64,000 bases of DNA from Alphaproteobacteria bacterium (GTDB lineage Bacteria; Pseudomonadota; Alphaproteobacteria; Sphingomonadales; Kordiimonadaceae). The stretch covers positions 62,001 to 126,000 of the forward strand of contig SBGU01000056.1 in NCBI GenBank assembly GCA_006226495.1, read 5' to 3'. The notes below the pieces were generated by a model. The model had not been told where the DNA came from. It searched no databases and saw nothing but the letters and a program-made list of their open reading frames with translations. Below are positions 1 through 64,000 of this stretch, piece by piece. Made by a program: the position numbers and the translations under genes. Each line of letters opens with the position of its first letter. The first letter of the stretch is position 1.

Positions 1-446
1 TTGGCCGCAGGGCGATCAGGACATCATCAGCCGCGTTCAGCAACAGCGTTGAGGGCTTGTCGACCGGTTGCTTTGTTTCCGATCCGTCCGTGCCCGAAGA
101 AGACACAAAATCTTTTGTCATTGTCCGTTCCCGAGGTTGTGGTTGTCCATCCGTGTGGAGAAGGCGGCAATGCCGGGCCGAACAGTGCCCCAGCCGTTGC
201 CACGCAATATTCTCCGCACGCTGGAAACCGGAGCGATATAGAGCCGGTCTTCGGTGTCGAATGACCGTCCTGCTCAATAGCGCTTCCCGGGGCGGAACTA
301 CTGTAAAGCTTGTTACAATAGCTGGATTTTCAGTGGTGAGCTGGATATCCTGTTGCTCGTGCTTTGTAGCAAGATCGCGGTTAGGAGCTTATGACCCAGC
401 ACGATATCTCCATGGTTTGCGCCCAGTTTTGGGCGCTGCGGATATC
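1..446. other. Left-edge region without a recognisable gene
   Basis: Open frames cross this stretch on the plus strand, but their translations are rich in Arg, Pro and Ser and resemble no protein family I recognise. It probably holds the upstream region of the Crp/Fnr gene that follows, and perhaps the tail of something outside the window. I see no clear promoter hexamers or terminator. Confidence 0.4.
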
Positions 447-1181
447 ATGATCCGGCGTTCGATTTCCGCTCCGGAGACGCCAGGCGATCGTCAGCCGGCA
501 GTCTCGTTCGAGAACATGCCGGTTCCCGGCGTGGAAACGGATATCCTGCAATGGCTATCCCCCGAGGTACGGACTGCGGTCGCGAGTGCAGCGGTGCGGC
601 GCCGTGTCGGAGCGGGTGGATTCATTTTCCAGCACGGCGATTCCGGCAGTGCGATGTATCGGGTACTTGAAGGAACGGTACGTCTCTCGCTCATGCGTGT
701 CGATGGCTACCAGATGATTTATGCCCTGCTCGGTCCTGGCGAATGCATCGCCGCAAGCAGCCTTATCGACAATCATCCGCTCCCGCAAACGGCCGAGGCG
801 CTTGACGATGTTCAGCTCCAGGTTATCGGGATGGGCGCGTTCACCAAATTGAGGGAGGACTATCGCGAGTTCGATAATGCCCTGCTGCATCTGTTTGCCC
901 GCCGGTTGCGCACGCTCAGCATTCATATCGGGACCGCAAGGCTCGCCGACCTTTCCAGTCAGATCGTGCTTCGCCTTCTCGAATTGGCGAAGCGCGATTC
1001 CCGCGGCCGCCTTATTGCAACCGTAACCCACACGGAACTGGCAATGTTCGTAAGTGTGTCGCGCCAGTCCATCCATCGGGTCCTCAAGACCCTCACGACA
1101 GAAGGGCTGATTGCCCTGCACTATGGATCAATCGAACTGCTGCACCTTGAGGGACTGAAGGCCAAGGCAGAATTCCTGTGA
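447..1181 (+). CDS. Crp/Fnr family transcriptional regulator
   Basis: Predicted cytoplasmic DNA-binding regulator. The first two thirds is a cyclic-nucleotide-binding-type beta roll (stretch from GAGGFIFQHGDSG through MYRVLEGTVRLS and LLGPGECIA). The C-terminal third is a winged helix with the recognition motif VSRQSIHRVLKTL. It lacks the N-terminal cysteine cluster of oxygen-sensing FNR, so an iron-sulphur sensor is unlikely and the ligand is unknown. The start is uncertain: ATG 447 gives 244 residues and ATG 516 gives 221, closer to the usual family length, and neither has a strong ribosome site. It is convergent with the amidase gene. Its place at the edge of the catabolic cluster suggests, but does not prove, control of that cluster. 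Confidence 0.8.
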   Translation: MIRRSISAPETPGDRQPAVSFENMPVPGVETDILQWLSPEVRTAVASAAVRRRVGAGGFIFQHGDSGSAMYRVLEGTVRLSLMRVDGYQMIYALLGPGECIAASSLIDNHPLPQTAEALDDVQLQVIGMGAFTKLREDYREFDNALLHLFARRLRTLSIHIGTARLADLSSQIVLRLLELAKRDSRGRLIATVTHTELAMFVSVSRQSIHRVLKTLTTEGLIALHYGSIELLHLEGLKAKAEFL

Positions 1182-1200
1182 CCGCCAGCGGGCAGACTTC

Positions 1201-1226
1201 AGCCGCTGCGTCAGGACACAGCGGCT
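1201..1226. terminator. Hairpin between convergent genes
   Basis: AGCCGCTG at 1201-1208 pairs with CAGCGGCT at 1219-1226 across a 10-base loop, between the convergent Crp/Fnr and amidase genes. There is no good T-tract on either side, so intrinsic termination is only a possibility. Confidence 0.3.
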
Positions 1227-1289
1227 TGGATATTGCCATAACCAGGTTGTGAATTGGACGTGGGGGCCCGGACCGAGCCCCAGATCGTC

Positions 1290-2705
1290 TTACGCTCGGG
1301 CGTCGAAAGGCAGGGTCAGGCGAGGGCTGCGCTGCTCTGCAGTATAACCAACCTTCAGAAGCCCGGCTTCATCGAACGGGCGGGCAACAAGCTGTATGCC
1401 GAAGGGCAACCCATCCATGTCGAGCCCATTGGGAAGCGACAGGGTCGGATGGCCGCTGAAATTGAGCGGCGCAGTGAACGCCAGGGCGGCAGCATATGCT
1501 TCGGCCGGAACATCCGGCTCGACCGCCAACATGGCCAGGGGTGGAATACGCGACCCGATACCGGGGAGCAGGAGATAGTCAGCCTTGTCAAAGGCGATAT
1601 CCAATGCTGTGCGGCTGCGCCGACGCGCCGCGGTTGCCCGCAGCAGATCGTCCGCCGTCGTTTGCTCCCCTATGGTCAGAAGCTCACGCACATTCCTGCC
1701 GAACAAATCAATATTTTGTCGAAACTTGTCCCGCCCATAGGCCTGCAAGGCTTCGGACCCGCCCACTGTAAGCCAGTGATGGCAGACCTCGGGTATCTTC
1801 AGCAGGTCTACGGGCACCACCTGCATGCCCGCCTCTTCGAGCCTGGCGACGGCTGCAAGCGTTGCTTCAACAACCTCAGGCTCGGCATAGGTCTCGAAAT
1901 ATTGGACATCGATGCCGAGGCGCAAGCCCCGCACATTTTCGGAGATCGTCGCGAGCGGATCGACAAGCGCCGCATCGGCACTGAAGGGGTCGCCCTGGTC
2001 ATAGCCCGCCACCGCCTGATACAGAAGCGCCACATCGGTCACCGATCGCGCAAACGGTCCAACATGATCGAGCGTGGCAGCAAAGGGGTGCACACCGCGC
2101 CGGCTGATCCGGCCGAAGGTCGGCTTCAGCCCCACGATACCGTTCACGGCACTTGGAAACCGGATCGAACCACCCGTGTCGGAGCCAAAGGCGCCAAAGC
2201 AGAGCGAAGCCGCAACGGCCACCGCCGACCCGCCGGACGACATGCCCGGCGTTCGGTCCGAAGCCCAGGGGTTCACTGGGGCAGGCGCGACCGCGGGCGG
2301 ATACCCCATAAAAGCAAACTCTGCTGTCGCCTGCTTGCCAAGCATGACCGCACCCGCCGCATCAAGGCGGTCGACCACATGCGCATTGTGCTTCGGTATA
2401 TGGCCACGCAACAGGACCGAGCCAGATGCGGTCACCATTTCCGCCGTATCGAAAATGTCTTTGATGCCGAGCGGGACACCATGAAGCGGCCCCAGATAAT
2501 CGCCCGAGAGAATCCGGGCCTGAGCGACCTCGGCCGCCGCCAGCGCTTGATCGGGATCAATATGTACATAGGCATGAAGGTCAGCATCGATGCGCTCGAT
2601 GCGCGCAAGCATCGCTGAGGTCAGTTCAACCGGCGAGACGGATTTATCTTCGATCAGCGGGGCTATTGCCGAGATCGGTCCACAGCAAAGATCTTCAAGA
2701 TTCAT
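1290..2705 (-). CDS. Amidase signature family hydrolase (copy 1)
   Basis: Amidase-signature enzyme of 471 residues, predicted to hydrolyse a carboxamide or aryl amide in the cytoplasm. The Ser-cisSer-Lys triad is intact: Lys82 in GIKDIF, Ser156 in GMSSGGS and nucleophile Ser180 in DTGGSIRFPS. The ATG at 2705 follows AAGGAG at good spacing. It lies 58 bases downstream of a SnoaL-like gene on the same strand, an arrangement repeated at 10424-12400 with paralogues of both genes. The family ranges from GatA to fatty-acid and peptide amidases. No GatB or GatC is nearby and the setting is catabolic, so tRNA amidotransferase function is unlikely. The substrate is unknown. Confidence 0.88.
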   Translation of the reverse strand: MNLEDLCCGPISAIAPLIEDKSVSPVELTSAMLARIERIDADLHAYVHIDPDQALAAAEVAQARILSGDYLGPLHGVPLGIKDIFDTAEMVTASGSVLLRGHIPKHNAHVVDRLDAAGAVMLGKQATAEFAFMGYPPAVAPAPVNPWASDRTPGMSSGGSAVAVAASLCFGAFGSDTGGSIRFPSAVNGIVGLKPTFGRISRRGVHPFAATLDHVGPFARSVTDVALLYQAVAGYDQGDPFSADAALVDPLATISENVRGLRLGIDVQYFETYAEPEVVEATLAAVARLEEAGMQVVPVDLLKIPEVCHHWLTVGGSEALQAYGRDKFRQNIDLFGRNVRELLTIGEQTTADDLLRATAARRRSRTALDIAFDKADYLLLPGIGSRIPPLAMLAVEPDVPAEAYAAALAFTAPLNFSGHPTLSLPNGLDMDGLPFGIQLVARPFDEAGLLKVGYTAEQRSPRLTLPFDARA

Positions 2706-2763
2706 AATTGCTCCTTTGCATGAAATTCAGGGATGGTGCGCCGGGAATGTCTCGGCATGATCG

Positions 2764-3237
2764 TCATCCGGCGATGGCGGCAATCAGGGTCTTGCCCGGT
2801 CCCTGCTCATAGGGTGTGAAGGACAGTATCTTCATCCTGAGGGATGCAAACGTCCATTGGCCGGCCGTGCGGGCGTATGTGTCGGTATATCGACCCATCA
2901 ACCAGAAAGCCTGGTCTGTGCCCCGCATAACCATCTGCTGCCAAAGCAGCCACGTTCCGGTGGCTGTGTCGCCCTGCACGTCGATCTCTGGATTGAGCAG
3001 ATAGTGGGTTGAAAAGGAAACCTGCCGGCCCGCTTCCTCGAAAAATACCCGGATCGCAGCTTGCCCCTTCTGGACCCCGAACTGATCGCCATCCCATGTC
3101 GCGTCCGGTAGAAACAGGTCCGCGAGCGCATCCGGCGCGTAATCCTGGTCACACAAATAGGCGTACCTGTATTTGAGCGCTTCGATCGCCACTTTGTCGA
3201 GCCGCTGCTTCAGGTCGTTCGTCACGGACGCTAGCAT
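2764..3237 (-). CDS. SnoaL-like / NTF2-fold protein (copy 1)
   Basis: Small cone-shaped alpha+beta-barrel protein of 157 residues in the SnoaL-like group, which includes isomerases, dehydratases, hydrolases and non-catalytic binding proteins. The pattern IEALKYRYAYLCDQDY, then ALADLFLPDATW, then a conserved tryptophan-rich strand is typical. The start at 3237 is chosen because AAGGGAAAG precedes it and because the 160-residue paralogue at 11918-12400 aligns from here; a longer upstream frame is open but would overrun the regulatory palindrome. It heads a probable two-gene operon with the amidase. The catalytic role is unassigned. Confidence 0.8.
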   Translation of the reverse strand: MLASVTNDLKQRLDKVAIEALKYRYAYLCDQDYAPDALADLFLPDATWDGDQFGVQKGQAAIRVFFEEAGRQVSFSTHYLLNPEIDVQGDTATGTWLLWQQMVMRGTDQAFWLMGRYTDTYARTAGQWTFASLRMKILSFTPYEQGPGKTLIAAIAG

Positions 3238-3319
3238 TTCTTTCCCTTGCCATATCTGGGTGTATCCATCGCGCAAAAACCGGATAGCGGTGTCGCTTTC
3301 AGGATCGCGCAACGACAAT

Positions 3320-3329
3320 ATTTATAAAT
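3320..3329. promoter_or_regulatory. Palindrome ATTTATAAAT, candidate GntR operator
   Basis: Perfect 10-bp palindrome in the divergent region between the SnoaL-amidase operon and the GntR gene. The identical palindrome, extended by TT on the same side, recurs at 15076-15085 between the TonB receptor and FAH genes. That placement fits an operator of the local GntR regulator; binding is inferred. Confidence 0.5.
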
Positions 3330-3378
3330 TTTATGAGAGTCTAGCGGTTTTTCGTGACATTATTGCCCATATATCTAT

Positions 3379-3390
3379 TTTATATATAAA
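3379..3390. promoter_or_regulatory. AT-rich palindrome TTTATATATAAA
   Basis: Perfect 12-bp palindrome 72 bases upstream of the favoured GntR start. It may be a second operator half or part of an AT-rich promoter. It is simple sequence, so chance is a real alternative. Confidence 0.3.
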
Positions 3391-3462
3391 TTCAATTGAG
3401 GCCTTGCAGCCACAGCCATTGCCTGCGACGACGTGTCAGAACAGAAACAAAAGGGGGAAATA

Positions 3463-4191
3463 TTGAACAGTGAAGAAGAAGACACGCTGATCTCGTTCCT
3501 GGCGCGACCAACGGGCCGCGCCGGCGTCGATCGCGCCCTGCGGGAGATCGTGCTTGGTCTCGTGAGTGGCCGCTATCGGCCAGGTGAAAAATTGAATGCC
3601 AACAAGATCGTCAAGGAAATTGGCATCGGGCTCGTGCCGGTGCGCGAGGCATTGCACCTTCTTGCCGGCCAGGGCGTGATCGACCTCCTGCCCCAGAAAG
3701 GTGCGCGGGTCAAAGGGATGTCGCGTGGCGAGACCGAGGAGTGGCACGAGCTATTCCGTGTGCTCACACTGATCGGGATACGCAAGGCCGCACGACTGCT
3801 GCGGGAACAGCCTGAATTGAAAATGCCCCTGGCCCAGGCACGTGCGGCGGTCGAGCGGTTGCCATCGGAGGAATCAAACCCGCGGATCGCGACTGCCATG
3901 CTTGAATTTCATCGCCGTATCAATGCGTTTTGTGGCTCCGAACTGCTGGACGAGGCCTCGCGCCGCTTGCAGGTGGTTCACTGGATCAGCTTTGTCGCCC
4001 AATATGCCTCGCTCGTTCCCCACCGGGTTGCCATCATGGAGAATTATTTTCGCCTGGCCGATGCGCTGGGCCGTGGAGATTCGGATTCCGCAGTGGCCGC
4101 CTACAATTACCAATGCGCCTTCCTCGGGGCCCTGATCCGGGGCGAAAACCCTGACACAGAGACGGCGTGGATACAGAATACACCCTTCTGA
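3463..4191 (+). CDS. GntR family (FadR/FCD-type) transcriptional regulator
   Basis: DNA-binding regulator with an N-terminal winged helix (ALREIVLGLVSGRYRPG, then LVPVREALHLLAGQGVI, the GntR signature) and an all-helical C-terminal ligand domain of the FCD kind. I place the start at TTG 3463 (242 residues) because AAGGGGG precedes it by 5 bases. A GTG at 3433 would add ten residues but lacks a ribosome site. It is divergent from the SnoaL-amidase pair and next to the hydrolase gene. GntR/FCD proteins usually repress adjacent catabolic genes until a pathway acid binds, so it is the best candidate regulator of the cluster. Confidence 0.85.
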   Translation: MNSEEEDTLISFLARPTGRAGVDRALREIVLGLVSGRYRPGEKLNANKIVKEIGIGLVPVREALHLLAGQGVIDLLPQKGARVKGMSRGETEEWHELFRVLTLIGIRKAARLLREQPELKMPLAQARAAVERLPSEESNPRIATAMLEFHRRINAFCGSELLDEASRRLQVVHWISFVAQYASLVPHRVAIMENYFRLADALGRGDSDSAVAAYNYQCAFLGALIRGENPDTETAWIQNTPF

Positions 4192-4399
4192 ATCTTCGGG
4201 CGGGTGCCTTTCAATTGGGCGCCATTTGTAACAAAGGTGACAGAAACCCCACAGGTCACTCGCCTACGAGGAAAGCAAGCGCTCCCGGGCTGCGGAAGCC
4301 TGTGCATCGGCAGCCCGTGTCCGGTGAGGGGACTCCCGCCCCCGGTCGCACATATGCACGGGCGCGACCATCACGAACAGAAGATCAGGACATATATCC

Positions 4400-5557
4400 A
4401 TGGCGAAGAATTCGATCGGTCCACTGCCCCAGGCCATTCTGCCCGCCGGCTTGCGCTCGCGGATCGTGGAGAATGTGAACGGACTTCAGATGCACATACT
4501 GGAGGCCGGCGAAGCGCCGGGATCGAAGGGCACACTCCTGCTTCTCCATGGCTTCCCGGAACTGGCCTTCTGTTGGCGCCACGTCATGCCGCTGCTCGCG
4601 GATCGCGGCTATCATGTGATTGCGCCCGATCAGCGCGGCTATGGCCGAACGACGCCGGAACCAGTGTCTTTTGGCGATGCCATCGAACCCTATTCCCTTC
4701 TCAACCTTGCCGGCGACATGGTCGCGCTCCTGGGCGCGCTCGACCTGGACGGCATCGATGCTGTCGTGGGCCACGACTTCGGCTCCCTGGTCGCAGGTAC
4801 CTGCGCGCTGGTACGGCCCGACATCTTCCGGCGGCTGGCCATGCTTGGCACGCCTTTCGCGGGGGCGCCCGCTCTTGGAACACCCCTTGGAATGCCGCTG
4901 GCGGACGATCCGATCCATGCCGCGCTATTGGCGCTTCCGGACCCGCGGCGCCACTATCTGCTCTATTATGCCGGCCCCGATGCGAACGATGAAATGTGGA
5001 AATGTCCGCAGGGCGTATCGGACATGCTGCGCGGCTATTATCATCACAAGAGCGCCGACTGGCCGAACAACCACCCACATCCGCTGGGCGGATGGAGCGC
5101 CAGGCAACTGGCTCTTATGCCCTCGTATTATATCATGCCGGCAGACCAGACGATGGCTGAAATCGCCGCTGCAAATATGCCGACCAGGGAACAGGTCAAA
5201 AAATGCGCGTGGCTCAACGAAGCTGATCTGGAGATTGTCGCCGGGGAATTTGCGCGCACCGGCTTCCAGGGCGGTATGCAATGGTACCGGAGTGCGATGC
5301 GCGGCGACATGGCCCGCGGCCTTGGACTGTTTGCCGGCCGCCAGGTCGAATGTCCGGCGCTCTTTATCGCGGGTGAAGGCGACTGGGCGGCCTATCAGGT
5401 GCCAGGCGCGATTGATGTAATGAGTGCGCGTCTCGCGCGAATGCCGATTACGCCTCATTTTATATCTGGTGCGGGACATTGGCTCCAGCAGGAACAGCCT
5501 GCCAGGGTGGCCGACCTGCTGGCGGACTTTTTGTCGGAACCACTTACCCGCCGGTAG
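4400..5557 (+). CDS. Alpha/beta hydrolase, epoxide-hydrolase type
   Basis: Soluble alpha/beta hydrolase of 385 residues with epoxide hydrolase hallmarks. These are the oxyanion motif HGFPE starting at His50, nucleophile Asp126 in GHDFGS (Asp rather than Ser), a cap-domain Tyr296 in GGMQWYR that could protonate an epoxide, and the catalytic His360 in GAGHWLQQE. Asp328 in GEGDWA is a plausible charge-relay acid. The predicted reaction is hydrolysis of an epoxide to a vicinal diol. Haloalkane dehalogenases share the Asp nucleophile, but the HGFP motif and cap tyrosine favour an epoxide hydrolase. It is on the plus strand after the GntR gene, 208 bases away, and converges on the aldolase gene. 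Confidence 0.82.
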   Translation: MAKNSIGPLPQAILPAGLRSRIVENVNGLQMHILEAGEAPGSKGTLLLLHGFPELAFCWRHVMPLLADRGYHVIAPDQRGYGRTTPEPVSFGDAIEPYSLLNLAGDMVALLGALDLDGIDAVVGHDFGSLVAGTCALVRPDIFRRLAMLGTPFAGAPALGTPLGMPLADDPIHAALLALPDPRRHYLLYYAGPDANDEMWKCPQGVSDMLRGYYHHKSADWPNNHPHPLGGWSARQLALMPSYYIMPADQTMAEIAAANMPTREQVKKCAWLNEADLEIVAGEFARTGFQGGMQWYRSAMRGDMARGLGLFAGRQVECPALFIAGEGDWAAYQVPGAIDVMSARLARMPITPHFISGAGHWLQQEQPARVADLLADFLSEPLTRR

Positions 5558-5581
5558 GTCCGCGTCGCGGACTCTCCCCGC

Positions 5582-6370
5582 TCAATAGGCAGACACCGCC
5601 ACGCCCTCCGGGGCGTCAGAAAACCGGCGGACATCCGTCAGGCCATGCGACAGCATATGGCCCAGGTCGCTGCCGACAGTCACAAAATCAAACCCGAACT
5701 CCACCATCCGCCGGGCATATTCGGCACTATGGTTATGGATGCCAGCGATCAGGCCCCGCGCCCGGGCGGCAGCGGCAAGCTTCTTGTAGGTTCGAAGCAA
5801 TTCGGGCTCCTGCCGGTCAAGCGTCGCAGACAGCCCCATCGAGAGACCGAGGTCACCCGGGCCGACATAGATGCCGCCAATCCCCGGCGTGTCCATAATC
5901 GCCGCAGCATTCGCGACTGCTTCCCGGGTTTCGATCTGCGGCAGCAGGATCAAATGCTCGTTGGCTTCGCGCTGGGCATCGCCACCCCGCGGCGGGAACG
6001 GGGCGCCACGGACCGGGCCGGACGACCGCTCGCCAAGCGGCGGATACAGCGCATGGCGTACCAGACCCCGGGCATCGTCGGCGTTATTGATCATCGGGCA
6101 GATAATACCTGCAGCACCGGCATCAAGCATTCGCCCAACCACGCCCGGCTCGTTCGTCGGAACGCGGACAAAAGGGACAACCGGTGTCGCCTGCAGGACG
6201 GCAAGCGCTGTCACCGCCCCGGCATAGTCCCACCAGCCATGTTGCATGTCGATTGTGATGCTGCCCCAGCCAAGTTTGGCATAGGCCTCGATCGCGACGG
6301 GCGACGGCATCATCGACCAGCCGTTAAGGCACGGCTTTCGGTCGGCGATCCTGATTTGTGTCGAATTCAT
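5582..6370 (-). CDS. HpcH/HpaI family aldolase
   Basis: Class II, metal-dependent aldolase/citrate-lyase-like enzyme of 262 residues that typically cleaves 4-hydroxy-2-oxo acids to pyruvate and an aldehyde. Seen in the sequence are ITIDMQHG near the N-terminus, the metal-ligand glutamate in LLPQIETREAV and the aspartate in YVGPGDLGLSMG. The start at ATG 6370 matches the family length; the frame stays open upstream but runs into the synthetase gene. It is the last gene of the operon that begins with the TonB receptor. A meta-cleavage-like lower pathway ending in pyruvate is a reasonable inference. Confidence 0.85.
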   Translation of the reverse strand: MNSTQIRIADRKPCLNGWSMMPSPVAIEAYAKLGWGSITIDMQHGWWDYAGAVTALAVLQATPVVPFVRVPTNEPGVVGRMLDAGAAGIICPMINNADDARGLVRHALYPPLGERSSGPVRGAPFPPRGGDAQREANEHLILLPQIETREAVANAAAIMDTPGIGGIYVGPGDLGLSMGLSATLDRQEPELLRTYKKLAAAARARGLIAGIHNHSAEYARRMVEFGFDFVTVGSDLGHMLSHGLTDVRRFSDAPEGVAVSAY

Positions 6371-6416
6371 TCTTTCGCTCCCGACTGTTGGGCAAAGGGG
6401 ACGGCGGATATGGCGT

Positions 6417-8087
6417 TCATCTGCCCGCGTTGGATACACCATTCGTGGAATCGCGCTCCAGTAGCGATGCCCGGATTGCTTTTTTGTCAATCTTGCCAAC
6501 GCTGGTAAGGGGCAGCTCGTCAACGATTTCAATACGGTCGAGCCTGGCGTAGCGGCTGATCTCCCCGCGCTCCACGGCGACATCAAGGGTCCGCATGATT
6601 CGAGCCAAATCGGGGGTGGCGCCCTTTTGCGGGACAATCAGTGCCACCGGGCGTTCCTGCCATTGCGGGTGGGGTATGCCGACAACAGCGACCTGAGCGA
6701 CATCCACATCCGCGCAGATCAGCCCTTCCAGCGTTTGCGAACAGACCCATTCGCCGCCACTTTTGATCACGTCCTTGATACGGTCCCGTATCTGCAGCGA
6801 ACCGTCCTCGTGCAACGTTGCGACATCCTGCGTATGAAGCCATCCGCCACGCCATAGCTGTTCCGAGGCATTGGCATCGCCAACATAACCTGGTGTCAGC
6901 CACGGCGACCGCACAACAAGTTCACCATGGCTTCGGTCGTCGCGGGGGACCGGTTGCATGGTGTCGTCGACGACAGACACGGTAACCAGCGGAACCGGGT
7001 AGCCGCTCCGCGCCGCGGTATGGCCGCTGTCCGACAGCGCGGATGTGCGCATCAGGCTCACGACCGGGCCGGTCTCCGACATGCCATAGCCGGCAGCAAC
7101 ACGAAGCCCGGCGGCCTGCGCAGCTTCCAGCATATCGGGCGGCAGCGCAGAACCGCCGATCAGTATTTTCCAGTTATCAAGCGCAAGGCCCTGGCTGTCG
7201 GCGGCGTCCATCACCATTCGCAGCACGGTTGGTACGCAGTGTGAAAAGGTTACACCGTGTCGTTTGTAAAGATCGACAATCAGCGAGGGCTCGTAGCGGC
7301 CGGGATAGACCTGGGTCAGACCCAGCATGGTGGCGATATAGGGCATTCCCCACGCATGAACATGAAACATGGGCGTGAGAGGCATATAAACGTCGCGATA
7401 GTCGATCTGGCCATCGGCGCCCAAGGCGGCTGCAACGGAAAGGCTGTGGAGAACAAGCTGGCGATGGGTGAAACAGACACCCTTCGGGAGGCCTGTCGTG
7501 CCGGTGGTGTAAAATGTCGTTGCAACGCTGTTTTCGTCCAGGCTGCCATCGAAGGGGAAGTCCGGGCATGAAGACGAAAGCAGGTCTTCGTATGATCCGC
7601 AGGCCCAGTTCGGCAAGTCCCCCGGGGTACCCTCCATGATCAGGACATAATGGCGCACGTCGGGAAGCTCGTCCCGCATCGCTTCGACAAGGGGCAGGAA
7701 GTCATGGTGGACAATCAGAACGCGGGCCCGGCTTTGTTGAAGCGTGTACCGGATCTGGCTCGGGGACAGGCGGATATTCACTGTCTGCAGCACGGCGCCC
7801 ATCATCGGGACTGCAAAATAGCAGGCAAGATAACGGTCGCTGTCCCAGTCCAACATCGCAACCGTGTCGCCCGGCTCGATACCTCGGTCACGCAACAGAG
7901 AGGCCAACCGTCCCACGCGTTCCTGCAGATCGCGATAAGAAATCGGCGGCTGATCGCGATAGACGATTTGCCGTCGTGTGCTCCCTGTCAGGGAAGCATT
8001 GAGCAATGATCCAATGGTCAGCGGCTGGCATGCGGTCGCCACAGGGGCAGATGGCAGCAGATCGATCGTATCCATATTTTTCGTCAC
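6417..8087 (-). CDS. AMP-binding acyl-CoA synthetase
   Basis: Adenylate-forming acid-CoA ligase of 556 residues, resembling medium- and long-chain acyl-CoA synthetases. Motifs seen are the phosphate-binding loop YTTGTTGLPKG, GYGMSETGP, the hinge region RDRIKDVIKSGGEW and the C-terminal catalytic lysine in LTSVGKIDKKA. It activates a carboxylic acid with ATP and CoA. The start codon is GTG 8087, overlapping the stop of the upstream reductase gene (GTGA) with GGAG nine bases before it, so the two are translationally coupled. The substrate is probably an acid released earlier in this pathway. Confidence 0.88.
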   Translation of the reverse strand: MTKNMDTIDLLPSAPVATACQPLTIGSLLNASLTGSTRRQIVYRDQPPISYRDLQERVGRLASLLRDRGIEPGDTVAMLDWDSDRYLACYFAVPMMGAVLQTVNIRLSPSQIRYTLQQSRARVLIVHHDFLPLVEAMRDELPDVRHYVLIMEGTPGDLPNWACGSYEDLLSSSCPDFPFDGSLDENSVATTFYTTGTTGLPKGVCFTHRQLVLHSLSVAAALGADGQIDYRDVYMPLTPMFHVHAWGMPYIATMLGLTQVYPGRYEPSLIVDLYKRHGVTFSHCVPTVLRMVMDAADSQGLALDNWKILIGGSALPPDMLEAAQAAGLRVAAGYGMSETGPVVSLMRTSALSDSGHTAARSGYPVPLVTVSVVDDTMQPVPRDDRSHGELVVRSPWLTPGYVGDANASEQLWRGGWLHTQDVATLHEDGSLQIRDRIKDVIKSGGEWVCSQTLEGLICADVDVAQVAVVGIPHPQWQERPVALIVPQKGATPDLARIMRTLDVAVERGEISRYARLDRIEIVDELPLTSVGKIDKKAIRASLLERDSTNGVSNAGR

Positions 8088-9259
8088 GTCTCAAGTCTCC
8101 CTCGTGTGGCGGCGGGCTCTCCGCCTTCTGTGTCGGGATCAAACCGCACCAAATATTTGTCGCCCGTTTTTTTCTGCACGAGCTTCCGCAGTATTTCGGG
8201 CCTGAGCAGGTCGGCCAATCCGACTTCGGCGGAGAAGTGGCTCGCGAAGGTCGTGTCATGTTCACGTGCAATCCGCTCCAGCATATGCGCCTTGACCTGC
8301 GGGCCTGCTTTCTTCAGGAAATGCATAACCAGTAGGGCACTGACGCTCCATGCCAGGCCGTAACCGCGATCAAGCACTGTTTCGCTCTGATCGAGCGATC
8401 CATAGATATAAATCTGCTTGAGGCTGTCGCTGCCGTAGAGGCTGTAAGACGAACTGAAGCGGTGTTCCGAGGCATCCATGGCATGCAGAAGGATGTTGGC
8501 CATCCGGCCACCTCCCACTGGGTCGAAAGCGATTGTTGCGCGTGTCTCGCTGATCTCTCGCGTTAGCTGTTCTTTGAAATCGACGGCCCTGCTGTCGACT
8601 ATGCGGCGGGCACCAAGAGCCTTCAGTAGTGCAACCTGGTCCGCGCCGCGCACAATATTGACCAGATCGATACCATCCGCGGCGCAAATCTTGACCAGCA
8701 TCTGACCAAGGTTTGATGCCGCCGCATTATGGACCAGCGCGCGGTGCCCCTCCATCCGCATGGTTTCGACCATGGCAAGCGCGGTAAGCGGATTGACAAA
8801 CAGGCCCGCACGCGCCGATGCCGGCGTGGCTGAAGGCACAACTAGGCAGTCATGGCCAGCGATTGTCCGGTACCGCGCGTACATGGCACCGCCGAACACG
8901 GCGACCGTCTGCCCGATCATGTGCCGGACGTCAGGCGCGGCATCCACTACCGTTCCGGTGCCTTCGTTACCAACCGGCAGGCGTAGCCCGACACGACGCT
9001 CATAGGGTCCAAATCGCCGGTTGGGGAGTTCGGCTGTCATCACTGAACCGTTTCCATCGCCTGTCAGGCGGGCCGTCGAAAGATCGGCGGAGGCAAGAAG
9101 CAATCCCATATCGGAAGGGTTTACCGGCGCTGCCTCCATCCGGATGCGCACCTCGCCCGCAGCAAGCGGGATAAGCGGCAGCTCCTGCAGGCGTAACCGC
9201 AGAACGGCGTCGACCCCGATTTCGGAATGCAGGATCAAGTTGTTTGGTTTGTTGTTCAT
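8084..9259 (-). CDS. MDR-superfamily NAD(P)H-dependent oxidoreductase
   Basis: Zinc-independent medium-chain dehydrogenase/reductase of 391 residues, closest in style to quinone oxidoreductases and trans-2-enoyl-CoA/crotonyl-CoA reductases. Seen are the N-terminal GroES-like fold with APVNPSD, then PVGNEGTGTVV, and a nucleotide-binding region around VHNAAASNLGQMLVKI. No structural zinc cysteine cluster is visible. It may reduce an activated double bond before or after CoA activation. It sits between the flavoprotein and the acyl-CoA synthetase in one operon, with a 4-base overlap to the latter. Confidence 0.8.
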   Translation of the reverse strand: MNNKPNNLILHSEIGVDAVLRLRLQELPLIPLAAGEVRIRMEAAPVNPSDMGLLLASADLSTARLTGDGNGSVMTAELPNRRFGPYERRVGLRLPVGNEGTGTVVDAAPDVRHMIGQTVAVFGGAMYARYRTIAGHDCLVVPSATPASARAGLFVNPLTALAMVETMRMEGHRALVHNAAASNLGQMLVKICAADGIDLVNIVRGADQVALLKALGARRIVDSRAVDFKEQLTREISETRATIAFDPVGGGRMANILLHAMDASEHRFSSSYSLYGSDSLKQIYIYGSLDQSETVLDRGYGLAWSVSALLVMHFLKKAGPQVKAHMLERIAREHDTTFASHFSAEVGLADLLRPEILRKLVQKKTGDKYLVRFDPDTEGGEPAATRGRLET

Positions 9260-9365
9260 TCTCGGTCTCTCTCATATCCGGCGAACGCGATCTGCAGGAC
9301 ACTGGCGCGTGACCCGAGCCAAGCGACGCCAGCATCCGTTTCGGGCCCGGGGTGAACCGCCTTGT

Positions 9366-10379
<1,014 letters not shown>

Positions 10380-10423
10380 TCACCTCCTGAACGCTGGTAT
10401 TGACGATATTTGATGGGTTCGCA

Positions 10424-11851
10424 TCACCAGGCCTGAAAGACCTCGGGGAGCGGTGGACGGAGCGTGTGCCATTTGGTGGCACGTTCGAAGGCCGCGGCTG
10501 CAGTGATAATATCGACCTCTCGTGTTGCGCGGCCCACGAGCTGCAGGCTCAGCGGCAACCCGCCTGAAGACAGGCCGCAGGGCAATGAGATCGTGGGATG
10601 GCCACTGAAATTGAATGGCGCAGTGAAGGCCAGGTATTCCGCCATGGCCTCGGGCGTGAGCCTGGGCTGCGGCGCAACCTCCTCAAGCGTCGGAGCGGGC
10701 ACACCCATGCTGGGCAGGCAAAGGATATCGACTGAATCGAAGACGCCGTCCAAGCGGGCCGCAACCCTGGCCCACACCGCTTGCGCGCGGGCAAGATCAA
10801 TGGCGCTTGCGTTCGCACAGGCATCGAGCAACCCGGCAAAAGCCGGGCCCATTTCTGCCCTGCGGCTGGGGAAGGTATCGACATGCGCCAGCAGGGCTTC
10901 GGCGCCGGCCACCAGGGAGAAATAGCCGCAAAGCTCAAACAGGGCCGCAATGTTGACGGGGACGATCCGTGCACCAGCGTCGGCCAGGGCGATCGTCGCA
11001 TCTGCAATCGCATCCGCGACTTCGGGGCTCGCATGACGCGCGCAATAGCCCTCGTCATAGCCGATGGCAAGCCCCTTCGCGGGCCGCCCGGTTGCCGCGC
11101 GATACCGCTCGACCGGTACGCGCAGCGACAACGGATCGCGCCGGTCCCGGCCAGCCACGGCATCCAGCAGGATCGCGGCGTCCTCGACCGAGCGGGCGAA
11201 CGCTCCGACATGATCCAGGCTGTCGGCGAATGGAAAGACACCATAGCGGCTGATCCGTCCAAAAGTCGGCTTGATACCGACAATGCCATTGACGGCGGCC
11301 GGATAGCGGATGGACCCGCCCGTATCGGTACCGAACGATCCAAAGCTGAGACACGAGGCAACGGCCACCGCAGAGCCGCTTGAGGACACGCCCGACCAGC
11401 GGTCGGCATTCCAGGGATTGCGGGGCGGGTCGAAGTCGGGATGATATCCGGAAAAGGCAAATTCGGTCATGACGTGTTTGCCCAGCAGTACGGCTCCCGC
11501 GTCGTCAAGGCGCTCGACAACGTGCGCGTCATAGGTGGGCACCCAGTCTGCGAGGATTTTCGATCCAACACCTGTCGGGATGCCGCGCGTATAAAAGATA
11601 TCCTTTATACCCATCGGAATTCCATGCAATGGCCCCCGCCAGTGGCCAAGGGCAATCTCGCGCTCGGCAACAATGGCCTGCTGCCGGGCGCGCTCGGCCA
11701 CCACTGTCACGTAGCAACCGAGCGCCGGGCCGAGCGAGGTGATGCGGGCCAGCATCGCCTCGGTGAGGTCGCGCGGGGAGGCAGCGCCCGACCTCAAAAG
11801 AGTAGAGACCTCACTGATCGAAGACTGACACAAAATGTCGTACCCGGTCAT
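10424..11851 (-). CDS. Amidase signature family hydrolase (copy 2)
   Basis: Paralogue of the amidase at 1290-2705, 475 residues, with the triad Lys83 (GIKDIF), Ser156 (SGVSSSGS) and Ser180 (DTGGSIRYP). The two copies share long stretches such as NGIVG.KPTFGRISR and FNFSGHPT, but differ in the C-terminal half, where substrate recognition usually lies. It follows a SnoaL-like gene, as in copy 1, and sits inside the large operon. Either the pair divides substrates (for instance stereoisomers or primary versus secondary amides) or one is a recent spare. Confidence 0.88.
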   Translation of the reverse strand: MTGYDILCQSSISEVSTLLRSGAASPRDLTEAMLARITSLGPALGCYVTVVAERARQQAIVAEREIALGHWRGPLHGIPMGIKDIFYTRGIPTGVGSKILADWVPTYDAHVVERLDDAGAVLLGKHVMTEFAFSGYHPDFDPPRNPWNADRWSGVSSSGSAVAVASCLSFGSFGTDTGGSIRYPAAVNGIVGIKPTFGRISRYGVFPFADSLDHVGAFARSVEDAAILLDAVAGRDRRDPLSLRVPVERYRAATGRPAKGLAIGYDEGYCARHASPEVADAIADATIALADAGARIVPVNIAALFELCGYFSLVAGAEALLAHVDTFPSRRAEMGPAFAGLLDACANASAIDLARAQAVWARVAARLDGVFDSVDILCLPSMGVPAPTLEEVAPQPRLTPEAMAEYLAFTAPFNFSGHPTISLPCGLSSGGLPLSLQLVGRATREVDIITAAAAFERATKWHTLRPPLPEVFQAW

Positions 11852-11917
11852 GTTGGCTCAGCTCCCCCTGCCCACCTGGCAACTTGAAACGGCGGATCGA
11901 CGGCCCTGCGGCCGGCT

Positions 11918-12400
11918 TCAGCCGAAATCTTTTGAGACCAGAACCTTGCCCGGCCCCAGTTCGTAGGGTGTGAACGATTTGACAAGCAGGGTCATGTTCG
12001 TGAACTTCCAGCCATCGGCCTCGCGGCGATATTGGTCGGAATAGCCCGCCATCAGCCAATAGGCCTGGTTGGTCAGGCGGGCGACTGCAGGTTCCCAGAG
12101 ATACCAGCTTCCGGTTGCGGTATCGCCATCCACCTCAATGATCGGATTGGTCAGATAGTGCGCGGCGAAACGCAGCATCTCCGGCGTCGCGGCAAAGAAG
12201 GCGCGGATCGCCGCGCGCCCTTCATATTTGCCGAAAGGTTCACCATGCCAAACCGCGTCTTCTGTAAACAACGCCGCTAACTGGTCTGCCGGATAGCCGG
12301 CGTCACACAGCCTGGCGTAGCGATATTTCAATGCCCGGATCGCTTCGATGTCCAACAGCGATCTGACGCTGGCTTCCAATGTATCGGTCATGTTTGCCAT
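11918..12400 (-). CDS. SnoaL-like / NTF2-fold protein (copy 2)
   Basis: Paralogue of the protein at 2764-3237, 160 residues, sharing IRALKYRYARLCDAGYPAD, GRAAIRAFF and the C-terminal SFTPYELGPGK. It lies 9 bases after the TonB receptor stop, in the same operon. An ATG at 12391, three codons inside, has better spacing from GGGGGT and may be the true start. The repeated SnoaL-amidase linkage suggests the two act on consecutive intermediates or form a complex. Confidence 0.82.
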   Translation of the reverse strand: MANMTDTLEASVRSLLDIEAIRALKYRYARLCDAGYPADQLAALFTEDAVWHGEPFGKYEGRAAIRAFFAATPEMLRFAAHYLTNPIIEVDGDTATGSWYLWEPAVARLTNQAYWLMAGYSDQYRREADGWKFTNMTLLVKSFTPYELGPGKVLVSKDFG

Positions 12401-12409
12401 ACCCCCGGA

Positions 12410-14851
12410 TCAAAACTTGCTGCGTATCTGCAACACGAAGGTACGCGGCTGCAGCGGAACATGGAGATAGCTGGGCGAGCCGAAAACGTTGGCGGCCAGC
12501 GGTGTATTTGAAGCGAAGCCGACAACATAATGGTTCGTCAGGTTGCGAACGCTGAAGCCGACATCCCAGGCGCCTGAACTCGACCCGAAAGCGATGCGTG
12601 CATCGACCAGGGCGAAGCTTGCCTGCCGCTGCAGCGGGTTCAGGTCACCCTGCGTGAAGTAGGCGCCGGAGAATCTGGTGTCGGCACTCAGGGTAAGCAG
12701 GTGCTCGCCGGACACCTCCTGTTCCCAGGTCAATCCGGCATTACCATTCCATTTGGGCACATACTGGTTGCTTTTGCCCGCATAGTTGCAGTGCACACCA
12801 TCGGGTGCATCTGCCGGCTGGCCGACATAACACAGGCCATAGAAGGTCCCGAACTCAAAGTCTGTATAGGCGAAGGCACCATGAGCGGTCAGGTTGGGCG
12901 TGATGCTCCAGCGCGTGTCAAGCTCGAGCCCCTTGACCTTGGCGCTTGCCGCGTTGCCGACATTGTAGCCAAGGCCACCGTCATAGAGACTGATCTGAAG
13001 GCTTTTGAAATCCTGATAATAAGCGGCAAGGTTGATTTCAGCCCGCCGACCGATCGAGATCTTGGTGCCAACCTCGTAGGCGTCGTTCTGTTCATTCTCG
13101 AACTCAAAAGCGCCAATCGCGGTCGCGGGCAATCCGTCTGCCACATAAGGAAGATTGTTCGAGCGGGCATCGAAACCACCCGACTTGGCGCCCCGCTTCC
13201 AGGATGCGTAGGCCATGACACCGGGTGCCGGGTTCCCTTCAAGAGTGATGGAGGGAAGCCACGCCTTGTCGGTCCGCTCGCCGCTGACCGTATGCGCATT
13301 GACATTGAAAATGCCGGAATAGGCGGCAAGCGTGCCCGGGCCGGCAGGCATTCCGTCCTTCGTCATGAATATTTCGCGGCTCGCCTTCTTTTCACCCCAC
13401 GAATAACGCAGTCCGCCGGTCAGACGCAGATTGTCGTTGAAGTGATAGGTAAGCTGGGCGAAGGCGCTCGCTGTATTGCTGGTCTGATGGACATGCCGTG
13501 CCAGGCTGGCGTTGTCGAGCTGGTCGCCAAGGCCGGGAGCGAGACCGTTGAAGATCGGCACAACAATGCTTCCGGCCGGAAATGGCGCGTCCTCATCATA
13601 GGTATATTCATTGGTTTCGAAATAGACGCCGCCCATATAGTCGAGTCTGTCGCCGGTGTTCGATTCCAGGCGGATTTCCTGGCTATACTGGTCATATTTA
13701 TCCTGGCTCTGGACATTGAGAAAGTTCGCTGCCGTGAAGTCGGAATCGAAGAAGTCCTTGTATTTGTAGCCCGAATACCCCGAAGTCGAGGTGAGCGTGA
13801 AAGGATCGAACTCACGCCGGGCGGTCAACACGAATTCCTTGGCCCGGTTAACGGAATAGCCTTCCGTAAAAGAGCCCTGCCAGTTGCTGATATTGTCCAG
13901 CACGCTGGTCGGCTGACCGAAGGCCACCAGGATTTCGGCATAGGTCATGCCCGCGAAAGGTCCGGATGTGGCGGGGGTTTCATCGGCTGTCTCTTCCGGA
14001 AGGCCGCCGCGCTTGTAATAGTCGTATTCGGCCTTGAGGGTGAGCGAGAAATTGTCCGATACATCATAGGCAAGAATGCCCCGGATCTGGCGCTCCCGCA
14101 GCGAGGGAAAGCCCTTTCCGGTCTCGTTGTTGTTCATGTAGCCGTCTGAATCATTGTAGCGCGCAGCGACCCGGAAGCGCATCGTGTCGCTGATAGGACC
14201 CGAAATGGCGCCCTCCGCCGCATAGCCGTTCAGGTCGGTATCATAGTGAACAACCTCGCCGTCGACATAACCTTCGAAGTCGGCAGTCGGTTGCGCGGTT
14301 GTTACGTTCAGGGCGCCAGCAACACTGTTCTTGCCGAACAGGATCGATTGCGGCCCCCTCAGCACCTCGACGCGCTCGACATCCAGAAACGGGATGCGCG
14401 CCTGGAACGGGCGGCCACGCGAAATACCATCGACATACGTGCCAACGGACTGCTCCAGGCCCTGGTTTTCACCACTGAAGATGCCCCGAATGCCGAGGTT
14501 CTGGGAAAAGGCGACTTCCACGAAGGTCAGGCTGGGCGCGAGCTTGGGCAAATCGGCAATCTTGTCGATGCCGGCGGTCTGCATCTTTTCCGGCCCTACA
14601 GCCGTTACGGCAACAGGAACGTCCTGAAGACGCTCGGCACGGCGCTGTGCCGTCACGACGATTTCGTCCAGACCGATACTGTTGGCTGGCTCCTCGGTGT
14701 CCTGCGACGCCTTCTGGCTTGAACCGTCGGCTGTTTGGGCGGCCAAAGGGCCCGTAACGGCAACACCCATCGCCAGCGCCGCGGCGCCGGTGAGAAAGCG
14801 TGTCACGCGCAAACGCGCCGGATGAACTGGAAATTGCATCTCACTGAGCAT
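12410..14851 (-). CDS. TonB-dependent outer-membrane receptor
   Basis: 22-strand beta-barrel receptor of 813 residues with a signal peptide (cleavage probably after GPLAAQ), a linker, a TonB-box-like segment DEIVVTAQRRAERLQDVP typical of sphingomonad-type receptors, a plug domain containing VLRGPQSILFGKNSVAGALN, and the C-terminal barrel ending in an aromatic residue (QIRSKF). The start at 14851 follows AAGGAAG with five bases between; the longer upstream frame lacks a ribosome site. It is the first gene of the catabolic operon, so it probably imports the pathway substrate, not a siderophore. Confidence 0.92.
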   Translation of the reverse strand: MLSEMQFPVHPARLRVTRFLTGAAALAMGVAVTGPLAAQTADGSSQKASQDTEEPANSIGLDEIVVTAQRRAERLQDVPVAVTAVGPEKMQTAGIDKIADLPKLAPSLTFVEVAFSQNLGIRGIFSGENQGLEQSVGTYVDGISRGRPFQARIPFLDVERVEVLRGPQSILFGKNSVAGALNVTTAQPTADFEGYVDGEVVHYDTDLNGYAAEGAISGPISDTMRFRVAARYNDSDGYMNNNETGKGFPSLRERQIRGILAYDVSDNFSLTLKAEYDYYKRGGLPEETADETPATSGPFAGMTYAEILVAFGQPTSVLDNISNWQGSFTEGYSVNRAKEFVLTARREFDPFTLTSTSGYSGYKYKDFFDSDFTAANFLNVQSQDKYDQYSQEIRLESNTGDRLDYMGGVYFETNEYTYDEDAPFPAGSIVVPIFNGLAPGLGDQLDNASLARHVHQTSNTASAFAQLTYHFNDNLRLTGGLRYSWGEKKASREIFMTKDGMPAGPGTLAAYSGIFNVNAHTVSGERTDKAWLPSITLEGNPAPGVMAYASWKRGAKSGGFDARSNNLPYVADGLPATAIGAFEFENEQNDAYEVGTKISIGRRAEINLAAYYQDFKSLQISLYDGGLGYNVGNAASAKVKGLELDTRWSITPNLTAHGAFAYTDFEFGTFYGLCYVGQPADAPDGVHCNYAGKSNQYVPKWNGNAGLTWEQEVSGEHLLTLSADTRFSGAYFTQGDLNPLQRQASFALVDARIAFGSSSGAWDVGFSVRNLTNHYVVGFASNTPLAANVFGSPSYLHVPLQPRTFVLQIRSKF

Positions 14852-15161
14852 GTTACTTCCTTTTAAATTATAAGTTTTATGGCCCGCATAACGAATGCCA
14901 CACCTCATCATTTTGCCTGCCTCCCCCATGTGACGGCCCGGCGAGATTTCAAAATAACGCGTCGGCAAAGCTGAAAATGTAGATTTTGTGACATTTGGTA
15001 GAAATTGTTCGTGCCAGACATGTCCGGCACACAAAAGCCGCTGGCCAGATGCGAAATTTATGGCCCTTGCCATTAATTTATAAATTTATACCACCGTCAA
15101 ACCATGCCGGTGTGATGCCAAGGCCCCTGCGGTGAGCTTGACAAACCATGTGGAGAGAAAG
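14852..15161. other. Divergent promoter region of the receptor operon and FAH gene
   Basis: About 310 bases with AT-rich patches at both ends, in contrast to the GC-rich genes. Near the receptor start is a TTTAAATTATAAGTTTTAT stretch; near the FAH start is the ATTTATAAAT palindrome. No unmistakable sigma-70 hexamer pair was found. Confidence 0.5.
15076..15085. promoter_or_regulatory. Palindrome ATTTATAAAT, second candidate GntR operator
   Basis: Identical to the palindrome at 3320-3329 and again located in a divergent intergenic region, 76 bases upstream of the FAH-family start. Two identical sites at the two divergent promoters of one catabolic cluster is the main evidence for a shared operator. 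Confidence 0.5.
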
Positions 15162-16019
15162 ATGAGACTGGCGAGATATAGACTGAATGGCACGCAAGGT
15201 GTGGCGGCCGCGCGTGCCGACGGTACATTTTACGGCCTGTCCACAGATGATGAACATTTTCCCGGCGATATAGACGAGCTGATCGCACAAGGCCCTGACG
15301 CGCTCGCCTCGGCCATCGAGACTATCCTCAAAGGGAAGCCGGTCGACCTGGAAAAAGCGCTCTTGCTGCCGCCACTGGCGCATCCTGGAAAAATTCTGTG
15401 TATCGGGCTCAATTATGCCGATCACTCGGCGGAATTTGACGCCCAGGTTCCGGACTATCCGGTTGTTTTTGGTCGCTTCCCTTCCGGGTTGATCGGGCAT
15501 GGCGATGCCATCGAGCGACCAAAGGTCTCGGACAAGCTCGACTATGAAGGTGAGTTTGTTGCAGTGATTGGCAAGCGCGGAAAGCACATCGCGCCCGACG
15601 ACGCGCTCAGCCACGTCATGGGATACTCGTTGTTCAACGATGTGTCTGTTCGTGATTATCAGATGCGAACGCCGCAATGGACAGTTGGCAAGAATTTCGA
15701 TCGCAGCGGGCCGTTCGGTCCGTGGCTCATGACCGCCGATGAGCTGCCGGCCGGATGCAAAGGCTTGCGCTTGCAGACCCGCCTCAATGGCGTAACCGTC
15801 CAGGATGCCAGCACCGATGACATGATCTTTGACGTCGCGACACTGGTCGCTACATTAAGTAGTGCCTTCACACTCGAGCCGGGCGACATCATCGTAACCG
15901 GAACGCCTTCCGGTGTGGGCGGTGCGCGCAAACCTCCTTTATGGATGAAGGACGGTGATGTGGTGGAGATCGAGCTGGAAGGGCTTGGGACGCTGCGGAA
16001 CAGCATTCGAGACGAATAA
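15162..16019 (+). CDS. Fumarylacetoacetate hydrolase (FAH) family protein
   Basis: Metal-dependent C-C hydrolase, isomerase or decarboxylase of 285 residues. Seen are ILCIGLNYADH, the metal-binding glutamates in LDYEGEFVAVIGKRG, the aspartate in LFNDVSVRD and TGTPSGVG near the C-terminus, all diagnostic. The start is ATG 15162 behind GGAGAGAAAG. Relatives include 2-hydroxyhepta-2,4-diene-1,7-dioate isomerase, acylpyruvate hydrolase and oxaloacetate decarboxylase. It is divergent from the TonB receptor operon, and with the HpcH/HpaI aldolase it suggests a 2-oxo-acid lower pathway. Confidence 0.88.
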   Translation: MRLARYRLNGTQGVAAARADGTFYGLSTDDEHFPGDIDELIAQGPDALASAIETILKGKPVDLEKALLLPPLAHPGKILCIGLNYADHSAEFDAQVPDYPVVFGRFPSGLIGHGDAIERPKVSDKLDYEGEFVAVIGKRGKHIAPDDALSHVMGYSLFNDVSVRDYQMRTPQWTVGKNFDRSGPFGPWLMTADELPAGCKGLRLQTRLNGVTVQDASTDDMIFDVATLVATLSSAFTLEPGDIIVTGTPSGVGGARKPPLWMKDGDVVEIELEGLGTLRNSIRDE

Positions 16020-16513
16020 GGCTCCACCGCGACAACACTTCAACATCCCAGAAAGTCACCTGAGCAATCTGGTAATAACAAATTCCCAGAACTGATAGCT
16101 AGAGGGCGCGTTCTCGTGGAGCGCGCCTTTCTAACGGCTGCTGACAATATCCTGAAATTTTGCGTCCATACACCCTCTCAACATATGCCGTAAAATGCTG
16201 GAACGTCGCACGTTATGCGGCAATCGCATTCAGCTTACGTGAAAATTCAGTCTGAATCCCTACGTCTTCCGCGCCAGCCATTTCAAATCATGCGCGACCA
16301 CACAAAAATGCGCTTGCACAAAGCCGGAAACCGGGGGACTAAGGGATCGAACCTACGTCGCCAGCCCCTTGCGAGACGTGCCCAACCGCGCGGGCGGATG
16401 GCGGATGGCGGGTGCCAACACCGGGTGGCAACGCAGGGCGGCACCCGAGGGCGGCGACAGGGAGCTGCGCAGCGTTTTATGGTGGCAGTAACCGATGCAC
16501 GAAAGGTATGGCC
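16020..16513. other. Intergenic region at the edge of the catabolic cluster
   Basis: Nearly 500 bases with no credible gene. It has a terminator-like hairpin at its left end. Near 16340-16375 is a string resembling the T-arm end of a minus-strand tRNA, which fails on base pairing. The open frame through it translates to low-complexity Arg-rich sequence. It may mark the boundary of an acquired block. Confidence 0.45.
16105..16130 (+). terminator. Probable terminator of the FAH gene
   Basis: GGCGCG at 16105-16110 pairs with CGCGCC at 16122-16127 over an 11-base loop, followed by TTTCT. The stem is short and the U-tract weak. Confidence 0.4.
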
Positions 16514-16969
16514 ATGCGCATCGAACCGGCGGATTTTGACAATGCCCAGATACTGGCGCTGCTGGAACTGCATCTGGCCGGCATGCATGAAACATCGCCG
16601 CCCGAAAGTGTGTTCGCGCTGGACCTGACCGGCCTCAGGCACCCCGATGTAGCGCTTTATGCCCTGTGGGACGGCGACACGCTTCTGGGCTTTGGTGCCC
16701 TGAAAGCGCTGGGCACAGACCGGGGTGAGGTGAAATCCATGCGCACGCACCCCGCACACCTGCGCAAGGGCGTGGCGGCACGCCTGCTGGCGCACATCCT
16801 GGCGGAAGCCGGTGCGCGGGGATACAAAAGCCTGAGCCTGGAAACCGGCACCGGACCGGCGTTCGAGGCCGCCGTCACCCTGTATCTGAACCATGGTTTC
16901 ACCGAAGGCGGCCCCTTTGCCGATTACCGCGAAAATGCCTTCAGCCGCTTTTACCACAAGGCGCTGTGA
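16514..16969 (+). CDS. GNAT family N-acetyltransferase
   Basis: Single-domain acetyl-CoA-dependent acyltransferase of 151 residues. The acetyl-CoA loop is seen as RTHPAHLRKGVAARLLAHIL, followed by GYKSLSLETGTGPAFEAAVTLYLNHGF, the typical motif A to motif B arrangement. I choose ATG 16514 because GAAAGG lies seven bases before it; an ATG at 16508 is too close to that site. It is followed 70 bases later by the methyltransferase on the same strand. The substrate is not predictable. Confidence 0.85.
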   Translation: MRIEPADFDNAQILALLELHLAGMHETSPPESVFALDLTGLRHPDVALYALWDGDTLLGFGALKALGTDRGEVKSMRTHPAHLRKGVAARLLAHILAEAGARGYKSLSLETGTGPAFEAAVTLYLNHGFTEGGPFADYRENAFSRFYHKAL

Positions 16970-17039
16970 CACCCGGAATGAGCATGGACCCCGGGCCACA
17001 ATCGGCCTAGACTGGCGTCCTCCCGAAAGGACCCTTTCC

Positions 17040-17783
17040 ATGAGCTTCAAGGACCATTTTTCTGTGAACAGCGCGGCCTACCGCGCCAATCGCCCGCGTT
17101 ATGACGATGCGCTGGCGCGTCTTATGGCCGCCGGCCTGCCGGGCTGCGATGTCGCGGTCGATGTCGGTTGCGGCAATGGCCAGTTCACCGTGCGGCTGGC
17201 CGACCATTTTGACCGGGTTTACGGCTATGACGGCAGCGCCGAACAAATACGCGAGGCCGAAGCCCGGCCCAACATCGAATACCGCACCGCCACCGCCGAA
17301 GCGGTCGAGGTGGGTGTGGGTACGGCGGACCTGATCACCGCCATGCAGGCCGCGCACTGGTTCGACCTGCCAGCCTTCTATCATGCCGCCGACCGGGCGC
17401 TGAAGCCGGGTGGCCGGCTGGCGCTGGTGGGATATGGTTTGATGGATATCGAACCCGGGCTCGACAAGGTGATCTATCATTTCTACAGCGAGACAGTGGG
17501 CGCCTACTGGCCGCCCGACCGGCTGCTGATCGAACAGAAGTATGACAGCCTGCCCTTTCCTTACGAAGAACAGCCGGACCCCGGCCATGTGCTGACATCC
17601 GACTGGACGTTCGAGCAACTGGTGAAATATCTGGGCACCTGGTCGGCGGTCACACGCGCAACCCGGCAGTTGGGCCACAACCCGCTGGACGCATTCGTGC
17701 CGGACCTGAAGGAAGCCTGGGGGCATGCCGAGACACGCACCATGCGCTGGCCGCTGTTCATGCGCTGGGGCCTGAAACCCTGA
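17040..17783 (+). CDS. Class I SAM-dependent methyltransferase
   Basis: 247-residue methyltransferase of the trans-aconitate-methyltransferase-like group (N-terminus FSVNSAAYRANRPRYDDAL). The SAM-binding motif I is VAVDVGCGNGQFT; motif II is around VYGYDGSAEQIREAEA, and the post-motif ALKPGGRLALVGYG is also clear. The start ATG 17040 follows AAAGGA. The acceptor is unknown. It ends 9 bases from the convergent membrane-protein gene. Confidence 0.85.
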   Translation: MSFKDHFSVNSAAYRANRPRYDDALARLMAAGLPGCDVAVDVGCGNGQFTVRLADHFDRVYGYDGSAEQIREAEARPNIEYRTATAEAVEVGVGTADLITAMQAAHWFDLPAFYHAADRALKPGGRLALVGYGLMDIEPGLDKVIYHFYSETVGAYWPPDRLLIEQKYDSLPFPYEEQPDPGHVLTSDWTFEQLVKYLGTWSAVTRATRQLGHNPLDAFVPDLKEAWGHAETRTMRWPLFMRWGLKP

Positions 17784-17792
17784 GGCGGCGGC

Positions 17793-18293
17793 CTATTCTG
17801 CCGCTTTCTGGCCGGAGCCTGATACCGCCTCGACCGGCGGTTTGCGGGTCTGCCGGGCATGCTCGCGCGCGGCCAGGCGGCCCCGTATGGCGTGCCAGGT
17901 GAAAAAGCCCGCGCCCACAAGGCCAAGGCCGGTATGCACAAGGCTGGACCACAGGCTCAGGTCCTCGTCGCCCAGATAATAGATACCGATGCCGGTGGCC
18001 GCCATCAAGGCCAGGCTGGTGGCAAGGATAGTGCCCGATGTGCGGTGCCGGCGTTTGCGCCAGCCCGCGCGCATGTGAATGGACCACAGGCTGCCCGCCA
18101 GCATCAGCATGAAAAAGGCCACAAAGGCATGGGCGGCGACCGTGACCAGACGGCCATCCGCATCCAGCCGCCAGGGCACATTCATCTCGAGCCGGAAATC
18201 CAGCATGCTGGGCACGAGCAAAAGGCCGGTGACAAACAGGCCAATCGCAGTCAGCACCACGACGCGGGTGAAATGGCGCGGATAGCCCTTCAT
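17793..18293 (-). CDS. Four-helix membrane protein with two histidine pairs (cytochrome-b-like)
   Basis: 166-residue inner-membrane protein with about four transmembrane helices (roughly 9-30, 50-72, 86-104, 114-135) and a charged cytoplasmic tail. Four histidines lie at helix ends: His55 and His73 on the second helix, His120 and His134 on the fourth. That is the arrangement expected for two bis-His b-type haems, as in DUF4405 and cytochrome-b561-type domains. It is the last gene of an operon with an ApbE, an FMN-binding protein and an outer-membrane protein, overlapping apbE by four bases. Predicted role: passing electrons from the quinone pool to the periplasmic flavoprotein. Family assignment is by pattern only. 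Confidence 0.68.
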   Translation of the reverse strand: MKGYPRHFTRVVVLTAIGLFVTGLLLVPSMLDFRLEMNVPWRLDADGRLVTVAAHAFVAFFMLMLAGSLWSIHMRAGWRKRRHRTSGTILATSLALMAATGIGIYYLGDEDLSLWSSLVHTGLGLVGAGFFTWHAIRGRLAAREHARQTRKPPVEAVSGSGQKAAE

Positions 18294-19114
18294 GCCGCCC
18301 CCGCCACCGCCGGGCCGGCGATCAGGGCGCCATGCAGGCGGTTCAGCAGGGCTGCGCGGTCGGCATCACCCGCCAGTGCCGCCACTTTGGTCAGCGCGTC
18401 GGCCTGCCAGGCATAGCGGGCGCACACGGTCCAGGCGCCGGGGGCCGGTGCGTTGTCGCCGGCCGATACGGTCAGGCCCGGGAAACGTTCATCCACCTGC
18501 GGCGCGACCACGGATGTCGCCACGGCACCACCCGAAAGCTCGCCCAGCCTGGTGATGCTGCCGTTGGTTTCCCGCCGGCGCACCCGCAATTTGCTGTTCC
18601 CGAACGCGCGCATGTCGCCCCCTGCATCAACCCAGCCGGATGTGAAGCCGGCGCGCCGCACTATAGCGACCGCACGGTCGACCGCAAAGCCCTTGGCAAT
18701 GCCATCGAATGTCAGCGCCAGGGGCCGCTTGAGACGGAGGCGGTTGCCGTTCATGTCGAAATCGCCCAACTGGCCGAAAGGTAAGGGCATGGGGCCACCG
18801 GTGGGCGGCAGCGCGCCGCGCGCCACCAATTGCCCGCCCACCGTGGGGTTGAACAGCCCGCCCGAATGCCACATCAGCAGCATGGAAAGCCCCAGCACAC
18901 GCCGGAAGGCCGGTGCGAGGTCGTGCCAGGCCATCGGGTCGCGGTTGAAGGCGCTGAGCGCACTGTCGGGCGACTGGAAGGAAAGAAGGTCGTGGATCGC
19001 GGCAATTTCCGCGAAGGCGGCTGTGACCGCGGCATCGGCGGCGGGGCCCGCCCCATCGACGCCGATTTCAACAAAGGTGCCCAAAAGGGGGCGCTGACGC
19101 ACCGTGTCAGCCAT
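18290..19114 (-). CDS. apbE: FAD:protein FMN transferase (ApbE family)
   Basis: Flavin transferase of 274 residues that attaches FMN through a phosphoester to a Thr/Ser of target proteins, using FAD and Mg2+. Seen are PLLGTFVEI near the N-terminus, LTFDGIAKGFAVDRA (the family's GGIAKGYAVD motif with Asp for the first Gly), VDAGGDMRAFG and the C-terminal metal-site segment QADALTKVAAL. There is no obvious signal peptide or lipobox in this reading, unusual for an enzyme whose target is periplasmic, so the start may lie upstream or export may be atypical. It overlaps the FMN-binding gene by eight bases and the membrane gene by four. Its likely target is the immediate upstream product. Confidence 0.88.
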   Translation of the reverse strand: MADTVRQRPLLGTFVEIGVDGAGPAADAAVTAAFAEIAAIHDLLSFQSPDSALSAFNRDPMAWHDLAPAFRRVLGLSMLLMWHSGGLFNPTVGGQLVARGALPPTGGPMPLPFGQLGDFDMNGNRLRLKRPLALTFDGIAKGFAVDRAVAIVRRAGFTSGWVDAGGDMRAFGNSKLRVRRRETNGSITRLGELSGGAVATSVVAPQVDERFPGLTVSAGDNAPAPGAWTVCARYAWQADALTKVAALAGDADRAALLNRLHGALIAGPAVAGAA

Positions 19115-19658
19115 CCATAAGCACCAGTTGGTGCAGCGCCAGCACGCGCTTCACCCCATCGGTGACATTGCGGCACGACAGGGTGGCACCCGAAATATTG
19201 CTGATGTCTTCATCCAGCTTGAAGGCGCCATCGATGGTCTTGCCCTTGAACTGGTTGCGCCAGTCGGCTTCCATGATCTGGTAGCCATGGGTTTCCCGGT
19301 AGCTGAGGATTTCAACCCCGATCACACGCCCGTCCGGCGTGATGCCGACGGCATAGGTGATAAATTCATGTTTGCCGACCACTTCGTCGACAACCAGCCA
19401 GCCCAGGAACCTGCCGTCCGCTTCGGCGCGCCACACCAGTTGGTCGTCCCAGCGCTGGCGCACGCCGGACAGGTCCTTGATGGCCTTTTTCTGGTCCTTG
19501 GTGATGGTGAGTTTATGGTCGAGGAAGGTTTGCGCCGCCGGGAACAGGATTTTCCGGGCGTCGGCGACGGACAGATAGTCCTTCGCATACACGGACTGGC
19601 TGATCGCAAGCGTTGGCAGTGCGGCCAGAAAGACAAAATTCCGGTTGAATTGGTTCAT
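19107..19658 (-). CDS. Periplasmic FMN-binding domain protein (covalent flavoprotein)
   Basis: 183-residue exported protein with a signal peptide of about 25 residues (cleavage after SVYA) and an FMN-bind domain of the NqrC/RnfG/NosR type. The flavinylation motif is SGATLS, placing covalent FMN on Thr159. The preceding DGAFKLDEDISNI segment also matches the family. It is encoded 24 bases after the outer-membrane protein gene and overlaps apbE. It is predicted to carry one electron at a time between the cytochrome-b-like membrane protein and an unidentified periplasmic or outer-membrane acceptor. Confidence 0.88.
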   Translation of the reverse strand: MNQFNRNFVFLAALPTLAISQSVYAKDYLSVADARKILFPAAQTFLDHKLTITKDQKKAIKDLSGVRQRWDDQLVWRAEADGRFLGWLVVDEVVGKHEFITYAVGITPDGRVIGVEILSYRETHGYQIMEADWRNQFKGKTIDGAFKLDEDISNISGATLSCRNVTDGVKRVLALHQLVLMDG

Positions 19659-19682
19659 GGCAAACCTCCCTCGAACAGGTTT

Positions 19683-20573
19683 TTAGAAGTTCAGGCCCAC
19701 TTTCAGGATGAACTCGTTCTTGGTCTTTTCAATCAGGTGCAGGCCGTCGGGCTGGCCGTCATAGGTTTCGCCACCGCCCGAAAGCTGGGGCAGCCAGGTT
19801 GCGGTTGCCCACCATTTGGCACCGCCATAATGGATGGACGGGCCGCCAAACACCGACCAGCGTTCCTGGCCGACCTCGGTTTCAAACTCGGTCTGGTATT
19901 CGATTTCGGCACCCAGGTACCAGTTGGGCGCAAAGCGGTACGACAGGCCGGTGCCCAAGGTTACCTCAAGCTCCATTTCGGGGTCGGTGGGCCAATCGAA
20001 ATCGTCGGGCAGGTTGTCGATCGGCGCCCGGTCGGCATAGGTGCCTTCGACGCTGATGTTGCCCATCCAGATCATCTGGCCTTCAAGGAAATATTTCTGG
20101 CCGATCAGTTCAAACTCCAGCGACAGGGTATCCTTGTCCTGGCCCGAATGCGCATCCATCCAGTCATAATTCAGCGAGCTATACATCGACAGGCCGAAGT
20201 CGTCCTTCGCGGGCGACAGGAAATTATACTTTCCGGTCAGTTCGATGGCAGCCAGTTTGGGGCCGAAATTGCCTTCAAGCGGCAGGTAGCCATCCACGAT
20301 CAGGCCTTCGTTCGATACGCTGCGGCCAAAAAGTGCGACACCACCCTGGAAACGGTCGCTGAAACCATATTCCAGCTCAGTCTTGATATCGATGGCGTCA
20401 TAATCACCCGTGCCCTTGCCCGCGCGCCACTTGATGGCGGTATAGAGGTCGTAGGCGCCCTTTGGCAGGACTTCAGCCCCCTTTACGGAGCCAAGCAGGT
20501 TTTCGTCGGCCTGCACGCCGGCAGTCAGCGCCGTGCCGGCAAGGGCCGCGGCGAAGAAGCGAGTCAGATTCAT
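19683..20573 (-). CDS. Outer-membrane beta-barrel-type protein (DUF6662-like)
   Basis: 296-residue exported protein with a signal peptide ending near GVQADE. The rest is almost entirely alternating amphipathic strands, ending in the aromatic residue Phe (KVGLNF), as expected for an outer-membrane barrel. The N-terminal ENLLGSVKGAEVLPKGAYDLYTAI pattern resembles proteins I recall as DUF6662; this is from memory. The start ATG 20573 follows GGGAGAT. It is the first gene of the flavinylation operon, so it may be the outer-membrane element of the module or a coincidental co-transcribed porin. Confidence 0.72.
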   Translation of the reverse strand: MNLTRFFAAALAGTALTAGVQADENLLGSVKGAEVLPKGAYDLYTAIKWRAGKGTGDYDAIDIKTELEYGFSDRFQGGVALFGRSVSNEGLIVDGYLPLEGNFGPKLAAIELTGKYNFLSPAKDDFGLSMYSSLNYDWMDAHSGQDKDTLSLEFELIGQKYFLEGQMIWMGNISVEGTYADRAPIDNLPDDFDWPTDPEMELEVTLGTGLSYRFAPNWYLGAEIEYQTEFETEVGQERWSVFGGPSIHYGGAKWWATATWLPQLSGGGETYDGQPDGLHLIEKTKNEFILKVGLNF

Positions 20574-20631
20574 TTTTATCTCCCTGGACTTTGTCCCCGC
20601 CACGGGTTCCTGGCCTGATGTGGCGGAGGCG

Positions 20632-20644
20632 CGAATGCTATTCG
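20632..20644. promoter_or_regulatory. Inverted repeat CGAAT-GCT-ATTCG upstream of the flavin operon
   Basis: Perfect 5-3-5 inverted repeat, 59 bases upstream of the outer-membrane protein start, similar in shape to short Fur/Irr-type boxes. An iron-responsive role would fit the redox operon, but the match is weak. Confidence 0.3.
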
Positions 20645-20808
20645 TTCGCAATCGCGGGCGCACGATAACAAGCAAACAAACACTTGCAAGTCATACTGAG
20701 AATTAATCTTAAGGTGCGACTTTTTATACACACCCGTCCCCCGACCTGCGCTATGCTGGCAGGCCTGTTCGGTGTTCCCCTGCGGCGCTATGCAGTCAGA
20801 GGCCTTCG

Positions 20809-21654
20809 ATGCCTGTTGAACGGTCGGGATATTCGCACTTTGTCGGGCTTTTGCTCGTGTGCCTGCTTGTGGTGCTGGCGCTTGCGGAAACCGTGGGCGG
20901 GGCTGCGCAGGCGGCGGACAAGGCCAACACACCTGTGCCGGAGGCCGGGCCGCCCACCCATATCTATGCCACCGACTGGGGCCTGACCCTGAGCGCGGAC
21001 GGTTCCGGTTTTTATAACGACCTCGCCCGTTTCCTGTTCCTGGCGCCCGAGGTGGGCCCTGTGGATTACGAGATCCTGCCCTACAGGCGCGCGAACCGCA
21101 GTTTCCTGGACGATGCAGCCAGTTGCAAATACCCGTCCAGCATTGCCTATAACCTGCGTGGCGGCCTGATCCCGTCGGCGGAGGGATACCTGAACAGCCT
21201 GCCTGTGGTGCTGACGCGGGTACACCTGTTTTCCCGCCCCGGGCGCGAACCGGCCCACCGCGCGGAAGATGTGGACGGCAAGACCATTGCCTATGCCATG
21301 GGCGCGCGCACGCCGGCCTTGCTCGCGGGCCACAGTGCGCTGTTCATTGCGGTCGCGGACGAGGTGGACAAGGCACGCATGCTGCTTTCGGGCCGGGTGG
21401 ACATGATCACCGCCGCGGTGCCGGACGTGGAATTTGTGTTTCGGGAACTGAAGGTGGATATGGCGCCCTTCGCGCCTGAACTGACCCTCGATGTTTCGCC
21501 CATGGGGGTGGACTGCCACGCCGGCACCGCCAATGCCGCCTTTCTGGCCCGGCTGGATGCCCGCATCCGGAAACTGCACGCAAGCGGTGAACTGATTGCC
21601 TTCTACCGCAGCCAAGGGCTGGACCCCGCCAGCTATGTGCCGCCGGCGCCCTGA
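20809..21654 (+). CDS. Periplasmic-binding-protein-like protein, paralogue 1
   Basis: 281-residue exported protein with a signal anchor/peptide (residues about 12-36) and a type 2 periplasmic-binding fold resembling SBP_bac_3. It belongs to a four-member local family that shares ATDWGLTL..DG.GFYNDLAR, an LPYRRA motif, two conserved cysteines (here in ASCKYP and VDCHAG, probably a disulphide), VADEVDKA and a C-terminal GLD..SYVP. No ABC permease or ATPase lies nearby, so it is an orphan binding protein. The ligand and the partner are unknown. Confidence 0.75.
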   Translation: MPVERSGYSHFVGLLLVCLLVVLALAETVGGAAQAADKANTPVPEAGPPTHIYATDWGLTLSADGSGFYNDLARFLFLAPEVGPVDYEILPYRRANRSFLDDAASCKYPSSIAYNLRGGLIPSAEGYLNSLPVVLTRVHLFSRPGREPAHRAEDVDGKTIAYAMGARTPALLAGHSALFIAVADEVDKARMLLSGRVDMITAAVPDVEFVFRELKVDMAPFAPELTLDVSPMGVDCHAGTANAAFLARLDARIRKLHASGELIAFYRSQGLDPASYVPPAP

Positions 21655-21674
21655 AACGGGGCGGATATCGCCAT

Positions 21675-21707
21675 GGTTAACGGCAGCAACGGTACCTTGC
21701 GTTAACC
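21675..21707. repeat. Inverted repeat GGTTAACG / CGTTAACC
   Basis: GGTTAACG at 21675-21682 and CGTTAACC at 21700-21707 form a perfect 8-bp inverted repeat with a 17-base spacer, between paralogues 1 and 2. It could be a weak terminator followed by TTTG or an operator with two GTTAAC half-sites. Confidence 0.4.
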
Positions 21708-21761
21708 TTTGATCGATATATTTCAGCTTATGACCATGATTACCGCAACCGGGGACCCAAA

Positions 21762-22631
21762 ATGCCACGCCGCGCCCGGAACACCATAGGCCGCCATCTG
21801 GCCCTGGCGCTTGCCGGTGCCGGCCTGTTTTTGCATGGTCCGCACGTGGGCGCGAACGACGCCGGCAGTATCAATATCCTGGCCACCGACTGGGGCCTGA
21901 CCCTGAAGGCAGACGGCAGCGGTTTCTATAACGAGCTGGCGCGCCTGTTGCTGGAAGGCGAAGAAGCTGGCATCCGGTATGAAATCCAGCCCTATCGCAA
22001 GGCTGTGCGCCAGTTTGTCGACACGGAAGGCACATGTCTGTTTCCCACCAACCTGTCGTTCCTGGCCCGCAGCGGCCTGATCGACGGCGACGAAAACAAT
22101 GCGGTCCATCATCATTATGTGCAGAGCCGGCCATTCATCCGGGCGCGCATCCACCTGTTTTCGCAGCCGGGCACACCGCCGGTGCATAATCTGGAAACCA
22201 TCCGCGGCCAAACCGTGGCCTATGCGCTGGGTGCCAGCACGCCCTATCTGCTCAGGCAATATGGCGCCTTTTTCATTGCCGTGGCCGATGAAACCGACAA
22301 GGCGCAGCTTCTGTTGTCCCGCAAGGTGGATATGATGACCGCCGCCCTGCCGGACGCGCTGTTTGTCTTCCGCAGCCTTGGTGTGCCGCCCGCGCCCTAT
22401 GCTGCGGATGCGCCTGTGGATGTGTCCCTGTTGCATGTGGCCTGCCATGGCAGCGATACGACCCGCGCTTTCCTCGCCCGGCTGGACCAGCGTATTGCCA
22501 CCCTGATCGCCAGTGGTCGTCTTGCCGCCTTTTTTGAGGGCCACAGCATTGACCCCAATGCCTATATTCCGGCGGGCGCAACAGATGGCGGCCCCAAAAC
22601 CCCAGGAAGACGCGGCCCAAACCTTGACTAA
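21762..22631 (+). CDS. Periplasmic-binding-protein-like protein, paralogue 2
   Basis: 289-residue homologue of paralogue 1 with a signal peptide ending near GANDAG. It has the family signature ATDWGLTLKADGSGFYNELAR, IQPYRKA, cysteines in GTCLFP and VACHGS, and VADETDKA. A short basic Pro/Gly-rich C-terminal tail after AYIPAG is unique to this copy. It lies 107 bases downstream of copy 1, with an inverted repeat in the gap, so the genes may be separately controlled. Confidence 0.75.
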   Translation: MPRRARNTIGRHLALALAGAGLFLHGPHVGANDAGSINILATDWGLTLKADGSGFYNELARLLLEGEEAGIRYEIQPYRKAVRQFVDTEGTCLFPTNLSFLARSGLIDGDENNAVHHHYVQSRPFIRARIHLFSQPGTPPVHNLETIRGQTVAYALGASTPYLLRQYGAFFIAVADETDKAQLLLSRKVDMMTAALPDALFVFRSLGVPPAPYAADAPVDVSLLHVACHGSDTTRAFLARLDQRIATLIASGRLAAFFEGHSIDPNAYIPAGATDGGPKTPGRRGPNLD

Positions 22632-22705
22632 ATTTGTAAATATAACTGTAACTGAACCGCCACCTGTGCTAACGCCCGGCCAGTGGGGGCTGGGCAGCAG
22701 GATTG

Positions 22706-23578
22706 ATGCCGTCGATGACAGCCAGTAACGAGTGCATTGTTGGAACCCGGCGCTGCCACCGCCTGAAGGCGCTTCTGGCGGCGGGTGCAGCCTTGTGGGG
22801 CGCGCAGGCCGCCACGGCCCAGGACAGCGCGGCGGGGGATGCCGCCGATACGCCGGTCGGCCAGCGTGCTGTGCATGTGCTGGCCACCGACTGGGGCATG
22901 ACCCTGAAATCCGATGGTACCGGTTTCTATAACGACCTAGCGCGTTTCGTGATCCAGAAGGCCGACATGGGCGCCAATTATGAAGTGCAGCCCTATCGCC
23001 GTGCCAAGGCCCGGTTTTTCCGCGAACCGGCAAGCTGCCTTTACCCCAGCAACCTGAATGTGCTGTCCGACGGGCAGGAGATCGAAACCCGCGAAGGCCT
23101 GATCGAAAGTGATGCCATCATCCGGGTGCGGGTGTTCATGTTTTCGCCGCCCGGCACCACGCCGCCCGCAAAAATGGAAGATATCAACGACCGCATCGTC
23201 GCCTATGCGCTGGGCTCCAGCCTGCCGCAGTTCCTGAAGGGCACCCATGCCGATTTCATCGCTGTCACCGACGAGGTGGCCAAGGCGCAGATGCTGCTGT
23301 CCGGCCGGGTCGACCTGATGAGCGCGGCCATGCCGGACCTGAAGTTCGTGATGGACAAGCTGGGCACCCATGTGCCGCCCTTCAACCCGGACTTCCCGCT
23401 GAATGATACCTACATCGGGGTGGTGTGCCACGACACGCCGGCCAACCGGGCCTTCATCGGCCGCCTGAACGATGTGATCGGCGCCACCAGCCAGGACGGC
23501 AGCCTTGCCGCCTTCCTGACCGGGCAGGACCTGGATGCGTCGGTCTATCTGCCCCGGGCAATTTCCGCCAGGAACTAA
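22706..23578 (+). CDS. Periplasmic-binding-protein-like protein, paralogue 3
   Basis: 290-residue third tandem copy, exported (signal peptide to about ATAQ). Signature ATDWGMTLKSDGTGFYNDLAR, VQPYRRA, cysteines in ASCLYP and VVCHDT, and VTDEVAKA. The ATG at 22706 has AGCAGGA just upstream, but an ATG at 22715 is an alternative. The gene ends inside the stop region of the convergent M16 protease (3' ends overlap by four bases). Compared with copy 1, the signature region and cysteines are unchanged while surface loops differ, as expected for ligand divergence. Confidence 0.75.
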   Translation: MPSMTASNECIVGTRRCHRLKALLAAGAALWGAQAATAQDSAAGDAADTPVGQRAVHVLATDWGMTLKSDGTGFYNDLARFVIQKADMGANYEVQPYRRAKARFFREPASCLYPSNLNVLSDGQEIETREGLIESDAIIRVRVFMFSPPGTTPPAKMEDINDRIVAYALGSSLPQFLKGTHADFIAVTDEVAKAQMLLSGRVDLMSAAMPDLKFVMDKLGTHVPPFNPDFPLNDTYIGVVCHDTPANRAFIGRLNDVIGATSQDGSLAAFLTGQDLDASVYLPRAISARN

Positions 23579-26439
23579 CGGCCCGAAGCCGGTGCCGCCC
23601 CGGCGCCCGCCTTCAGGCTTTCGGGCAGCACCACCAGGATGCGCGCCCTTTCCGGCAGCAGATATTTTGCGGCCACGGCTTCCACGTCCGCCGGGGTCAC
23701 CGCTTCAAGCGCCTTGAAATACCGCGCGTCCATGGTCAGGCGTGCGGGCTCTGACTGGGCCACGCCCAGCATCGCCAGCCAGTAGCTGTTCTGCATCAGG
23801 CCGGTGTGATAGGCGGCCAGGCCGGGTTCACGGGCGCGGGTGATTTCGTCCTCGGTCACGGCACCGATGCCGGTCACCAGTTCCATGATGGTTTGTTGCA
23901 TCAGCGACAGTTCCGCCGGCTTGGCGTCTGTCCGCACAGAAAAGATGCCAAAATGCGGGATGAAGCTGGATGCCGAATGCCCGACCGACGGCGCATAGGC
24001 CGCGCCCATTTCCTCGCGCACCTTGTCGCGCATGCGGGCCTGCAGCACATCGGCCAGCACATTCAGGGCGGCGGTGCGTGCGGGGTCCGAATTATCGTCG
24101 GTCGGCCAGTTGATCTGCAGGAGCGCCTGCTCCGCCGAACCCTTGTGATACAGGGTGCGGGTTTCTGGCGCCGGCATATGGATGCGCATGGCGTCGACAT
24201 TGCGTTCGATCTTGCCGGCGCGCATCGGCAGGGCGCCCAGGGTGCGCGCCACCGCATCGATGGCGGCATCGACATCCAGATCGCCCACCAGCGCGATTTC
24301 GATGGCGCTGGTTTCGCGGTCGGCGTCGATCAGCGCCTTCAACTGTTCCATGTCCAGGCTTTCCAGCGCTTCGCGCGGCGGCAGGATGAAGCGGTAGTCC
24401 TTGCCATAGACGATTTCGCTGCCATAGGCCCCGGCGACACCGCCCGGGGTGGACAACAATTGTTCATAGCCGCTTTTGAGGCCACGACGGAACCAGTCCA
24501 GCGCTTCGTCCCGATAGCCCGGCGCGGTCAGGTAGGCGGCCCAGAGTTGCATCTGCAACAACATGTCGTCGGGCCGGAACCCGGCATTGAACTGATAGGC
24601 AAGGCCCCGCACATCGCTGTTCATGCCTGCGGTTTTGCCGGCCAGAAGCTGCACCAGCGCATTGCGGTCGTGGGCCTCGAGCCCGCCGTTCGAGAAGGCG
24701 GAATTATAGAGATACCGGATCGCCCCGCTTTCCGGCGTCATGGCCGACTGGCCGCCGCCGAAGCGCAAGGTGCCGTAGATACTGGCCTTTTCGAAATCCG
24801 TATGCATGAGCGTGAGCCGCACATTATTGGCGAAGCGCACTTCGGTGGCCTTGCCGTCCAGGATGTCGGTGCGCGACACCACGGTGCCGGGTGTACCAAA
24901 ATCGGTATAGGCGAACTTGGCCTCGCCCCGGTCCTCTGGCGCGTCAACCGCAAGTGCGGCGGCATCGGCATAGGCCTGATCGAGGTCCGCCGCCGTGGCA
25001 TCGAACCCCTTGCCGGCCACCAGGAACAGCTTGGGCGGCGTGTCCTTCCAGACTTCCCGGAAGGCCGCATGCACCTGATCGGGCGTGAGGCCATCCAGGG
25101 CGGCGTTCAGGAACGCCAGCTTGTCCGCCGCACTGGTGCCGATATTGTCGCCCGCGAAGTTGGACAGAATCCAGTTGGCCCAGGCGCCGCTGGGCGACGT
25201 GCCTTCGGTATCCAGGCCATGTTCGGCCTGCAGGCGCATGTTGGCCACCACTTCGGCGATTTCGGCTTCGGTGAAACCATGGTCATAGGCGCGGCGGAAT
25301 TCGGTGGTCAGGGTCTTGACCGCGGTCTGCCACAGCTCGGGCTTGATGGCGGCGCCAAAGCTGCGCACATCGGCGGCACCATAAAAACTGTAATAACCCG
25401 GCCCGGCGCCCAGAATGCCGTTCGAGCTGTCGGTGCTGAGCCGGTCGAACCGGCGGCCAAGCACCCCCAGCGCGATTGAGCGCAGATAGGCCGTGCGTCG
25501 GGTCTGGCTGTTGTCCGGGTCGGCGATATGCGGGCCCACCCACACCAGCTTGACGGCATTGCCCAGCCCTTCCGCCACATGGATCGCGGCTTCCGGTTTT
25601 GTGCTCCCCGCCGGCAGCGGGTCGGCCATATAAGCAAGGTCGCGCACAGGTGCTGTGGCCTGCCAGTCGCTGAAGGCGGCCCTGATGCGGGCAATCATGT
25701 CGTCTGGCGCCATGTCGGCAACCATGACCACCAGCGCGCGTTCCGGGCGGTAGAAGGTCTGGTAAAAGTCCTTCAACCCCTTGGCGGTGGCTTCATCCAG
25801 CGTCTTTTCGGTGCCGATGGGGCCATAGTCGGCCACGCGCATGCCGGGGAACAGGAAATCGCGTTCCGCCTGCCCGGCTTCTGCCTGCACGGTCTGGCCG
25901 AGCCGGTATTCCGACAGCACCACGCCACGTTCACGGTCGACCGCGTCAGCCTCGAACAGCACATTACCGGCAATTTCCCGCATGATCAGGAAGGCGGTAT
26001 CCAGGGTTTCGGCCTTCAGGTTCGGCAGGTCGAGCTTGTAGACGGTTTCGTCATAGCCCGTGTAGGCGTTGGCGTCGGCGCCAAAGGAAAAACCAAGCCG
26101 TTCGATGGTTTTGATGAAATCGCCTTCCGGCAGGTTTTTGGTGCCGTTAAAGGCCATATGTTCCACATAATGCGCGAAACCCTGCTCGTCGGCGCGTTCC
26201 TTCAGGCTGCCGACATCCATCCACAGCCTGAGCACACCTTCACCCTCCGGCGTGGCGTTCTGCATCACCACATACCGAAGGCCATTGTCCAGCGTGCCGA
26301 ACGTCAGGCGCGGGTCGGGCTTCAGGTCGCTTTTGTCGTGCGGCCAGCCGGTTTCCGGCCCGGTGGCAGAAACCGGGGCCTGAAGGCCGGGAACAGACAG
26401 AAGGAAAGCGAGAACAAGAAGCAGAAAGCGGGAACGCAT
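23575..26439 (-). CDS. M16 family zinc metalloprotease (pitrilysin/insulinase type)
   Basis: Large exported peptidase of 954 residues carrying both halves of the M16 clamshell in one chain, as in PqqL-like proteins. The inverted zinc motif HYVEH is at residues 90-94, followed downstream by ERGVVLSEYR carrying the third zinc ligand. A signal peptide covers residues 1-24. The start is uncertain: ATG 26439 is used, but a TTG two codons upstream is better spaced from GGAG. It is predicted to degrade peptides in the periplasm. It is separated from the next minus-strand gene by about 110 bases and convergent with the binding-protein genes. Confidence 0.9.
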   Translation of the reverse strand: MRSRFLLLVLAFLLSVPGLQAPVSATGPETGWPHDKSDLKPDPRLTFGTLDNGLRYVVMQNATPEGEGVLRLWMDVGSLKERADEQGFAHYVEHMAFNGTKNLPEGDFIKTIERLGFSFGADANAYTGYDETVYKLDLPNLKAETLDTAFLIMREIAGNVLFEADAVDRERGVVLSEYRLGQTVQAEAGQAERDFLFPGMRVADYGPIGTEKTLDEATAKGLKDFYQTFYRPERALVVMVADMAPDDMIARIRAAFSDWQATAPVRDLAYMADPLPAGSTKPEAAIHVAEGLGNAVKLVWVGPHIADPDNSQTRRTAYLRSIALGVLGRRFDRLSTDSSNGILGAGPGYYSFYGAADVRSFGAAIKPELWQTAVKTLTTEFRRAYDHGFTEAEIAEVVANMRLQAEHGLDTEGTSPSGAWANWILSNFAGDNIGTSAADKLAFLNAALDGLTPDQVHAAFREVWKDTPPKLFLVAGKGFDATAADLDQAYADAAALAVDAPEDRGEAKFAYTDFGTPGTVVSRTDILDGKATEVRFANNVRLTLMHTDFEKASIYGTLRFGGGQSAMTPESGAIRYLYNSAFSNGGLEAHDRNALVQLLAGKTAGMNSDVRGLAYQFNAGFRPDDMLLQMQLWAAYLTAPGYRDEALDWFRRGLKSGYEQLLSTPGGVAGAYGSEIVYGKDYRFILPPREALESLDMEQLKALIDADRETSAIEIALVGDLDVDAAIDAVARTLGALPMRAGKIERNVDAMRIHMPAPETRTLYHKGSAEQALLQINWPTDDNSDPARTAALNVLADVLQARMRDKVREEMGAAYAPSVGHSASSFIPHFGIFSVRTDAKPAELSLMQQTIMELVTGIGAVTEDEITRAREPGLAAYHTGLMQNSYWLAMLGVAQSEPARLTMDARYFKALEAVTPADVEAVAAKYLLPERARILVVLPESLKAGAGAAPASGR

Positions 26440-26553
26440 ACGCAAGAAACCAATCTCCGGAAACAATGACCTTGGCCGCCACCGTGCCCGGTGACGGCCC
26501 CTTGGACAAGCCCGAAAAAATTCAGGCAGGCTGCTCAGGTGGATAGGCTGGCC

Positions 26554-28461
26554 TTACCAGCCGCCACCACCGCCGCCGCCACCACCGCCGCCCGAGAATC
26601 CGCCCCCGCCCGAAAAGCCGGAGGAGCCGGAGGAAGAAGGCGGGGTCGCCGCCGCCGCGATGCTGGTGGTCAGGGCACCACCAAGCGCGGTGCCGATGTT
26701 GCGACCGATATGGTGGCTGCCGAAATGGCGGTGGGAATAGTACCAGACCGGATGATAATGGTCCTCGCCCCGCGCCTGTGCGGCGGCCTGCAACACATCG
26801 TCGAACTGTTCACCCCATTCGTTTTCCACGCCAAGGGCGATGGCATAGGGCAGATATTCCTCGAACAGTTCGGGTGTGCGTTCGGGCGGATTGTGGAAAT
26901 TCATCCGGTCCTTTTCCGCGACACCAAGATACAGCTTGAAACCTTCGATCTGGTCCATGACCCGGCGCCCGAATTCGGTGGGCGCCTTCATCAGCCAGGC
27001 GAAGATCAGCGACATGAAAAAGATGACAACGGCGACAATGGGTGTCGTCGGCGTAATGCGCAGATTGTCGCCCATCAGGAATATGGCACCGAAACCCAGG
27101 ATCGGCAGCAAGGAAAACAGCGCCGCGACGCTGGAGGTTTTAAGCCGCTGGCTGGCGGAGCGCAGCGCCCTGGCGCCGATCACGACAAAGGCGATCAAGG
27201 GCACCAGCATGCCGCCCGCAACTTCCCAACTGCTGCTGGCGATGAAGGTGGCCAGCACCACCACAATGCCCAAAACCGCGCCGGCCCAGAACGGCCCCCG
27301 GTTCTGCACAAAATAGGTGGTTTCGTCGGCCTGCAGCGCACCCTTGAAGGCGCTGACCGCTTCGCCCACGCACTTCTGGTACTTCTTGCCCATCACGAGG
27401 CTGTCGCCGTCGCGGAACAGGTAACGCGCGATCGCCGCTTCGCCTTTTGCCAGGCCGGCTTCGGCCTCCGATTTTTCGGTGCGCCGCAGGGTAACCTTGT
27501 CGTCGGTTTCCTTGATCGTCAGATACCCCTTCTGCGCCATGGACACGATGGCGGCCGTGAAGGCGACATCCTTGTAGCCCATGCCCAGGATATAACGGCA
27601 GGCGGCGGGTGAAAGTTTGCCCCACGGCCCGCCCGGCGGGTCATATTCCGCGATGATGGACCCGGGCTTCGGATCGCGCCCGACCTGGAACCAGGCCACC
27701 ATGAAATAGGCGAACACCAGCACGACACCCACGATGCCGATCAGGATGCTCATATTATCGTTCAGGAACCGTTCGGCCTGGTCTGCCGCCGTGGGCCGGG
27801 CCACAAAACCCGCGGGCCATTCCAGCAGAATGGTCATGCCCTCGCGTGCGCCCAGCGGTCTGTCGGTCACAAAATCGGCGGCATAGGCGCCGTCCCGCGT
27901 CGCGGTGCCATACTGGTCGCGCGAGCCCTGCCGGCCGGTATAGACCGCCATGCGCCCGATGGTGGCGCCGTCCGGCACCGAGACATGGGCCGACGCGCGT
28001 TCGATGGGGAAGTCCCAGCCCGTGCCGGTGACATTCCAGTAAAGCTCGTCCGTCGTGTCCAGGTGCGTGATCTGCCATGTGGTGGCATAGGTGATTGTAT
28101 AGGTATGTTCACCGTGGCTCACATAACTGTCGCCGCTGCCGATCCTGACCCGCTGGCCGTTCTGGTGGCGCGCCACACTGTAGGGCACGGGCGCGCCATC
28201 CAGCGTCACGTCCAGCACCTTGAACCCCATGCGGATATCGTTGCCGACATTGTCCCGGTAATCGGTCGGGAAATCGCGGAAGATGCCATGGTTGATCTTG
28301 CGGCCTTCGACAGTGACCGTGATGCTTTCCCGCACCACGACCGTACTGTCGGCCTGGACCGTGATGTCGGCATTATAGTTGCGGATCACTTCCGCGGCGA
28401 AGGCCGGGCCTGCGCTCAGGACCAGAAGGCAGGCGACCAGGAACTGGACCACGGACACCAT
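26554..28461 (-). CDS. DUF2207 domain-containing membrane protein
   Basis: 635-residue membrane protein with a signal peptide, a large periplasmic beta-rich DUF2207 domain (residues about 25-215), a transmembrane helix near 237-258, a cytoplasmic segment, two further helices around 400-445 and 465-490, and a C-terminal tail that ends in a Gly-rich run closing with Trp. Such Gly-rich tails are typical of DUF2207 proteins encoded next to LemA, as here (gap of two bases). The function is unknown; the pair is commonly linked to envelope maintenance. Confidence 0.85.
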   Translation of the reverse strand: MVSVVQFLVACLLVLSAGPAFAAEVIRNYNADITVQADSTVVVRESITVTVEGRKINHGIFRDFPTDYRDNVGNDIRMGFKVLDVTLDGAPVPYSVARHQNGQRVRIGSGDSYVSHGEHTYTITYATTWQITHLDTTDELYWNVTGTGWDFPIERASAHVSVPDGATIGRMAVYTGRQGSRDQYGTATRDGAYAADFVTDRPLGAREGMTILLEWPAGFVARPTAADQAERFLNDNMSILIGIVGVVLVFAYFMVAWFQVGRDPKPGSIIAEYDPPGGPWGKLSPAACRYILGMGYKDVAFTAAIVSMAQKGYLTIKETDDKVTLRRTEKSEAEAGLAKGEAAIARYLFRDGDSLVMGKKYQKCVGEAVSAFKGALQADETTYFVQNRGPFWAGAVLGIVVVLATFIASSSWEVAGGMLVPLIAFVVIGARALRSASQRLKTSSVAALFSLLPILGFGAIFLMGDNLRITPTTPIVAVVIFFMSLIFAWLMKAPTEFGRRVMDQIEGFKLYLGVAEKDRMNFHNPPERTPELFEEYLPYAIALGVENEWGEQFDDVLQAAAQARGEDHYHPVWYYSHRHFGSHHIGRNIGTALGGALTTSIAAAATPPSSSGSSGFSGGGGFSGGGGGGGGGGGW

Positions 28462-28463
28462 GG

Positions 28464-29030
28464 TCAGAACTGAACCTTGGGGGCCTGTTTCACTGCAGCC
28501 GCCTCGGCTTCATCCAGTTCGAAAAACTCGGCTTCATGGAAACCGAAGGTGCCCGCCACCATGTTCGCGGGGAAGGACTGCACCTTCATGTTCAGGTCGC
28601 GCACATTGCCGTTATAGAAACGCCGTGCTTTCTGGATATGGTCCTCAAGCACCGAAAGCTGATTCTGCAGGTCCAGGAAACCCGCGTTGGCCTTCAGGTC
28701 CGGGTAGGCCTCGGCCACCGCGAACAGTTGGCGGACCGCGCCCATCAGCACATTTTCGGCTGCCGCCTGGTCGGCCGGGCTGCCGGTGGCGGCCGCCGCC
28801 GCATTGCGGGCCGCGATCACGCGCTCGAGCGTGTCCTTCTCGTGGGTGGCATAGCCCTTCACGGTTTCCACCAGGTTGGGGATCAGGTTATAGCGGCGTT
28901 TCATCTGCACGCTGATGTCGGACCAGGCTTCATCCTTCTTGGCCCGCGCGGCCACAAGGCCGTTATAGGTGGCAATCAGCCAGAAAACGAGCAGAACCAG
29001 AATGCCAAGCGTGATGTAGGTTGCAATCAT
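28464..29030 (-). CDS. lemA: LemA family protein
   Basis: 188-residue protein with a single N-terminal transmembrane helix (residues 4-22) and a coiled three-helix LemA domain. Seen are the hallmark MKRRYNLIPNLVETVKGYATHEKDTLE and, near the C-terminus, LEDHIQKARRFYNGNVRDLN followed by FPANMVAG. The start ATG 29030 follows AAAGGTGG. It is followed directly by the DUF2207 gene. It lies downstream of the flotillin gene on the same strand and may share its transcript. Confidence 0.92.
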   Translation of the reverse strand: MIATYITLGILVLLVFWLIATYNGLVAARAKKDEAWSDISVQMKRRYNLIPNLVETVKGYATHEKDTLERVIAARNAAAAATGSPADQAAAENVLMGAVRQLFAVAEAYPDLKANAGFLDLQNQLSVLEDHIQKARRFYNGNVRDLNMKVQSFPANMVAGTFGFHEAEFFELDEAEAAAVKQAPKVQF

Positions 29031-29103
29031 CTGTCCACCTTTCAAAAGAGTGGTTGCCGGTGTGGCGGCCGCCGTGGCGGCCACCCGGTCACTTGCGCGG
29101 GGC

Positions 29104-30894
29104 TTATTCAGCCTTGGGCGCGGGTTTGGCTTTGGCGGCCTTCGGGGCCGGTTTTTCAGCCGGGGCCTCGTCCGCCGCCACCACTTCAGCCGGCGACACC
29201 GTGCCCTTGAAAGCTTTCGTGAGGCCATTGAGGTCGCCACCCGACAGGCCGACTTCGGCCATCAGGCTGTCGATCAGCGGCGCCTGCGCGCGGTATTTGA
29301 GCGCGGAGGAGACCACACGGTCGGCCAGGTTGCCTTCACCAACCGAGACACCCTCGCCGCCCGCGGCACCCGTGGCCACGCCATGCAGGCCATCAAGCTG
29401 GATGATCTTGATACCGTCGATGGCTTCCATCGGCTTGGCGCTTTCGCGGATGATGCTTTCGAGGTTTTCGATCAGTTGCAGCTTGACCTTCAGGGCCACC
29501 TGTTCGCTGTTCAACAGGTTCGCGGCCTCGTTCAGGGCCTTGGTACCCGTTGCCTCGACCGCATAGCGGATTTCGGCGGCAGCGGCGCGCAGCTTCTCGG
29601 CTTCGGCCTCGGCTTCGGCGGTGATGCGGGCCTTGTCGGCTTCACCACGGGCGCGTTCGCGCACCGCTTCGGCGGCATCGATGGCAGCGACCTTTTCAGC
29701 CTCGGCCGCGATCTTGATCGCGATGGCTTCGCGTTCGGCTTCCTTGGCGGCTTCGATCAGTTCGATCTGCTTCAGGCGGTTCGCCACCTCGGTATCGCGC
29801 GCGGTGGTAACCCGTTCTTCGGCCTGCACGGCGGTCGCGCGGGCAGCATCGGCCACGGCGGCGGCTTCCGACTGTTCCTTCGACTTCATGCTGATCGCGA
29901 TATCGCGTTCCTGTTCGGCCAGCTCAACCGCCTTGCGGCGTTCGATATCCTGGGTTTCGACAGACCGGTTCTTGGCGATGTCGCGTTCCTTGATCATGCG
30001 TTCTTTTTCGATGCGCTCTTCTTCAACCGCGCGTTCTGCGACGATCTTGGCCTGTTCGGCATCGCGCTGGCGGTCGGCCTGTTCCTTGGCGATTTCAGCC
30101 GCCTGTGCGGCACGGCGCACCTCGACCTCGCGCTGTTGTGCCAGGCGCGCATATTCTTCCTCGCGCTCGATCTCAAGCGTTTCCTTGGCGGCACCCAGGT
30201 TCTTGTTCTTGATCTGGACCGCGGTGTCCTGCTCGATATCGTTGCGGATTTTCTTGCGGCGTTCGATTTCTTCGGTCAGGCGGGTCAGGCCCTCGGCGTC
30301 AAACGCGTTGTTCGGGTTGAAGAATTCCATGCCGGTCTGGTCAAGGCCGGTCAAGGACACGGTTTCAAGCTCGAGACCGTTCTTGAGCAGGTCTTCCGAC
30401 ACCGCCATCTGCACTTTCTGGACAAATTCCACGCGCTTTTCATGCAGTTCTTCCATCGACATTTCTGCCGCCACGGACCGGAGCGCGTCGACAAACTTGC
30501 CCTCCACAAGGTCTTTCAGTTTTTCCGGCTGCATGGTGCGGGTACCCAGGGTCTGGGCCGCGTTGCCGATGGCATCGGCGGTGGGCTGCACACGCACGTA
30601 AAATTCGGCCACCACATCCACGCGCATACGGTCGCGGGTGATCAGTGCCTGTTCGTTGGCGCGGTGAACCGGCAGGCGCAGGGTGTTCATGTTGACCGGG
30701 ATCACTTCATGCAGCACCGGAAATACCAGCGCACCGCCGTTCATGATGACCTTCTGGCCGCCAAAACCCGTGCGCACGAACGAGATTTCCTTGGAGGCGC
30801 GTGTGTAAAGCCGGGCGAAAATAAGCCCGATGATGAGGAGGCCAATAAGGCCGATGCCGGCAAAAAGCCCGATGTTCGTGATGTTTTCTAGCAT
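29104..30894 (-). CDS. Flotillin-like SPFH protein (YqiK/FloT type)
   Basis: 596-residue membrane-scaffold protein. It has one N-terminal transmembrane helix (about 8-29), an SPFH/PHB domain (about 30-200), a very long charged coiled coil rich in Glu, Ala and Arg (about 210-440), a flotillin C-terminal region and a Lys/Ala/Pro tail ending in PAPKAE. Flotillins organise membrane microdomains and work with NfeD/YqiJ partners, encoded here immediately upstream. The start ATG 30894 follows GGAGACACAGA. Confidence 0.92.
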   Translation of the reverse strand: MLENITNIGLFAGIGLIGLLIIGLIFARLYTRASKEISFVRTGFGGQKVIMNGGALVFPVLHEVIPVNMNTLRLPVHRANEQALITRDRMRVDVVAEFYVRVQPTADAIGNAAQTLGTRTMQPEKLKDLVEGKFVDALRSVAAEMSMEELHEKRVEFVQKVQMAVSEDLLKNGLELETVSLTGLDQTGMEFFNPNNAFDAEGLTRLTEEIERRKKIRNDIEQDTAVQIKNKNLGAAKETLEIEREEEYARLAQQREVEVRRAAQAAEIAKEQADRQRDAEQAKIVAERAVEEERIEKERMIKERDIAKNRSVETQDIERRKAVELAEQERDIAISMKSKEQSEAAAVADAARATAVQAEERVTTARDTEVANRLKQIELIEAAKEAEREAIAIKIAAEAEKVAAIDAAEAVRERARGEADKARITAEAEAEAEKLRAAAAEIRYAVEATGTKALNEAANLLNSEQVALKVKLQLIENLESIIRESAKPMEAIDGIKIIQLDGLHGVATGAAGGEGVSVGEGNLADRVVSSALKYRAQAPLIDSLMAEVGLSGGDLNGLTKAFKGTVSPAEVVAADEAPAEKPAPKAAKAKPAPKAE

Positions 30895-30994
30895 TCTGTG
30901 TCTCCGTCAAATCAGGGAGTGCAATGGTTGGTCGCCGGATGCCCGGGGCCAAGGCTGGCCACGGTGCGGGCCCTTCCGGCCGGGCTTCCAAAAC

Positions 30995-31654
30995 CTAGTC
31001 AAGCATGTGTTTGTTATCGTTTGGGATCGCATGGAACACGGACCCGACCTGGCACAGGATCAGCACACTGTCGCCCTGCGCAAAGCTCGCGTCATCGTCG
31101 TCCGGTTCCACCAGCACATAATGGGTCTGGCCATGTTTGTCCTTCAGCTTGGCCTGCGCCGCACCACCGCGCCGGGCCGTGCCCAAGGTGATGGTGGCGG
31201 GCCGGCCAATGAAGCTGTCGCGCGACACGGCCTCGGTTTCATCCTTGGGCATGATCTTCGACAGCACGCCCGCGAACAGGCGCACCCCCGGCAGGGACAG
31301 GAAGAAGGCGATGGCCCCGGCAACAACCGCCGGCAGCATGAACCCAAGCACGCCAAACGACACCTGCTGCAGCACAAAACCTGTGATCGAGAAGCTGGTC
31401 AGGAACGCGACCAGGATCGCGATCACCGGCACTTCCCGGAACCTGAGCCACGACAGGAATTCGCTGAAGGCGCCATGGTCCGCCAGGTCCGGCGCATCGA
31501 CATCAAGGTCGACGTCCGGCAGGAGGTTGTCGAGGAGGCTGGAGAAAGCAAAACCCACCAGCATGCCCAGGCCTTCGATCAGCCCGATCATCAGCATCAA
31601 GGCAAGCGACACCGAAAACGGCAGGTTGGCCGGGTGGGTCAGAAACTGGATCAT
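30995..31654 (-). CDS. YqiJ-like membrane protein (OB-fold, NfeD-related)
   Basis: 219-residue inner-membrane protein with transmembrane segments near 14-40, 75-98 and 103-125, followed by a soluble C-terminal OB-type domain (GRPATITLGTARRGGAAQAKL through LILCQVG). This is the layout of YqiJ, the partner of the flotillin YqiK in the PspA-YqiJ-YqiK arrangement. AAAGGG precedes the ATG by seven bases. The gene lies between pspA and the flotillin gene, all on one strand. Confidence 0.85.
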   Translation of the reverse strand: MIQFLTHPANLPFSVSLALMLMIGLIEGLGMLVGFAFSSLLDNLLPDVDLDVDAPDLADHGAFSEFLSWLRFREVPVIAILVAFLTSFSITGFVLQQVSFGVLGFMLPAVVAGAIAFFLSLPGVRLFAGVLSKIMPKDETEAVSRDSFIGRPATITLGTARRGGAAQAKLKDKHGQTHYVLVEPDDDDASFAQGDSVLILCQVGSVFHAIPNDNKHMLD

Positions 31655-31769
31655 CTGTTGGCCCTTTCTATAAAGGACAAAGCCCTATCTTGTTTATTGG
31701 GTCCGTCCCCACGGACCTTTTTGCCCCACCCCGGTGGGCAGACACCGGGGCGGGACGACGCCCGACGGG

Positions 31770-32441
31770 TCAGGCGCCCTTAGCTTTAATGGCCGCGAGC
31801 CGCTTTTCAACTTCCGATTTGCGCGCCAGGTCTTTCAGTTCGGCCAGTTGCGCCGACGATTTGGCGCTGGTGCCCAGGCTGTCGGCGGCATAACCGGCGG
31901 CGCGGTCAAAGGCTGCGGTCGCCCGGTCGACGGACCGGTTGATCTCGTGGGTCGGCGACGGTTTGCCGGCGGCATCGACCACCGTGTTCTCCGGCAGTTC
32001 CTTCTGCCGTTCCCGCCACAGGCGCAGTTCCTCGCGCATGTCGGAGCGTTTGCCTTGAAGCGCGGTCACATAACCCTCCAACTCACGCTCGCGCTCGGCG
32101 GCGTCGGTGACGGCGGTTTCCAGCACCGGCATCTGGGCTTCAAGGTCCATCTGCCGGCCGATGGCGGCTTCGGCCAGGTCGTCGCGTTTCGCCGTGATGG
32201 CCACTTCGATCTGTTCCGCGAGTTCGGCATGTTTGTCGCTGTTCTGGGCGAGCTGTTTGGCAGCCAGGTGCCGGTCGGCCGTGGCCTTGCCCAGTTCGGC
32301 CCGCACTTCATTGATGGCGGCATCCAGTTCGCGGACAGCCTGTTCCATCACCATTTCGGGTGCGGCATTTTCCACCATGTCCACGGCGGCATTGACACTG
32401 CCGGCGATCAGACGGCTTACGCGGGAGGCAAGATTGGTCAT
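31770..32441 (-). CDS. PspA/IM30 family protein
   Basis: 223-residue almost entirely helical coiled-coil protein matching PspA/Vipp1/IM30, which polymerises on stressed membranes to limit ion leakage. Seen are the N-terminal amphipathic RVSRLIAGSVNAAVDMVE, then MVMEQAVRELDAAINEVRAELGKA. The start codon overlaps the stop of the upstream RHH-like gene (ATGA), so they are translationally coupled. No pspF-type activator or sigma-54 promoter was seen, so its control differs from the enterobacterial system. Confidence 0.92.
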   Translation of the reverse strand: MTNLASRVSRLIAGSVNAAVDMVENAAPEMVMEQAVRELDAAINEVRAELGKATADRHLAAKQLAQNSDKHAELAEQIEVAITAKRDDLAEAAIGRQMDLEAQMPVLETAVTDAAERERELEGYVTALQGKRSDMREELRLWRERQKELPENTVVDAAGKPSPTHEINRSVDRATAAFDRAAGYAADSLGTSAKSSAQLAELKDLARKSEVEKRLAAIKAKGA

Positions 32442-32956
32442 GTTTCGGTACTCCCCTCATCTGGGTTCTTGGCAATAAGCCCGAACAGCTCGGATAGCGG
32501 TTCAAGCGTGGTACGCACGATACTCCCGTCCAGGCATGGCGCTTCACGGGTGACCGCAAGCCGCGCCATCTGGTCGACAAAATCCCGGGTCCGGCGCGCC
32601 GCTGCGGCCTCAAGGGCCGTCAGGCTGTCCACCTCGTCGCCCGGCGGCACATTCACGGCCTCAAGCTCGGCCTGGATGCGCGGCAGCCAGTCCACCAGCA
32701 CGCGCAAAAGCCGCGACTGCCGGCCATGGTCGGCCTCCAAGGCATCAAGGGCCCTGGTGACATGCGACAGGTTGCCCGCCGCCTGTTCGACCACGCCTTC
32801 GAAACTGTCACCCCGTTCGGCGGCCAGGCGGGCGTCGGACACCAACTGGCGCACCTTTTCGCTCATGGTTACCGCGTCGCCGGTTTTCAGCCGGGCGATG
32901 AATTCAGCATCGTCGCGCGGTAATCTCACACTCAGGGGAACAGTTTTCGCACTCAC
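32438..32956 (-). CDS. Ribbon-helix-helix-like protein coupled to pspA
   Basis: 172-residue protein of unassigned family. The first 50 residues (KTVPLSVRLPRDDAEFIARL, then TMSEKVRQLVSDAR) read like a ribbon-helix-helix DNA-binding or dimerisation unit, followed by a helical region. The start is chosen as GTG 32956 because GGAGGG lies seven bases upstream; ATG 32983 lacks such a site. It is the first gene of the operon running into pspA, with a 4-base overlap. If the N-terminus binds DNA, it would be the natural autoregulator of this PspA locus, replacing PspF. Confidence 0.65.
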   Translation of the reverse strand: MSAKTVPLSVRLPRDDAEFIARLKTGDAVTMSEKVRQLVSDARLAAERGDSFEGVVEQAAGNLSHVTRALDALEADHGRQSRLLRVLVDWLPRIQAELEAVNVPPGDEVDSLTALEAAAARRTRDFVDQMARLAVTREAPCLDGSIVRTTLEPLSELFGLIAKNPDEGSTET

Positions 32957-33172
32957 GCCGGGACCCTCCCATGAAACACCCATAACGTGTTCATTCGAAC
33001 CATTGGTTATGATGTATGCATTTGTATACACATATTCAAGAGGCATGAAACCGATTTTCGGACGCGGGGTGTGGCACAGGGTTCTACGCGGCCCCGCAAA
33101 CGCGCCGCCTGCCTGCCTTTCCGGGCCCGAGCTATAAAAAATTTAGGTATCGGGGTCAGGTGGTCTGGGGTT

Positions 33173-33574
33173 CTACTGCCGCTCGTGCGGCGTCAGCACC
33201 ACCGAAAATGGAAGGACTATGTTCAGCCTGGCGTAACGGAACTGCTGCCAATTCAGAACGATAAACAGGATAAAAATATAGGGCACATAAATGCATGCCA
33301 TCAGCAGGAGCCAAGGAAAGGAGAGGCGCGTGCCATTGCGATGCATTCCGATGCCGCTGACAACCATTCCAGGGCTTCGTCCGCCCGTCAGCACAATGGG
33401 CAAAATCAGCACAGTAAGTATGGGCCCAACGCCAATCAGCTTTTCCGTCCATCGTGTAAAACCAGCGCCGTCGTCAAAGACCAACGCCAATACAATCGGC
33501 GCGACGAACAGACAAAAAACCATCAACAGCATGTCGATGAGGACCGCCCTCAGAGCGTTGTGGTTGTCTTGCAT
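33173..33574 (-). CDS. Small multi-helix membrane protein, RDD-like
   Basis: 133-residue protein with about three to four hydrophobic helices and the segment GGRSPGMVVSGIGMHRNGTRLSF, which recalls the loop of RDD-family membrane proteins (GQTLGKRLLGLRV-type). The similarity is weak and the ribosome site is poor. It is divergent from the PepSY-like gene at 33689. Function unknown. Confidence 0.5.
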   Translation of the reverse strand: MQDNHNALRAVLIDMLLMVFCLFVAPIVLALVFDDGAGFTRWTEKLIGVGPILTVLILPIVLTGGRSPGMVVSGIGMHRNGTRLSFPWLLLMACIYVPYIFILFIVLNWQQFRYARLNIVLPFSVVLTPHERQ

Positions 33575-33688
33575 AACCGGGATGTGCCTTCCAGCGGCCA
33601 GCCTTGGCGCTCGCCGATTTTTTCGCTATACTTGCGCCCACGCTACCACACATTCACATCTGCACAACCTCGGGGGAAGGACCTCACC

Positions 33689-34222
33689 ATGCATGCATTC
33701 AAACTGCCCGCACTCGCCGCTGCTTTTTTTGTTATGACACCGGTTACCTATGTACCCGCAACCGCGCTTCAGGAGGTTGGTTCCAGCCTCAACCACAAGG
33801 CCATGGTGCCGATTGCCGAGGTGCCGGTCGAGGTGCTGACCGCCGCCAAGCTGAAACGCCCCGGCATGACCTTCGAAAAGGCGGAGGAGGAGAAAAAGGG
33901 CGGCAACCATTATTTCGATATTGAAGGCAAGGATGCCGACGGCAACGAGATCGAGCTGGACATGGTGCTGACCGACACCGGCTGGCAGGTGGTTGAAATC
34001 CAGCGCGACCTGGCCTGGGACGATGTGCCCGCCGCCGTGCGTGAAACCCTGACTGCCCATGTGCCCGGCGTGCAGCCTGCCCGCATTATCGAAAGCGACC
34101 AGGACAATGGCACCATCATCTATGAATTCTTCACCCGCGACGCCCATGGCAAGGAAGCCAAATATGAAGTGAAGCTAACGGGTGGCGAAACCGAATTCCT
34201 GAAGGACGAATGGCAGCACTGA
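33689..34222 (+). CDS. Exported PepSY-like domain protein
   Basis: 177-residue exported protein. The signal peptide covers about residues 1-26, followed by two repeats of a PepSY/BLIP-like alpha-beta fold: VPVEVLTAAKLKRPGMTFEKAEEEK then HYFDIEGKDADGNEIELDM, and VPAAVRETLTAHVPGVQPARIIE then IIYEFFTRDAHGKEAKYEVK. The ATG 33689 follows GGGGGAAGG. PepSY-like proteins are thought to bind or inhibit periplasmic proteins. No partner protease adjoins it. Confidence 0.72.
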   Translation: MHAFKLPALAAAFFVMTPVTYVPATALQEVGSSLNHKAMVPIAEVPVEVLTAAKLKRPGMTFEKAEEEKKGGNHYFDIEGKDADGNEIELDMVLTDTGWQVVEIQRDLAWDDVPAAVRETLTAHVPGVQPARIIESDQDNGTIIYEFFTRDAHGKEAKYEVKLTGGETEFLKDEWQH

Positions 34223-34280
34223 GGGGGATGGTGTCGCACTTGGCCGCGATGGAGAATAGTCCAACCGGCTAATTGCTGCA

Positions 34281-34787
34281 TTAAGGCATCAGGTCGGATT
34301 GCCGCAGGAAAATATAATAATCCGGCGCACCGATGGGCGGAGATTTTGTGCCGAACCTGTCCATTTGCTCGCGGTTGGTGACAGCCTCTGCACGCCTAAT
34401 GCTCGTGCGATCAAAGTCATTTGCGGCATCGGCCACATAGCCAAAATCAACCACATTGCCAGAATAGCAGCGGGCCGTTCTGCCACTGGCGTCCTCCAGC
34501 CAGAAAAGCAAATAGCCCATGCCGGCCTCTCCAACCTCATAGAGTTTGTTGGCGATTCTGGCTGGCAACCGTTCTGGGCTTTCATGCACATATTGCACGT
34601 CGTTCCAGACAATTTCGCGGTCGGCCCCTACCGCCCAACCCGAGGCACCAAAGCCGCCAACAAGTATGGCGACACGTGCACGTGTGGAGCCATCCTTCAG
34701 GACAATATCGCAAGGATAGATGCGGGTGACGCCATCTGATGAGGGTTGGATTAGCTCAAGCCCCTTGTTTGAAAGTCCATCCTGCAT
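34281..34787 (-). CDS. Hypothetical protein
   Basis: 168-residue soluble protein, not recognised. It reads as a globular alpha+beta protein (RIYPCDIVLKDGSTRARVAILVGG; GMGYLLFWLEDASGRT; VVDFGYVADAANDFDRTSI). GGGAGC lies seven bases before ATG 34787, supporting translation. The segment with conserved-looking Tyr/Asp near the C-terminus could be a ligand site, but this is speculation. It belongs to the block of small unrelated genes between 33 and 37 kb. Confidence 0.6.
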   Translation of the reverse strand: MQDGLSNKGLELIQPSSDGVTRIYPCDIVLKDGSTRARVAILVGGFGASGWAVGADREIVWNDVQYVHESPERLPARIANKLYEVGEAGMGYLLFWLEDASGRTARCYSGNVVDFGYVADAANDFDRTSIRRAEAVTNREQMDRFGTKSPPIGAPDYYIFLRQSDLMP

Positions 34788-34891
34788 GCCAAGCTCCCCA
34801 ATCTATAGTCTGAGATATTGGGAGTGCACGCCGCCCCGGTCAACACTGCATGCAGGGGCCGAACTGCCGAACAGTCACACAGGGCGCAACC

Positions 34892-35194
34892 CTAAGCCAA
34901 GTCCTGCATGAAGGCGCCGCCGTATTCGCGGCGGAAGCCTTTGAGCCAGAGGAGGAATTCGAGCGGCGAGATCCAGCCGCAACTGCGGCTTTTTTCGTCG
35001 ATCGCCAGGCCGACGAAGCCGGTTTTTTCGGCGACCTCGCTGAAAAAATCACGCTGCGGGGCCGACAGGGCCGCATCGGGCACCTGGGCGAAATAGAACC
35101 AGTGGAAATCCTTGAGGAACGTGTCGTAGGTCAGTCGTCCTGCCAGCAAGGCATCGACCAGGGAGATCAGCTTCTGAACACCATAATGCGGCAT
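34892..35194 (-). CDS. Hypothetical protein with colicin-immunity-like pattern
   Basis: 100-residue helical protein. The layout (LISLVDALLAGRLTYDTFLKDFHWFYF, then FFSEVAEKTGFVGL) resembles small helical colicin D/E5-type immunity proteins, but no toxin is encoded nearby. GAGGTG six bases upstream of ATG 35194 fixes the start. It could equally be an orphan cytoplasmic protein of another helical family. Confidence in expression is moderate, in function low. Confidence 0.55.
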   Translation of the reverse strand: MPHYGVQKLISLVDALLAGRLTYDTFLKDFHWFYFAQVPDAALSAPQRDFFSEVAEKTGFVGLAIDEKSRSCGWISPLEFLLWLKGFRREYGGAFMQDLA

Positions 35195-35269
35195 CAATAG
35201 CACCTCGTTTGCCCGAGCATACCACATATTGTGGCCAATGCACCATGGATCGTGCAGATGCGGCGGCCA

Positions 35270-35302
35270 AAAAAAAGCCCCACGACGGATGCGTGGGGCT
35301 TG
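35270..35302 (-). terminator. Intrinsic terminator of the DUF4926 operon
   Basis: On the minus strand a 10-bp stem (AAGCCCCACG at 35276-35285 with CGTGGGGCTT at 35293-35302, 7-base loop) is followed by an unbroken run of T. It ends transcription coming from 36313 and 35815. Confidence 0.85.
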
Positions 35303-35527
35303 AGGAGGCGCCGCCCGGGGGTAAGGGGGAGATGGGCAGCGCCTGGGGTAAGGGCAAAAGGTTGAACCCAGATGGGTTCGGGTCGTGAACTCGGGTACAG
35401 GAACCACCCCGGAAACGGTTGGGGCGGTCAGGAAACGTTGGGGTGAACGGTCGGGCGGGCCGGTTTGTGAGCCTGGGGCGGGGAGGTGCCACAAGCTGCC
35501 TGCACGCGCCCGACCGTTCGGGGGTTC

Positions 35528-35570
35528 GGATTTGGGGGTCCGGGATCTGGGGGCCGGGATCTGGGGGCCG
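35528..35570. repeat. Three tandem 14-15-base G-rich units
   Basis: Units of the form GGATCTGGGGGCCG: one diverged copy (35528-35542), then two exact copies (35543-35556 and 35557-35570). With five or more G-runs on the plus strand, the stretch could fold into a G-quadruplex. It lies just beyond the stop codon of the DUF4926 gene. Confidence 0.7.
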
Positions 35571-35572
35571 GT

Positions 35573-35815
35573 CTAGCGGTCCGACAGGGTTGCCGCCTGG
35601 CGCCAGGATGCCACGACCACAGGTTCGCCGGTCTGGTCGAAGGCGTCCGCATCCAGGTCAAGCATGGTCGATGCCCGCTGGTTGGGGGCCGGAAATTCGA
35701 CCGTGTAGACCCGGCGGTGGGACCGACCGACCGAAACGATCGCGCCGGTGGAACCCCGCAGAAGCCCGTGTTGCGGCAAATCAGCCGACAATTTTACATC
35801 GTGAAACAATTCCAT
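35573..35815 (-). CDS. DUF4926-like protein
   Basis: 80-residue protein with the DUF4926 pattern: LPQHGLLRGSTGAIVSV followed by VYTVEFPAP, a small beta barrel. AGGAGG seven bases before ATG 35815 is a strong ribosome site. It lies 9 bases downstream of the 162-residue gene, so the two are co-transcribed. DUF4926 proteins are often found beside toxin- or immunity-like genes, but their activity is undefined. Confidence 0.7.
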   Translation of the reverse strand: MELFHDVKLSADLPQHGLLRGSTGAIVSVGRSHRRVYTVEFPAPNQRASTMLDLDADAFDQTGEPVVVASWRQAATLSDR

Positions 35816-35824
35816 AGCCGCCTC

Positions 35825-36313
35825 CTAAGCTGCCTTGTAGAAACGCCGGTCCGGCGAATAGCTCAGCACGTCGCGTTCGCCGTGCTTGAACAGCATGAAC
35901 ATGTCATCTTCGGCGTCATAGCCGTAGAAGTTGGGGTCCACATGCAGGTTGTAACCACCGGTGAAACGGAAGATGAAACAATCGTCCGCTTCCGCGAAAT
36001 CAATCGCGGTCAGGCTTTCGCCCTGCAGTCGTTCAAGCACCAGGTTCGCGTGGGCAGTGTCGCTTTCGCGCCGCCACAGAAGGCGTTCGCCGCCACGCTT
36101 CAGGTCCCAGTCGCAGGTGTAGATCCACAGGTGCCACTGCCATTGCGGTTCGCCGGTCACTGCGTCGGGGTCCATCGGCATGCCAAGGTCAAGCGTGATG
36201 AAGCCGCCGAAGCCGCGACGGGCGCGGGTCACCGGCAGCGGCAGAGCCGCCTTGAAGGCTTCAAATCTTTCCAAACCGGTTATCGCCGGGGTGAATTGGA
36301 AAATCGCGGTCAT
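35825..36313 (-). CDS. Hypothetical protein, operon partner of DUF4926
   Basis: 162-residue protein, not recognised. Its C-terminal half (SLTAIDFAEADDCFIFRFTGGYNLHVDPNFYG, then DMFMLFKHGERDVLSYSPD) reads as a beta-sheet protein in which an acidic patch follows a Phe-rich strand, similar in style to immunity-protein folds. AAAAGG lies eight bases before ATG 36313. The gene is first in a two-gene operon closed by the strong terminator at 35270-35302. Confidence 0.6.
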   Translation of the reverse strand: MTAIFQFTPAITGLERFEAFKAALPLPVTRARRGFGGFITLDLGMPMDPDAVTGEPQWQWHLWIYTCDWDLKRGGERLLWRRESDTAHANLVLERLQGESLTAIDFAEADDCFIFRFTGGYNLHVDPNFYGYDAEDDMFMLFKHGERDVLSYSPDRRFYKAA

Positions 36314-36595
36314 GGTCTTTTCCTTTTACGCTTTTCTTGGGGGTCTCGCACCCCCTGTTGGCTGTCGCCGTCTGTTTAGCCGTTCACATTTACCGTTTTG
36401 TTTCGGACTTCCGACCCGTTGATGACGATTTTGCGCCCACTTTGTGGCTGGCATCCTCATCAACGGGTGTCGGTCCGGTTCCTCGCTTCATCACTCGGGT
36501 CATGCACTCGAAACTCGGTACCCGCACGTCATACTCGTCACTCGAAACTCTTACTCGGCACTCTCACTCGTCACTTGCCGGGCCCGAAGGCCCTT
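36314..36595. other. Intergenic region with a heptad ACTCG repeat
   Basis: Contains no gene. Its right part (about 36493-36577) carries ten copies of ACTC, mostly ACTCG, spaced 6, 7, 13 or 20 bases apart. Confidence 0.6.
36493..36577. repeat. Phased ACTCG short repeat
   Basis: ACTC starts at 36493, 36506, 36513, 36533, 36540, 36547, 36553, 36560, 36566 and 36573. The spacing is essentially multiples of 6-7 bases, so this is a decayed heptamer microsatellite or a cluster of protein-binding half-sites. Confidence 0.65.
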
Positions 36596-36636
36596 AAAAC
36601 GAAAAACCCCTCCGGAGCTTTTGCCCAGGAGGGGTT
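36596..36636 (-). terminator. Intrinsic terminator of the 32-codon transcript
   Basis: AACCCCTCC at 36605-36613 pairs with GGAGGGGTT at 36628-36636 (9 bp, 14-base loop); on the minus strand it is followed by TTTTTCGTTTT. It lies 35 bases beyond the stop of the small open frame. Confidence 0.8.
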
Positions 36637-36670
36637 GGAACTTTCGTTTCCTGTTTCGGACTGGTTCGCT

Positions 36671-36769
36671 TTACAGTCCTTCCTCCCCCTGGGCCATGCG
36701 AGTGCGAAGTACGCAAATAAACATTTGCGCGCCCTTCACCGCTTTCGAAATGGTCCAAAGATGAGTCAT
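36671..36769 (-). CDS. Candidate 32-residue small protein
   Basis: Short open frame (starts MTHLWTISKAVKG, ends MAQGEEGL) with all parts of an expressed unit. There is a TTGACA-17-TAAAAA promoter at 36820-36848, AAGGA nine bases before ATG 36769, a TAA stop and a strong intrinsic terminator directly after. The central ten residues are hydrophobic with one Cys, but too short and too basic for a secure membrane helix. I recognise no homologue. The transcript of about 215 nt could instead be a non-coding RNA. Confidence 0.5.
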   Translation of the reverse strand: MTHLWTISKAVKGAQMFICVLRTRMAQGEEGL

Positions 36770-36819
36770 GTTCCAAAATCCTTACCGCGAATCCCAATTC
36801 GGATTCGTCTGTTGGAGGT

Positions 36820-36848
36820 TTTTTATTGCCGAGCCGCGCAATTGTCAA
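36820..36848 (-). promoter_or_regulatory. Sigma-70-type promoter of the small transcript
   Basis: On the minus strand TTGACA (36848-36843), a 17-base spacer and TAAAAA (36825-36820). The -35 is a perfect consensus match and the -10 matches four of six positions. Confidence 0.65.
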
Positions 36849-36934
36849 CAAGGGAAATAATGCTGTCCTAAAATTTTATTGCGCGGATGCGCAAGAAAAG
36901 CTTACGCGCGGTGTGGCGACCGGTAAAAACACCT

Positions 36935-37318
36935 TTAACCGTGGTACCTTACCGCCACCTGCCGACCCTCAGCCACCAGCCGCTGATAGAGCCGCGCGAC
37001 CAAGGCACAATGGCACTTGAAGGCCAGCATCGCCGGGATCGGCACCATGTCTGGCCCGTGTTTCCTGAAGTCGAAAGCGTTTTTGAACCGGATCAGGGTC
37101 ACACTGTCGCGCGCGGCAGCCGCCTTGAGGCCGCGTTCGGTGCGGGCCGCGATCTCGCGTTCGATGTCGGCCACCAGGCCGGCAACGCCCTCGGGGATGG
37201 GCTCGACGCCCTGCTCCCACATCTTCAGGGTCGCTTCCGGCACCAGGGTCAGCATCGCGATATCCTTCTCGCTGAGGCCAAGGCCTTCACGCAGGGTCCT
37301 GAACTGGGCGGGTAACAC
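36935..37318 (-). CDS. Aca2/YdiL-like HTH domain protein
   Basis: 127-residue protein. The N-terminal half is a Cro/XRE-like helix-turn-helix (FRTLREGLGLSEKDIAMLTLVPEATLKMWEQGVEPIP) and the C-terminal half matches the helical YdiL/Aca2-type region with a Tyr-Gln pair (LYQRLVAEGRQVAV). GTG start with AAGGAAAGG upstream. Related proteins regulate anti-CRISPR or small metabolic genes, but none is adjacent. It is divergent from the fourth binding-protein paralogue and could regulate it. Confidence 0.6.
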   Translation of the reverse strand: MLPAQFRTLREGLGLSEKDIAMLTLVPEATLKMWEQGVEPIPEGVAGLVADIEREIAARTERGLKAAAARDSVTLIRFKNAFDFRKHGPDMVPIPAMLAFKCHCALVARLYQRLVAEGRQVAVRYHG

Positions 37319-37443
37319 GTTGGTGCGGCCTTTCCTTGGGGCATGGCACCCGGGCGGGCACCGTTAAGCATGTCATAACCTTTTTTTTGCACACTCGAAA
37401 CCGGCTACTGTTATTGGGACACCGGTGCGGGGGTGCGCCGGTG

Positions 37444-38232
37444 ATGATTGTCGTTATGAAGTTGAAACGTCTTTTTCAGGCATTTGCGGCGTCGCTGCTC
37501 ATGAGCGGCAGCGTGCATGCGCACCATATGGAAGGCACGGTGCATATCTATGCCACCGGCTGGGGCCTGACCCTGAAGGACGACGGCACCGGTTTCTACA
37601 GCGACCTTGCGCGCTTCCTCCTGGGCGCAGAAATGTCCGAAAGCAATTATGTGGTCTATCCTTACCGCCGTGCCATGCGCGCGTTCCTGGCCGACAAGGA
37701 CGGCTGTGTTTACCCCAAAAGCATCGACAGCCTGTACCGCACCGGCGACTGGGAAGATGGCGACCATTTCCTGGAAAGCACGGCGCTGATCCGTTCGCCC
37801 ATCCGCATTTTCACGCCCGAAGGCGCCCCGGTTGTCGCGGCACACGAAGACCTTGCTGGCAAGCGCCTGGCGTTTGCCATGGGGTCGAAAATCCCGAAAT
37901 CGCTGAACGCCGATGCCGTGACCTTCGTGCCGGTGGCGGACGAGGTGGACAAGGCCAAGCTGCTGGGGACCGGTACGGTGGACGCCATCGTCGCCAACCT
38001 GCCCGATGCGGTTTTTGTGTTCCAGAGCCTGGGCCAGCCGCTGCCGCCCTATGACCCCTATTTTGAACCGGTGCCGGACCCTGTGGTCCGGATCGTCTGT
38101 TACGACACGCCGGAAAACCGCGCTTTCCTGCAGTCCTTCAATGCCCGCGTCGAAGCCCTGACAGGTTCGGGTGAGCTGGCCCGGTTCCTGGAAGCCAAGG
38201 GGCTGGATGCCGGCAACTATATCCCGCGCTGA
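37444..38232 (+). CDS. Periplasmic-binding-protein-like protein, paralogue 4
   Basis: 262-residue fourth member of the family at 20.8-23.6 kb, with a signal peptide to about SVHAHH. The signature is ATGWGLTLKDDGTGFYSDLAR (Gly replacing the Asp of the other three), then VYPYRRA, cysteines in DGCVYP and IVCYDT, and VADEVDKA. The Asp-to-Gly change falls in the most conserved motif and may alter the ligand. Start ATG 37444 is preferred for signal-peptide length, though 37456 is possible. It lies 14 kb from the tandem trio, so the family was dispersed as well as duplicated. Confidence 0.75.
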   Translation: MIVVMKLKRLFQAFAASLLMSGSVHAHHMEGTVHIYATGWGLTLKDDGTGFYSDLARFLLGAEMSESNYVVYPYRRAMRAFLADKDGCVYPKSIDSLYRTGDWEDGDHFLESTALIRSPIRIFTPEGAPVVAAHEDLAGKRLAFAMGSKIPKSLNADAVTFVPVADEVDKAKLLGTGTVDAIVANLPDAVFVFQSLGQPLPPYDPYFEPVPDPVVRIVCYDTPENRAFLQSFNARVEALTGSGELARFLEAKGLDAGNYIPR

Positions 38233-38240
38233 AGCCCGGC

Positions 38241-39188
38241 TTAGGCCGCGCGCGGGCGCACCAGCCGCGCGATCACGCGACCGTCGATCACCATCAGCCC
38301 AAGGCCGATCAGCGCAATGCCGGCCACATGGGCCACACCCAGCCGTTCGCCCAGGAAGGCGATGCCGAGGCTGGTGGCCACCACCGGGATCATCAGGGTG
38401 ACCAGCGAAGCATTGGTGGCACCCGCCTCGGCGATCAGCCGGAAATAGAGGAGATAGGCCAGCGCCGTCGACACCACGGCCAAGGATACAAGCGCCAGCC
38501 ACACGGAAACCGGCGGCACCGGCAGGGTCCAGGGCTGGTCATGCACCAGGGCGGCGGGCACCAGAATGAAGGCGGCCATGGTCAATTGCCCAAACGCGGT
38601 TTGCAGCGGCTTGAGGCCAAGGCCCACAACCCGGCGCCCGACCACCGCCGCCATGGCATAGGAAAGTGCGGCCCCCAGAATGGCCAGCTTGCCCATCAGG
38701 CCGCCCGACAGCCCGTTCTGCACGCTTTCGGGGCCGATGATCACAATCACCCCGAGGAAACCCAGCACCACACCGGACAGCCGGCGCAGGGTCAACCGTT
38801 CCTCGGCAATGAAAAAATGCGCAACAAACACGGTGAACAAGGGCGTGGTGGCATTCAGGATCGAGGCCAGGCTCGACGAAATCTGTGTCTGGCCCCAGGT
38901 GATCAGCGACATGGGGATGATATTGTTCAACAGTCCCATCAGCATGAGCACAAGCCAGATGGTGCCGGCCCGCCCGGTACCCACACCCGGCAAGGAAAGG
39001 CCACGCATGCGCAGGAACACCAGAAGCGCAAGGGCGGCCAGCCCGGCGCGCATGCCGACGATGGTCAGGGGCGGCAGCACATCGACCGCCAGCCCGACCG
39101 CAAAAAAGGACGCTCCCCACATCACGGACAGCAAACACAACATCAGCCACTGGCGCGCGGTCATGTGGCTTTGCTGAACGACGGGCAT
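38241..39188 (-). CDS. DMT/EamA family transporter
   Basis: 315-residue inner-membrane protein with ten predicted helices in two EamA repeats (first ending near FFIAEERLTLRRLSG, second near FLGERLGVAHVAG, both with the repeat's typical acidic-Arg pair). Probably an exporter of metabolites or amino acids. CCGGAG lies nine bases before ATG 39188; the longer reading upstream is Cys/Pro-rich and unlikely. It is convergent with paralogue 4, with eight bases between stops. Confidence 0.88.
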   Translation of the reverse strand: MPVVQQSHMTARQWLMLCLLSVMWGASFFAVGLAVDVLPPLTIVGMRAGLAALALLVFLRMRGLSLPGVGTGRAGTIWLVLMLMGLLNNIIPMSLITWGQTQISSSLASILNATTPLFTVFVAHFFIAEERLTLRRLSGVVLGFLGVIVIIGPESVQNGLSGGLMGKLAILGAALSYAMAAVVGRRVVGLGLKPLQTAFGQLTMAAFILVPAALVHDQPWTLPVPPVSVWLALVSLAVVSTALAYLLYFRLIAEAGATNASLVTLMIPVVATSLGIAFLGERLGVAHVAGIALIGLGLMVIDGRVIARLVRPRAA

Positions 39189-39317
39189 AAGGGGAAACTC
39201 CGGTAAGAGGCGACACAGGCCGGGATCAGGCGCGCAGCATACGCCGGCACACGATGCCATGCACGCCGTTTTCGGACATGGGGATTGGGCCGGCCGCACA
39301 AACGCAAACCGCCCGGT

Positions 39318-39896
39318 TCAGGCGTGGGTATCGTAGTCCAGGTCGGCCAGGATGTGGGTCACGGTGCCCATTTCGCCAAACGGCAGCAACAGGCCCTCGC
39401 CCCAGATGGGCATGCCGTTGCGGGTGACGAACTGGCCGGCGGTGCGCACGGGGCCACAGGCGCTGGTGGCGGCATCGAAGATGCGGCGGCTGCGGGCCAC
39501 GCGGTTCTGGTCGGGAAAATCCTCAAGGCAAAGGCCCTTCAGATTCTGGCCGAACAGGAGGGCCAGCCCGGTACCAAACATATGATAGCGATAGGTGAAA
39601 CCACCGCCGGGCATGCCTTCAAGCTGCACCATGAACAGGTTGGGCAGGTGGCGCGGCAGCGCCGTGGGATCAAACTGGGCCGGCACCGGCAGGCCGTCGC
39701 GCGCGGCATAAAGGCCGGCATAAAGGTCGAGCATTTCGCGCAGGTAACGGCTGTTCATGCCGGCACAGATATCCTGGAACCCGAACAGCAGGTTCAGGTC
39801 CGACGTCGCATCCGCGAGCGTGTCCAGCGTGCCGCCGGTGCGCGGCGCCGGCTGGCCCGTCTGTCCGCCTGAGGGGATATAGTCGCCGTTGGACAT
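39318..39896 (-). CDS. PAS_5-type single-domain protein
   Basis: 192-residue protein of the alphaproteobacterial PAS_5 group. Seen are QFDPTALPRHLPNLFMVQLEGMPGGGFTYRYHMFGTGLALLFGQNLKG and, later, QFVTRNGMPIWGEGLLLPFGE, the standard pattern. No output domain is fused. These proteins are probable small-molecule sensors or adaptors. Upstream lies a 520-base region with a strong hairpin. Confidence 0.82.
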   Translation of the reverse strand: MSNGDYIPSGGQTGQPAPRTGGTLDTLADATSDLNLLFGFQDICAGMNSRYLREMLDLYAGLYAARDGLPVPAQFDPTALPRHLPNLFMVQLEGMPGGGFTYRYHMFGTGLALLFGQNLKGLCLEDFPDQNRVARSRRIFDAATSACGPVRTAGQFVTRNGMPIWGEGLLLPFGEMGTVTHILADLDYDTHA

Positions 39897-40415
39897 GATA
39901 CCTCGCTGTGTTGCCGGACCTTGCCGGCTTGATGCTCTTGGCCCGCAACTTTAGCGGATGATGCTTTACCCTTGGTAAACATAAACGCGAACTTCGCCAA
40001 AAAGACAGGAAAATAAAAAGGGCGGAGGAAAATGTCCGGAAATTAAAGACCCGCGTACCAAGGGGGCGGGTACGCGGGTCATTGTCCGGAGCTTAGGGGG
40101 AGGAGGTGGGGGACACTCCGGATACTTCCTATATGGGGATGCCAATCGGCCGTTAAAGGGGTGAAAATGCATTCTGTCGCGGATCACGAACACTTTACCG
40201 CAAGGCGGAATCAGATGCCCGTCCGGGGTCTGGTTCCGACCGACCGGACCAAGCTGAAACACACGGCCTGCACCGTCCGTCATGCATTCATACTTCATAA
40301 ACCAAAGTACAATACAATCCCGACCCTGCAAGGCCGCGGGGGGTCCGGCTGCCTGTAAATGCGTTCCCGAATTTGTTTTGAGCCTGTCCATGTCTCATGC
40401 CCAAGGAGAACAAGC
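39897..40415. other. Long intergenic region with a 12-bp hairpin
   Basis: Holds the hairpin at 40048-40081, two direct repeats of TGTCCGGA near 40032 and 40081, and a minus-strand promoter-like stretch near 40290-40320. A minus-strand open frame runs through it, but its composition (Pro runs) argues against coding. It may encode a leader or small RNA for the PAS_5 gene. Confidence 0.45.
40048..40081 (-). terminator. Hairpin with T-rich flank on the minus strand
   Basis: GACCCGCGTACC and GGTACGCGGGTC form a perfect 12-bp stem with a loop of about 9 bases; on the minus strand it is followed by TTTAATTT. It could end a short minus-strand RNA about 150 bases before the PAS_5 start, or act as an attenuator. 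Confidence 0.5.
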
Positions 40416-41111
40416 ATGCATTCCCCCATTCGCCGTCTGGTCCTGACGGCCACCGCGCTTTCCTGCCTTGCTTTTGCCCCGACCACCGTCCTTGCCGATG
40501 ACAGCATGGATGCCTGGGCCACGAAGGTCGCGCAGGACTTTGCATCCCGGCAGCGGTACCCGCGTGCCGCCATCGAAAACAAGGAAGAAGGTGTCGTCAA
40601 GGTCGAGGTCAGTGTCGTGGCGGACGGCCATATCACCGGCTTCAGCATCACCGAAGGGTCGGGGCACGCCACGCTCGACAATGAGGTGCTGGCGCTTCTG
40701 AACCGGGTGAACCCGCTGCCGGCTTTGCCGTCAGGTCACGACAGCTACAATTTCTCGATCCCGCTGCGCTATAAACTCGCCGCCGGCACCGAAATGGCTG
40801 CCGATGTCGAAATGGCATCGGGCGAGGATATGTGGAAAACCTGGCAGAAGGCGGTTGGCCGCACCCTTGCCCGCAAACAGGCATACCCAACGGCCCTTTT
40901 GGGGTCGGGTGTCGAAGGCACGGTGAAGGTGGAACTGGTCATCGCCGCCGATGGCACCATCGTGGGCCAGAACCTCGCCCAGTCGTCCGGCAACGAGGCG
41001 CTGGACATGGAAGCCATGAATCTGATGCGCGAAATCAGCCTGCCGGCCCTGCCGGAACCGGACCACCCGATCACCATCGTGGTACCCTTGACCTACCGGG
41101 TCAAACAATAG
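40416..41111 (+). CDS. Exported protein with two TonB C-terminal-like domains
   Basis: 231-residue protein with a cleavable signal peptide (about residues 1-27, TTVLAD) and two tandem TonB-C-like domains (about 32-128 and 138-231). Both show the pattern YP.A......G.VKVE..V..DG.I followed by SG...LD. It has no proline-rich spacer, so it is not a classical energising TonB. It may bind a TonB box or outer-membrane partner, or be a lectin-like periplasmic adaptor. AAGGAG lies eight bases before ATG 40416. Confidence 0.8.
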   Translation: MHSPIRRLVLTATALSCLAFAPTTVLADDSMDAWATKVAQDFASRQRYPRAAIENKEEGVVKVEVSVVADGHITGFSITEGSGHATLDNEVLALLNRVNPLPALPSGHDSYNFSIPLRYKLAAGTEMAADVEMASGEDMWKTWQKAVGRTLARKQAYPTALLGSGVEGTVKVELVIAADGTIVGQNLAQSSGNEALDMEAMNLMREISLPALPEPDHPITIVVPLTYRVKQ

Positions 41112-41163
41112 GCCGGGTCACGACAAAAAGGGACGCAACGCCGTCCCGCAGACGAGGAAAGCC

Positions 41164-41198
41164 CCCCGCGCACACCATGGCGCGGGGATTGCTTTTTT
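41164..41198 (+). terminator. Intrinsic terminator after the TonB-C protein
   Basis: CCCCGCGC at 41164-41171 pairs with GCGCGGGG at 41180-41187 (8-base loop), followed by ATTGC and seven T. Confidence 0.85.
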
Positions 41199-41213
41199 TG
41201 ATGTATTCCCCCT

Positions 41214-41242
41214 CTTGACGGTGGGAAAACCATTCCTAAATC
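41214..41242 (+). promoter_or_regulatory. Promoter upstream of the Hsp20 gene
   Basis: CTTGAC at 41214-41219, a 17-base spacer and TAAATC at 41237-41242. CTTGAC-type -35 boxes are used by the alphaproteobacterial heat-shock factor RpoH, which would suit the gene; a housekeeping promoter is not excluded. Confidence 0.4.
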
Positions 41243-41316
41243 AGCGCTATCGGCGCCGGATACGGGCCGCAGACCGGACGTATTCGGCAACCATTGCTCA
41301 ATGGAGGATGATGACG

Positions 41317-41823
41317 ATGACCAGGTTTGATTTTACCCCGCTTTACCGTTCCACCATCGGCTTTGACCGCCTGGCCGGCCTGATGGAGGCCGCCCTTGCC
41401 GACAGCCCGCGCGACACGCACGCCCCGGCCTATGACATCATTCAGGCCGACGAAAACAGCTACCGTCTCAATCTCGCGGTTGCGGGTTATGGCTTTGACG
41501 ACCTGACGGTCGAACAGCAGGACCAGCGGCTGGTGATCACCGCCCGCGCGGCGGATGAGGCCGAAGGCAGGCAGTTCCTGCACCAGGGCATTGCGCGCCG
41601 GGGCTTCCGCCGCGAATTTGCGCTGGCCGAGCATGTGAAGGTGACAGGCGCCAACCTTGTGCATGGATTGCTGACCATCGACCTGGTGCGCGAACTGCCG
41701 GAGGAGAAAAAGCCCCGCAGCATCGAGATCCGCACCTCGGCCCCCGAAAGCCTGGGCGGTCGGCTGCTTGGCAAGGCCAGAAAGCTGTTGAGTGACGGCA
41801 CCGGCAACAGCAAGGCGGCATAA
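41317..41823 (+). CDS. Hsp20 family small heat-shock protein (IbpA-type)
   Basis: 168-residue ATP-independent holdase. The N-terminus FDFTPLYRSTIGFDRL is diagnostic of the IbpA/HspA class; the alpha-crystallin domain follows (AYDIIQADENSYRLNLAVAGY through LTIDLVRELPEEKKP), and the C-terminal I-x-I anchor is seen as IEI. ATG 41317 is chosen among several closely spaced ATGs since GGAGG lies nine bases upstream. It probably protects aggregating proteins during heat or oxidative stress. Confidence 0.92.
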   Translation: MTRFDFTPLYRSTIGFDRLAGLMEAALADSPRDTHAPAYDIIQADENSYRLNLAVAGYGFDDLTVEQQDQRLVITARAADEAEGRQFLHQGIARRGFRREFALAEHVKVTGANLVHGLLTIDLVRELPEEKKPRSIEIRTSAPESLGGRLLGKARKLLSDGTGNSKAA

Positions 41824-41873
41824 CTGCCTGAAACGGGCCCGGGGTCGGCACCGCGCCGACCCTGTGGTCCACG

Positions 41874-42299
41874 TCAGGCAGTAAAAATCTTGACGAGCCG
41901 GTCCTCAAGCTTGGCGGCGTCTATGGGCTTCAGCAAATAGCCGCGCACGCCAAGCCCCTTCGCATTATAGACATGTTCAGCCTCGCTGCTGCCGGTCAGC
42001 AATATAACAGGCGTGTTTGCGCGGCGGCGGTCATAGCGGAGATTCACCCCGGCCCGCAGCCTGCGAACAAAATCGAGGCCGTCCATCGGCTTCATATTGA
42101 TATCGCAAATAATGATATCGAAACCCTGGCGGTCAAGGATACGCAATGCGTCCGACCCGTCAGGGGCTTCCTCCACACGGCTGAACCCGAACCGGGTCAA
42201 CAGCTTGGTTACCATTTCCCGAATAATCGGCTGATCTTCAACCAGAAGGGCGGTCTTGCCCGCCAGCAAGGCGCGCGAATTGATGGCGTCGTCTGTCAT
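41874..42299 (-). CDS. Single-domain CheY-like response regulator
   Basis: 141-residue receiver-only protein. Acidic pocket in LLVEDQ, phospho-acceptor Asp66 in IIICDINMKPMDG, the switch Thr in LLTGSS and the Lys in LLKPID are all present. There is no output domain, so it acts by protein-protein contact, as a phosphorelay shuttle or in flagellar/stress control. Its cognate kinase is not adjacent. It lies 126 bases downstream of the acyl-CoA dehydrogenase pair on the same strand. Confidence 0.9.
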   Translation of the reverse strand: MTDDAINSRALLAGKTALLVEDQPIIREMVTKLLTRFGFSRVEEAPDGSDALRILDRQGFDIIICDINMKPMDGLDFVRRLRAGVNLRYDRRRANTPVILLTGSSEAEHVYNAKGLGVRGYLLKPIDAAKLEDRLVKIFTA

Positions 42300-42425
42300 G
42301 ATTGGCCGCAAATGCTCCCGAAAATACCGCCTAACCCTATGGTTTTCTCGGGATAGTAGGGAGGTTTGGCAGGTCAGGCAAGAGAAGACAGCCTGAATGA
42401 CCATCCGCTCCTGCCCGACGTGCCG

Positions 42426-43532
42426 TCAGGCCGCAGAAAGGGTCTGGAAGCGCTTCAGGTGATAGTCGGTATCGCCGAAATGATGGTCGATCATGATCAG
42501 GCGCTTGGCCATGTGCGCGACCGAAAATTCCCACGTCACACCGATGCCGCCATGCATCTGCACGGCTTCTTCGGCAGTCAGACGCCCGGTGCGGCCAATC
42601 AGCGACTTGGCGGCGCTGACCGTGCGGTCGCGTTCCGCTGCGTCTTTTTCCAGGTTGGTGGCCGCCAGCAGCACGATAGAACGTGCCTGTTCGATTTCCA
42701 GGCACACATCCACCAACCGGTGCTGCAGCGCCTGGAACTTGCCGATCGGCACACCAAACTGGGTGCGGGTGCGCAGATATTCAAGCGTTGCATCGCGCGC
42801 GGCTTCCATCACGCCCAGGCTTTCGGCGCACACGGCAAAGGTGCCGCGCGCCAGCGCCCGGCCCAGCGCCGCTTCGGCATCCGCGCCCGACATGAGCACA
42901 TCGTCAGCCGACACCTTGACACCGTCGAACGAAATCTCGGCCGCACGACCGCCATCATGGGTTTTGAAACCGCGTACCGACAGGCCGTCTGCCCCCTTGT
43001 CCACCAGCACGAGGGTCAGCCCGTCCGGGCCATTGGCGCTGACGATCAGGGTATCGGCTTCGGCACCGTTCAGCACGACGGATTTGGCGCCCGTCAGGCT
43101 GCCGCCATCAAACCTGGTGTCGATATTGCCGACATTATAGCGTTTGCCCGGTTCGCCATGCGCGAGCGCGAGCAGTTTGCCGCCCGCGACCACATCGTCC
43201 AGCATGCCGGGGCCACGGCCACCGACGGCTTCTTCCGCGAGCAAGCCGGCGCCCAGCACCGCTGTGGCGATATAGGGTTCAACCACAATGCCGCGGCCCA
43301 GTTCTTCCATCACCACCATGATATCAAGGCCGGTGCCGCCAAGGCCGCCGGCACTTTCCGGCAGCACGGCGGCCACAAGGCCCAGTTCACACAGTTCGGC
43401 CCAGATTTCCGGGCTGTAGCCGGTGTCCGACTTGATGATCTTGTCGCGGGTTTCGAACCCGTATTTTTCGCGCACAAAACGCGCCACCATGTCCTTGAGA
43501 AGGCTGTGGTCTTCCGAAAGATTGAAATCCAT
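42426..43532 (-). CDS. Acyl-CoA dehydrogenase family protein (second subunit)
   Basis: 368-residue flavoprotein of the acyl-CoA dehydrogenase fold. Seen are MDFNLSEDHSLLKDMVARFV at the N-terminus, GGLGGTGLDIMVVMEELGRGI and, near the C-terminus, AVQMHGGIGVTWEFSVAHMAKR. It is paired with the 402-residue gene upstream (12 bases apart). Such pairs form hetero-oligomeric dehydrogenases for branched, dicarboxylic or sterol side-chain CoA esters, in which one subunit supplies the catalytic base. It may be the partner subunit to the larger protein. Confidence 0.85.
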   Translation of the reverse strand: MDFNLSEDHSLLKDMVARFVREKYGFETRDKIIKSDTGYSPEIWAELCELGLVAAVLPESAGGLGGTGLDIMVVMEELGRGIVVEPYIATAVLGAGLLAEEAVGGRGPGMLDDVVAGGKLLALAHGEPGKRYNVGNIDTRFDGGSLTGAKSVVLNGAEADTLIVSANGPDGLTLVLVDKGADGLSVRGFKTHDGGRAAEISFDGVKVSADDVLMSGADAEAALGRALARGTFAVCAESLGVMEAARDATLEYLRTRTQFGVPIGKFQALQHRLVDVCLEIEQARSIVLLAATNLEKDAAERDRTVSAAKSLIGRTGRLTAEEAVQMHGGIGVTWEFSVAHMAKRLIMIDHHFGDTDYHLKRFQTLSAA

Positions 43533-43544
43533 GTCCCGTTCCCC

Positions 43545-44753
43545 TTAAAGCCCAAGCACCATCTTGGTGATGATGTTGCGCTGGATCTCGTTCGAACCGC
43601 CATAGATGGAAATCTTGCGGTAATTGAAATATTTGCCGGCAAACAGCGCGGCATGTTCGGGGCCGATCGGTGCCTCGTTCGAACCTTCCTCGTAGACCTC
43701 GGGCGTGTAGGCCAGGGCATAGGGGCCCACGGCGCGACGCAGAAGGTCGGTCAGTTCCTGGCGGATTTGCGTGCCCTTGATCTTGATCATCGAGCTTTCA
43801 ACACCCGGTGCGCCACCGGCCTGGGCCTTCGACACCACCCGCAGGTTGGTCAGTTCCATCGCCATCAGGTCGATTTCCACCTTGGCGATGCGTTCGGCAA
43901 AGGCGGGATCGTCCTTCAGCCTGGTACCGTCGCCCATGTCGGTCTCGGTGGCCAGTTCCTTCAGCTTCTTCAGAAGCTGTTTGGAAGCCGCAACACCGGC
44001 GATGCCCGTGCGTTCGTGGGTCAGCAGATATTTGGCATAGGTCCAGCCCTTGTTTTCTTCACCGACCAGATTCTCGACCGGAACCTTGACGTTGTCGAAG
44101 AAAACCTCGTTCACCTCGTGCCCGCCTTCGATGGTGATGATCGGGCGCATTTCGATGCCGGGGGTGTTGAGGTCAACCAGCAGGAAGCTGATGCTTTCCT
44201 GCGGCTTGCCCGCGCCCGTGCGCACCAGGCAGAAAATCCATTCGGCATACTGGCCCAGGGTGGTCCAGGTTTTCTGGCCATTGACGATATAATGGTCGCC
44301 ATCCCGCACGGCTTTGGTCTTCAGGGACGCAAGGTCCGACCCCGCACCGGGCTCGGAATAGCCCTGGCACCACCAGTCGGTGCCGTCCAGGATGCGCGGC
44401 AGGTAATGGGCCTTCTGTTCGGGGCTGCCGAATTTCAGCAGCACCGGGCCCAGCATATTGAGGCCAAAGGGCGGCAGCTCGGGCGCCCCGGCGGCCACAC
44501 ATTCTTCCTCGAAAATATGTTTCTGGATCGGGGTGAAGCCCGAACCGCCCCATTCGGGCGGCCAGGTATGCACGGCCCAGTTCTTTTCGTTCAAGGTGCG
44601 CTGCCAGTTGAGGATCTGCTCCTTCGACGGCATCTGGCCCGATTTCACCCGTGCTGACACATCGGCCGGCAGGCGCGCGGCGAGAAAGTCCCGCACCTCG
44701 GCGCGGAAGGCTTCGTCTTCTGCGGTATAGTCTAGCTGCATGGTCGTACTCAT
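43545..44753 (-). CDS. Acyl-CoA dehydrogenase family protein (large subunit)
   Basis: 402-residue acyl-CoA dehydrogenase, closest in style to the PimC/FadE-type large subunit. Seen are CQGYSEPGAGSDLASLKTKA (FAD/substrate loop), NGQKTWTTLGQYA, HERTGIAG and the C-terminal YGGSNEIQRNI. In the medium-chain enzyme the equivalent of the Gly-Gly pair carries the catalytic Glu (YEGT); its absence here matches the heterotetrameric class, where the base sits elsewhere. It catalyses alpha,beta-oxidation of an acyl-CoA with electrons passed to ETF. It is first in the operon. Confidence 0.88.
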   Translation of the reverse strand: MSTTMQLDYTAEDEAFRAEVRDFLAARLPADVSARVKSGQMPSKEQILNWQRTLNEKNWAVHTWPPEWGGSGFTPIQKHIFEEECVAAGAPELPPFGLNMLGPVLLKFGSPEQKAHYLPRILDGTDWWCQGYSEPGAGSDLASLKTKAVRDGDHYIVNGQKTWTTLGQYAEWIFCLVRTGAGKPQESISFLLVDLNTPGIEMRPIITIEGGHEVNEVFFDNVKVPVENLVGEENKGWTYAKYLLTHERTGIAGVAASKQLLKKLKELATETDMGDGTRLKDDPAFAERIAKVEIDLMAMELTNLRVVSKAQAGGAPGVESSMIKIKGTQIRQELTDLLRRAVGPYALAYTPEVYEEGSNEAPIGPEHAALFAGKYFNYRKISIYGGSNEIQRNIITKMVLGL

Positions 44754-44830
44754 CCCTGCGGTTGGTCGGTTTCACCCATCAGGTAGGCCGACCACGCAAG
44801 GCTTCAAGCACGAATTTGGGCAAGGTCGGA

Positions 44831-47233
44831 TCAACTGACCCAGCGACTGAGCATGTTGACGTCATAGCCGGTTTCGGTGCGGACCAGTTCATAGGTTCCA
44901 CCCTGCCATCCCGCGCTCCAGATGACATGGAGCCGGCTGCCGTCATGCCGGCGGAAAATCGAGCCCAGGCCGGGCGGGTAGAACAAGCCGTAGGAGCTGT
45001 CGAGCGCCCGAATGGCATTGTCGTCATAGACAAGCACCCGTCCCGGCAGGCGCAGGCCTTCAAACAGCTCCGGATCGCCCCGCAGGACCATAACCTCGTT
45101 GCCGGCGTAGGCCGCGCCGCTTTTGCCTGCAGCCGCGGCCAGATCATCCAGCCCGCGTTCAGTGCCATCCGGCGCGTTCGACACGGACACAATAAGCGCC
45201 GCCCGGTCCGCACCCCACAACGGTTCGAGCAGGGCCACCGCAAGGTCGCGATTGGCATGGTCGACATAGCGGAAGGGGGTCAGGGGCAGGCTGTCGGCGC
45301 CATCCGGGATGGCATCGCCGTCGCTGTCCGGGTTATTGAGGTCAAGCCCGATACGATGCTCATATATGTCGGTCAGGCCATCGGCATCGCTGTCCCGCTC
45401 CAGATCGGCCCATGTGAAATGCAGGTAGATGCCACGCCTGGGCGGGTCCCGCCGGAGGGCAACAGGCGGAAATGAAATCGACGTGCGGTCCAGCGCGGCA
45501 CGTTCAACTTCGACATCCAGGCCGTCCGCCGTGACGAGCGGCATGTTCGAGGACGACAGCACCCGGTAGGGGAAATATTCCTGCAGGCCCATGTAAAGTG
45601 CATCGCGCCAGGCGGTGCCGCCATCTTTGGTGCGCAGGACCCAGTATCCGCCATGCGATACCTCGGCTGTCGGGTCCAGGGTGTGGGAGGCGACAATGAT
45701 CACCCATTCATCGCCGGTTTTTTCGGCCCGCACAGTGCCGCCCTGTACCGGCACATCGGATGGCAACAGATCGGCAGGATAGTCTTCGCTGCCAAACGGG
45801 TGTCCGTCCTGCAGCCCGACCGGTTTCTCGAGCTCCCTGTAGGGGATCGGCCGCGGCCCGCCATGGATGCGCACCATGGCCCCGGTGGCTGGCATCGGCG
45901 GCGCAAAATCAAGCGCTGCCATATGCTGCCGGTAATCGTCGCCCCCTGCACGCAGCGGCGCAGCGACGTCATGGGGTACTGTTGCCCAGATGTCCTCAAT
46001 GTCCCGGGCCGGGCGCTGCCGCACTTGCGTGCCCACATGGCGCGCCATGCCCGGATAGTCGGCCCCGGTCAGGTACCGGGCGGCAAGGCTGCGAACCGTG
46101 TCACCTGAACGGGAGACGATGCCAAGCCAGTCTCCCTCACTTTTATACACCGCAGCCTTGGCCGGCCCCGCTTGTGCCGTGCTGTCAATGCCAAGGAACC
46201 GGTCGTAGATTTCATCGCCCTGCAGCGTTGGTTCCAGGACTTCGGAGAGGAAGGCCGCCAGCCGTGCACGCCCCTGCTCGTCCCGGTCGTTTTCATCCGG
46301 CGCTTCATCTGCACGGTACAGGTCCAGAAGGTCAGCCGCCGTTTCTGCCTCGTCCGTCAGGACGTGAGCCGCGACAAGGCGCAGGAGCATGTCGGCATAA
46401 AAGGAGCGCTGCATCTTGCCGCGCCAATGCCGGTCCGCACCGGATTCGGGGTTCAGCAGGGCCCAGAATTTTTGCTCCTCGTCCTTTGGCAGTGCCTCGA
46501 AGGCAGCAACCGCCTGCTGCCATAATCCGGCGTCCAATAAATACTTCAGGCGGGCAGCAAACAGGGTGTTGCGGATGCGCCAATCAGTTTCCGTATCATC
46601 GAGCTGCGCCAGCGCATAATCGATTGCTGCCAGCATGTCGGCAAGGTCGAAACCGCGCGCCTGATGCCTGATGAACAGGAACGAGTCCATGCGGCTGATC
46701 TCGCCGTCCGTGATGGCTGCCAGAAGATACGGCGCCTGCGGCGAATCTTCATAGAGCGCAGGCACGATCCGCGCATGGCCAGGCATTTTGGCCACCATGG
46801 GCAACAGGCAGGCAGGCTGACCAACCTTGCCCGCGATATCGACCACCAGGCGCCCCGGGGTATCCAAGCGGCCAAGTGTCGCCAACCCCTGCCCTACGGC
46901 CGATTCCTCAAAGTCCCGGCAACCTGGCGACGGCGCGCGCAACCCGCGGGCTTCCCGCGCGCGGATGAAGGCAATCAGGGTCGCAAGATACTGGCGAGCC
47001 ACCGGCTGTTCAACACGGGCACGGTCAGCGAAACGGACAACGAGCATGTCTGGCTCGATCGTCTCCTTGGCAAGCTGATAGGCAATCTGTTCAAAGGTCT
47101 CGCGGCTGCTACGCCGGATCATGCGTTCGTAACTTTTTTCCCGGAAGAAGATGATGTCGTCGGAACTCAGGTCCGCCGCGGCCACAGGCAAGCTGACAAC
47201 AAGAACGGCAAGCATGACAAGCAGTTGGCGCAT
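44831..47233 (-). CDS. Large exported protein with calcium-type (thrombospondin-3-like) repeats
   Basis: 800-residue exported protein of unknown family. The signal peptide is about residues 1-20 (LLVMLAVLVVSLPVAAAD). The first half is helical with tetratricopeptide-like spacing but no clear TPR consensus. A beta-rich middle follows. Near the C-terminus is DSDADGLTDIYEH followed by NPDSDGDAIPDGADSLPL, the DxDxDGxxD calcium loops of thrombospondin type 3/EF-hand-like repeats. I choose ATG 47233 because the upstream extension is not signal-like. Likely surface or periplasmic; activity unknown. Confidence 0.72.
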   Translation of the reverse strand: MRQLLVMLAVLVVSLPVAAADLSSDDIIFFREKSYERMIRRSSRETFEQIAYQLAKETIEPDMLVVRFADRARVEQPVARQYLATLIAFIRAREARGLRAPSPGCRDFEESAVGQGLATLGRLDTPGRLVVDIAGKVGQPACLLPMVAKMPGHARIVPALYEDSPQAPYLLAAITDGEISRMDSFLFIRHQARGFDLADMLAAIDYALAQLDDTETDWRIRNTLFAARLKYLLDAGLWQQAVAAFEALPKDEEQKFWALLNPESGADRHWRGKMQRSFYADMLLRLVAAHVLTDEAETAADLLDLYRADEAPDENDRDEQGRARLAAFLSEVLEPTLQGDEIYDRFLGIDSTAQAGPAKAAVYKSEGDWLGIVSRSGDTVRSLAARYLTGADYPGMARHVGTQVRQRPARDIEDIWATVPHDVAAPLRAGGDDYRQHMAALDFAPPMPATGAMVRIHGGPRPIPYRELEKPVGLQDGHPFGSEDYPADLLPSDVPVQGGTVRAEKTGDEWVIIVASHTLDPTAEVSHGGYWVLRTKDGGTAWRDALYMGLQEYFPYRVLSSSNMPLVTADGLDVEVERAALDRTSISFPPVALRRDPPRRGIYLHFTWADLERDSDADGLTDIYEHRIGLDLNNPDSDGDAIPDGADSLPLTPFRYVDHANRDLAVALLEPLWGADRAALIVSVSNAPDGTERGLDDLAAAAGKSGAAYAGNEVMVLRGDPELFEGLRLPGRVLVYDDNAIRALDSSYGLFYPPGLGSIFRRHDGSRLHVIWSAGWQGGTYELVRTETGYDVNMLSRWVS

Positions 47234-47393
47234 GGGACAAAGCTCCGACTTTGTTACAACATAACGGTATGACACAACCGAAATACTGTCCAGACTCAAC
47301 TTTTGGTCATTTCGTATGAAGCTCGCCTTCTGCACTTGCGCCAACTGGCCATGCCGATTAACCATGCTGCAGGCAACCGCGAGGCAACACGCC

Positions 47394-48008
47394 ATGACCC
47401 AGTCCGACCGCATCGAGATCGAGGAAACCACAACCCTGGCCGACAGTTGGGGTGTTCTGAAACAGTCGCGGCTCCGTTTCCGGCGCTCGGACGGCAGTTG
47501 GCAGACCCAGGTGCGCGAAACCTATGACCGGGGCCACGGGGCCGTGGTCCTGTTGTATAACCGCGACAAGGGTACGGTGATCCTGACCCGCCAGTTCCGC
47601 TTCCCGGCCTATGCGAACGGCGACGACTGTTTCCTGATCGAAGCCTGCGCCGGCAAGCTGGATGGCAACGAGCCCGAAGCCGCGGTGCGCCGCGAGGCCG
47701 AGGAAGAAACCGGCTTCACGGTCGGCGCCGTCGAAAAACTGTGGCAATGTTACATGAGCCCCGGCTCGGTGACCGAAGTGCTGCATTTTTTTGTCGCGCC
47801 CTACACCGCCGACATGCGCACGTCCGAAGGCGGCGGCCACGCCAGCGAAGGCGAAGACATCGAGGTCCTGGAATTGCCGTTGACGGAGGCCATGGCCATG
47901 GTCGCACGCGGCGACATTCGCGACGCCAAAACCGTCATGTTGTTGCAGCATGCAACAATTTCAGGCCTCTGCGGGCCCGTGGCCCCAACGCCGGCGCCAA
48001 ACATGTAA
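47394..48008 (+). CDS. nudK: GDP-mannose pyrophosphatase NudK-type Nudix hydrolase
   Basis: 204-residue Nudix hydrolase. The Nudix box is GKLDGNEPEAAVRREAEEETGF with all catalytic Glu in place. Flanking motifs YDRGHGAVVLLYN, LTRQFR, CYMSPGSVTEVLHFF and EGEDIEVLELP follow the NudK/YffH sequence closely, so hydrolysis of GDP-mannose or a related nucleotide sugar is likely. The start MTQSDRIEIEE at 47394 aligns with NudK; an ATG at 47364 is open but unlikely. It is divergent from the large exported protein gene. Confidence 0.88.
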   Translation: MTQSDRIEIEETTTLADSWGVLKQSRLRFRRSDGSWQTQVRETYDRGHGAVVLLYNRDKGTVILTRQFRFPAYANGDDCFLIEACAGKLDGNEPEAAVRREAEEETGFTVGAVEKLWQCYMSPGSVTEVLHFFVAPYTADMRTSEGGGHASEGEDIEVLELPLTEAMAMVARGDIRDAKTVMLLQHATISGLCGPVAPTPAPNM

Positions 48009-48173
48009 TACAATCTGTGGGTGTCATGTTTGCCCGACGGCGCCGGCAAGCGCATGGGGACACGGACGCAAAATCAGTATAATTTTAGTCGAATTGTCGA
48101 TATCGATTCGAGAAAGACCAAAAAAGGGCAGAAATCCAATAGTTAACAACAAATTTACCATTATTGGAGGAAA

Positions 48174-48248
48174 ATGGTAACTACATATAGGATGATTTTT
48201 CAATCAGTAGCAGGCGTTTTAGTATCTACGACAATAGTTTTATTATAG
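48174..48248 (+). CDS. Candidate 24-residue hydrophobic small protein
   Basis: Open frame starting MVTTYRMIFQ, with a hydrophobic helix from about residue 8 to 24 (SVAGVLVSTTIVLL). GGAGG ends three bases before ATG 48174, a strong although close ribosome site, and TATAAT lies about 90 bases upstream. Codon use is very AT-rich (TTA, ATA, AGG), unlike the rest of the window. It reads as a single-pass membrane small protein; translation is unproven. Confidence 0.42.
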   Translation: MVTTYRMIFQSVAGVLVSTTIVLL

Positions 48249-48296
48249 TGCCCGCTGAATTCTTTTTGTTCATGCCCCGGAATAGGCTATACACGG

Positions 48297-48309
48297 TATA
48301 GTATACCTA
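48297..48309. promoter_or_regulatory. Palindrome GGTATA-G-TATACC
   Basis: Perfect 13-base palindrome 15 bases upstream of the ATG at 48324. Its position over the leader suggests a repressor operator, or it may simply overlap a TATACC-type -10 element. Confidence 0.4.
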
Positions 48310-48323
48310 CATTTGAGGTTCCC

Positions 48324-49466
48324 ATGCCGACGCCAGACACTGAAGTGCTGCTTGTGGATGACAGCCGCGCCGACCAGCGGTTCATCACCCGCGCACTTGG
48401 CTTGGCGCGCAGCAGTTTCCATGTCGATGCCGCCGGCTCCATGGCCGAAGCCCGGGCCAAACTTGAACAAAAAAAATACGATTGCCTTCTGGTGGATTAT
48501 AACCTGCCGGACGCCAATGGCCTTCAACTGGTTCGTGAATATTGCTGTGGCCGCGAGGCCGGCCAGATCGGCATGGTGCTGATCACCGGTGCCGGCAACG
48601 AAAAGCTGGCCGCCGAAGCCATCAAACTGGGTGCGCACGACTATCTGTCCAAGGACCAGATGAACGGGTCGGTGCTGGCGCGCGCGGTCGACAATGCCGT
48701 GCAAAAGTCCCGCATGCAGCGGAACCTGAGCCACCAGCAACTGATCATGGAACATTTTGCATCGTCAGCCGCACATGACCTGGCGAATCCGCTCAATGGC
48801 GTGATCGGCTTTATCACGCTCGCGCGCCAGCAACTGGGCGGCCTGATGGCCGACAAGGTGCCAGACTATCTGGACAGCGCCCTGGCGTCCGCCGAATATA
48901 TGCGCCACCTGGTCGAGGACCTGCTGCATTATGCCCGCACAGGCACCGCGTCGGAGGCGGCAACACCGGTTGACCTCTCGGATACCATGGACCTGGCCAC
49001 CAAGGTGCTTGAAAACACCATCCTGGATGCGGGCGCACGGCTTGAGGTCGGCGCCATGCCGGTGATCGAGGGGTATGCCACCGAACTGGTGCAACTGTTC
49101 CAGAACCTGATCGCCAATGCCATCAAATACCGATCCGACACGCGCCCGCGCATCCGCATCTGGGCCGAGGAACAGGAAAACCACTGGCAGATTGCGGTGG
49201 AAGACAATGGCATCGGCATCCCTTCGGAATCGGCTGAGGATATTTTTGCGCCCCTGCATCGGCTCAGGAAAAAGGAAGTCGCTGGCTTTGGTCTCGGCCT
49301 TGCCATCTGCGCCAAGATCACCGACCTGCACGGCGGTCGCATCTGGTGCGAACCCAGCGCCCTGACGGGCGGCAGCATCTTCAAGGTGACCCTGGCCAAA
49401 TCCCTGCAGACGCCCGATTTCGACCGCGGCAAAAGCAACGTCATATACGCCAGCAATTATATCTGA
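48324..49466 (+). CDS. Receiver domain-histidine kinase fusion
   Basis: 380-residue protein with a receiver domain first (acidic DD at 12-13, phospho-Asp58 in CLLVDYNLPDANG, Lys in YLSKDQ), then a histidine kinase: the H-box SAAHDLANPL with His151, the N-box QNLIANAIKYR and the G-boxes VEDNGIGI and GFGLGLAI. No sensor or transmembrane segment is present, so it takes phosphate or signal from another protein. This reverse hybrid order is typical of kinases acting in phosphorelays. Its partner is not evident nearby. Confidence 0.9.
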   Translation: MPTPDTEVLLVDDSRADQRFITRALGLARSSFHVDAAGSMAEARAKLEQKKYDCLLVDYNLPDANGLQLVREYCCGREAGQIGMVLITGAGNEKLAAEAIKLGAHDYLSKDQMNGSVLARAVDNAVQKSRMQRNLSHQQLIMEHFASSAAHDLANPLNGVIGFITLARQQLGGLMADKVPDYLDSALASAEYMRHLVEDLLHYARTGTASEAATPVDLSDTMDLATKVLENTILDAGARLEVGAMPVIEGYATELVQLFQNLIANAIKYRSDTRPRIRIWAEEQENHWQIAVEDNGIGIPSESAEDIFAPLHRLRKKEVAGFGLGLAICAKITDLHGGRIWCEPSALTGGSIFKVTLAKSLQTPDFDRGKSNVIYASNYI

Positions 49467-49512
49467 GACCCGCGCTGACATAACGCCCGCTGCCTCTTGC
49501 TGTCCCGATAAT

Positions 49513-49525
49513 GTTATTATATAAC
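49513..49525. promoter_or_regulatory. Zur-box-like inverted repeat GTTAT-TAT-ATAAC
   Basis: Perfect inverted repeat within ATGTTATTATATAAC, closely resembling the known Zur box core TGTTATA-N-TATAACA. It lies 27 bases upstream of the DUF2946-like gene, which precedes a Zur-like gene. Confidence 0.55.
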
Positions 49526-49552
49526 TTTACTGGACAAGGAGCAACTACCGCC

Positions 49553-49861
49553 ATGCCGCACAGCCAGATCACACGCCGGGGTGCCGGGCTGCGCCTGTTT
49601 GCAGGCCTGTGCCTGGCATTGTTGATTATGGTACGGCTCGCTGGTCCGTGGCACCATCACACCAAGACAGAAGACACCGGCCTGCCGGCCAGCCATTGTG
49701 CCCTGTGCCTGATGGCCGCAACACCGTGCGACATGCCGGGCGAAACCGGCCTGCAGCCACCCGCCCCGTCCATACCCCTGCGGCGGGACCATCTGGCCAC
49801 CGCGGACCCCCGCCCCCATTTCCCCAGCTTTATCCGGACACGCGCACCGCCTGTTGCCTGA
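49553..49861 (+). CDS. Small exported or membrane-anchored His/Cys-rich protein (DUF2946-like)
   Basis: 102-residue protein with an N-terminal hydrophobic helix (about 12-30), a short HHH segment (GPWHHHTK) and a cysteine cluster HCALCLMAATPCD. The pattern HC.LC is typical of DUF2946 proteins found in metal-uptake regulons. AAGGAG lies about ten bases before ATG 49553. It sits between a Zur-like box and a Zur-like gene, so a zinc-binding periplasmic role is inferred. Confidence 0.6.
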   Translation: MPHSQITRRGAGLRLFAGLCLALLIMVRLAGPWHHHTKTEDTGLPASHCALCLMAATPCDMPGETGLQPPAPSIPLRRDHLATADPRPHFPSFIRTRAPPVA

Positions 49862-49964
49862 ACACGGCCAGCCCTGGCCACATCATGCACAGACCGCGAT
49901 ACCGGCAGCGCCAGCAGGCTGCAAGCCGGGCGCTTCCTATATATGCCCCTGAGGGATGAAGACG

Positions 49965-50420
49965 ATGAAAGCCCAATCTTCCATCCGGTCCGAGGACACC
50001 GTTGAAAGCCTCACCAAAAACCAGCGCCTTGTTTATGACGCCCTTCTTGATGCCGGCAGGGCCCTTGGCGCCTATGACCTTCTGGACCGGCTGCGACCCC
50101 GGGGGTTCGCAGTCGCGCCCTCGGTTTACCGTGCCTTGAACGAGCTGTCCGGCAAGGGGCTTGTCCGGCACCTGACCAGCGTCCGCGGTTTTGTCGCCCT
50201 GCACGCCGGCACGGCGCCGACAGCGTCGGCTTTCATGGTGTGCACGCGGTGCGGCACCGTTGACCAGATTGTGGCTGAAGGGCTGCAGATGGCCCTGGAA
50301 GATGGCCTTGTGGCGGCGGGCTTCAGCCCAACCGAGATGGTGCCGGAAATACCCGGCACCTGCCGGCACTGCCGCACCACAGAAGACGCAGGCGCGCCGT
50401 CCGTCAGTTCGGCACGATAG
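49965..50420 (+). CDS. Fur/Zur family metalloregulator
   Basis: 151-residue winged-helix regulator. The DNA-binding part is LTKNQRLVYDALLDAG through PSVYRALNELSGKGLV; the structural zinc site cysteines are in CTRCG and CRHC. The HHH cluster of Fur is missing, which with the CxxC pairs favours Zur. ATG 49965 is preferred, because GAGGG lies nine bases upstream; ATG 49956 is too close. The gene lies about 100 bases behind the DUF2946-like gene under a Zur-like box, suggesting zinc-dependent autoregulation. Its 3' end overlaps the convergent response regulator by 17 bases. Confidence 0.85.
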   Translation: MKAQSSIRSEDTVESLTKNQRLVYDALLDAGRALGAYDLLDRLRPRGFAVAPSVYRALNELSGKGLVRHLTSVRGFVALHAGTAPTASAFMVCTRCGTVDQIVAEGLQMALEDGLVAAGFSPTEMVPEIPGTCRHCRTTEDAGAPSVSSAR

Positions 50421-50838
50421 CGGTGTCGAACCAGAATTCGTTGAGGGTTTGCATGGCATCCACGAAGCCGGGCAGGTCCAGCGGCTTCTTGATATAGCTG
50501 TTGGCGCCAAGGCGGTAACATTCGCGCACGTCGCGTTCGTCGTCCGAAGTGCTGAGCACCACCACGGGGATGGCACGGAAATCGTCCGCCGACTTGATGG
50601 ACCGCAGCACTTCGCGCCCGTCCATGCCCGGCAGGTTGAGGTCCAGAAGGATGAGCGCCGGGCGTTCGGTACCGCCCGGGCGTTTGCACAGATGCAGGTA
50701 ATTGATGGCACGGCGCCCGTCGTCAACATGTTCGACCGGATTGTCCATGCCGGCCTTCTGGAAGGCGCGCTTGGTCACCCGCACATCGGCGGCACTGTCT
50801 TCGACCAACAGGATAAGCCGGTTGTCAATCTGGGTCAC
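50404..50838 (-). CDS. Rcp1-like response regulator of the ETR1-type kinase
   Basis: 144-residue receiver of the Rcp1 class (long insert YLHLCKRPGGTERPALILLDLNLPGMDG, phospho-Asp66, Lys in YIKKPLDL, C-terminal Trp-containing tail). Rcp1-type regulators partner phytochrome-like and other soluble-output kinases. The start overlaps the stop of the kinase gene by four bases, so the pair is coupled. There is no output domain; a downstream phosphotransfer or protein target is expected. Confidence 0.92.
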   Translation of the reverse strand: MTQIDNRLILLVEDSAADVRVTKRAFQKAGMDNPVEHVDDGRRAINYLHLCKRPGGTERPALILLDLNLPGMDGREVLRSIKSADDFRAIPVVVLSTSDDERDVRECYRLGANSYIKKPLDLPGFVDAMQTLNEFWFDTAIVPN

Positions 50839-52715
50839 AGGCCATTCTCCTTCGCGACTGTCATGGTGAAGCGGAACGTGGTTCCTTCACCCGGTTCGGA
50901 TTCGACCGTAATCTGGCCGCCATGCTGTTCGACGATGCGTTTCACGATCGCGAGGCCGGCACCGGTGCCGCCGCCATACTGGCTGCTGCCATGGAAGCGC
51001 CGGAACATCTCGAACACCCGTCCCTGGAAGTCGGGCTCGATGCCGATGCCATTGTCGGACACAGAGAATTCTACAAAGTCTCCGGTCCGCTTGCCAGCAA
51101 TTTCGACCCTCTTCTCCGCTGCTTCGTTATATTTGATGGCATTGGAGATCAGGTTCCTGAAGACCGTGGTCAGGTGAACCTGCGAGAATTTGGCGTCAGG
51201 TATGTCGGCGGCAATTTTAATGACCAGATGGTCGTCTTCCGCCCAGCCATGCATGTCTTCCGCCACCTGTTCGATCGCTTCGCGACAGTCGATCAGGTCA
51301 TGTTCCTTCTTGCGCCGGTCAATGCGACTATAGTCGCGCAAATCATCGATCAGCCGTTCCATGCGTTCGGTCAGGGTGGCGATGGTGCGCAGGTCTTCCT
51401 GATGTTCATCTTCCAGCCGCTCCATACAGTCCTCGATCACGATCGACGACAGGTTATGGATGCCGCGCAGGGGCTCCTTCAGGTCATGGGCGGCGATATA
51501 GACAAACTGGTCCAGGGCTTCGTTCGAACGCGCAAGTTTGACGTTAAGCTGCCGGAGCTCGTTTTCCTTGGCCTTGGTGTCGGTGATATCGCGGGCGATG
51601 ATGGCCGCCCCCACGGTTTGCCCCTGCGGGTTGCGAACCGGCGAGATGGACAGGGACACGTCCACCAGGCTGCCGTCCTTCCGGCAGTAGCGGGTCTCAT
51701 GATGGTTGACCGCCATGCCGCGCCGCACTTCCTGCAGGATATAGGGCATTTCTTCGGTTTCGCCATCGGGGATGATGATGGACATGGGCCAGGACACCGC
51801 TTCCTTGGCGCGGTAGCCCAGAAGCTTTTCTGCGCCCGGGTTCCAGCTCTGGATATAACCCTGCAGGTCGGTCGAAAAAATGGCATCGTCGCTTGATTCG
51901 ATAATCGCGGCCATGCGGCGCCGGTCAGCCGCCGTCCGCAGGCGTTCGCTGATGTCGACAATCGTGGCCAGCACCACAAGGTCCGGGTCGCCATGAACCG
52001 GGGTGAGGCCGATCTCCACCGGGAACAGGTCGCCGCTCAGTTTCTGGGCATACAGTTCCATGCCTTGCCCCATGGGGCGGGTCTGCATGTTGGCAAAAAA
52101 GTTGCGCCGGTGTTCGGGGTGCTTGGCCCGCACGCTTTCCGGCACCAGGGTTTCGATGGGCTGGCCGATCAATTCTTCGCGCTTTGCATCGAACAGGTCG
52201 GTGGCAGCGGGGTTCACAAGCCGGATATGGCCCTTGCGGTCGACACCGATGATCGCGGGGGAAATCTTGTTGATGACCAGTTCAAGCTGGGCGCTTTTAC
52301 GTTCCAGTTCCGCCGTGCGTTCAGCCACCTTTTCTTCAAGTTGCCGCTGGGACGGAATCGCCACCACAAGCGGGATCAGCCGCCAGGCCGCAATGGCGGT
52401 GATGACAGAAATGATGGCGGTGGCCACCTTGGCAAGGCCCGACAAGCCGTATGTGCCGTGCCACACCGTGACGATATTCATCACATGGGTGACACCGCAC
52501 AAAAAGATGAAGGCCGAAAACATATAGAAGATGGGCGAGAACTTGATGTCCTTGCGCTGCTTCAGCATGGCCAGCAGGCTGAGCGGGATGCTGAAATAGG
52601 CAAGCGCAATGGCGGCATCGGCGCCCACATGCATCCACAAAATCTCGGGCGCCCACAGGAAACAGTAACCGTGCGGCATGAAGTCCGTCGAAAACAGGCT
52701 GAGATCAAACAGCAC
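50835..52715 (-). CDS. Ethylene-receptor-like sensor histidine kinase (ETR1-type N-terminus, two PAS)
   Basis: 626-residue membrane kinase. Three N-terminal helices (about 22-52, 57-86, 92-118) match the ETR1 ethylene-binding domain: Asp33, Tyr40, Ile43, Pro44, Cys73 and His77 correspond to ETR1 Asp25, Tyr32, Ile35, Pro36, Cys65 and His69, all with the same offset of eight. Cys65 and His69 are the copper ligands in ETR1. Two PAS domains follow (about 142-255 and 265-380), then HisKA with His410 in IAAHDLKEPLRG and a HATPase (NLISNAIKYN, DNGIGI, GAGLAIVKRI). No GAF domain is present, unlike plant ETR1. It is predicted to sense ethylene or a similar ligand through Cu(I). It is coupled to an Rcp1-like regulator. 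Confidence 0.88.
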   Translation of the reverse strand: MLFDLSLFSTDFMPHGYCFLWAPEILWMHVGADAAIALAYFSIPLSLLAMLKQRKDIKFSPIFYMFSAFIFLCGVTHVMNIVTVWHGTYGLSGLAKVATAIISVITAIAAWRLIPLVVAIPSQRQLEEKVAERTAELERKSAQLELVINKISPAIIGVDRKGHIRLVNPAATDLFDAKREELIGQPIETLVPESVRAKHPEHRRNFFANMQTRPMGQGMELYAQKLSGDLFPVEIGLTPVHGDPDLVVLATIVDISERLRTAADRRRMAAIIESSDDAIFSTDLQGYIQSWNPGAEKLLGYRAKEAVSWPMSIIIPDGETEEMPYILQEVRRGMAVNHHETRYCRKDGSLVDVSLSISPVRNPQGQTVGAAIIARDITDTKAKENELRQLNVKLARSNEALDQFVYIAAHDLKEPLRGIHNLSSIVIEDCMERLEDEHQEDLRTIATLTERMERLIDDLRDYSRIDRRKKEHDLIDCREAIEQVAEDMHGWAEDDHLVIKIAADIPDAKFSQVHLTTVFRNLISNAIKYNEAAEKRVEIAGKRTGDFVEFSVSDNGIGIEPDFQGRVFEMFRRFHGSSQYGGGTGAGLAIVKRIVEQHGGQITVESEPGEGTTFRFTMTVAKENGL

Positions 52716-52867
52716 GACCTGGTCTCCCCAAAGACACGTTCGGCTTTACCCCGATGCCAAAAGCGGCTCGCCGGCACCTGCCTTCATGCCGCCGCGTATC
52801 AGGCGCGTCAGTGTAACAGTAACTCGGTGAATTAGAAGGCGGAATTTCATTACGATATCGAAATGCT

Positions 52868-52886
52868 CCTTAAGCGTTACTTAAGG
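52868..52886. promoter_or_regulatory. Inverted repeat CCTTAAG-N5-CTTAAGG
   Basis: Perfect 7-5-7 inverted repeat 60 bases upstream of the DUF3034 gene and about 150 bases upstream of the divergent kinase. It is a good operator candidate for a dimeric regulator. Confidence 0.5.
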
Positions 52887-52946
52887 TGATCCGCGCTATT
52901 AGAGGTTTCGTACAGAACTGGTGGCAACAAGGATTTGGGGCAAAAA

Positions 52947-53825
52947 ATGACTTCTGACTGGAAACCGGCTTTCCTGATTGCGGGCCTTTTGGCCGCGGCA
53001 AGCCAGCCCGCAACCGCGGACGACCTGTTTGGCAGCGGCAAGCTTCTGGCCACGCCCGGTGTTATTCAAGCGGAAGGCGCAGGCGGCGCCGGCCTTGCCG
53101 CCTGGGCCACCATTTCGGGTTATGGCACCGACCGGGAAATCGGCGCCAATGCGCACTATACGCTTGTCGCCCTTGACGATTTCACCTTCCAGTCCGCGGG
53201 CGTGACTGTGGGCCTGTTCGACCGGGTGGAACTGTCGTTCGCCAAACAATGGTTCGACACCGGTTCTGCCGGTGGCCGGCTTGGCCTGGGCGATGGTTTC
53301 AATTTCAATCAGGACGTGGTGGGCGCCAAGGTGCGCCTGTTCGGCGACGCGGTTTATGACCAGGACACCTGGATGCCGCAGGTTGCTGCCGGCATCATGT
53401 ACAAGAAGGCCGACAAGGGCGATATCGTGCGCTATGTCGGTGCGAAGGATGATGACGGGGTCGATTTTTACGTCGCCGCCACCAAGATTTTGCTGAACGA
53501 AAGCCTGGTGCTGTCGGCTGGCGCGCGGCTGACCGAAGCCAACCATTTTGGCCTGGTCGGTTTTGGCGGCCCGAACGGCGACCACAGCCTGCAGTTCGAG
53601 GGCTCGGCCGTGTATCTGGTCGATGAAGGCTGGCTCATTGGCGCAGACTATCGCACCAAGCCGGACAATCTGGCCTTCGCCGAAGAAGGCAATGCCTGGG
53701 CGGCTTATGGTGTCTGGATGCCGAACAAGCATATTTCGGTCACCCTTGGTTATGCCGATCTGGGGCCGATTGCCCTTCAGGGCCGCCAGAATGGCCTTTA
53801 CCTGTCGCTGCAAACGGGGTTCTGA
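52947..53825 (+). CDS. DUF3034 family exported protein
   Basis: 292-residue exported protein with a signal peptide (about 1-24, to ATADD) and the DUF3034 pattern: GKLLATPGVIQAEGAGGAGLAAWATI, GYGTDREIGANAHYT, VGLFDRVELSFAKQ, then VRLFGDAVYDQDTWMPQVAAG. The beta-rich C-terminus ends with Phe (SLQTGF), consistent with an outer-membrane barrel. It precedes, by three bases, the truncated haemoglobin gene, a linkage I recall as common for this family. The function is unknown but redox or NO-related by context. Confidence 0.85.
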   Translation: MTSDWKPAFLIAGLLAAASQPATADDLFGSGKLLATPGVIQAEGAGGAGLAAWATISGYGTDREIGANAHYTLVALDDFTFQSAGVTVGLFDRVELSFAKQWFDTGSAGGRLGLGDGFNFNQDVVGAKVRLFGDAVYDQDTWMPQVAAGIMYKKADKGDIVRYVGAKDDDGVDFYVAATKILLNESLVLSAGARLTEANHFGLVGFGGPNGDHSLQFEGSAVYLVDEGWLIGADYRTKPDNLAFAEEGNAWAAYGVWMPNKHISVTLGYADLGPIALQGRQNGLYLSLQTGF

Positions 53826-53828
53826 ACC

Positions 53829-54245
53829 ATGAAAAAGTTTCTTCTGCCCGTCATCGCCTTTCTGATTGCCGCCCTGCCAGCGCACGCGGACGACAGCCTC
53901 TATCAGGCGCTGGGTGAAAAAGCCGGCATCCAGGCCATCGTGCAGCGCACCGCCGACCTGGCGTTTGTCGACCCGCGCACTGCGGAGCAGTTCAAGAACA
54001 GCAAAAAGGACCGGCTGGTGGGGCTGGTGACCGACCAGATTTGTGAACTGGCCGGCGGCCCCTGCACCTACAAGGGCCTGAACATGAAAAAGGCGCACAT
54101 CAAGCTGGGCATCACCCAGCATGAATTCAACGCCTTTGCCGAATGCCTGACCCAGGCCATGAACGAGGCCGGCGTGCCCTATCGCAGCCAGAACAAGCTG
54201 TTGGCGATCCTGGCCCCCATGGCGCGCGATACGATTGAAAGGTAG
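53829..54245 (+). CDS. Periplasmic group 1 truncated haemoglobin
   Basis: 138-residue globin with a clear signal peptide (about 1-20), so the protein is periplasmic, unusual for a globin. Proximal His90 is in MKKAHIKLGI, followed by ITQHEFNAFAECLTQAMNEAGVP, as in group 1 (GlbN-type). ALGEKAGIQAIVQRTADLAF begins the A/B helices. It could bind O2 or NO. It lies three bases downstream of the DUF3034 gene, which suggests a two-component periplasmic/outer-membrane system. Confidence 0.85.
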   Translation: MKKFLLPVIAFLIAALPAHADDSLYQALGEKAGIQAIVQRTADLAFVDPRTAEQFKNSKKDRLVGLVTDQICELAGGPCTYKGLNMKKAHIKLGITQHEFNAFAECLTQAMNEAGVPYRSQNKLLAILAPMARDTIER

Positions 54246-54257
54246 GCGGGCTTCACC

Positions 54258-55193
54258 CTAAAAGACACTGACCCCGGTCATGGAGGTGAACAGCTCCAGC
54301 GCCGCCGTGCCGACATAGGAGTTGCCGAACGCATCCAGTTCCGGCGACCAGACACAGATGGTCATGCGGCCCGGCGCCACCGCCAGAATGCCGCCGCCCA
54401 CGCCGCTTTTGGCCGGCAGGCCGACGCGGTAGGCAAAGCTGCCCACGCTGTCATACATGCCGCAGGTCAGCATCACTGAATTGATGCGGCGCGCCTGGTT
54501 CTTTGAAATGACCGCCGTGTCATGCAGGCTGGAATAACCGCCGCCCGCCAGCGGCAGGGCTGCGGTCGCCAGTTCGGCGCAGTTCATTTCCATCGCACAC
54601 TGGAAACAATAGGTTTCCATCAGGTCTTCGACATCATTGTCGATATTGCCATACGCCTTCATCAGGTGCGCAAGCGCGCGGTTGGTGTGGGCATGGTCCA
54701 GTTCCGAACGCGCGACGGTGGCATTGCTGTCTACCGTTTCATCCACCGCCAGGAAGCGCAGGTAATTCCGAAGCCGGTGGCGTGTGTCGCCCTTCAGGCC
54801 CATGACCAGATCGAGGGTCGCCAAAGCACCGGGGTTGATGAAGGGGTTGCGCGGAATACCGCGTTCATGTTCCAGCCGCATCATGCTGTTGAACCGGTCG
54901 CCCGACGGTTCCTTGCCAACCCGTGTCCAGACCATGTCGCCAAAATGCTGCATGGCAAGTTCAAGCACAAAAAGCTTGGAGATACTCTGGACCGAAAAGC
55001 GTTCCAGGCCGTCGCCCACCGTATAGAGCGTACCGTCCACCAAGCGCACGGCCATGCCGAATTTGCGGGCGTCCACGTCCGCCAGCGCAGGGATATAATC
55101 GGCCACACGGCCCTTGCCGAACTGGGGCCGGACCGCCTCGGCGATATAGTCAAGCACACCCTGGTAATCCACGACCCTTGCCTTGTCCGTCAC
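54258..55193 (-). CDS. glsA: Glutaminase
   Basis: 311-residue serine-dependent glutaminase (glutamine to glutamate plus ammonia), collinear with E. coli YneH/GlsA2. The SxxK pair is Ser70 and Lys73 in FSVQSISKLF. Further motifs are KEPSGDRFNS, RGIPRNPFINPGAL and VGLPAKSGVGGGI. The start is taken as GTG 55193 because the family N-terminus (VADYIPALADVD) then lies at the usual distance; an upstream ATG is open. It converges on the truncated haemoglobin gene, with 12 bases between stops. Confidence 0.9.
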   Translation of the reverse strand: MTDKARVVDYQGVLDYIAEAVRPQFGKGRVADYIPALADVDARKFGMAVRLVDGTLYTVGDGLERFSVQSISKLFVLELAMQHFGDMVWTRVGKEPSGDRFNSMMRLEHERGIPRNPFINPGALATLDLVMGLKGDTRHRLRNYLRFLAVDETVDSNATVARSELDHAHTNRALAHLMKAYGNIDNDVEDLMETYCFQCAMEMNCAELATAALPLAGGGYSSLHDTAVISKNQARRINSVMLTCGMYDSVGSFAYRVGLPAKSGVGGGILAVAPGRMTICVWSPELDAFGNSYVGTAALELFTSMTGVSVF

Positions 55194-55528
55194 TCTGGAA
55201 CCTGTTGTCTGTTGTCGGGCCCGCCACCATAGGCCCGGCGCTGGCAAAAGAAAAGGGGTGGCAATCGGGGCACAGCGGGCGGCAAACCCTGCGACAGTCT
55301 GTGCTGCGCAAGGCCTGCAAAAGCTTGTAATTCTGCCGCCAGACCTTATTTTTGCCGCAAGTCATGCGCAAAAACCGGCGCAAACGGTGCCAGACTTGCC
55401 TCAAGTCAAATACGCAGGGCTGGTGCGACCCTATTGACACTATGCCAGTGCCGCCATCTGTGGCACACAGGCGCGAAGACAAAAGTATCCCGCCAGCGTA
55501 TGATGCGGGACCAGAGAAACGACAAACG
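55194..55528. other. Divergent promoter region of glutaminase and desaturase
   Basis: 335 bases. A TTGACA lies at 55434-55439 but the expected -10 position (TCTGTG) is poor. No hairpin or palindrome stands out. Confidence 0.45.
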
Positions 55529-56644
55529 ATGCAGAATGTAACCATGGACATGCCGCTTGATGCCGGCAGCGAAAAACAGGCCCGCGCCGCCGACGCGACT
55601 GCCCCCATCAATGCCGCCGATTTCCCGCTGCGGGAAGCACGCCGGCTGGTGAAGGACCTGTGGACGCCGAACGCCCGCATCTACTGGACCGATTTCACAA
55701 TCAGCAACATCATCGGCTGGGCCGCGATGATTGCCGCCACCATGGCACCCTTCATGTCCCTGCTGCAGATTGTGGCCATTGCCGTTTCGACCCTCGCGCT
55801 GTACCGCGCGGTGATTTTCATTCACGAGCTTGCGCACTTCCGCAAAGGCACCTTCGGCGCCTTCCGGGCCGTATGGAACGCCACCTGCGGCATGCCGATG
55901 CTGGTGCCGTCCTACAGCTATACGGATGTGCATATCGACCACCACAAACCGCAGGTTTACGGCACGGCGGAAGACGGCGAATACCTGCCGTTCGCCATCG
56001 ACAAGCCCTGGAAGATCGCAGCCTTCCTTCTGGGCACCATTGCGACACCGGCCATTCTTCTGGTGCGCTCGACCCTCGGTTTTGTGCTCGAGACCGTCAG
56101 CCGCAAGTTCCGCTTTTTCCTGTGGCGGCGCTTGTCGTCCTTGGTGATCGACTTCAGCTATGACCGTCCGGCCCCCAAAAAGGGCCAGGAAAAAAGCTGG
56201 TACCTGCAGGACGCGGGCGCGGCCTTCTTTGCCTTTCTGCTTGTGGGCCTCTTGGCCGCCGGCATTGTGCCGCTGAAGTTCCTGGCAGTCTGGTATGTGG
56301 TTACGGTGGCGCTTCTGTTCCTCAACGGCCTGCGCACCCTTGCCGCCCATGCCTACCGCAACCCGGGCGACCGGCGCCTGAGCCAGCAGGAAGAATTCCT
56401 CGACAGTGTTGACGTGCCGGGCAACCGCTATATCACGCCCTTGTGGGCGCCTGTGGGCCTCAGGTTCCACGCCACCCACCACCTGTTCCCGGGCATGCCC
56501 TACCACCAGCTTGAAAAAGCGCACGAACGCCTGAAGGCCGAACTGCCGGACAACAGCCTGTATCTGGCCGCCACCCGCAAAAGCCTGTGGCACGCCGTCG
56601 CCCAACTGTGGCGCGAAGCCAGGGCCGCGCAAGCGAAGGGCTGA
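55529..56644 (+). CDS. Membrane fatty-acid desaturase
   Basis: 371-residue di-iron membrane desaturase with all three histidine boxes (HELAH, HIDHH, HATHH) separated by hydrophobic segments. It has at least four transmembrane helices. It introduces a double bond into a membrane lipid acyl chain, or modifies a related lipid, using O2 and electrons from an unidentified donor. The start ATG 55529 is chosen because the upstream extension is Cys/Arg-rich and lacks a ribosome site; GAGAAACG precedes ATG 55529. It is followed by a short gene, four bases away. Confidence 0.85.
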   Translation: MQNVTMDMPLDAGSEKQARAADATAPINAADFPLREARRLVKDLWTPNARIYWTDFTISNIIGWAAMIAATMAPFMSLLQIVAIAVSTLALYRAVIFIHELAHFRKGTFGAFRAVWNATCGMPMLVPSYSYTDVHIDHHKPQVYGTAEDGEYLPFAIDKPWKIAAFLLGTIATPAILLVRSTLGFVLETVSRKFRFFLWRRLSSLVIDFSYDRPAPKKGQEKSWYLQDAGAAFFAFLLVGLLAAGIVPLKFLAVWYVVTVALLFLNGLRTLAAHAYRNPGDRRLSQQEEFLDSVDVPGNRYITPLWAPVGLRFHATHHLFPGMPYHQLEKAHERLKAELPDNSLYLAATRKSLWHAVAQLWREARAAQAKG

Positions 56645-56648
56645 GCCC

Positions 56649-56993
56649 GTGCCGCTGTCGGATGCCGCATTTGCCCGCAAGGTCGAAGATGCCGTAACCG
56701 CGCTTGAAGACGCCCATTCCCGGCGCGATTTTGTCGCCATGGTGCAGGGCATCAAGGTGGTTCTGCCGCTGCTGCGGAACATCGTCCGCGAAGGCTCTGC
56801 CTTCCTGCACTGGTTCATTGCCATCGACAGCGACTGCGACCGCTTCCCCACAGGACCTGAGCGCCGGAACTGGAACAAGGACGCCCTGGCACGGCTGGAC
56901 CGGGAACTGGCCGAAAGCCACGCAAGCCTGCCGGACGATCTGGCACCCCAACTTCGCCGCTTGCGCACCGTTATCCTGCCTGCGGTGCGCTAA
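56649..56993 (+). CDS. Small helical hypothetical protein downstream of the desaturase
   Basis: 114-residue protein not recognised. It is predicted helical (FARKVEDAVTALEDAHSRRDFVAMVQGIKVVLPLLRNIV, then RLDRELAESHASLPDDLAPQLRRLRTVI). GTG start four bases after the desaturase stop; the two probably form an operon. It could be an accessory factor for the desaturase. The strong terminator that follows closes the operon. Confidence 0.6.
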   Translation: MPLSDAAFARKVEDAVTALEDAHSRRDFVAMVQGIKVVLPLLRNIVREGSAFLHWFIAIDSDCDRFPTGPERRNWNKDALARLDRELAESHASLPDDLAPQLRRLRTVILPAVR

Positions 56994-57006
56994 CCCGTGC
57001 CCGCAT

Positions 57007-57035
57007 AAAAAAAGGGCGGCAACCAGCCGCCCTTT
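57007..57035. terminator. Bidirectional terminator
   Basis: GGGCGGC at 57014-57020 pairs with GCCGCCC at 57026-57032 (5-base loop). Seven A precede it and TTT follows, so it serves the plus-strand operon and, more strongly, the minus-strand transferase gene. Confidence 0.8.
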
Positions 57036-57061
57036 CGCATGTCACAGTCTGTGCCCCGCGC

Positions 57062-57706
57062 CTATTCAAACAGCGCGCGGCCCTTGACGGCGGCCGGGCG
57101 GGCGTTGCAGCGGGCACGCCAGGCTTCGACATTCTTGAAATCCTTCAGGCCCACCTGCTCGGTCGCATCGTAAAATTCCTCAAGGCAGTTCACCCACGGG
57201 AAGGTGGCGATATCGGCAATGGAATATTCGTCGGCAATATAGTCCCGGCCCTCAAGCCGTTTATCCAGCACGCCCAGAAGCCGCTTTGCCTCGTTCGTAT
57301 AGCGTTCCACCGGATAGGGATGGTCGCACTTGTCGCGCGCATATTTGAAGAAATGGCCAAGCTGGCCGAACATGGGCCCGACACCCGCCATCTGGAAAAA
57401 CAGCCACTGGATCGCCTCGCCGCGCCTGCGCGGGTCGGTGGGCAACAGCTTGCCGGTCTTTTCCGCCAGATACAGCAGGATCGCGCCGGATTCGAACACA
57501 TTATAGGGTTCGCCGTCCGGGCCATCGGGGTCGGTGATCGCCGGGATCTTGTTATTGGGATTGATGGCCAGAAACTCGGGCGTGAACTGGTCGCCCGCCG
57601 AAATGCTGATCTTGTGCGCCTCATACGGCAGGCCAAGTTCCTCAAGCATGATATGCACCTTGTGGCCGTTCGGGGTGCCAAGCGAATAAAGCTGGATGGG
57701 GGACAT
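57062..57706 (-). CDS. Glutathione transferase, YfcG/Nu-class type
   Basis: 214-residue GST. Motifs seen are LYSLGTPNGHKVHIMLEELGL, INPNNKIPAI (glutathione contact), FESGAILLYLAEKTG and the C-terminal domain SIADIATFPWVN, all as in YfcG. YfcG-type enzymes act as disulphide-bond oxidoreductases with two bound glutathiones, not classical detoxifying transferases. The active site Thr-Asn pair is present in TPNG. It lies divergent from the PadR gene. Confidence 0.88.
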   Translation of the reverse strand: MSPIQLYSLGTPNGHKVHIMLEELGLPYEAHKISISAGDQFTPEFLAINPNNKIPAITDPDGPDGEPYNVFESGAILLYLAEKTGKLLPTDPRRRGEAIQWLFFQMAGVGPMFGQLGHFFKYARDKCDHPYPVERYTNEAKRLLGVLDKRLEGRDYIADEYSIADIATFPWVNCLEEFYDATEQVGLKDFKNVEAWRARCNARPAAVKGRALFE

Positions 57707-57836
57707 GGGCAGGTTCCTCGGTCTGTCTTCTTGAAAGACCCCATGTCGGGGCCGGCGGCTGCGTGCGCAAGGGCCTCCGTTTTCACGTTCCTGTGTATCC
57801 CTTTTGGCATTCGCAAAAAAGTCACGGACGAGCGTC

Positions 57837-57865
57837 TTGACAAAAATATCTTAAGATATATCTTA
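57837..57865 (+). promoter_or_regulatory. Promoter with palindromic PadR operator
   Basis: TTGACA at 57837-57842, a 17-base spacer and ATCTTA at 57860-57865. The spacer is almost wholly the perfect 14-bp palindrome ATATCTTAAGATAT (57846-57859), overlapped by a second palindrome AAGATATATCTT (57853-57864). A repressor bound there would block polymerase. Confidence 0.7.
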
Positions 57866-57898
57866 GACACATCTGAAACACACTTTGGAATAACGATA

Positions 57899-58525
57899 AT
57901 GAAACACAGACAGCATCCCCTCAGTCACTGGTGGCATCACCACCATCATCATCACGACAGCGATCACACGGAAATCGAGGACGGGTTCGAGGACGAACGC
58001 CATGGCCGCCATCATGGCATGTTCGGGCGCGGCGGCTTTTTTGGCCACCACCGCCGGGGCCGGCGCCGTATTATCGATTCGCAGGAACTGCGCCTTGTTG
58101 TGCTGCAGCTCATCAGCGAAGGCCCGCGCCATGGTTATGATGTCATCCAGGCGATCGGCGAACTGACCTCGAACGCCTACAGCCCCAGCCCGGGCATGAT
58201 CTACCCCGCCCTGTCGCTTCTTGAAGACACCGGCTTTATCGAACAGGTGCAGACCGAAGGCCCGCGCAAGGCCTTTGCGGTCACCGACGCCGGGCGCGCG
58301 GAAGTGGAAAAGAACACGAACACCATCCGCGGCATCATCGCGCGCCTGTCAGCCCTGACCCCGGCCGAGGAAACGGCGGGCGCCGCGCCCATCCAGCGTG
58401 CCATGCTGGGGCTGAAAACCGCACTCCGCGCCGCGCTGCACCGCCCCGACGCCCGGCCTGACCTGGTGCATGATATCGCCGCCATCCTGGACGGCGCCGC
58501 CCAACAGATCGAACGGCTGAAATAG
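57899..58525 (+). CDS. YqjI-like His-rich PadR family repressor
   Basis: 208-residue PadR-family regulator. The first 55 residues hold many His, including a WWHHHHHHH run and HHGMFG, a metal-binding extension as in E. coli YqjI. The winged helix follows (ELRLVVLQLISEGPRHGYDVIQAIGELT, then PSPGMIYPALSLLEDTGFI), and its C-terminal part is helical. YqjI is a nickel-responsive repressor of the siderophore reductase gene yqjH. Here the repressor lies just downstream of an apparent autoregulatory operator and is followed by a DUF2218 gene. Sensing of nickel, zinc or iron is inferred. Confidence 0.85.
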   Translation: MKHRQHPLSHWWHHHHHHHDSDHTEIEDGFEDERHGRHHGMFGRGGFFGHHRRGRRRIIDSQELRLVVLQLISEGPRHGYDVIQAIGELTSNAYSPSPGMIYPALSLLEDTGFIEQVQTEGPRKAFAVTDAGRAEVEKNTNTIRGIIARLSALTPAEETAGAAPIQRAMLGLKTALRAALHRPDARPDLVHDIAAILDGAAQQIERLK

Positions 58526-58593
58526 GCCTGATCGGGCATCCGCCGTTCAGGCGGGTGCCCCTGTTCTTTTCATAAAAACAAAGGACCCGAGTC

Positions 58594-58920
58594 ATGACAT
58601 TCAATGCAACCGCCCATGTGCCCACACCGAACGCCAGCAAGTACCTGCAGCAACTGTGCAAACACTGGCAGCATAACCTGCAGGTGGAATTCACCCCGGA
58701 CGCCGGCACCGTCGTGTTCCCCAAGGATGCCCGGGGCGCCGACTGGCCGGCGGCGGCCCTGTTGTCCCTTGGCGCCAGCGACCGCACGCTCATTTGCCGG
58801 CTGGCGGCCAGCGCCCCCGAACAGCTTGACGCCCTCAAAGGTGCGGTGGAACGCCATGTGAACCGCTTCGCCTTCCGCGAAGGCGACCTGGCGTTCGACT
58901 GGGAGGGCGACGACCTCTGA
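58594..58920 (+). CDS. DUF2218 domain-containing protein
   Basis: 108-residue protein matching DUF2218: ASKYLQQLCKHWQHNLQVEFTP, then RLAASAPEQLDALKGAVERHVNRFAFREGDLAFDWE. DUF2218 genes commonly accompany siderophore-interacting/ferric-reductase genes and YqjI-type regulators. It lies 68 bases after the PadR gene and is probably in its regulon. No reductase is in the window. Function unknown. Confidence 0.85.
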   Translation: MTFNATAHVPTPNASKYLQQLCKHWQHNLQVEFTPDAGTVVFPKDARGADWPAAALLSLGASDRTLICRLAASAPEQLDALKGAVERHVNRFAFREGDLAFDWEGDDL

Positions 58921-58930
58921 ACCACAATGC

Positions 58931-58985
58931 TTGACATGGGTGGCTGATTACCCTATTTGTAACCCTAAGGTATCAAACAGATACC
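58931..58985 (+). promoter_or_regulatory. Promoter and operator of the XRE-regulated operon
   Basis: TTGACA at 58931-58936, a 17-base spacer, TATTTG at 58954-58959, then a perfect inverted repeat GGTATC-AAACA-GATACC at 58969-58985 covering the expected start of transcription. It fits autoregulation by the XRE protein encoded third of a kilobase downstream. Confidence 0.65.
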
Positions 58986-59012
58986 CATAGGAAACAATTC
59001 AGGGGGCTACCC

Positions 59013-59489
59013 ATGTTCAACTATTCCCATCTGACCGGGGCACAACTCGCGGACCGTTTTGTCGGCCGCTCCTGTGGCTCCATGTTCATGCTGGCGCTGG
59101 CCTACAGCCTGGATGTCGTCGGCTACGCCACCGGCCAGACCGGCTTTCTGGACACCATCCGTGTCGCGCTGTCGATCATTCTGGTCATCAACCTGCTGCC
59201 CATTTACGCGGCCTATATCAGCCGCCGCCGTGCCACCAACTGCAGCACCGAAGACGGTTATATCGTCGGCATGTTCAAGAAGGCGGTGGTTCATGCCTTC
59301 ACGCTGAACTTCATCGTCATGATCTTCCTCGAGGCCGTCACCGAAATATACCTGACCGATATCCCGACCAAGATTTTCCTGAACGGCCTTCTGGCCCTGA
59401 CCCTCTTGACCCTCAGCATCAGCTTTTTCATCCTGACCCGCGACAGCGACGATGAAGAGGACGATCTCGACCTGGGCGAGGACGCATGA
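59013..59489 (+). CDS. Small membrane protein upstream of an XRE regulator
   Basis: 158-residue protein with about four transmembrane helices (about 20-40, 48-68, 92-114, 122-143) and a strongly acidic C-terminus (DSDDEEDDLDLGED). It is not assigned to a family by eye. Its stop overlaps the XRE gene start by four bases (ATGA). Such membrane-XRE pairs are common as small stress or signalling units; the membrane partner may sequester or be regulated by the XRE protein. Confidence 0.7.
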   Translation: MFNYSHLTGAQLADRFVGRSCGSMFMLALAYSLDVVGYATGQTGFLDTIRVALSIILVINLLPIYAAYISRRRATNCSTEDGYIVGMFKKAVVHAFTLNFIVMIFLEAVTEIYLTDIPTKIFLNGLLALTLLTLSISFFILTRDSDDEEDDLDLGEDA

Positions 59490-59701
59490 GCCAGGAACTG
59501 GACAACCGTATCCGCGTCTTCCGCGCCGAACACCGCATGAGCCAGTCTGACCTGGCGGATGCCATCGGCGTCACCCGCAAGACCATCAGCACCATCGAGG
59601 TGGGCAAGTTCGTGCCCTCGACCGTGATCGCGCTCAAGATCGCGCGCCATTTCGGTGTGCCGGTAGAACAGATTTTTTCGCTGCCCGACGCGGCGGAATA
59701 A
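59486..59701 (+). CDS. XRE family helix-turn-helix regulator
   Basis: 71-residue compact DNA-binding protein consisting of little more than the HTH: NRIRVFRAEHRMSQSDLADAIGVTRKTISTIEVGKFVPS, then ALKIARHFGVPVEQIFSL. Translationally coupled to the membrane protein gene before it. Predicted dimeric autoregulator of the operon at the inverted repeat 58969-58985. Confidence 0.88.
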   Translation: MSQELDNRIRVFRAEHRMSQSDLADAIGVTRKTISTIEVGKFVPSTVIALKIARHFGVPVEQIFSLPDAAE

Positions 59702-59729
59702 GGCCGCAAAAGACAAAAGGACCCGTGTC

Positions 59730-59969
59730 ATGACAGACGAGAACAACAACCGCAAAACCGCCAGCCGCCTTCACATCGGCAATGCCCTTCTGTGGGCGGC
59801 AGCCATGATCGCCGGTGCCATATTGATGCGCGAAAGCGAAGGCTGGCGGGACTATTTCTTCCTGCTGGTTATCTTGGCCGGCACCAGCACCGCCATCATC
59901 GGCAGCCAAGCCGGCACTTGTGAACTGAGCCTGTACCGCCGCCTGTTCAGGAAGGGAGACAAGGCATGA
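59730..59969 (+). CDS. Small two-helix membrane protein
   Basis: 79-residue protein with two hydrophobic segments (about 18-36 and 42-60) and basic ends. Not recognised. It lies 28 bases after the XRE gene and overlaps the hydrolase start by four bases, so it belongs to the same operon. Confidence 0.65.
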   Translation: MTDENNNRKTASRLHIGNALLWAAAMIAGAILMRESEGWRDYFFLLVILAGTSTAIIGSQAGTCELSLYRRLFRKGDKA

Positions 59970-61672
59970 TCCGCAAGCTTATGGGCCTTGTGGCCGCCAT
60001 CAGCCTGATGGCCGGCGTGGCGGCCCACGCCGCCCCGCCCGAGGATATTTCGGGTGACTGGTTCGGCACCTTGAAAACCCCCGGGGGCAACCTCACCCTG
60101 ATCCTGACCCTGCACAGAGACGAAAGCGGCCTGCATGCGGTGCTCGAGAGCCCCGACCAGGCGCCGGGCCAGAAAATCCCGGTCGCAACCGCCAGCCTGG
60201 ACGGTGATGTGCTGAGCTTCGAAGCCCGTATTATCGGGGCGCGGTATACCGGCACCTGGACGGGCGACCGCTGGCAGGGCACCTTCAACCAGGGTATGGA
60301 CCTGCCGCTTGATTTTGCGCGCGGCGAACGGATGGCCAAACCCGTCGTCACGGGGCTGGACGGTGTCTGGAACGGCACCATCAGCCGCGGCGGGCAGGAT
60401 ATTGCCACGGTCCTGAAGGTGAAAACCGGGCCGGACGGCACCAACGCCACCTTCGATGTGCCGGGCCAGATGGCCTTTGGCCTGCCGGTGACCGACCTGT
60501 CGCACGACGCGGGAAAAATTCATTTTGCCATCACCGCCGTGCAGGCCACTTATGACGGCACCCTGGATGCAGATGGCAAAGGCATGACCGGCACCTGGAC
60601 GCGCGCGGGCAATGAACCGCTGGCCGTGTCCTTTGCCTTCGCGGGCGACAAGGCCGCCGAACGCCGGCGCCCGCAAACGCCCAAAGCGCCCTTCCCCTAC
60701 AAGGCAGAGGACGTTGCCTTTGAAAATGCGGCGGCAGGCGGCATCAAACTGGCCGGCACCCTGACCCTGCCGGAAGGCGCTGGCCCGTTCCCCGCCGCGA
60801 TCCTGCTCACCGGCTCTGGCCCGCAAGACCGGGATGAAACCCTGTTCGACCACAAACCCTTCGCCGTGATCGCCGACAGCCTGACCCGCAGCGGCATTGC
60901 CGTGCTTCGCTATGACGACCGGGGTTTTGGCAAGTCCGGCGGCAGTTTTGCCGGTGCAACATCGGCTGATTTCGCCACCGACGCCAACGCGGCCTTCGCC
61001 TATCTGGCGGGCCGGGCGGATATCGACCCCAACGCCATCGGCATGATCGGCCACAGCGAAGGCGGCATGGTGGCGCCCATCGCGGCGCGCGCCAACGACC
61101 GTATCGCCTTCATGGTGCTGCTGGCAGGGCCCGGCACGACCACGCGGCAACTGCTGGAAAGCCAGCGCCGGCTGATTGCCCGCACACAGGGCGTGCCGGA
61201 GGCCGAGATCGACCGCACGCAAGCCGCCCTTGGCGCCGCATTGGACGCGGTCGCCAGCGCGAAAGACGGCGCGGAAGCAGCCCAGGCGCTGGACCGCATC
61301 CTGACCGACGAACGCTTGGCCACCCTGGGCATCCCTGCAGGCCAGAAGGCGGTTGCCATCGCACAATATAGCAACGACTGGTTCCGCTATTTCCTTAAGT
61401 ACAATCCGGCTGACTGGGTGCCGGGCCTGAAAATGCCGGTGCTGGCCATAGGCGGCAGCCTGGATATCCAGGTGCCGGCGACCGAAAACCTGCCCGCGCT
61501 GGAAAAGCTGCTGGCCCAAAACCCGGACGCGACCGTGGTGGAACTGAAAGGCCTGAACCATCTGTTCCAGCACGCCAGAACCGGGGCGCTGGATGAATAT
61601 GTCACGATCGAGGAAACTTTCGCGCCCGAAGCGCTGAACCAAATGGCCGACTGGATCGGCCAACGCTTCTGA
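59966..61672 (+). CDS. Exported alpha/beta hydrolase with N-terminal beta repeats
   Basis: 568-residue secreted or periplasmic hydrolase. Signal peptide about residues 1-22. Two similar beta-rich units follow (about 27-120 and 131-226, both with GDW/GVW..GT.....G.....L), each reading like a lipocalin-like fold. The hydrolase domain (about 245-568) has the oxyanion HG-equivalent TGSGPQDRDE, nucleophile Ser364 in GHSEGG, and the catalytic His in LKGLNHLFQHA. It resembles periplasmic alpha/beta hydrolases with esterase or peptidase activity. It is last in the XRE operon and ends in a strong terminator. Confidence 0.85.
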   Translation: MIRKLMGLVAAISLMAGVAAHAAPPEDISGDWFGTLKTPGGNLTLILTLHRDESGLHAVLESPDQAPGQKIPVATASLDGDVLSFEARIIGARYTGTWTGDRWQGTFNQGMDLPLDFARGERMAKPVVTGLDGVWNGTISRGGQDIATVLKVKTGPDGTNATFDVPGQMAFGLPVTDLSHDAGKIHFAITAVQATYDGTLDADGKGMTGTWTRAGNEPLAVSFAFAGDKAAERRRPQTPKAPFPYKAEDVAFENAAAGGIKLAGTLTLPEGAGPFPAAILLTGSGPQDRDETLFDHKPFAVIADSLTRSGIAVLRYDDRGFGKSGGSFAGATSADFATDANAAFAYLAGRADIDPNAIGMIGHSEGGMVAPIAARANDRIAFMVLLAGPGTTTRQLLESQRRLIARTQGVPEAEIDRTQAALGAALDAVASAKDGAEAAQALDRILTDERLATLGIPAGQKAVAIAQYSNDWFRYFLKYNPADWVPGLKMPVLAIGGSLDIQVPATENLPALEKLLAQNPDATVVELKGLNHLFQHARTGALDEYVTIEETFAPEALNQMADWIGQRF

Positions 61673-61693
61673 GATAGGCGCGGCAAACAAGAA

Positions 61694-61716
61694 GGGCGGG
61701 GGTTTCCCCGCCCTTT
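61694..61716. terminator. Bidirectional terminator
   Basis: GGGCGGGG at 61694-61701 pairs with CCCCGCCC at 61706-61713 (4-base loop), flanked by AA on the left and TTT on the right, between the convergent hydrolase and aminotransferase genes. Confidence 0.75.
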
Positions 61717-61728
61717 GCATTTCCGGCC

Positions 61729-62898
61729 TCAGGCCGCGGCGCGCGCGGCGGCCAGCGCCTTTTCACCGTCCACCGGATGCTGGTGGCGGTTGAAGGCATC
61801 GGCCAGTGCGGTGATGCACAGCTCGACATTCTCGGGCCTTGCGCTGGTGCCCATCAGGCCGATGCGCCAGACCTTGCCGGCCAGGGGGCCAAGCCCGGCA
61901 CCGATTTCGAGGTTATGTGCCTTCAGAAGATGCGCCCGGATGCTGGCCTCGTCCACACCTTCGGGCACGATGACCGTGTTCAGTTGCGGCAGGCGGCTTT
62001 CGGGCGCCACCAGGAACTTCAGGCCCAGGGCCTCAAGGCCGGCGGCCAGGCTTTTATGCATGGCGGCATGGCGGCCCCAGGCGGCTTCCAGCCCTTCCTC
62101 GAACAGCATGACCAGCGATTCATGCAGGCCATAGAGCGCGTTCACGGGGGCGGTGTGATGGTAACTGCGCCCCCCCGCACCGTCCCAGTAGGCCATGACC
62201 AGCGACAGGTCGAGGAACCAACTGTTGACCGGGCTGGTGCGGGCCCGAACACGCTCGAGCGCACGTTCCGAAAAGGACACCGGCGACAGGCCGGGCGTGC
62301 ACGAGAGGCACTTTTGCGAGCCCGTATAAACCGCATCCACGCCCCATTCGTCAATCAGCACCGGCACGCCACCCACGCTGGTGACCGCGTCCATGATGGT
62401 CAGGCAATCATGTTTCTGCGCCACGGCACACAGCGCCGCCGCGTCCGCCAGCACACCCGTCGAGGTTTCGGCATGCACAAACGCCAGGATGCTGGCTTCC
62501 GGGTGCGCGGTCAGGGTGGCGTCCACCACCGCAGGGTCGGGCGCCTTGCCCCATTCCACATCGATCAGGATGGCGGTGCCGCCCGCGCGCACGACATTTT
62601 CGCGCATGCGTTCGCCGAACACGCCGTTCTTGACCACCACCACGGTGTCGCCTTCTTCGATCAGGTTCACGAAGCAGGTTTCCATGCCTGCAGAACCGGG
62701 GGCGGACACCGGGAAGGTCAGGCGGTTTTCGGTTTTGAACAGGGCCTTCAGGCCCGCCTTCACCTCTTCCATCATACCCTGGAAGGCGGGATCGAGGTGA
62801 CCGAGGGTCGGGCGTGCCATGGCGGCCAGTACCCGTTCATGCACATCGGATGGGCCGGGGCCCATCAGGGTGCGCAGGGGCGGATGAAAGGATTGCAT
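61729..62898 (-). CDS. Class V aminotransferase (alanine/serine-glyoxylate type)
   Basis: 389-residue PLP enzyme. Seen are LMGPGPSDV at the start, HAETSTGVLAD, MDAVTSVGGVP (cofactor aspartate) and YTGSQKCLSC with the Schiff-base lysine, followed by VRARTSPVNSWF. It matches alanine-, serine- or 3-hydroxykynurenine-glyoxylate transaminases and is probably peroxisomal-AGT-like in specificity. ATG 62898 is chosen because the MQSFHPPLRTLMGPGP N-terminus matches the family; the long upstream frame would be spurious. Confidence 0.9.
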   Translation of the reverse strand: MQSFHPPLRTLMGPGPSDVHERVLAAMARPTLGHLDPAFQGMMEEVKAGLKALFKTENRLTFPVSAPGSAGMETCFVNLIEEGDTVVVVKNGVFGERMRENVVRAGGTAILIDVEWGKAPDPAVVDATLTAHPEASILAFVHAETSTGVLADAAALCAVAQKHDCLTIMDAVTSVGGVPVLIDEWGVDAVYTGSQKCLSCTPGLSPVSFSERALERVRARTSPVNSWFLDLSLVMAYWDGAGGRSYHHTAPVNALYGLHESLVMLFEEGLEAAWGRHAAMHKSLAAGLEALGLKFLVAPESRLPQLNTVIVPEGVDEASIRAHLLKAHNLEIGAGLGPLAGKVWRIGLMGTSARPENVELCITALADAFNRHQHPVDGEKALAAARAAA

Positions 62899-63013
62899 CG
62901 TCGTCTCCGGCGGTAGAAAAAATTGCCAATTCAAATGGGTTGAACAGCAGATATAGGGCAATTGGCAGGAAAATAAACGCAAACTGTGAAAGTTTGGCTT
63001 ATCGGACCGCGAT

Positions 63014-64000
63014 TCATACCCTTGGCCTGCGCGGCCGCGCCCGCCGCCAGAAGGCCAGGAAGCCCATGGCGGACAGATAGATCGTGCCAAACCCGGTCAG
63101 CACCACGATGGCCAGCCACAATGCGCCCCCCACCTTGCCCGCATGTACGGGATAAACCGCGTCCGAGATACGGTGGCCCATGCCGCCCTTCGTGGCATCA
63201 TAGACCACGGCACCGTCCGGCCCGACCGTGACGGTCGAGCGGCCCTTGGGCAGCCATTCGTCCTGCATGCGCAGCCGCATTGACATCCTGGCGGGGCTGT
63301 AGATGCTGGCTTCCGCGCCCGGCAGGCGTTCCGCCGCCAATTCGAACAGGCGTTCAGGGCCGCCGGCGCCGGCTTCGGCCTGCTGTGTGGGTTGCGCACC
63401 GCCAAAAAGCGCGGCCAGGCCAGCGCGCACAGGCCCGGAATAAATGAGCACCGTGCCGGTGACAACGGTGACCAGCAGCAGGGGAGCCAGCAGGATGCCC
63501 ATGGTGGCATGCGCCCCCCGGTGCGCCGCGGATGAACCGCCCCGCGCTTTCAGAAGCGACAGCCGGAACCCGCGCCGCCACGGCCACCAGAGGTAAAGCC
63601 CGGACAGGACCGAAAATATCGCCGCCAGACCCAGAAGCCCGATGATCTGCTTGCCGGTGTCGCCAAGCGCCAGATAATGATGGATATCGAACAGAAACTG
63701 CAGGCTGGCATCCGCCGCCATGGGGTCATGGATCGGCACCAGCGTCTCGGCATCCAGCAGTTGCTGGCTTTTGTCGACCAGATACACACGGTAGGCATTC
63801 ATGCCATCTGTCGGCAACTGGATGGACCGAAGCCCCTGGTTCGCATAAGCCGCCTCGATGGCCCCGAGCTTCGCCCCCTGCTCCGCAGGTGACAATTGTA
63901 CCACCGGCCTATCCAGCCCCGGCAAAAGAAGCCGGAGCAGATTGTCTTCAAAGGCAAGGATGGTGCCGGTCGACGCCATCACCAGCATATAGAGGGCGCC
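63014..64000 (-). CDS. PepSY-associated TM-helix protein, 5' end beyond the window
   Basis: Partial inner-membrane protein of the PepSY-TM family (iron-regulated membrane protein / ferric-reductase-like). The frame is open to the window edge (GALY upstream of MLVMASTGTIL), so the N-terminal histidine helix is missing. Visible are MASTGTIL near helix 1, DIHHYLALGDTGKQIIGLLGL, LYLWWPW, HRGAHATMGILLAPLLLVTVVTGTVL and the C-terminal YPVHAGKVGGALWLAIVVLTGFG. Conserved His in HHYL, HRGAHA and VHAG could ligate haem. PepSY-TM proteins often handle iron or electron transfer beside TonB receptors. Confidence 0.85.
   Translation of the reverse strand, partial: GALYMLVMASTGTILAFEDNLLRLLLPGLDRPVVQLSPAEQGAKLGAIEAAYANQGLRSIQLPTDGMNAYRVYLVDKSQQLLDAETLVPIHDPMAADASLQFLFDIHHYLALGDTGKQIIGLLGLAAIFSVLSGLYLWWPWRRGFRLSLLKARGGSSAAHRGAHATMGILLAPLLLVTVVTGTVLIYSGPVRAGLAALFGGAQPTQQAEAGAGGPERLFELAAERLPGAEASIYSPARMSMRLRMQDEWLPKGRSTVTVGPDGAVVYDATKGGMGHRISDAVYPVHAGKVGGALWLAIVVLTGFGTIYLSAMGFLAFWRRARPRRPRV

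Follow-up and report, generated by a model that had tools for sequence, protein, structure and literature searches.

A conserved proteobacterial gene cluster with candidate Fur boxes, putatively for flavin-dependent electron transfer in the cell envelope

Flavinylated PepSY clusters with Fur control and links to iron are known, as described in the main text of a flavinylation survey (Meheust et al. 2021, PMC8238504). The main text of a second survey reports a DUF4405 protein shown to bind haem b (mSystems 2024, PMC11334425), and FoxB and FrcB are examples of four-helix di-haem ferric reductases (PMC8891985). The reductase for inorganic iron in Bradyrhizobium has been described as unknown (PMC10760861), and reduction of iron in the periplasm ahead of ferrous uptake is a recognised gap.

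Here we consider a run of four genes on the minus strand at positions 17793-20573 of a Kordiimonas window, that is, the whole stretch of 64,000 nucleotides that was analysed (Table 1). It resembles the PepSY/DUF2271/ApbE iron clusters in the main text of the 2021 survey (PMC8238504) in that a membrane electron carrier, an exported flavin carrier and ApbE are encoded together, with candidate Fur control here and with Fur control and TonB or iron links reported there. It differs from these clusters in that a four-helix protein, TM4, stands in place of PepSY and an FMN_bind protein in place of DUF2271, that a predicted outer-membrane barrel is added, and that ApbE has no signal peptide.

Table 1. 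Features of the four-gene run and its upstream region, with positions in the window
Feature	Coordinates	Strand	Remarks
DUF6662 protein	19683..20573	-	296 aa; PF20367, E 1.7e-91
Exported FMN_bind protein	19107..19658	-	183 aa; PF04205, E 6.7e-14
SGATLS flavinylation motif	19176..19193	-	residues 156-161; target Thr159, codon 19184-19182
ApbE-family flavin transferase	18290..19114	-	274 aa; PF02424, E 1.5e-27
DALTK motif in ApbE	18386..18400	-	Lys243 replaces metal-ligand Thr (D+4)
TM4, four-helix membrane protein, putative two-haem cytochrome b	17793..18293	-	166 aa
Fur-like operator TAAGATTAATTCTCA	20697..20711	-	12/14 matches; ~124 bp upstream of DUF6662 ATG

All four open reading frames were confirmed. 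The preliminary description had pointed to a minus-strand run with a flavinylation motif SGATLS (Thr159), two histidine pairs in the membrane protein and overlaps between the last three genes, and all of these are present. The DUF6662 and FMN_bind genes are separated by a gap of 24 bp; FMN_bind overlaps ApbE by 8 bp and ApbE overlaps TM4 by 4 bp.

Divergently from the operon, on the plus strand at 20809-23578, three paralogous genes in tandem encode exported proteins of 281, 289 and 291 aa. These proteins resemble solute-binding proteins and have no significant Pfam match; relatives likewise adjoin the module in K. marina. On the other side, about 2.7 kb past the operon and with opposite-strand genes between, the minus strand encodes an 887-aa protein that is TonB-dependent receptor-like by sequence (12410-15073).

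The four genes are clustered in 33 loci from several proteobacterial families, a total that combines genome samples of the order and the phylum, a TM4 profile search, further sampling and plasmid records. In 32 of them the genes are consecutive and on one strand, and in the remaining one, L117, TM4 is matched on the other strand. On a plasmid of Sphingomonas parapaucimobilis the annotated order is DUF6662, FMN-binding protein, FMN transferase, hypothetical protein. DUF6662 has a patchy distribution: it is present in 6 of 147 genomes of the order and 11 of 398 of the phylum, and a single-sequence DUF6662 search of genome contigs gave a match in Kordiimonas marina only. FMN_bind, ApbE and TM4 come after 16 of the 17 sampled DUF6662 genes; the remaining one is an additional copy, and its genome encodes the complete module at another site. 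The TM4 profile search, which is less biased towards DUF6662, yielded 15 matching places, spread over 14 of 396 genomes, 11 with DUF6662 and 4 with a different barrel-like gene adjoining FMN_bind. Protein distance matrices of the module genes correlate at 0.81-0.90, to which shared organism phylogeny contributes. Since the same four genes recur in 33 loci and the four TM4 histidines are invariant (see below), the arrangement is not due to chance, and the conservation of the cluster rules out a chance neighbourhood or spurious ORFs. The preliminary description had proposed a search for this gene order in other genomes, with loss of the barrel and membrane genes from most relatives counting against a module; the opposite was observed among the cluster-bearing genomes.

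The DUF6662 protein has a signal peptide and a C-terminal ...GLNF, the Phe end being typical of barrels. There is a weak OMP_b-brl match (8e-4, under the cut-off of that family) and a modest strand alternation (9 windows versus 5.8 +/- 1.9 in shuffles). Together these features suggest a protein of the outer-membrane barrel type. PDB profile searches with DUF6662 gave no solid relative, and an AF2 model built from two sequences (pLDDT 29) was discarded. A second class of modules begins with a gene for a porin-like protein in place of DUF6662. By BLAST, eight of these proteins group together, of which two match Porin_O_P; a ninth, from Ideonella, has a weak BBP2 match. No barrel gene is adjacent in L101, L102 and L103. 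Given that the first gene is for DUF6662 or a porin-like protein, with few loci lacking a barrel, the outer-membrane partner is usual and its family changeable. The suggestion that it accepts electrons found no support; an entry route or a docking partner is equally possible. A solitary DUF6662 paralogue, apart from the other three genes, occurs in L034 (5895-6809) and has a near-perfect Fur box, TGAGAATCATTCTTA.

The TM4 proteins are 141-190 aa long. The histidine pairs H55/H73 and H120/H134 are invariant in all 45 homologues, as are Gly23, Gly67 and Tyr106. Both ends of the chain and residues 74-84 are positively charged, and residues 108-111 are acidic, which suggests four helices with both termini inside. 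The histidines are located in predicted helices 2 and 4. This topology would place H55 and H120 towards the periplasm, and H73 and H134 towards the cytosol, giving one candidate bis-His site per face. Thus the invariant histidines match what would be a two-haem b-type wire.

The window TM4 does not reach the cut-off of any Pfam family. Eight of 16 homologues match cytochrome b561 (PF01292, best 8.1e-6), which the window protein itself does not, and 4 of 16 match DUF4405 weakly (best 6.6e-4). Membership of the window protein in DUF4405 (PF14358) was rejected on score, 12.3 bits versus the gathering cut-off of 26.7. The flavinylation-associated DUF4405 cytochromes, as the main text of PMC11334425 presents them, are alike in being small membrane proteins with four conserved histidines encoded with apbE, whereas the window TM4 falls below the PF14358 cut-off and its homologues are closer to cytochrome b561. 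Formate dehydrogenase cytochrome b556 is a weak profile match (E 0.22), in which H120 and H134 align with two of its histidines at equal spacing. No Pfam match to the published transmembrane classes NapH, MsrQ, PepSY, DsbD and NQR/RNF-like was seen in TM4 or among the homologue families listed, and PDB profile searches gave no solid relative. An AF2 model of low confidence (pLDDT 61) was not used; its listed structural matches were helical bundles of a generic kind and included no cytochrome. In L103 a TM4 relative outside the module adjoins a DUF1924 gene, FMN_bind and ApbE being absent. In L033 a fifth gene (3341-3733), overlapping TM4 by 4 bp, encodes a small Rieske protein that begins with a twin-arginine-like sequence.

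The FMN_bind gene of the window is the only FMN_bind match in its genome. The protein combines an AxA-type signal peptide, ending near residue 25, with an ApbE target motif of the form [S/T]GA[S/T], as expected of an exported flavinylation substrate. Positions Gly157, Ala158, Thr159, Leu160 and Ser161 are invariant in the first 16 aligned homologues, and the pattern [SGA]GAT[LM] is matched in 42 of 44; the GKHE motif is also conserved in the DUF6662 class. The usual target motif is D-x-x-[S/T]-G-A-[S/T] (PMC12052999). Its Asp is not kept in the module proteins, including that of the window, and the consensus is N-I-[SGA]-G-A-T-L-S. In nearly all homologues the N-terminal signal looks cleavable and ends in an AxA-type sequence. 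A twin-arginine motif is present in five of them (L026, L027, L033, L114, L117) and absent from the others, the window protein included.

Upstream regions were scored against the 7-1-7 Fur consensus (14 scored positions). Boxes with at least 12/14 matches precede 18 of the 33 module heads, compared with 3 of 165 controls taken upstream of other genes in the same loci (Fisher p 7e-14); the window box prompted this test, and the count without the window is 17/32. Eight module heads have perfect 14/14 boxes, e.g. TGAGAATCATTCTCA and TGATAATCATTATCA. Strict matches span seven families, about a third of the tested loci belonging to one genus. They are weak or absent in L023, L025, L029, L060, L064, L105 and L115. 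The window box scores 12/14, and the strict score in the nearest relative, K. marina, is 10. An operator search of the window's own genome returned five sites. Because the pattern had been modelled on the window site, the zero-mismatch match at that position is circular; the informative result is that a different one of the five lies ahead of a second apbE. The candidate promoter boxes would place the module in the Fur regulon.

Some of the neighbouring genes also have iron links. A sister module in L058 adjoins FTR1, cupredoxin and ferritin; ferritin-like genes are near the modules of L063 and L110; a TonB receptor gene directly follows TM4 in L027. The neighbours in L028 are imelysin-DHOR-imelysin-DUF1513, DHOR being a di-haem oxidoreductase, and PepSY_TM is upstream of the module in L114. 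No iron transporter, FTR1 and P19 included, adjoins the window module, and most loci have no iron-gene neighbours. FeoB_N was rejected as evidence of iron uptake: it matches in 24/24 genomes but also in 14/14 controls, and other GTPases match as well.

We consider it rather probable that the module is a Fur-regulated envelope electron-transfer operon serving iron acquisition, that is, a split periplasmic ferric reductase. From the gene set and its order and conservation, the invariant histidines and threonine, the missing ApbE signal and the Fur boxes, all seen in the sequence, we infer haem, FMN, quinol, the direction of flow and the chemistry, as follows. TM4 would be an inner-membrane protein that holds two bis-His b-haems, one close to either face. 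Electrons would enter it, most likely from quinol, and pass to the periplasmic protein with covalent FMN on Thr159, which would reduce ferric iron or a ferric chelate. The resulting Fe(II) could then enter via a ferrous transporter. The outer-membrane barrel would import or dock the iron complex, and the atypical signal-less ApbE would attach the flavin, probably in the cytosol and ahead of export of the flavoprotein. The preliminary description holds in part: the sequence supports one module that combines a two-haem-type membrane protein with an exported flavoprotein as ApbE target, and an outer-membrane partner gene is hardly ever missing. What it overlooked is the link to iron, from the Fur boxes and the iron-gene neighbours; moreover, with its signal peptide absent, Thr replaced by Lys and the His base lost, ApbE is not of the usual periplasmic type.

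The same chain could feed a periplasmic di-haem peroxidase or a similar oxidoreductase, respiratory or detoxifying, Fur control then reflecting peroxide and iron stress. Indeed, genes of the di-haem peroxidase family CCP_MauG, possible electron partners, are found upstream of porin-FMN_bind-ApbE-TM4 in L062, L104 and L106, and the DHOR of L028 and the Rieske protein overlapping TM4 in L033 could play a similar role. However, such partners occur in few loci, among the DUF6662 loci only in these last two, and the Fur boxes and ferritin or FTR1 neighbours indicate iron itself. We regard a peroxidase or oxidoreductase as an unlikely destination of the electrons.

In the module, apbE lies in the same cluster as the flavin carrier, as is characteristic of extracytosolic flavinylated systems. 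The enzyme is unusual. None of 42 module ApbEs has a hydrophobic signal-like N-terminus, even when frames are extended to the previous stop; for the L120 protein, where the automatic cut failed, the residues preceding the LLGT motif are LGFKEYLMVKRCQA. Signal peptides are present in six other ApbEs from these genomes, and several of them end in a lipobox-like sequence. All 42 module enzymes contain D-x-x-T-K, versus D-x-x-x-T in known enzymes; in E. coli ApbE the metal ligands are D280 and T284 (PMC4767422). The window ApbE has Leu at the position of the general-base histidine (V. cholerae His257), whose equivalent is kept in about 9 of 42 proteins and missing in about 33. The catalytic Ser and Asp and the FAD-pocket motifs GIAKG and AGGD are retained. 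Thus the marks of canonical periplasmic ApbE/Ftp, an export signal, the catalytic His and the metal Thr at D+4, are all lacking.

The combination of a signal-less ApbE with an exported substrate suggests that flavinylation precedes export of the flavoprotein and probably takes place in the cytosol. Described examples of cytosolic ApbEs act on cytosolic or intracellular substrates (PMC12052999). The Tat signals of five FMN_bind relatives fit flavinylation before export, which leaves the Sec-like signals of most others unexplained. The second ApbE of the genome (contig C52; L121 7029-7835, L156) is of the same signal-less DALTK type; its gene is solitary and preceded, at a distance of about 170 bp, by the palindromic Fur-like site TAAGAATTATTCTTA. 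A more specific proposal is tentative: these enzymes may be a separate cytosolic Lys-for-Thr branch of ApbE that loads FMN before export, via Tat in some lineages, for a split ferric reductase under Fur control, in which a minimal two-haem wire works with a covalent flavoprotein and a dedicated outer-membrane partner.

That the module ApbE lacks residues thought important for catalysis counts against the iron reading. The homologue could be dead or have another function, FMN_bind then being without covalent flavin or flavinylated by another enzyme; the replaced metal Thr, the frequent loss of the His257 equivalent and the absence from the window FMN_bind of the Asp of D-x-x-SGAT (motif: PMC12052999) would fit. 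On the other hand, Thr159 and GAT are conserved in FMN_bind, the FAD pocket and catalytic Ser and Asp are retained, the H257G substitution in Vibrio lowered activity and did not abolish it (PMC12052999), and the only other ApbE of the genome is equally atypical. An inactive or diverted ApbE is in our view quite improbable.

Reduction or handling of copper or another metal in the envelope, within metal resistance, is very doubtful: same-strand genes for Cus-type CusB/CusF and AcrB-type efflux lie downstream in L105, with related genes in L028, and a multicopper oxidase gene follows the module in Methylocystis (L063), but such neighbours occur in two or three of about 45 loci only, and the perfect Fur boxes, found in more than one family, speak for iron. 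The alternatives to ferric reduction keep some probability because of these minority-locus neighbours and the lost catalytic residues.

As a split ferric reductase the module would be a conserved, candidate iron-controlled system of simple two-haem and flavin design across Proteobacteria, and one that is testable. DUF6662, a family of unknown function, gains a likely setting. The rule that exported proteins are flavinylated outside the cytosol would come into question.

FoxB, FrcB and HiuB have a four-helix di-haem core and a proposed role in periplasmic ferric-siderophore reduction, to which the four predicted helices and four invariant histidines of TM4 may correspond. HiuABC is under Fur control (PMC13001220), as proposed for the window module. 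In contrast to TM4, with its 166 aa and short loops, proteins of the FoxB/FrcB/HiuB type, as compared in PMC13038864, carry a large periplasmic domain in the same chain; by analogy, the separate flavoprotein would replace this domain. The P19/FTR1 clusters in the main text of PMC8238504 have FMN_bind beside FTR1 and cupredoxin, as in L058, whereas the window module has no adjacent FTR1 or P19. No description of the four-gene set was found in the main texts of the two flavinylation surveys (PMC8238504, PMC11334425). No mention of DUF6662 was found in the flavinylation literature, taken up to the main text of the 2021 survey, whose supplementary tables may list the cluster unnamed. Flavinylated clusters, some of them Fur-controlled, are known; the four-gene set appears to be a new variety among them, and its most surprising part is the unusual ApbE.

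Follow-up and report, generated by a model that had tools for sequence, protein, structure and literature searches.

Gene content of the locus

The sequence analysed here, which we call the window, is a 64,000-nucleotide stretch of a Kordiimonadaceae genome (contig SBGU01000056.1, positions 62,001 to 126,000). The interval under study within it consists of two minus-strand open reading frames, a kinase gene (52715-50835) and a regulator gene (50838-50404), which overlap by 4 bases (GTGA). The features of the locus are:

50835..52715, minus strand: histidine kinase of 626 aa, EBD-PAS-PAS-HisKA-HATPase_c, with a GTG start and GGGGAG ahead of it
52350..52715, minus strand: ethylene-binding (ETR1_N) domain (EBD), residues 1-122, three predicted transmembrane helices (PF25487, alignments, AlphaFold2)
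51978..52277, minus strand: PAS 1, residues 147-246 (Pfam)
51585..51917, minus strand: PAS 2, residues 267-377 (Pfam)
51315..51515, minus strand: HisKA, H-box HDLKEP with His410 (Pfam and motif)
50859..51182, minus strand: HATPase_c, with N-box (521), G1 (554) and G2 (581) (Pfam and motifs)
50404..50838, minus strand: Rcp1-type single-domain response regulator, 144 aa, GTG start, putative phospho-acceptor Asp66 in DLNLPG
52935..54245, plus strand: DUF3034 gene (52935-53825), then exported truncated globin gene (53829-54245), divergent from the kinase gene
48324..49466, plus strand: REC-HisKA-HATPase protein with an N-terminal receiver, which adjoins the receptor pair in K. gwangyangensis as well
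49956..50420, plus strand: Fur-type regulator, best NCBIfam match Zur, below cut-off

Both PAS domains, the HisKA and the HATPase_c exceed their Pfam cut-offs in the 626-aa kinase, and the H, N, G1 and G2 motifs of a two-component histidine kinase were all found. No GAF domain was matched by Pfam anywhere in this protein, in agreement with a sequence-only reading of the DNA that had described a PAS-PAS-HisKA-HATPase kinase lacking GAF. The nearest solved chains to the kinase core are bacteriophytochromes (E 1e-42). The regulator is a single receiver whose acceptor Asp lies in DLNLPG at position 66 and whose solved relatives are phytochrome regulators: 5te9 is nearest, RcpB is second, and RcpA and Rcp1 follow closely (5te9, 1k66, 1k68, 1jlk). 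These relatives, together with the 4-base gene overlap, bear out the coupled Rcp1-type regulator that the same reading had proposed. Judged by sequence, the two proteins are a predicted phytochrome-like output pair with the ethylene domain as its input. An orthologous pair is present in K. gwangyangensis. Among the best 80 of 511 related sites (see below), a receiver was found within the same polypeptide in 14 loci and directly downstream in 16, so the coupled regulator represents a recurring arrangement. A scan for promoters and terminators at the locus stayed at chance level.

The N-terminal domain and its binding residues

Residues 25-119 of the kinase match PF25487 (ETR1_N) with 118.7 bits against a cut-off of 27 (E 1.4e-34), and the 626-aa kinase carries the sole ETR1_N copy found on searching the window's genome. 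ETR1 residues D25, Y32, I35, P36, I62, C65 and H69 were reportedly identified by Wang et al. in 2006 as the seven needed for ethylene binding. In our alignment, made with a hand-entered ETR1 sequence, D33, Y40, I43, P44, C73 and H77 of the window protein correspond in exact +8 register to D25, Y32, I35, P36, C65 and H69, which upholds the six equivalences listed by the sequence-only reading. The seventh residue, Ile70 (ETR1 Ile62), was absent from that list; with it, all seven equivalents are kept. Past a loop three residues shorter, Lys96 aligns with ETR1 Lys91. Identity over the EBD is about 32% (36/112) to ETR1 and about 40% (51/127) to AzoEtr1 of Azospirillum brasilense, values that we counted against an ethylene-receptor function.

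AlphaFold2, using 53 aligned sequences, produced three long helices (22-52, 59-85 and 88-118, numbered along the modelled fragment, whose first position is residue 2 of the protein) with a mean pLDDT of 94 and helix blocks of at least 93. The model thus predicts the three transmembrane helices that the family leads one to expect. Neither sequence nor fold search returned a solved structure of an ETR1_N domain.

How informative is the seven-residue match? A pattern scan gave 84 intact rows out of 88, a count that we did not use, since those residues are part of the scan patterns and bias it. We used instead a sample of 29 homologues drawn from the phylum by HMM. All seven residues are kept in 18 of these and vary in the rest, with the His lost in two and the Cys in one. 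Because only 18 of the 29 keep the full set, the match in the window protein is informative.

Several variants of the domain came to light. The ETR1_N kinase of another genome of the genus, G001 (locus L004), has Val and Ala where ETR1 has the Ile35/Pro36 pair, and keeps the Cys and His; it offers a natural variant for asking which binding residues matter. Two homologues from genomes of the same class (L146 and L147) keep the Cys and have Arg for His (DFTAVCR), and probably represent a non-ethylene branch of the ETR1_N family. On plasmid pMB03 of Acaryochloris sp. (L090, 4001-7416), the EBD match spans residues 6-93 only and is followed downstream by an IS1 transposase gene and then an ATP-binding protein, which suggests a receptor gene split by insertion.

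Distribution and phylogeny

The sequence-only reading held that ethylene receptors are rarer outside plants and cyanobacteria. We found that the domain is not rare: ETR1_N exceeds its cut-off in 31 of 397 genomes of the phylum and 20 of 289 of the class. Within the genus it occurs in 4 of the 19 genomes searched (the window's own, G001, G007 and K. gwangyangensis, G010), a carriage that we counted against the ethylene-receptor interpretation. G010 agrees with Kordiimonas gwangyangensis in sequence and coordinates, which places the window in the genus Kordiimonas. Scanning named bacterial genomes gave 511 related sites, the best 80 of which come from Proteobacteria, Cyanobacteria, Acidobacteriota, Verrucomicrobiota and Bdellovibrionota, plus one MAG labelled Bacteroidetes. 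As to a phage origin, the domain had no match in the phage collection.

In a phylogenetic tree with plant, cyanobacterial and other bacterial homologues, a comparison suggested by the sequence-only reading, the EBDs of the window and K. gwangyangensis pair (100/99) and have marine Gammaproteobacteria as their neighbours (92/87). ETR1 has a long branch and is placed with the cyanobacteria (87/83). The remaining two EBDs of the genus, from G007 and G001, are placed elsewhere. Grouping the window, K. gwangyangensis and G007 as one clade was disfavoured (p 0.026, for a group picked after the tree was seen). The tree hints at horizontal gain from marine Gammaproteobacteria, but holding all six EBDs of the family as one clade was not rejected (p 0.07), and we therefore do not claim such a gain.

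Gene neighbourhood

The receptor gene is divergent from the DUF3034 and truncated globin genes in three genomes: the window's, K. gwangyangensis (L009, 3540-4859) and G007 (L110, 6223-7530). The globin begins with a signal-like sequence. Because the G007 kinase is shorter and of different build, this arrangement may have arisen twice. DUF3034 occurs without an EBD in five other genomes of the genus, and outside the genus none was found near the EBD loci examined. Co-occurrence of the two families in the class sample is somewhat above expectation (3/10 vs 17/279, one-sided p 0.025); in two further class genomes with both, they lie far apart. Since no adjacency was seen outside the genus, we discarded the idea that ethylene receptors in general are partnered by DUF3034-globin. 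At this locus the operon is a candidate for control by the receptor, and we treat it as a lead.

The REC-HisKA-HATPase gene converges on the receptor pair only in the window and K. gwangyangensis (53% identity); a protein of 38% identity in G001 is encoded on a contig other than that of the EBD gene. We regard it as a lead too, as a candidate phosphorelay partner. The Fur-type gene lies on the opposite strand to the regulator gene, whose end it overlaps by 17 bases. The window's genome also encodes three P-type ATPases; as these are unsorted by metal, they are uninformative on copper supply.

Discussion

A putative ethylene receptor and its likely mechanism

Taken together, the evidence makes it very probable that the kinase-regulator pair forms a two-component system that senses ethylene in a Cu(I)-dependent manner, and the kinase a putative bacterial ethylene receptor. 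This reading is drawn from the PF25487 match, the seven residues and the three-helix model, and from the fact that AzoEtr1, with the same seven residues, binds ethylene (PMC11819568). It is also drawn from the bacteriophytochrome-like core and Rcp-like regulator, which are natural partners and recur as a pair in K. gwangyangensis.

Cys73 and His77, with Asp33, would hold Cu(I), and ethylene would bind there. Binding would change autophosphorylation at His410, most likely downward by analogy with ETR1, SynEtr1 and AzoEtr1; the discussion section of PMC11819568 mentions reports of lowered autophosphorylation in ETR1 and, on indirect evidence, in SynEtr1. Phosphate would pass from His410 to Asp66 of the regulator, and ethylene would lower the amount of regulator phosphate. 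Because the regulator is a lone receiver with no DNA-binding domain, output would run through protein contact or onward phosphotransfer.

Alternative inputs

In a bacterium that has no contact with plants, an ETR1-type copper site could instead serve a non-ethylene input: a redox signal, an alkene other than ethylene, or copper. To our knowledge Kordiimonas is marine and not plant-associated, and the gene next to the pair encodes a Fur-type regulator that matches Zur weakly. Both points favour such an input, but none of the other EBD loci examined has the Zur-like gene, and the seven ethylene-binding residues are fully kept here though other family members have lost some. On balance we consider a non-ethylene input unlikely. 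That the domain belongs to an unrelated helical family and resembles ETR1 by chance is so improbable that we set it aside: in the profile search, which the sequence-only reading had named as a possible source of contradiction, ETR1_N had no competitor over that stretch; the residues are in exact register; and the fold search gave no significant match to another fold.

A different possibility, compatible with ethylene reception, is a multi-input gas sensor that detects ethylene through the membrane domain and O2 or NO through a heme in PAS 1, and acts on the globin operon. Among solved structures, the sequence relatives of PAS 1 are mostly heme PAS domains such as DosP and FixL, as are all of the best six. 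His199 falls on DosP His77, the proximal heme-ligand position of DosP and FixL. By eye, the K. gwangyangensis orthologue keeps this His and has Arg at the FixL distal Arg position. The position of the exported truncated globin gene, near and divergent from the receptor gene in three genomes, also fits. However, the window protein has Met at the distal position, the E-values are only 1e-5 to 1e-9, and many PAS domains have this His without being known heme binders. Heme binding by PAS 1 is possible, and we think a multi-input sensor quite unlikely. More speculative, and very unlikely, is a receptor that combines copper-site ethylene sensing with PAS 1 heme gas sensing to control the divergent DUF3034/globin operon. 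Ethylene would then act not as a plant hormone but as a broad signal that algae or organic matter altered by sunlight are present in the sea.

Significance

The ethylene-receptor reading stands as our preferred one, and bacterial receptors of this kind are already known and tested. A 2025 study found that AzoEtr1, from the alphaproteobacterium Azospirillum brasilense, binds 14C-ethylene saturably and influences physiology (PMC11819568). Earlier work had already pointed to wide occurrence of homologues in bacteria, proteobacteria among them (PMC6682694, PMC7700396). The sequence-only reading, which called non-cyanobacterial ethylene signalling plausible, was right in direction and understated the case; given AzoEtr1 binding and the wide spread of homologues, its framing as a novelty is out of date. 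The window kinase adds one more member to a kind already known. No paper that connects Kordiimonas with an ethylene receptor came up in our literature search. What is new, as leads, is a Kordiimonas member whose EBD groups with marine Gammaproteobacteria, with a bacteriophytochrome-like core, a His at the heme-ligand position of PAS 1, and DUF3034-globin neighbours.

On present sequence evidence, Kordiimonas would join the bacteria that have ethylene receptors, and its binding site is intact and its kinase-regulator pair simple. Because cultured K. gwangyangensis has the pair as well, it makes a good system for studying ethylene's role in bacteria that live away from plants. The value is mainly ecological: likely marine sources of ethylene would be sunlight acting on dissolved organic matter, given that photochemical ethylene production in natural waters has been discussed (PMC6682694), and algae.

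Comparison with known systems

AzoEtr1 and its regulator AzoRR-etr1 are alike in having an alphaproteobacterial EBD with the seven residues, which it shares as those required for ethylene binding (PMC11819568), a PAS-kinase and an adjacent stand-alone receiver; on the A. brasilense plasmid the gene is a 525-aa ORF followed by the receiver ORF. Like the window kinase, AzoEtr1 has no GAF in its published domain layout (PMC11819568), so GAF is not a defining feature of bacterial members. It differs in having one PAS domain where the window kinase has two, in its soil and root habitat, and in having no DUF3034-globin neighbour within the stretch examined. The cyanobacterial SynEtr1 and GeiEtr1/2 (PMC6682694) share an EBD with the binding residues and a two-component kinase, but carry a GAF, which the window kinase lacks; SynEtr1 is also a photoreceptor (PMC6682694). 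In the tree, cyanobacterial EBDs group with ETR1, apart from the window EBD. According to a passage in PMC11819568, AzoEtr1 and SynEtr1 both alter biofilm formation, in opposite directions. Arabidopsis ETR1 has the seven residues in register and the Lys91 equivalent in common with the window protein, which in contrast lacks GAF, has PAS domains and possesses a bacteriophytochrome-like kinase core. Bacteriophytochrome kinases with Rcp1-type regulators (8avv, 8uph, 1k66) match in kinase core and type of regulator; their input is a bilin-binding module, whereas here a membrane ethylene domain takes its place.
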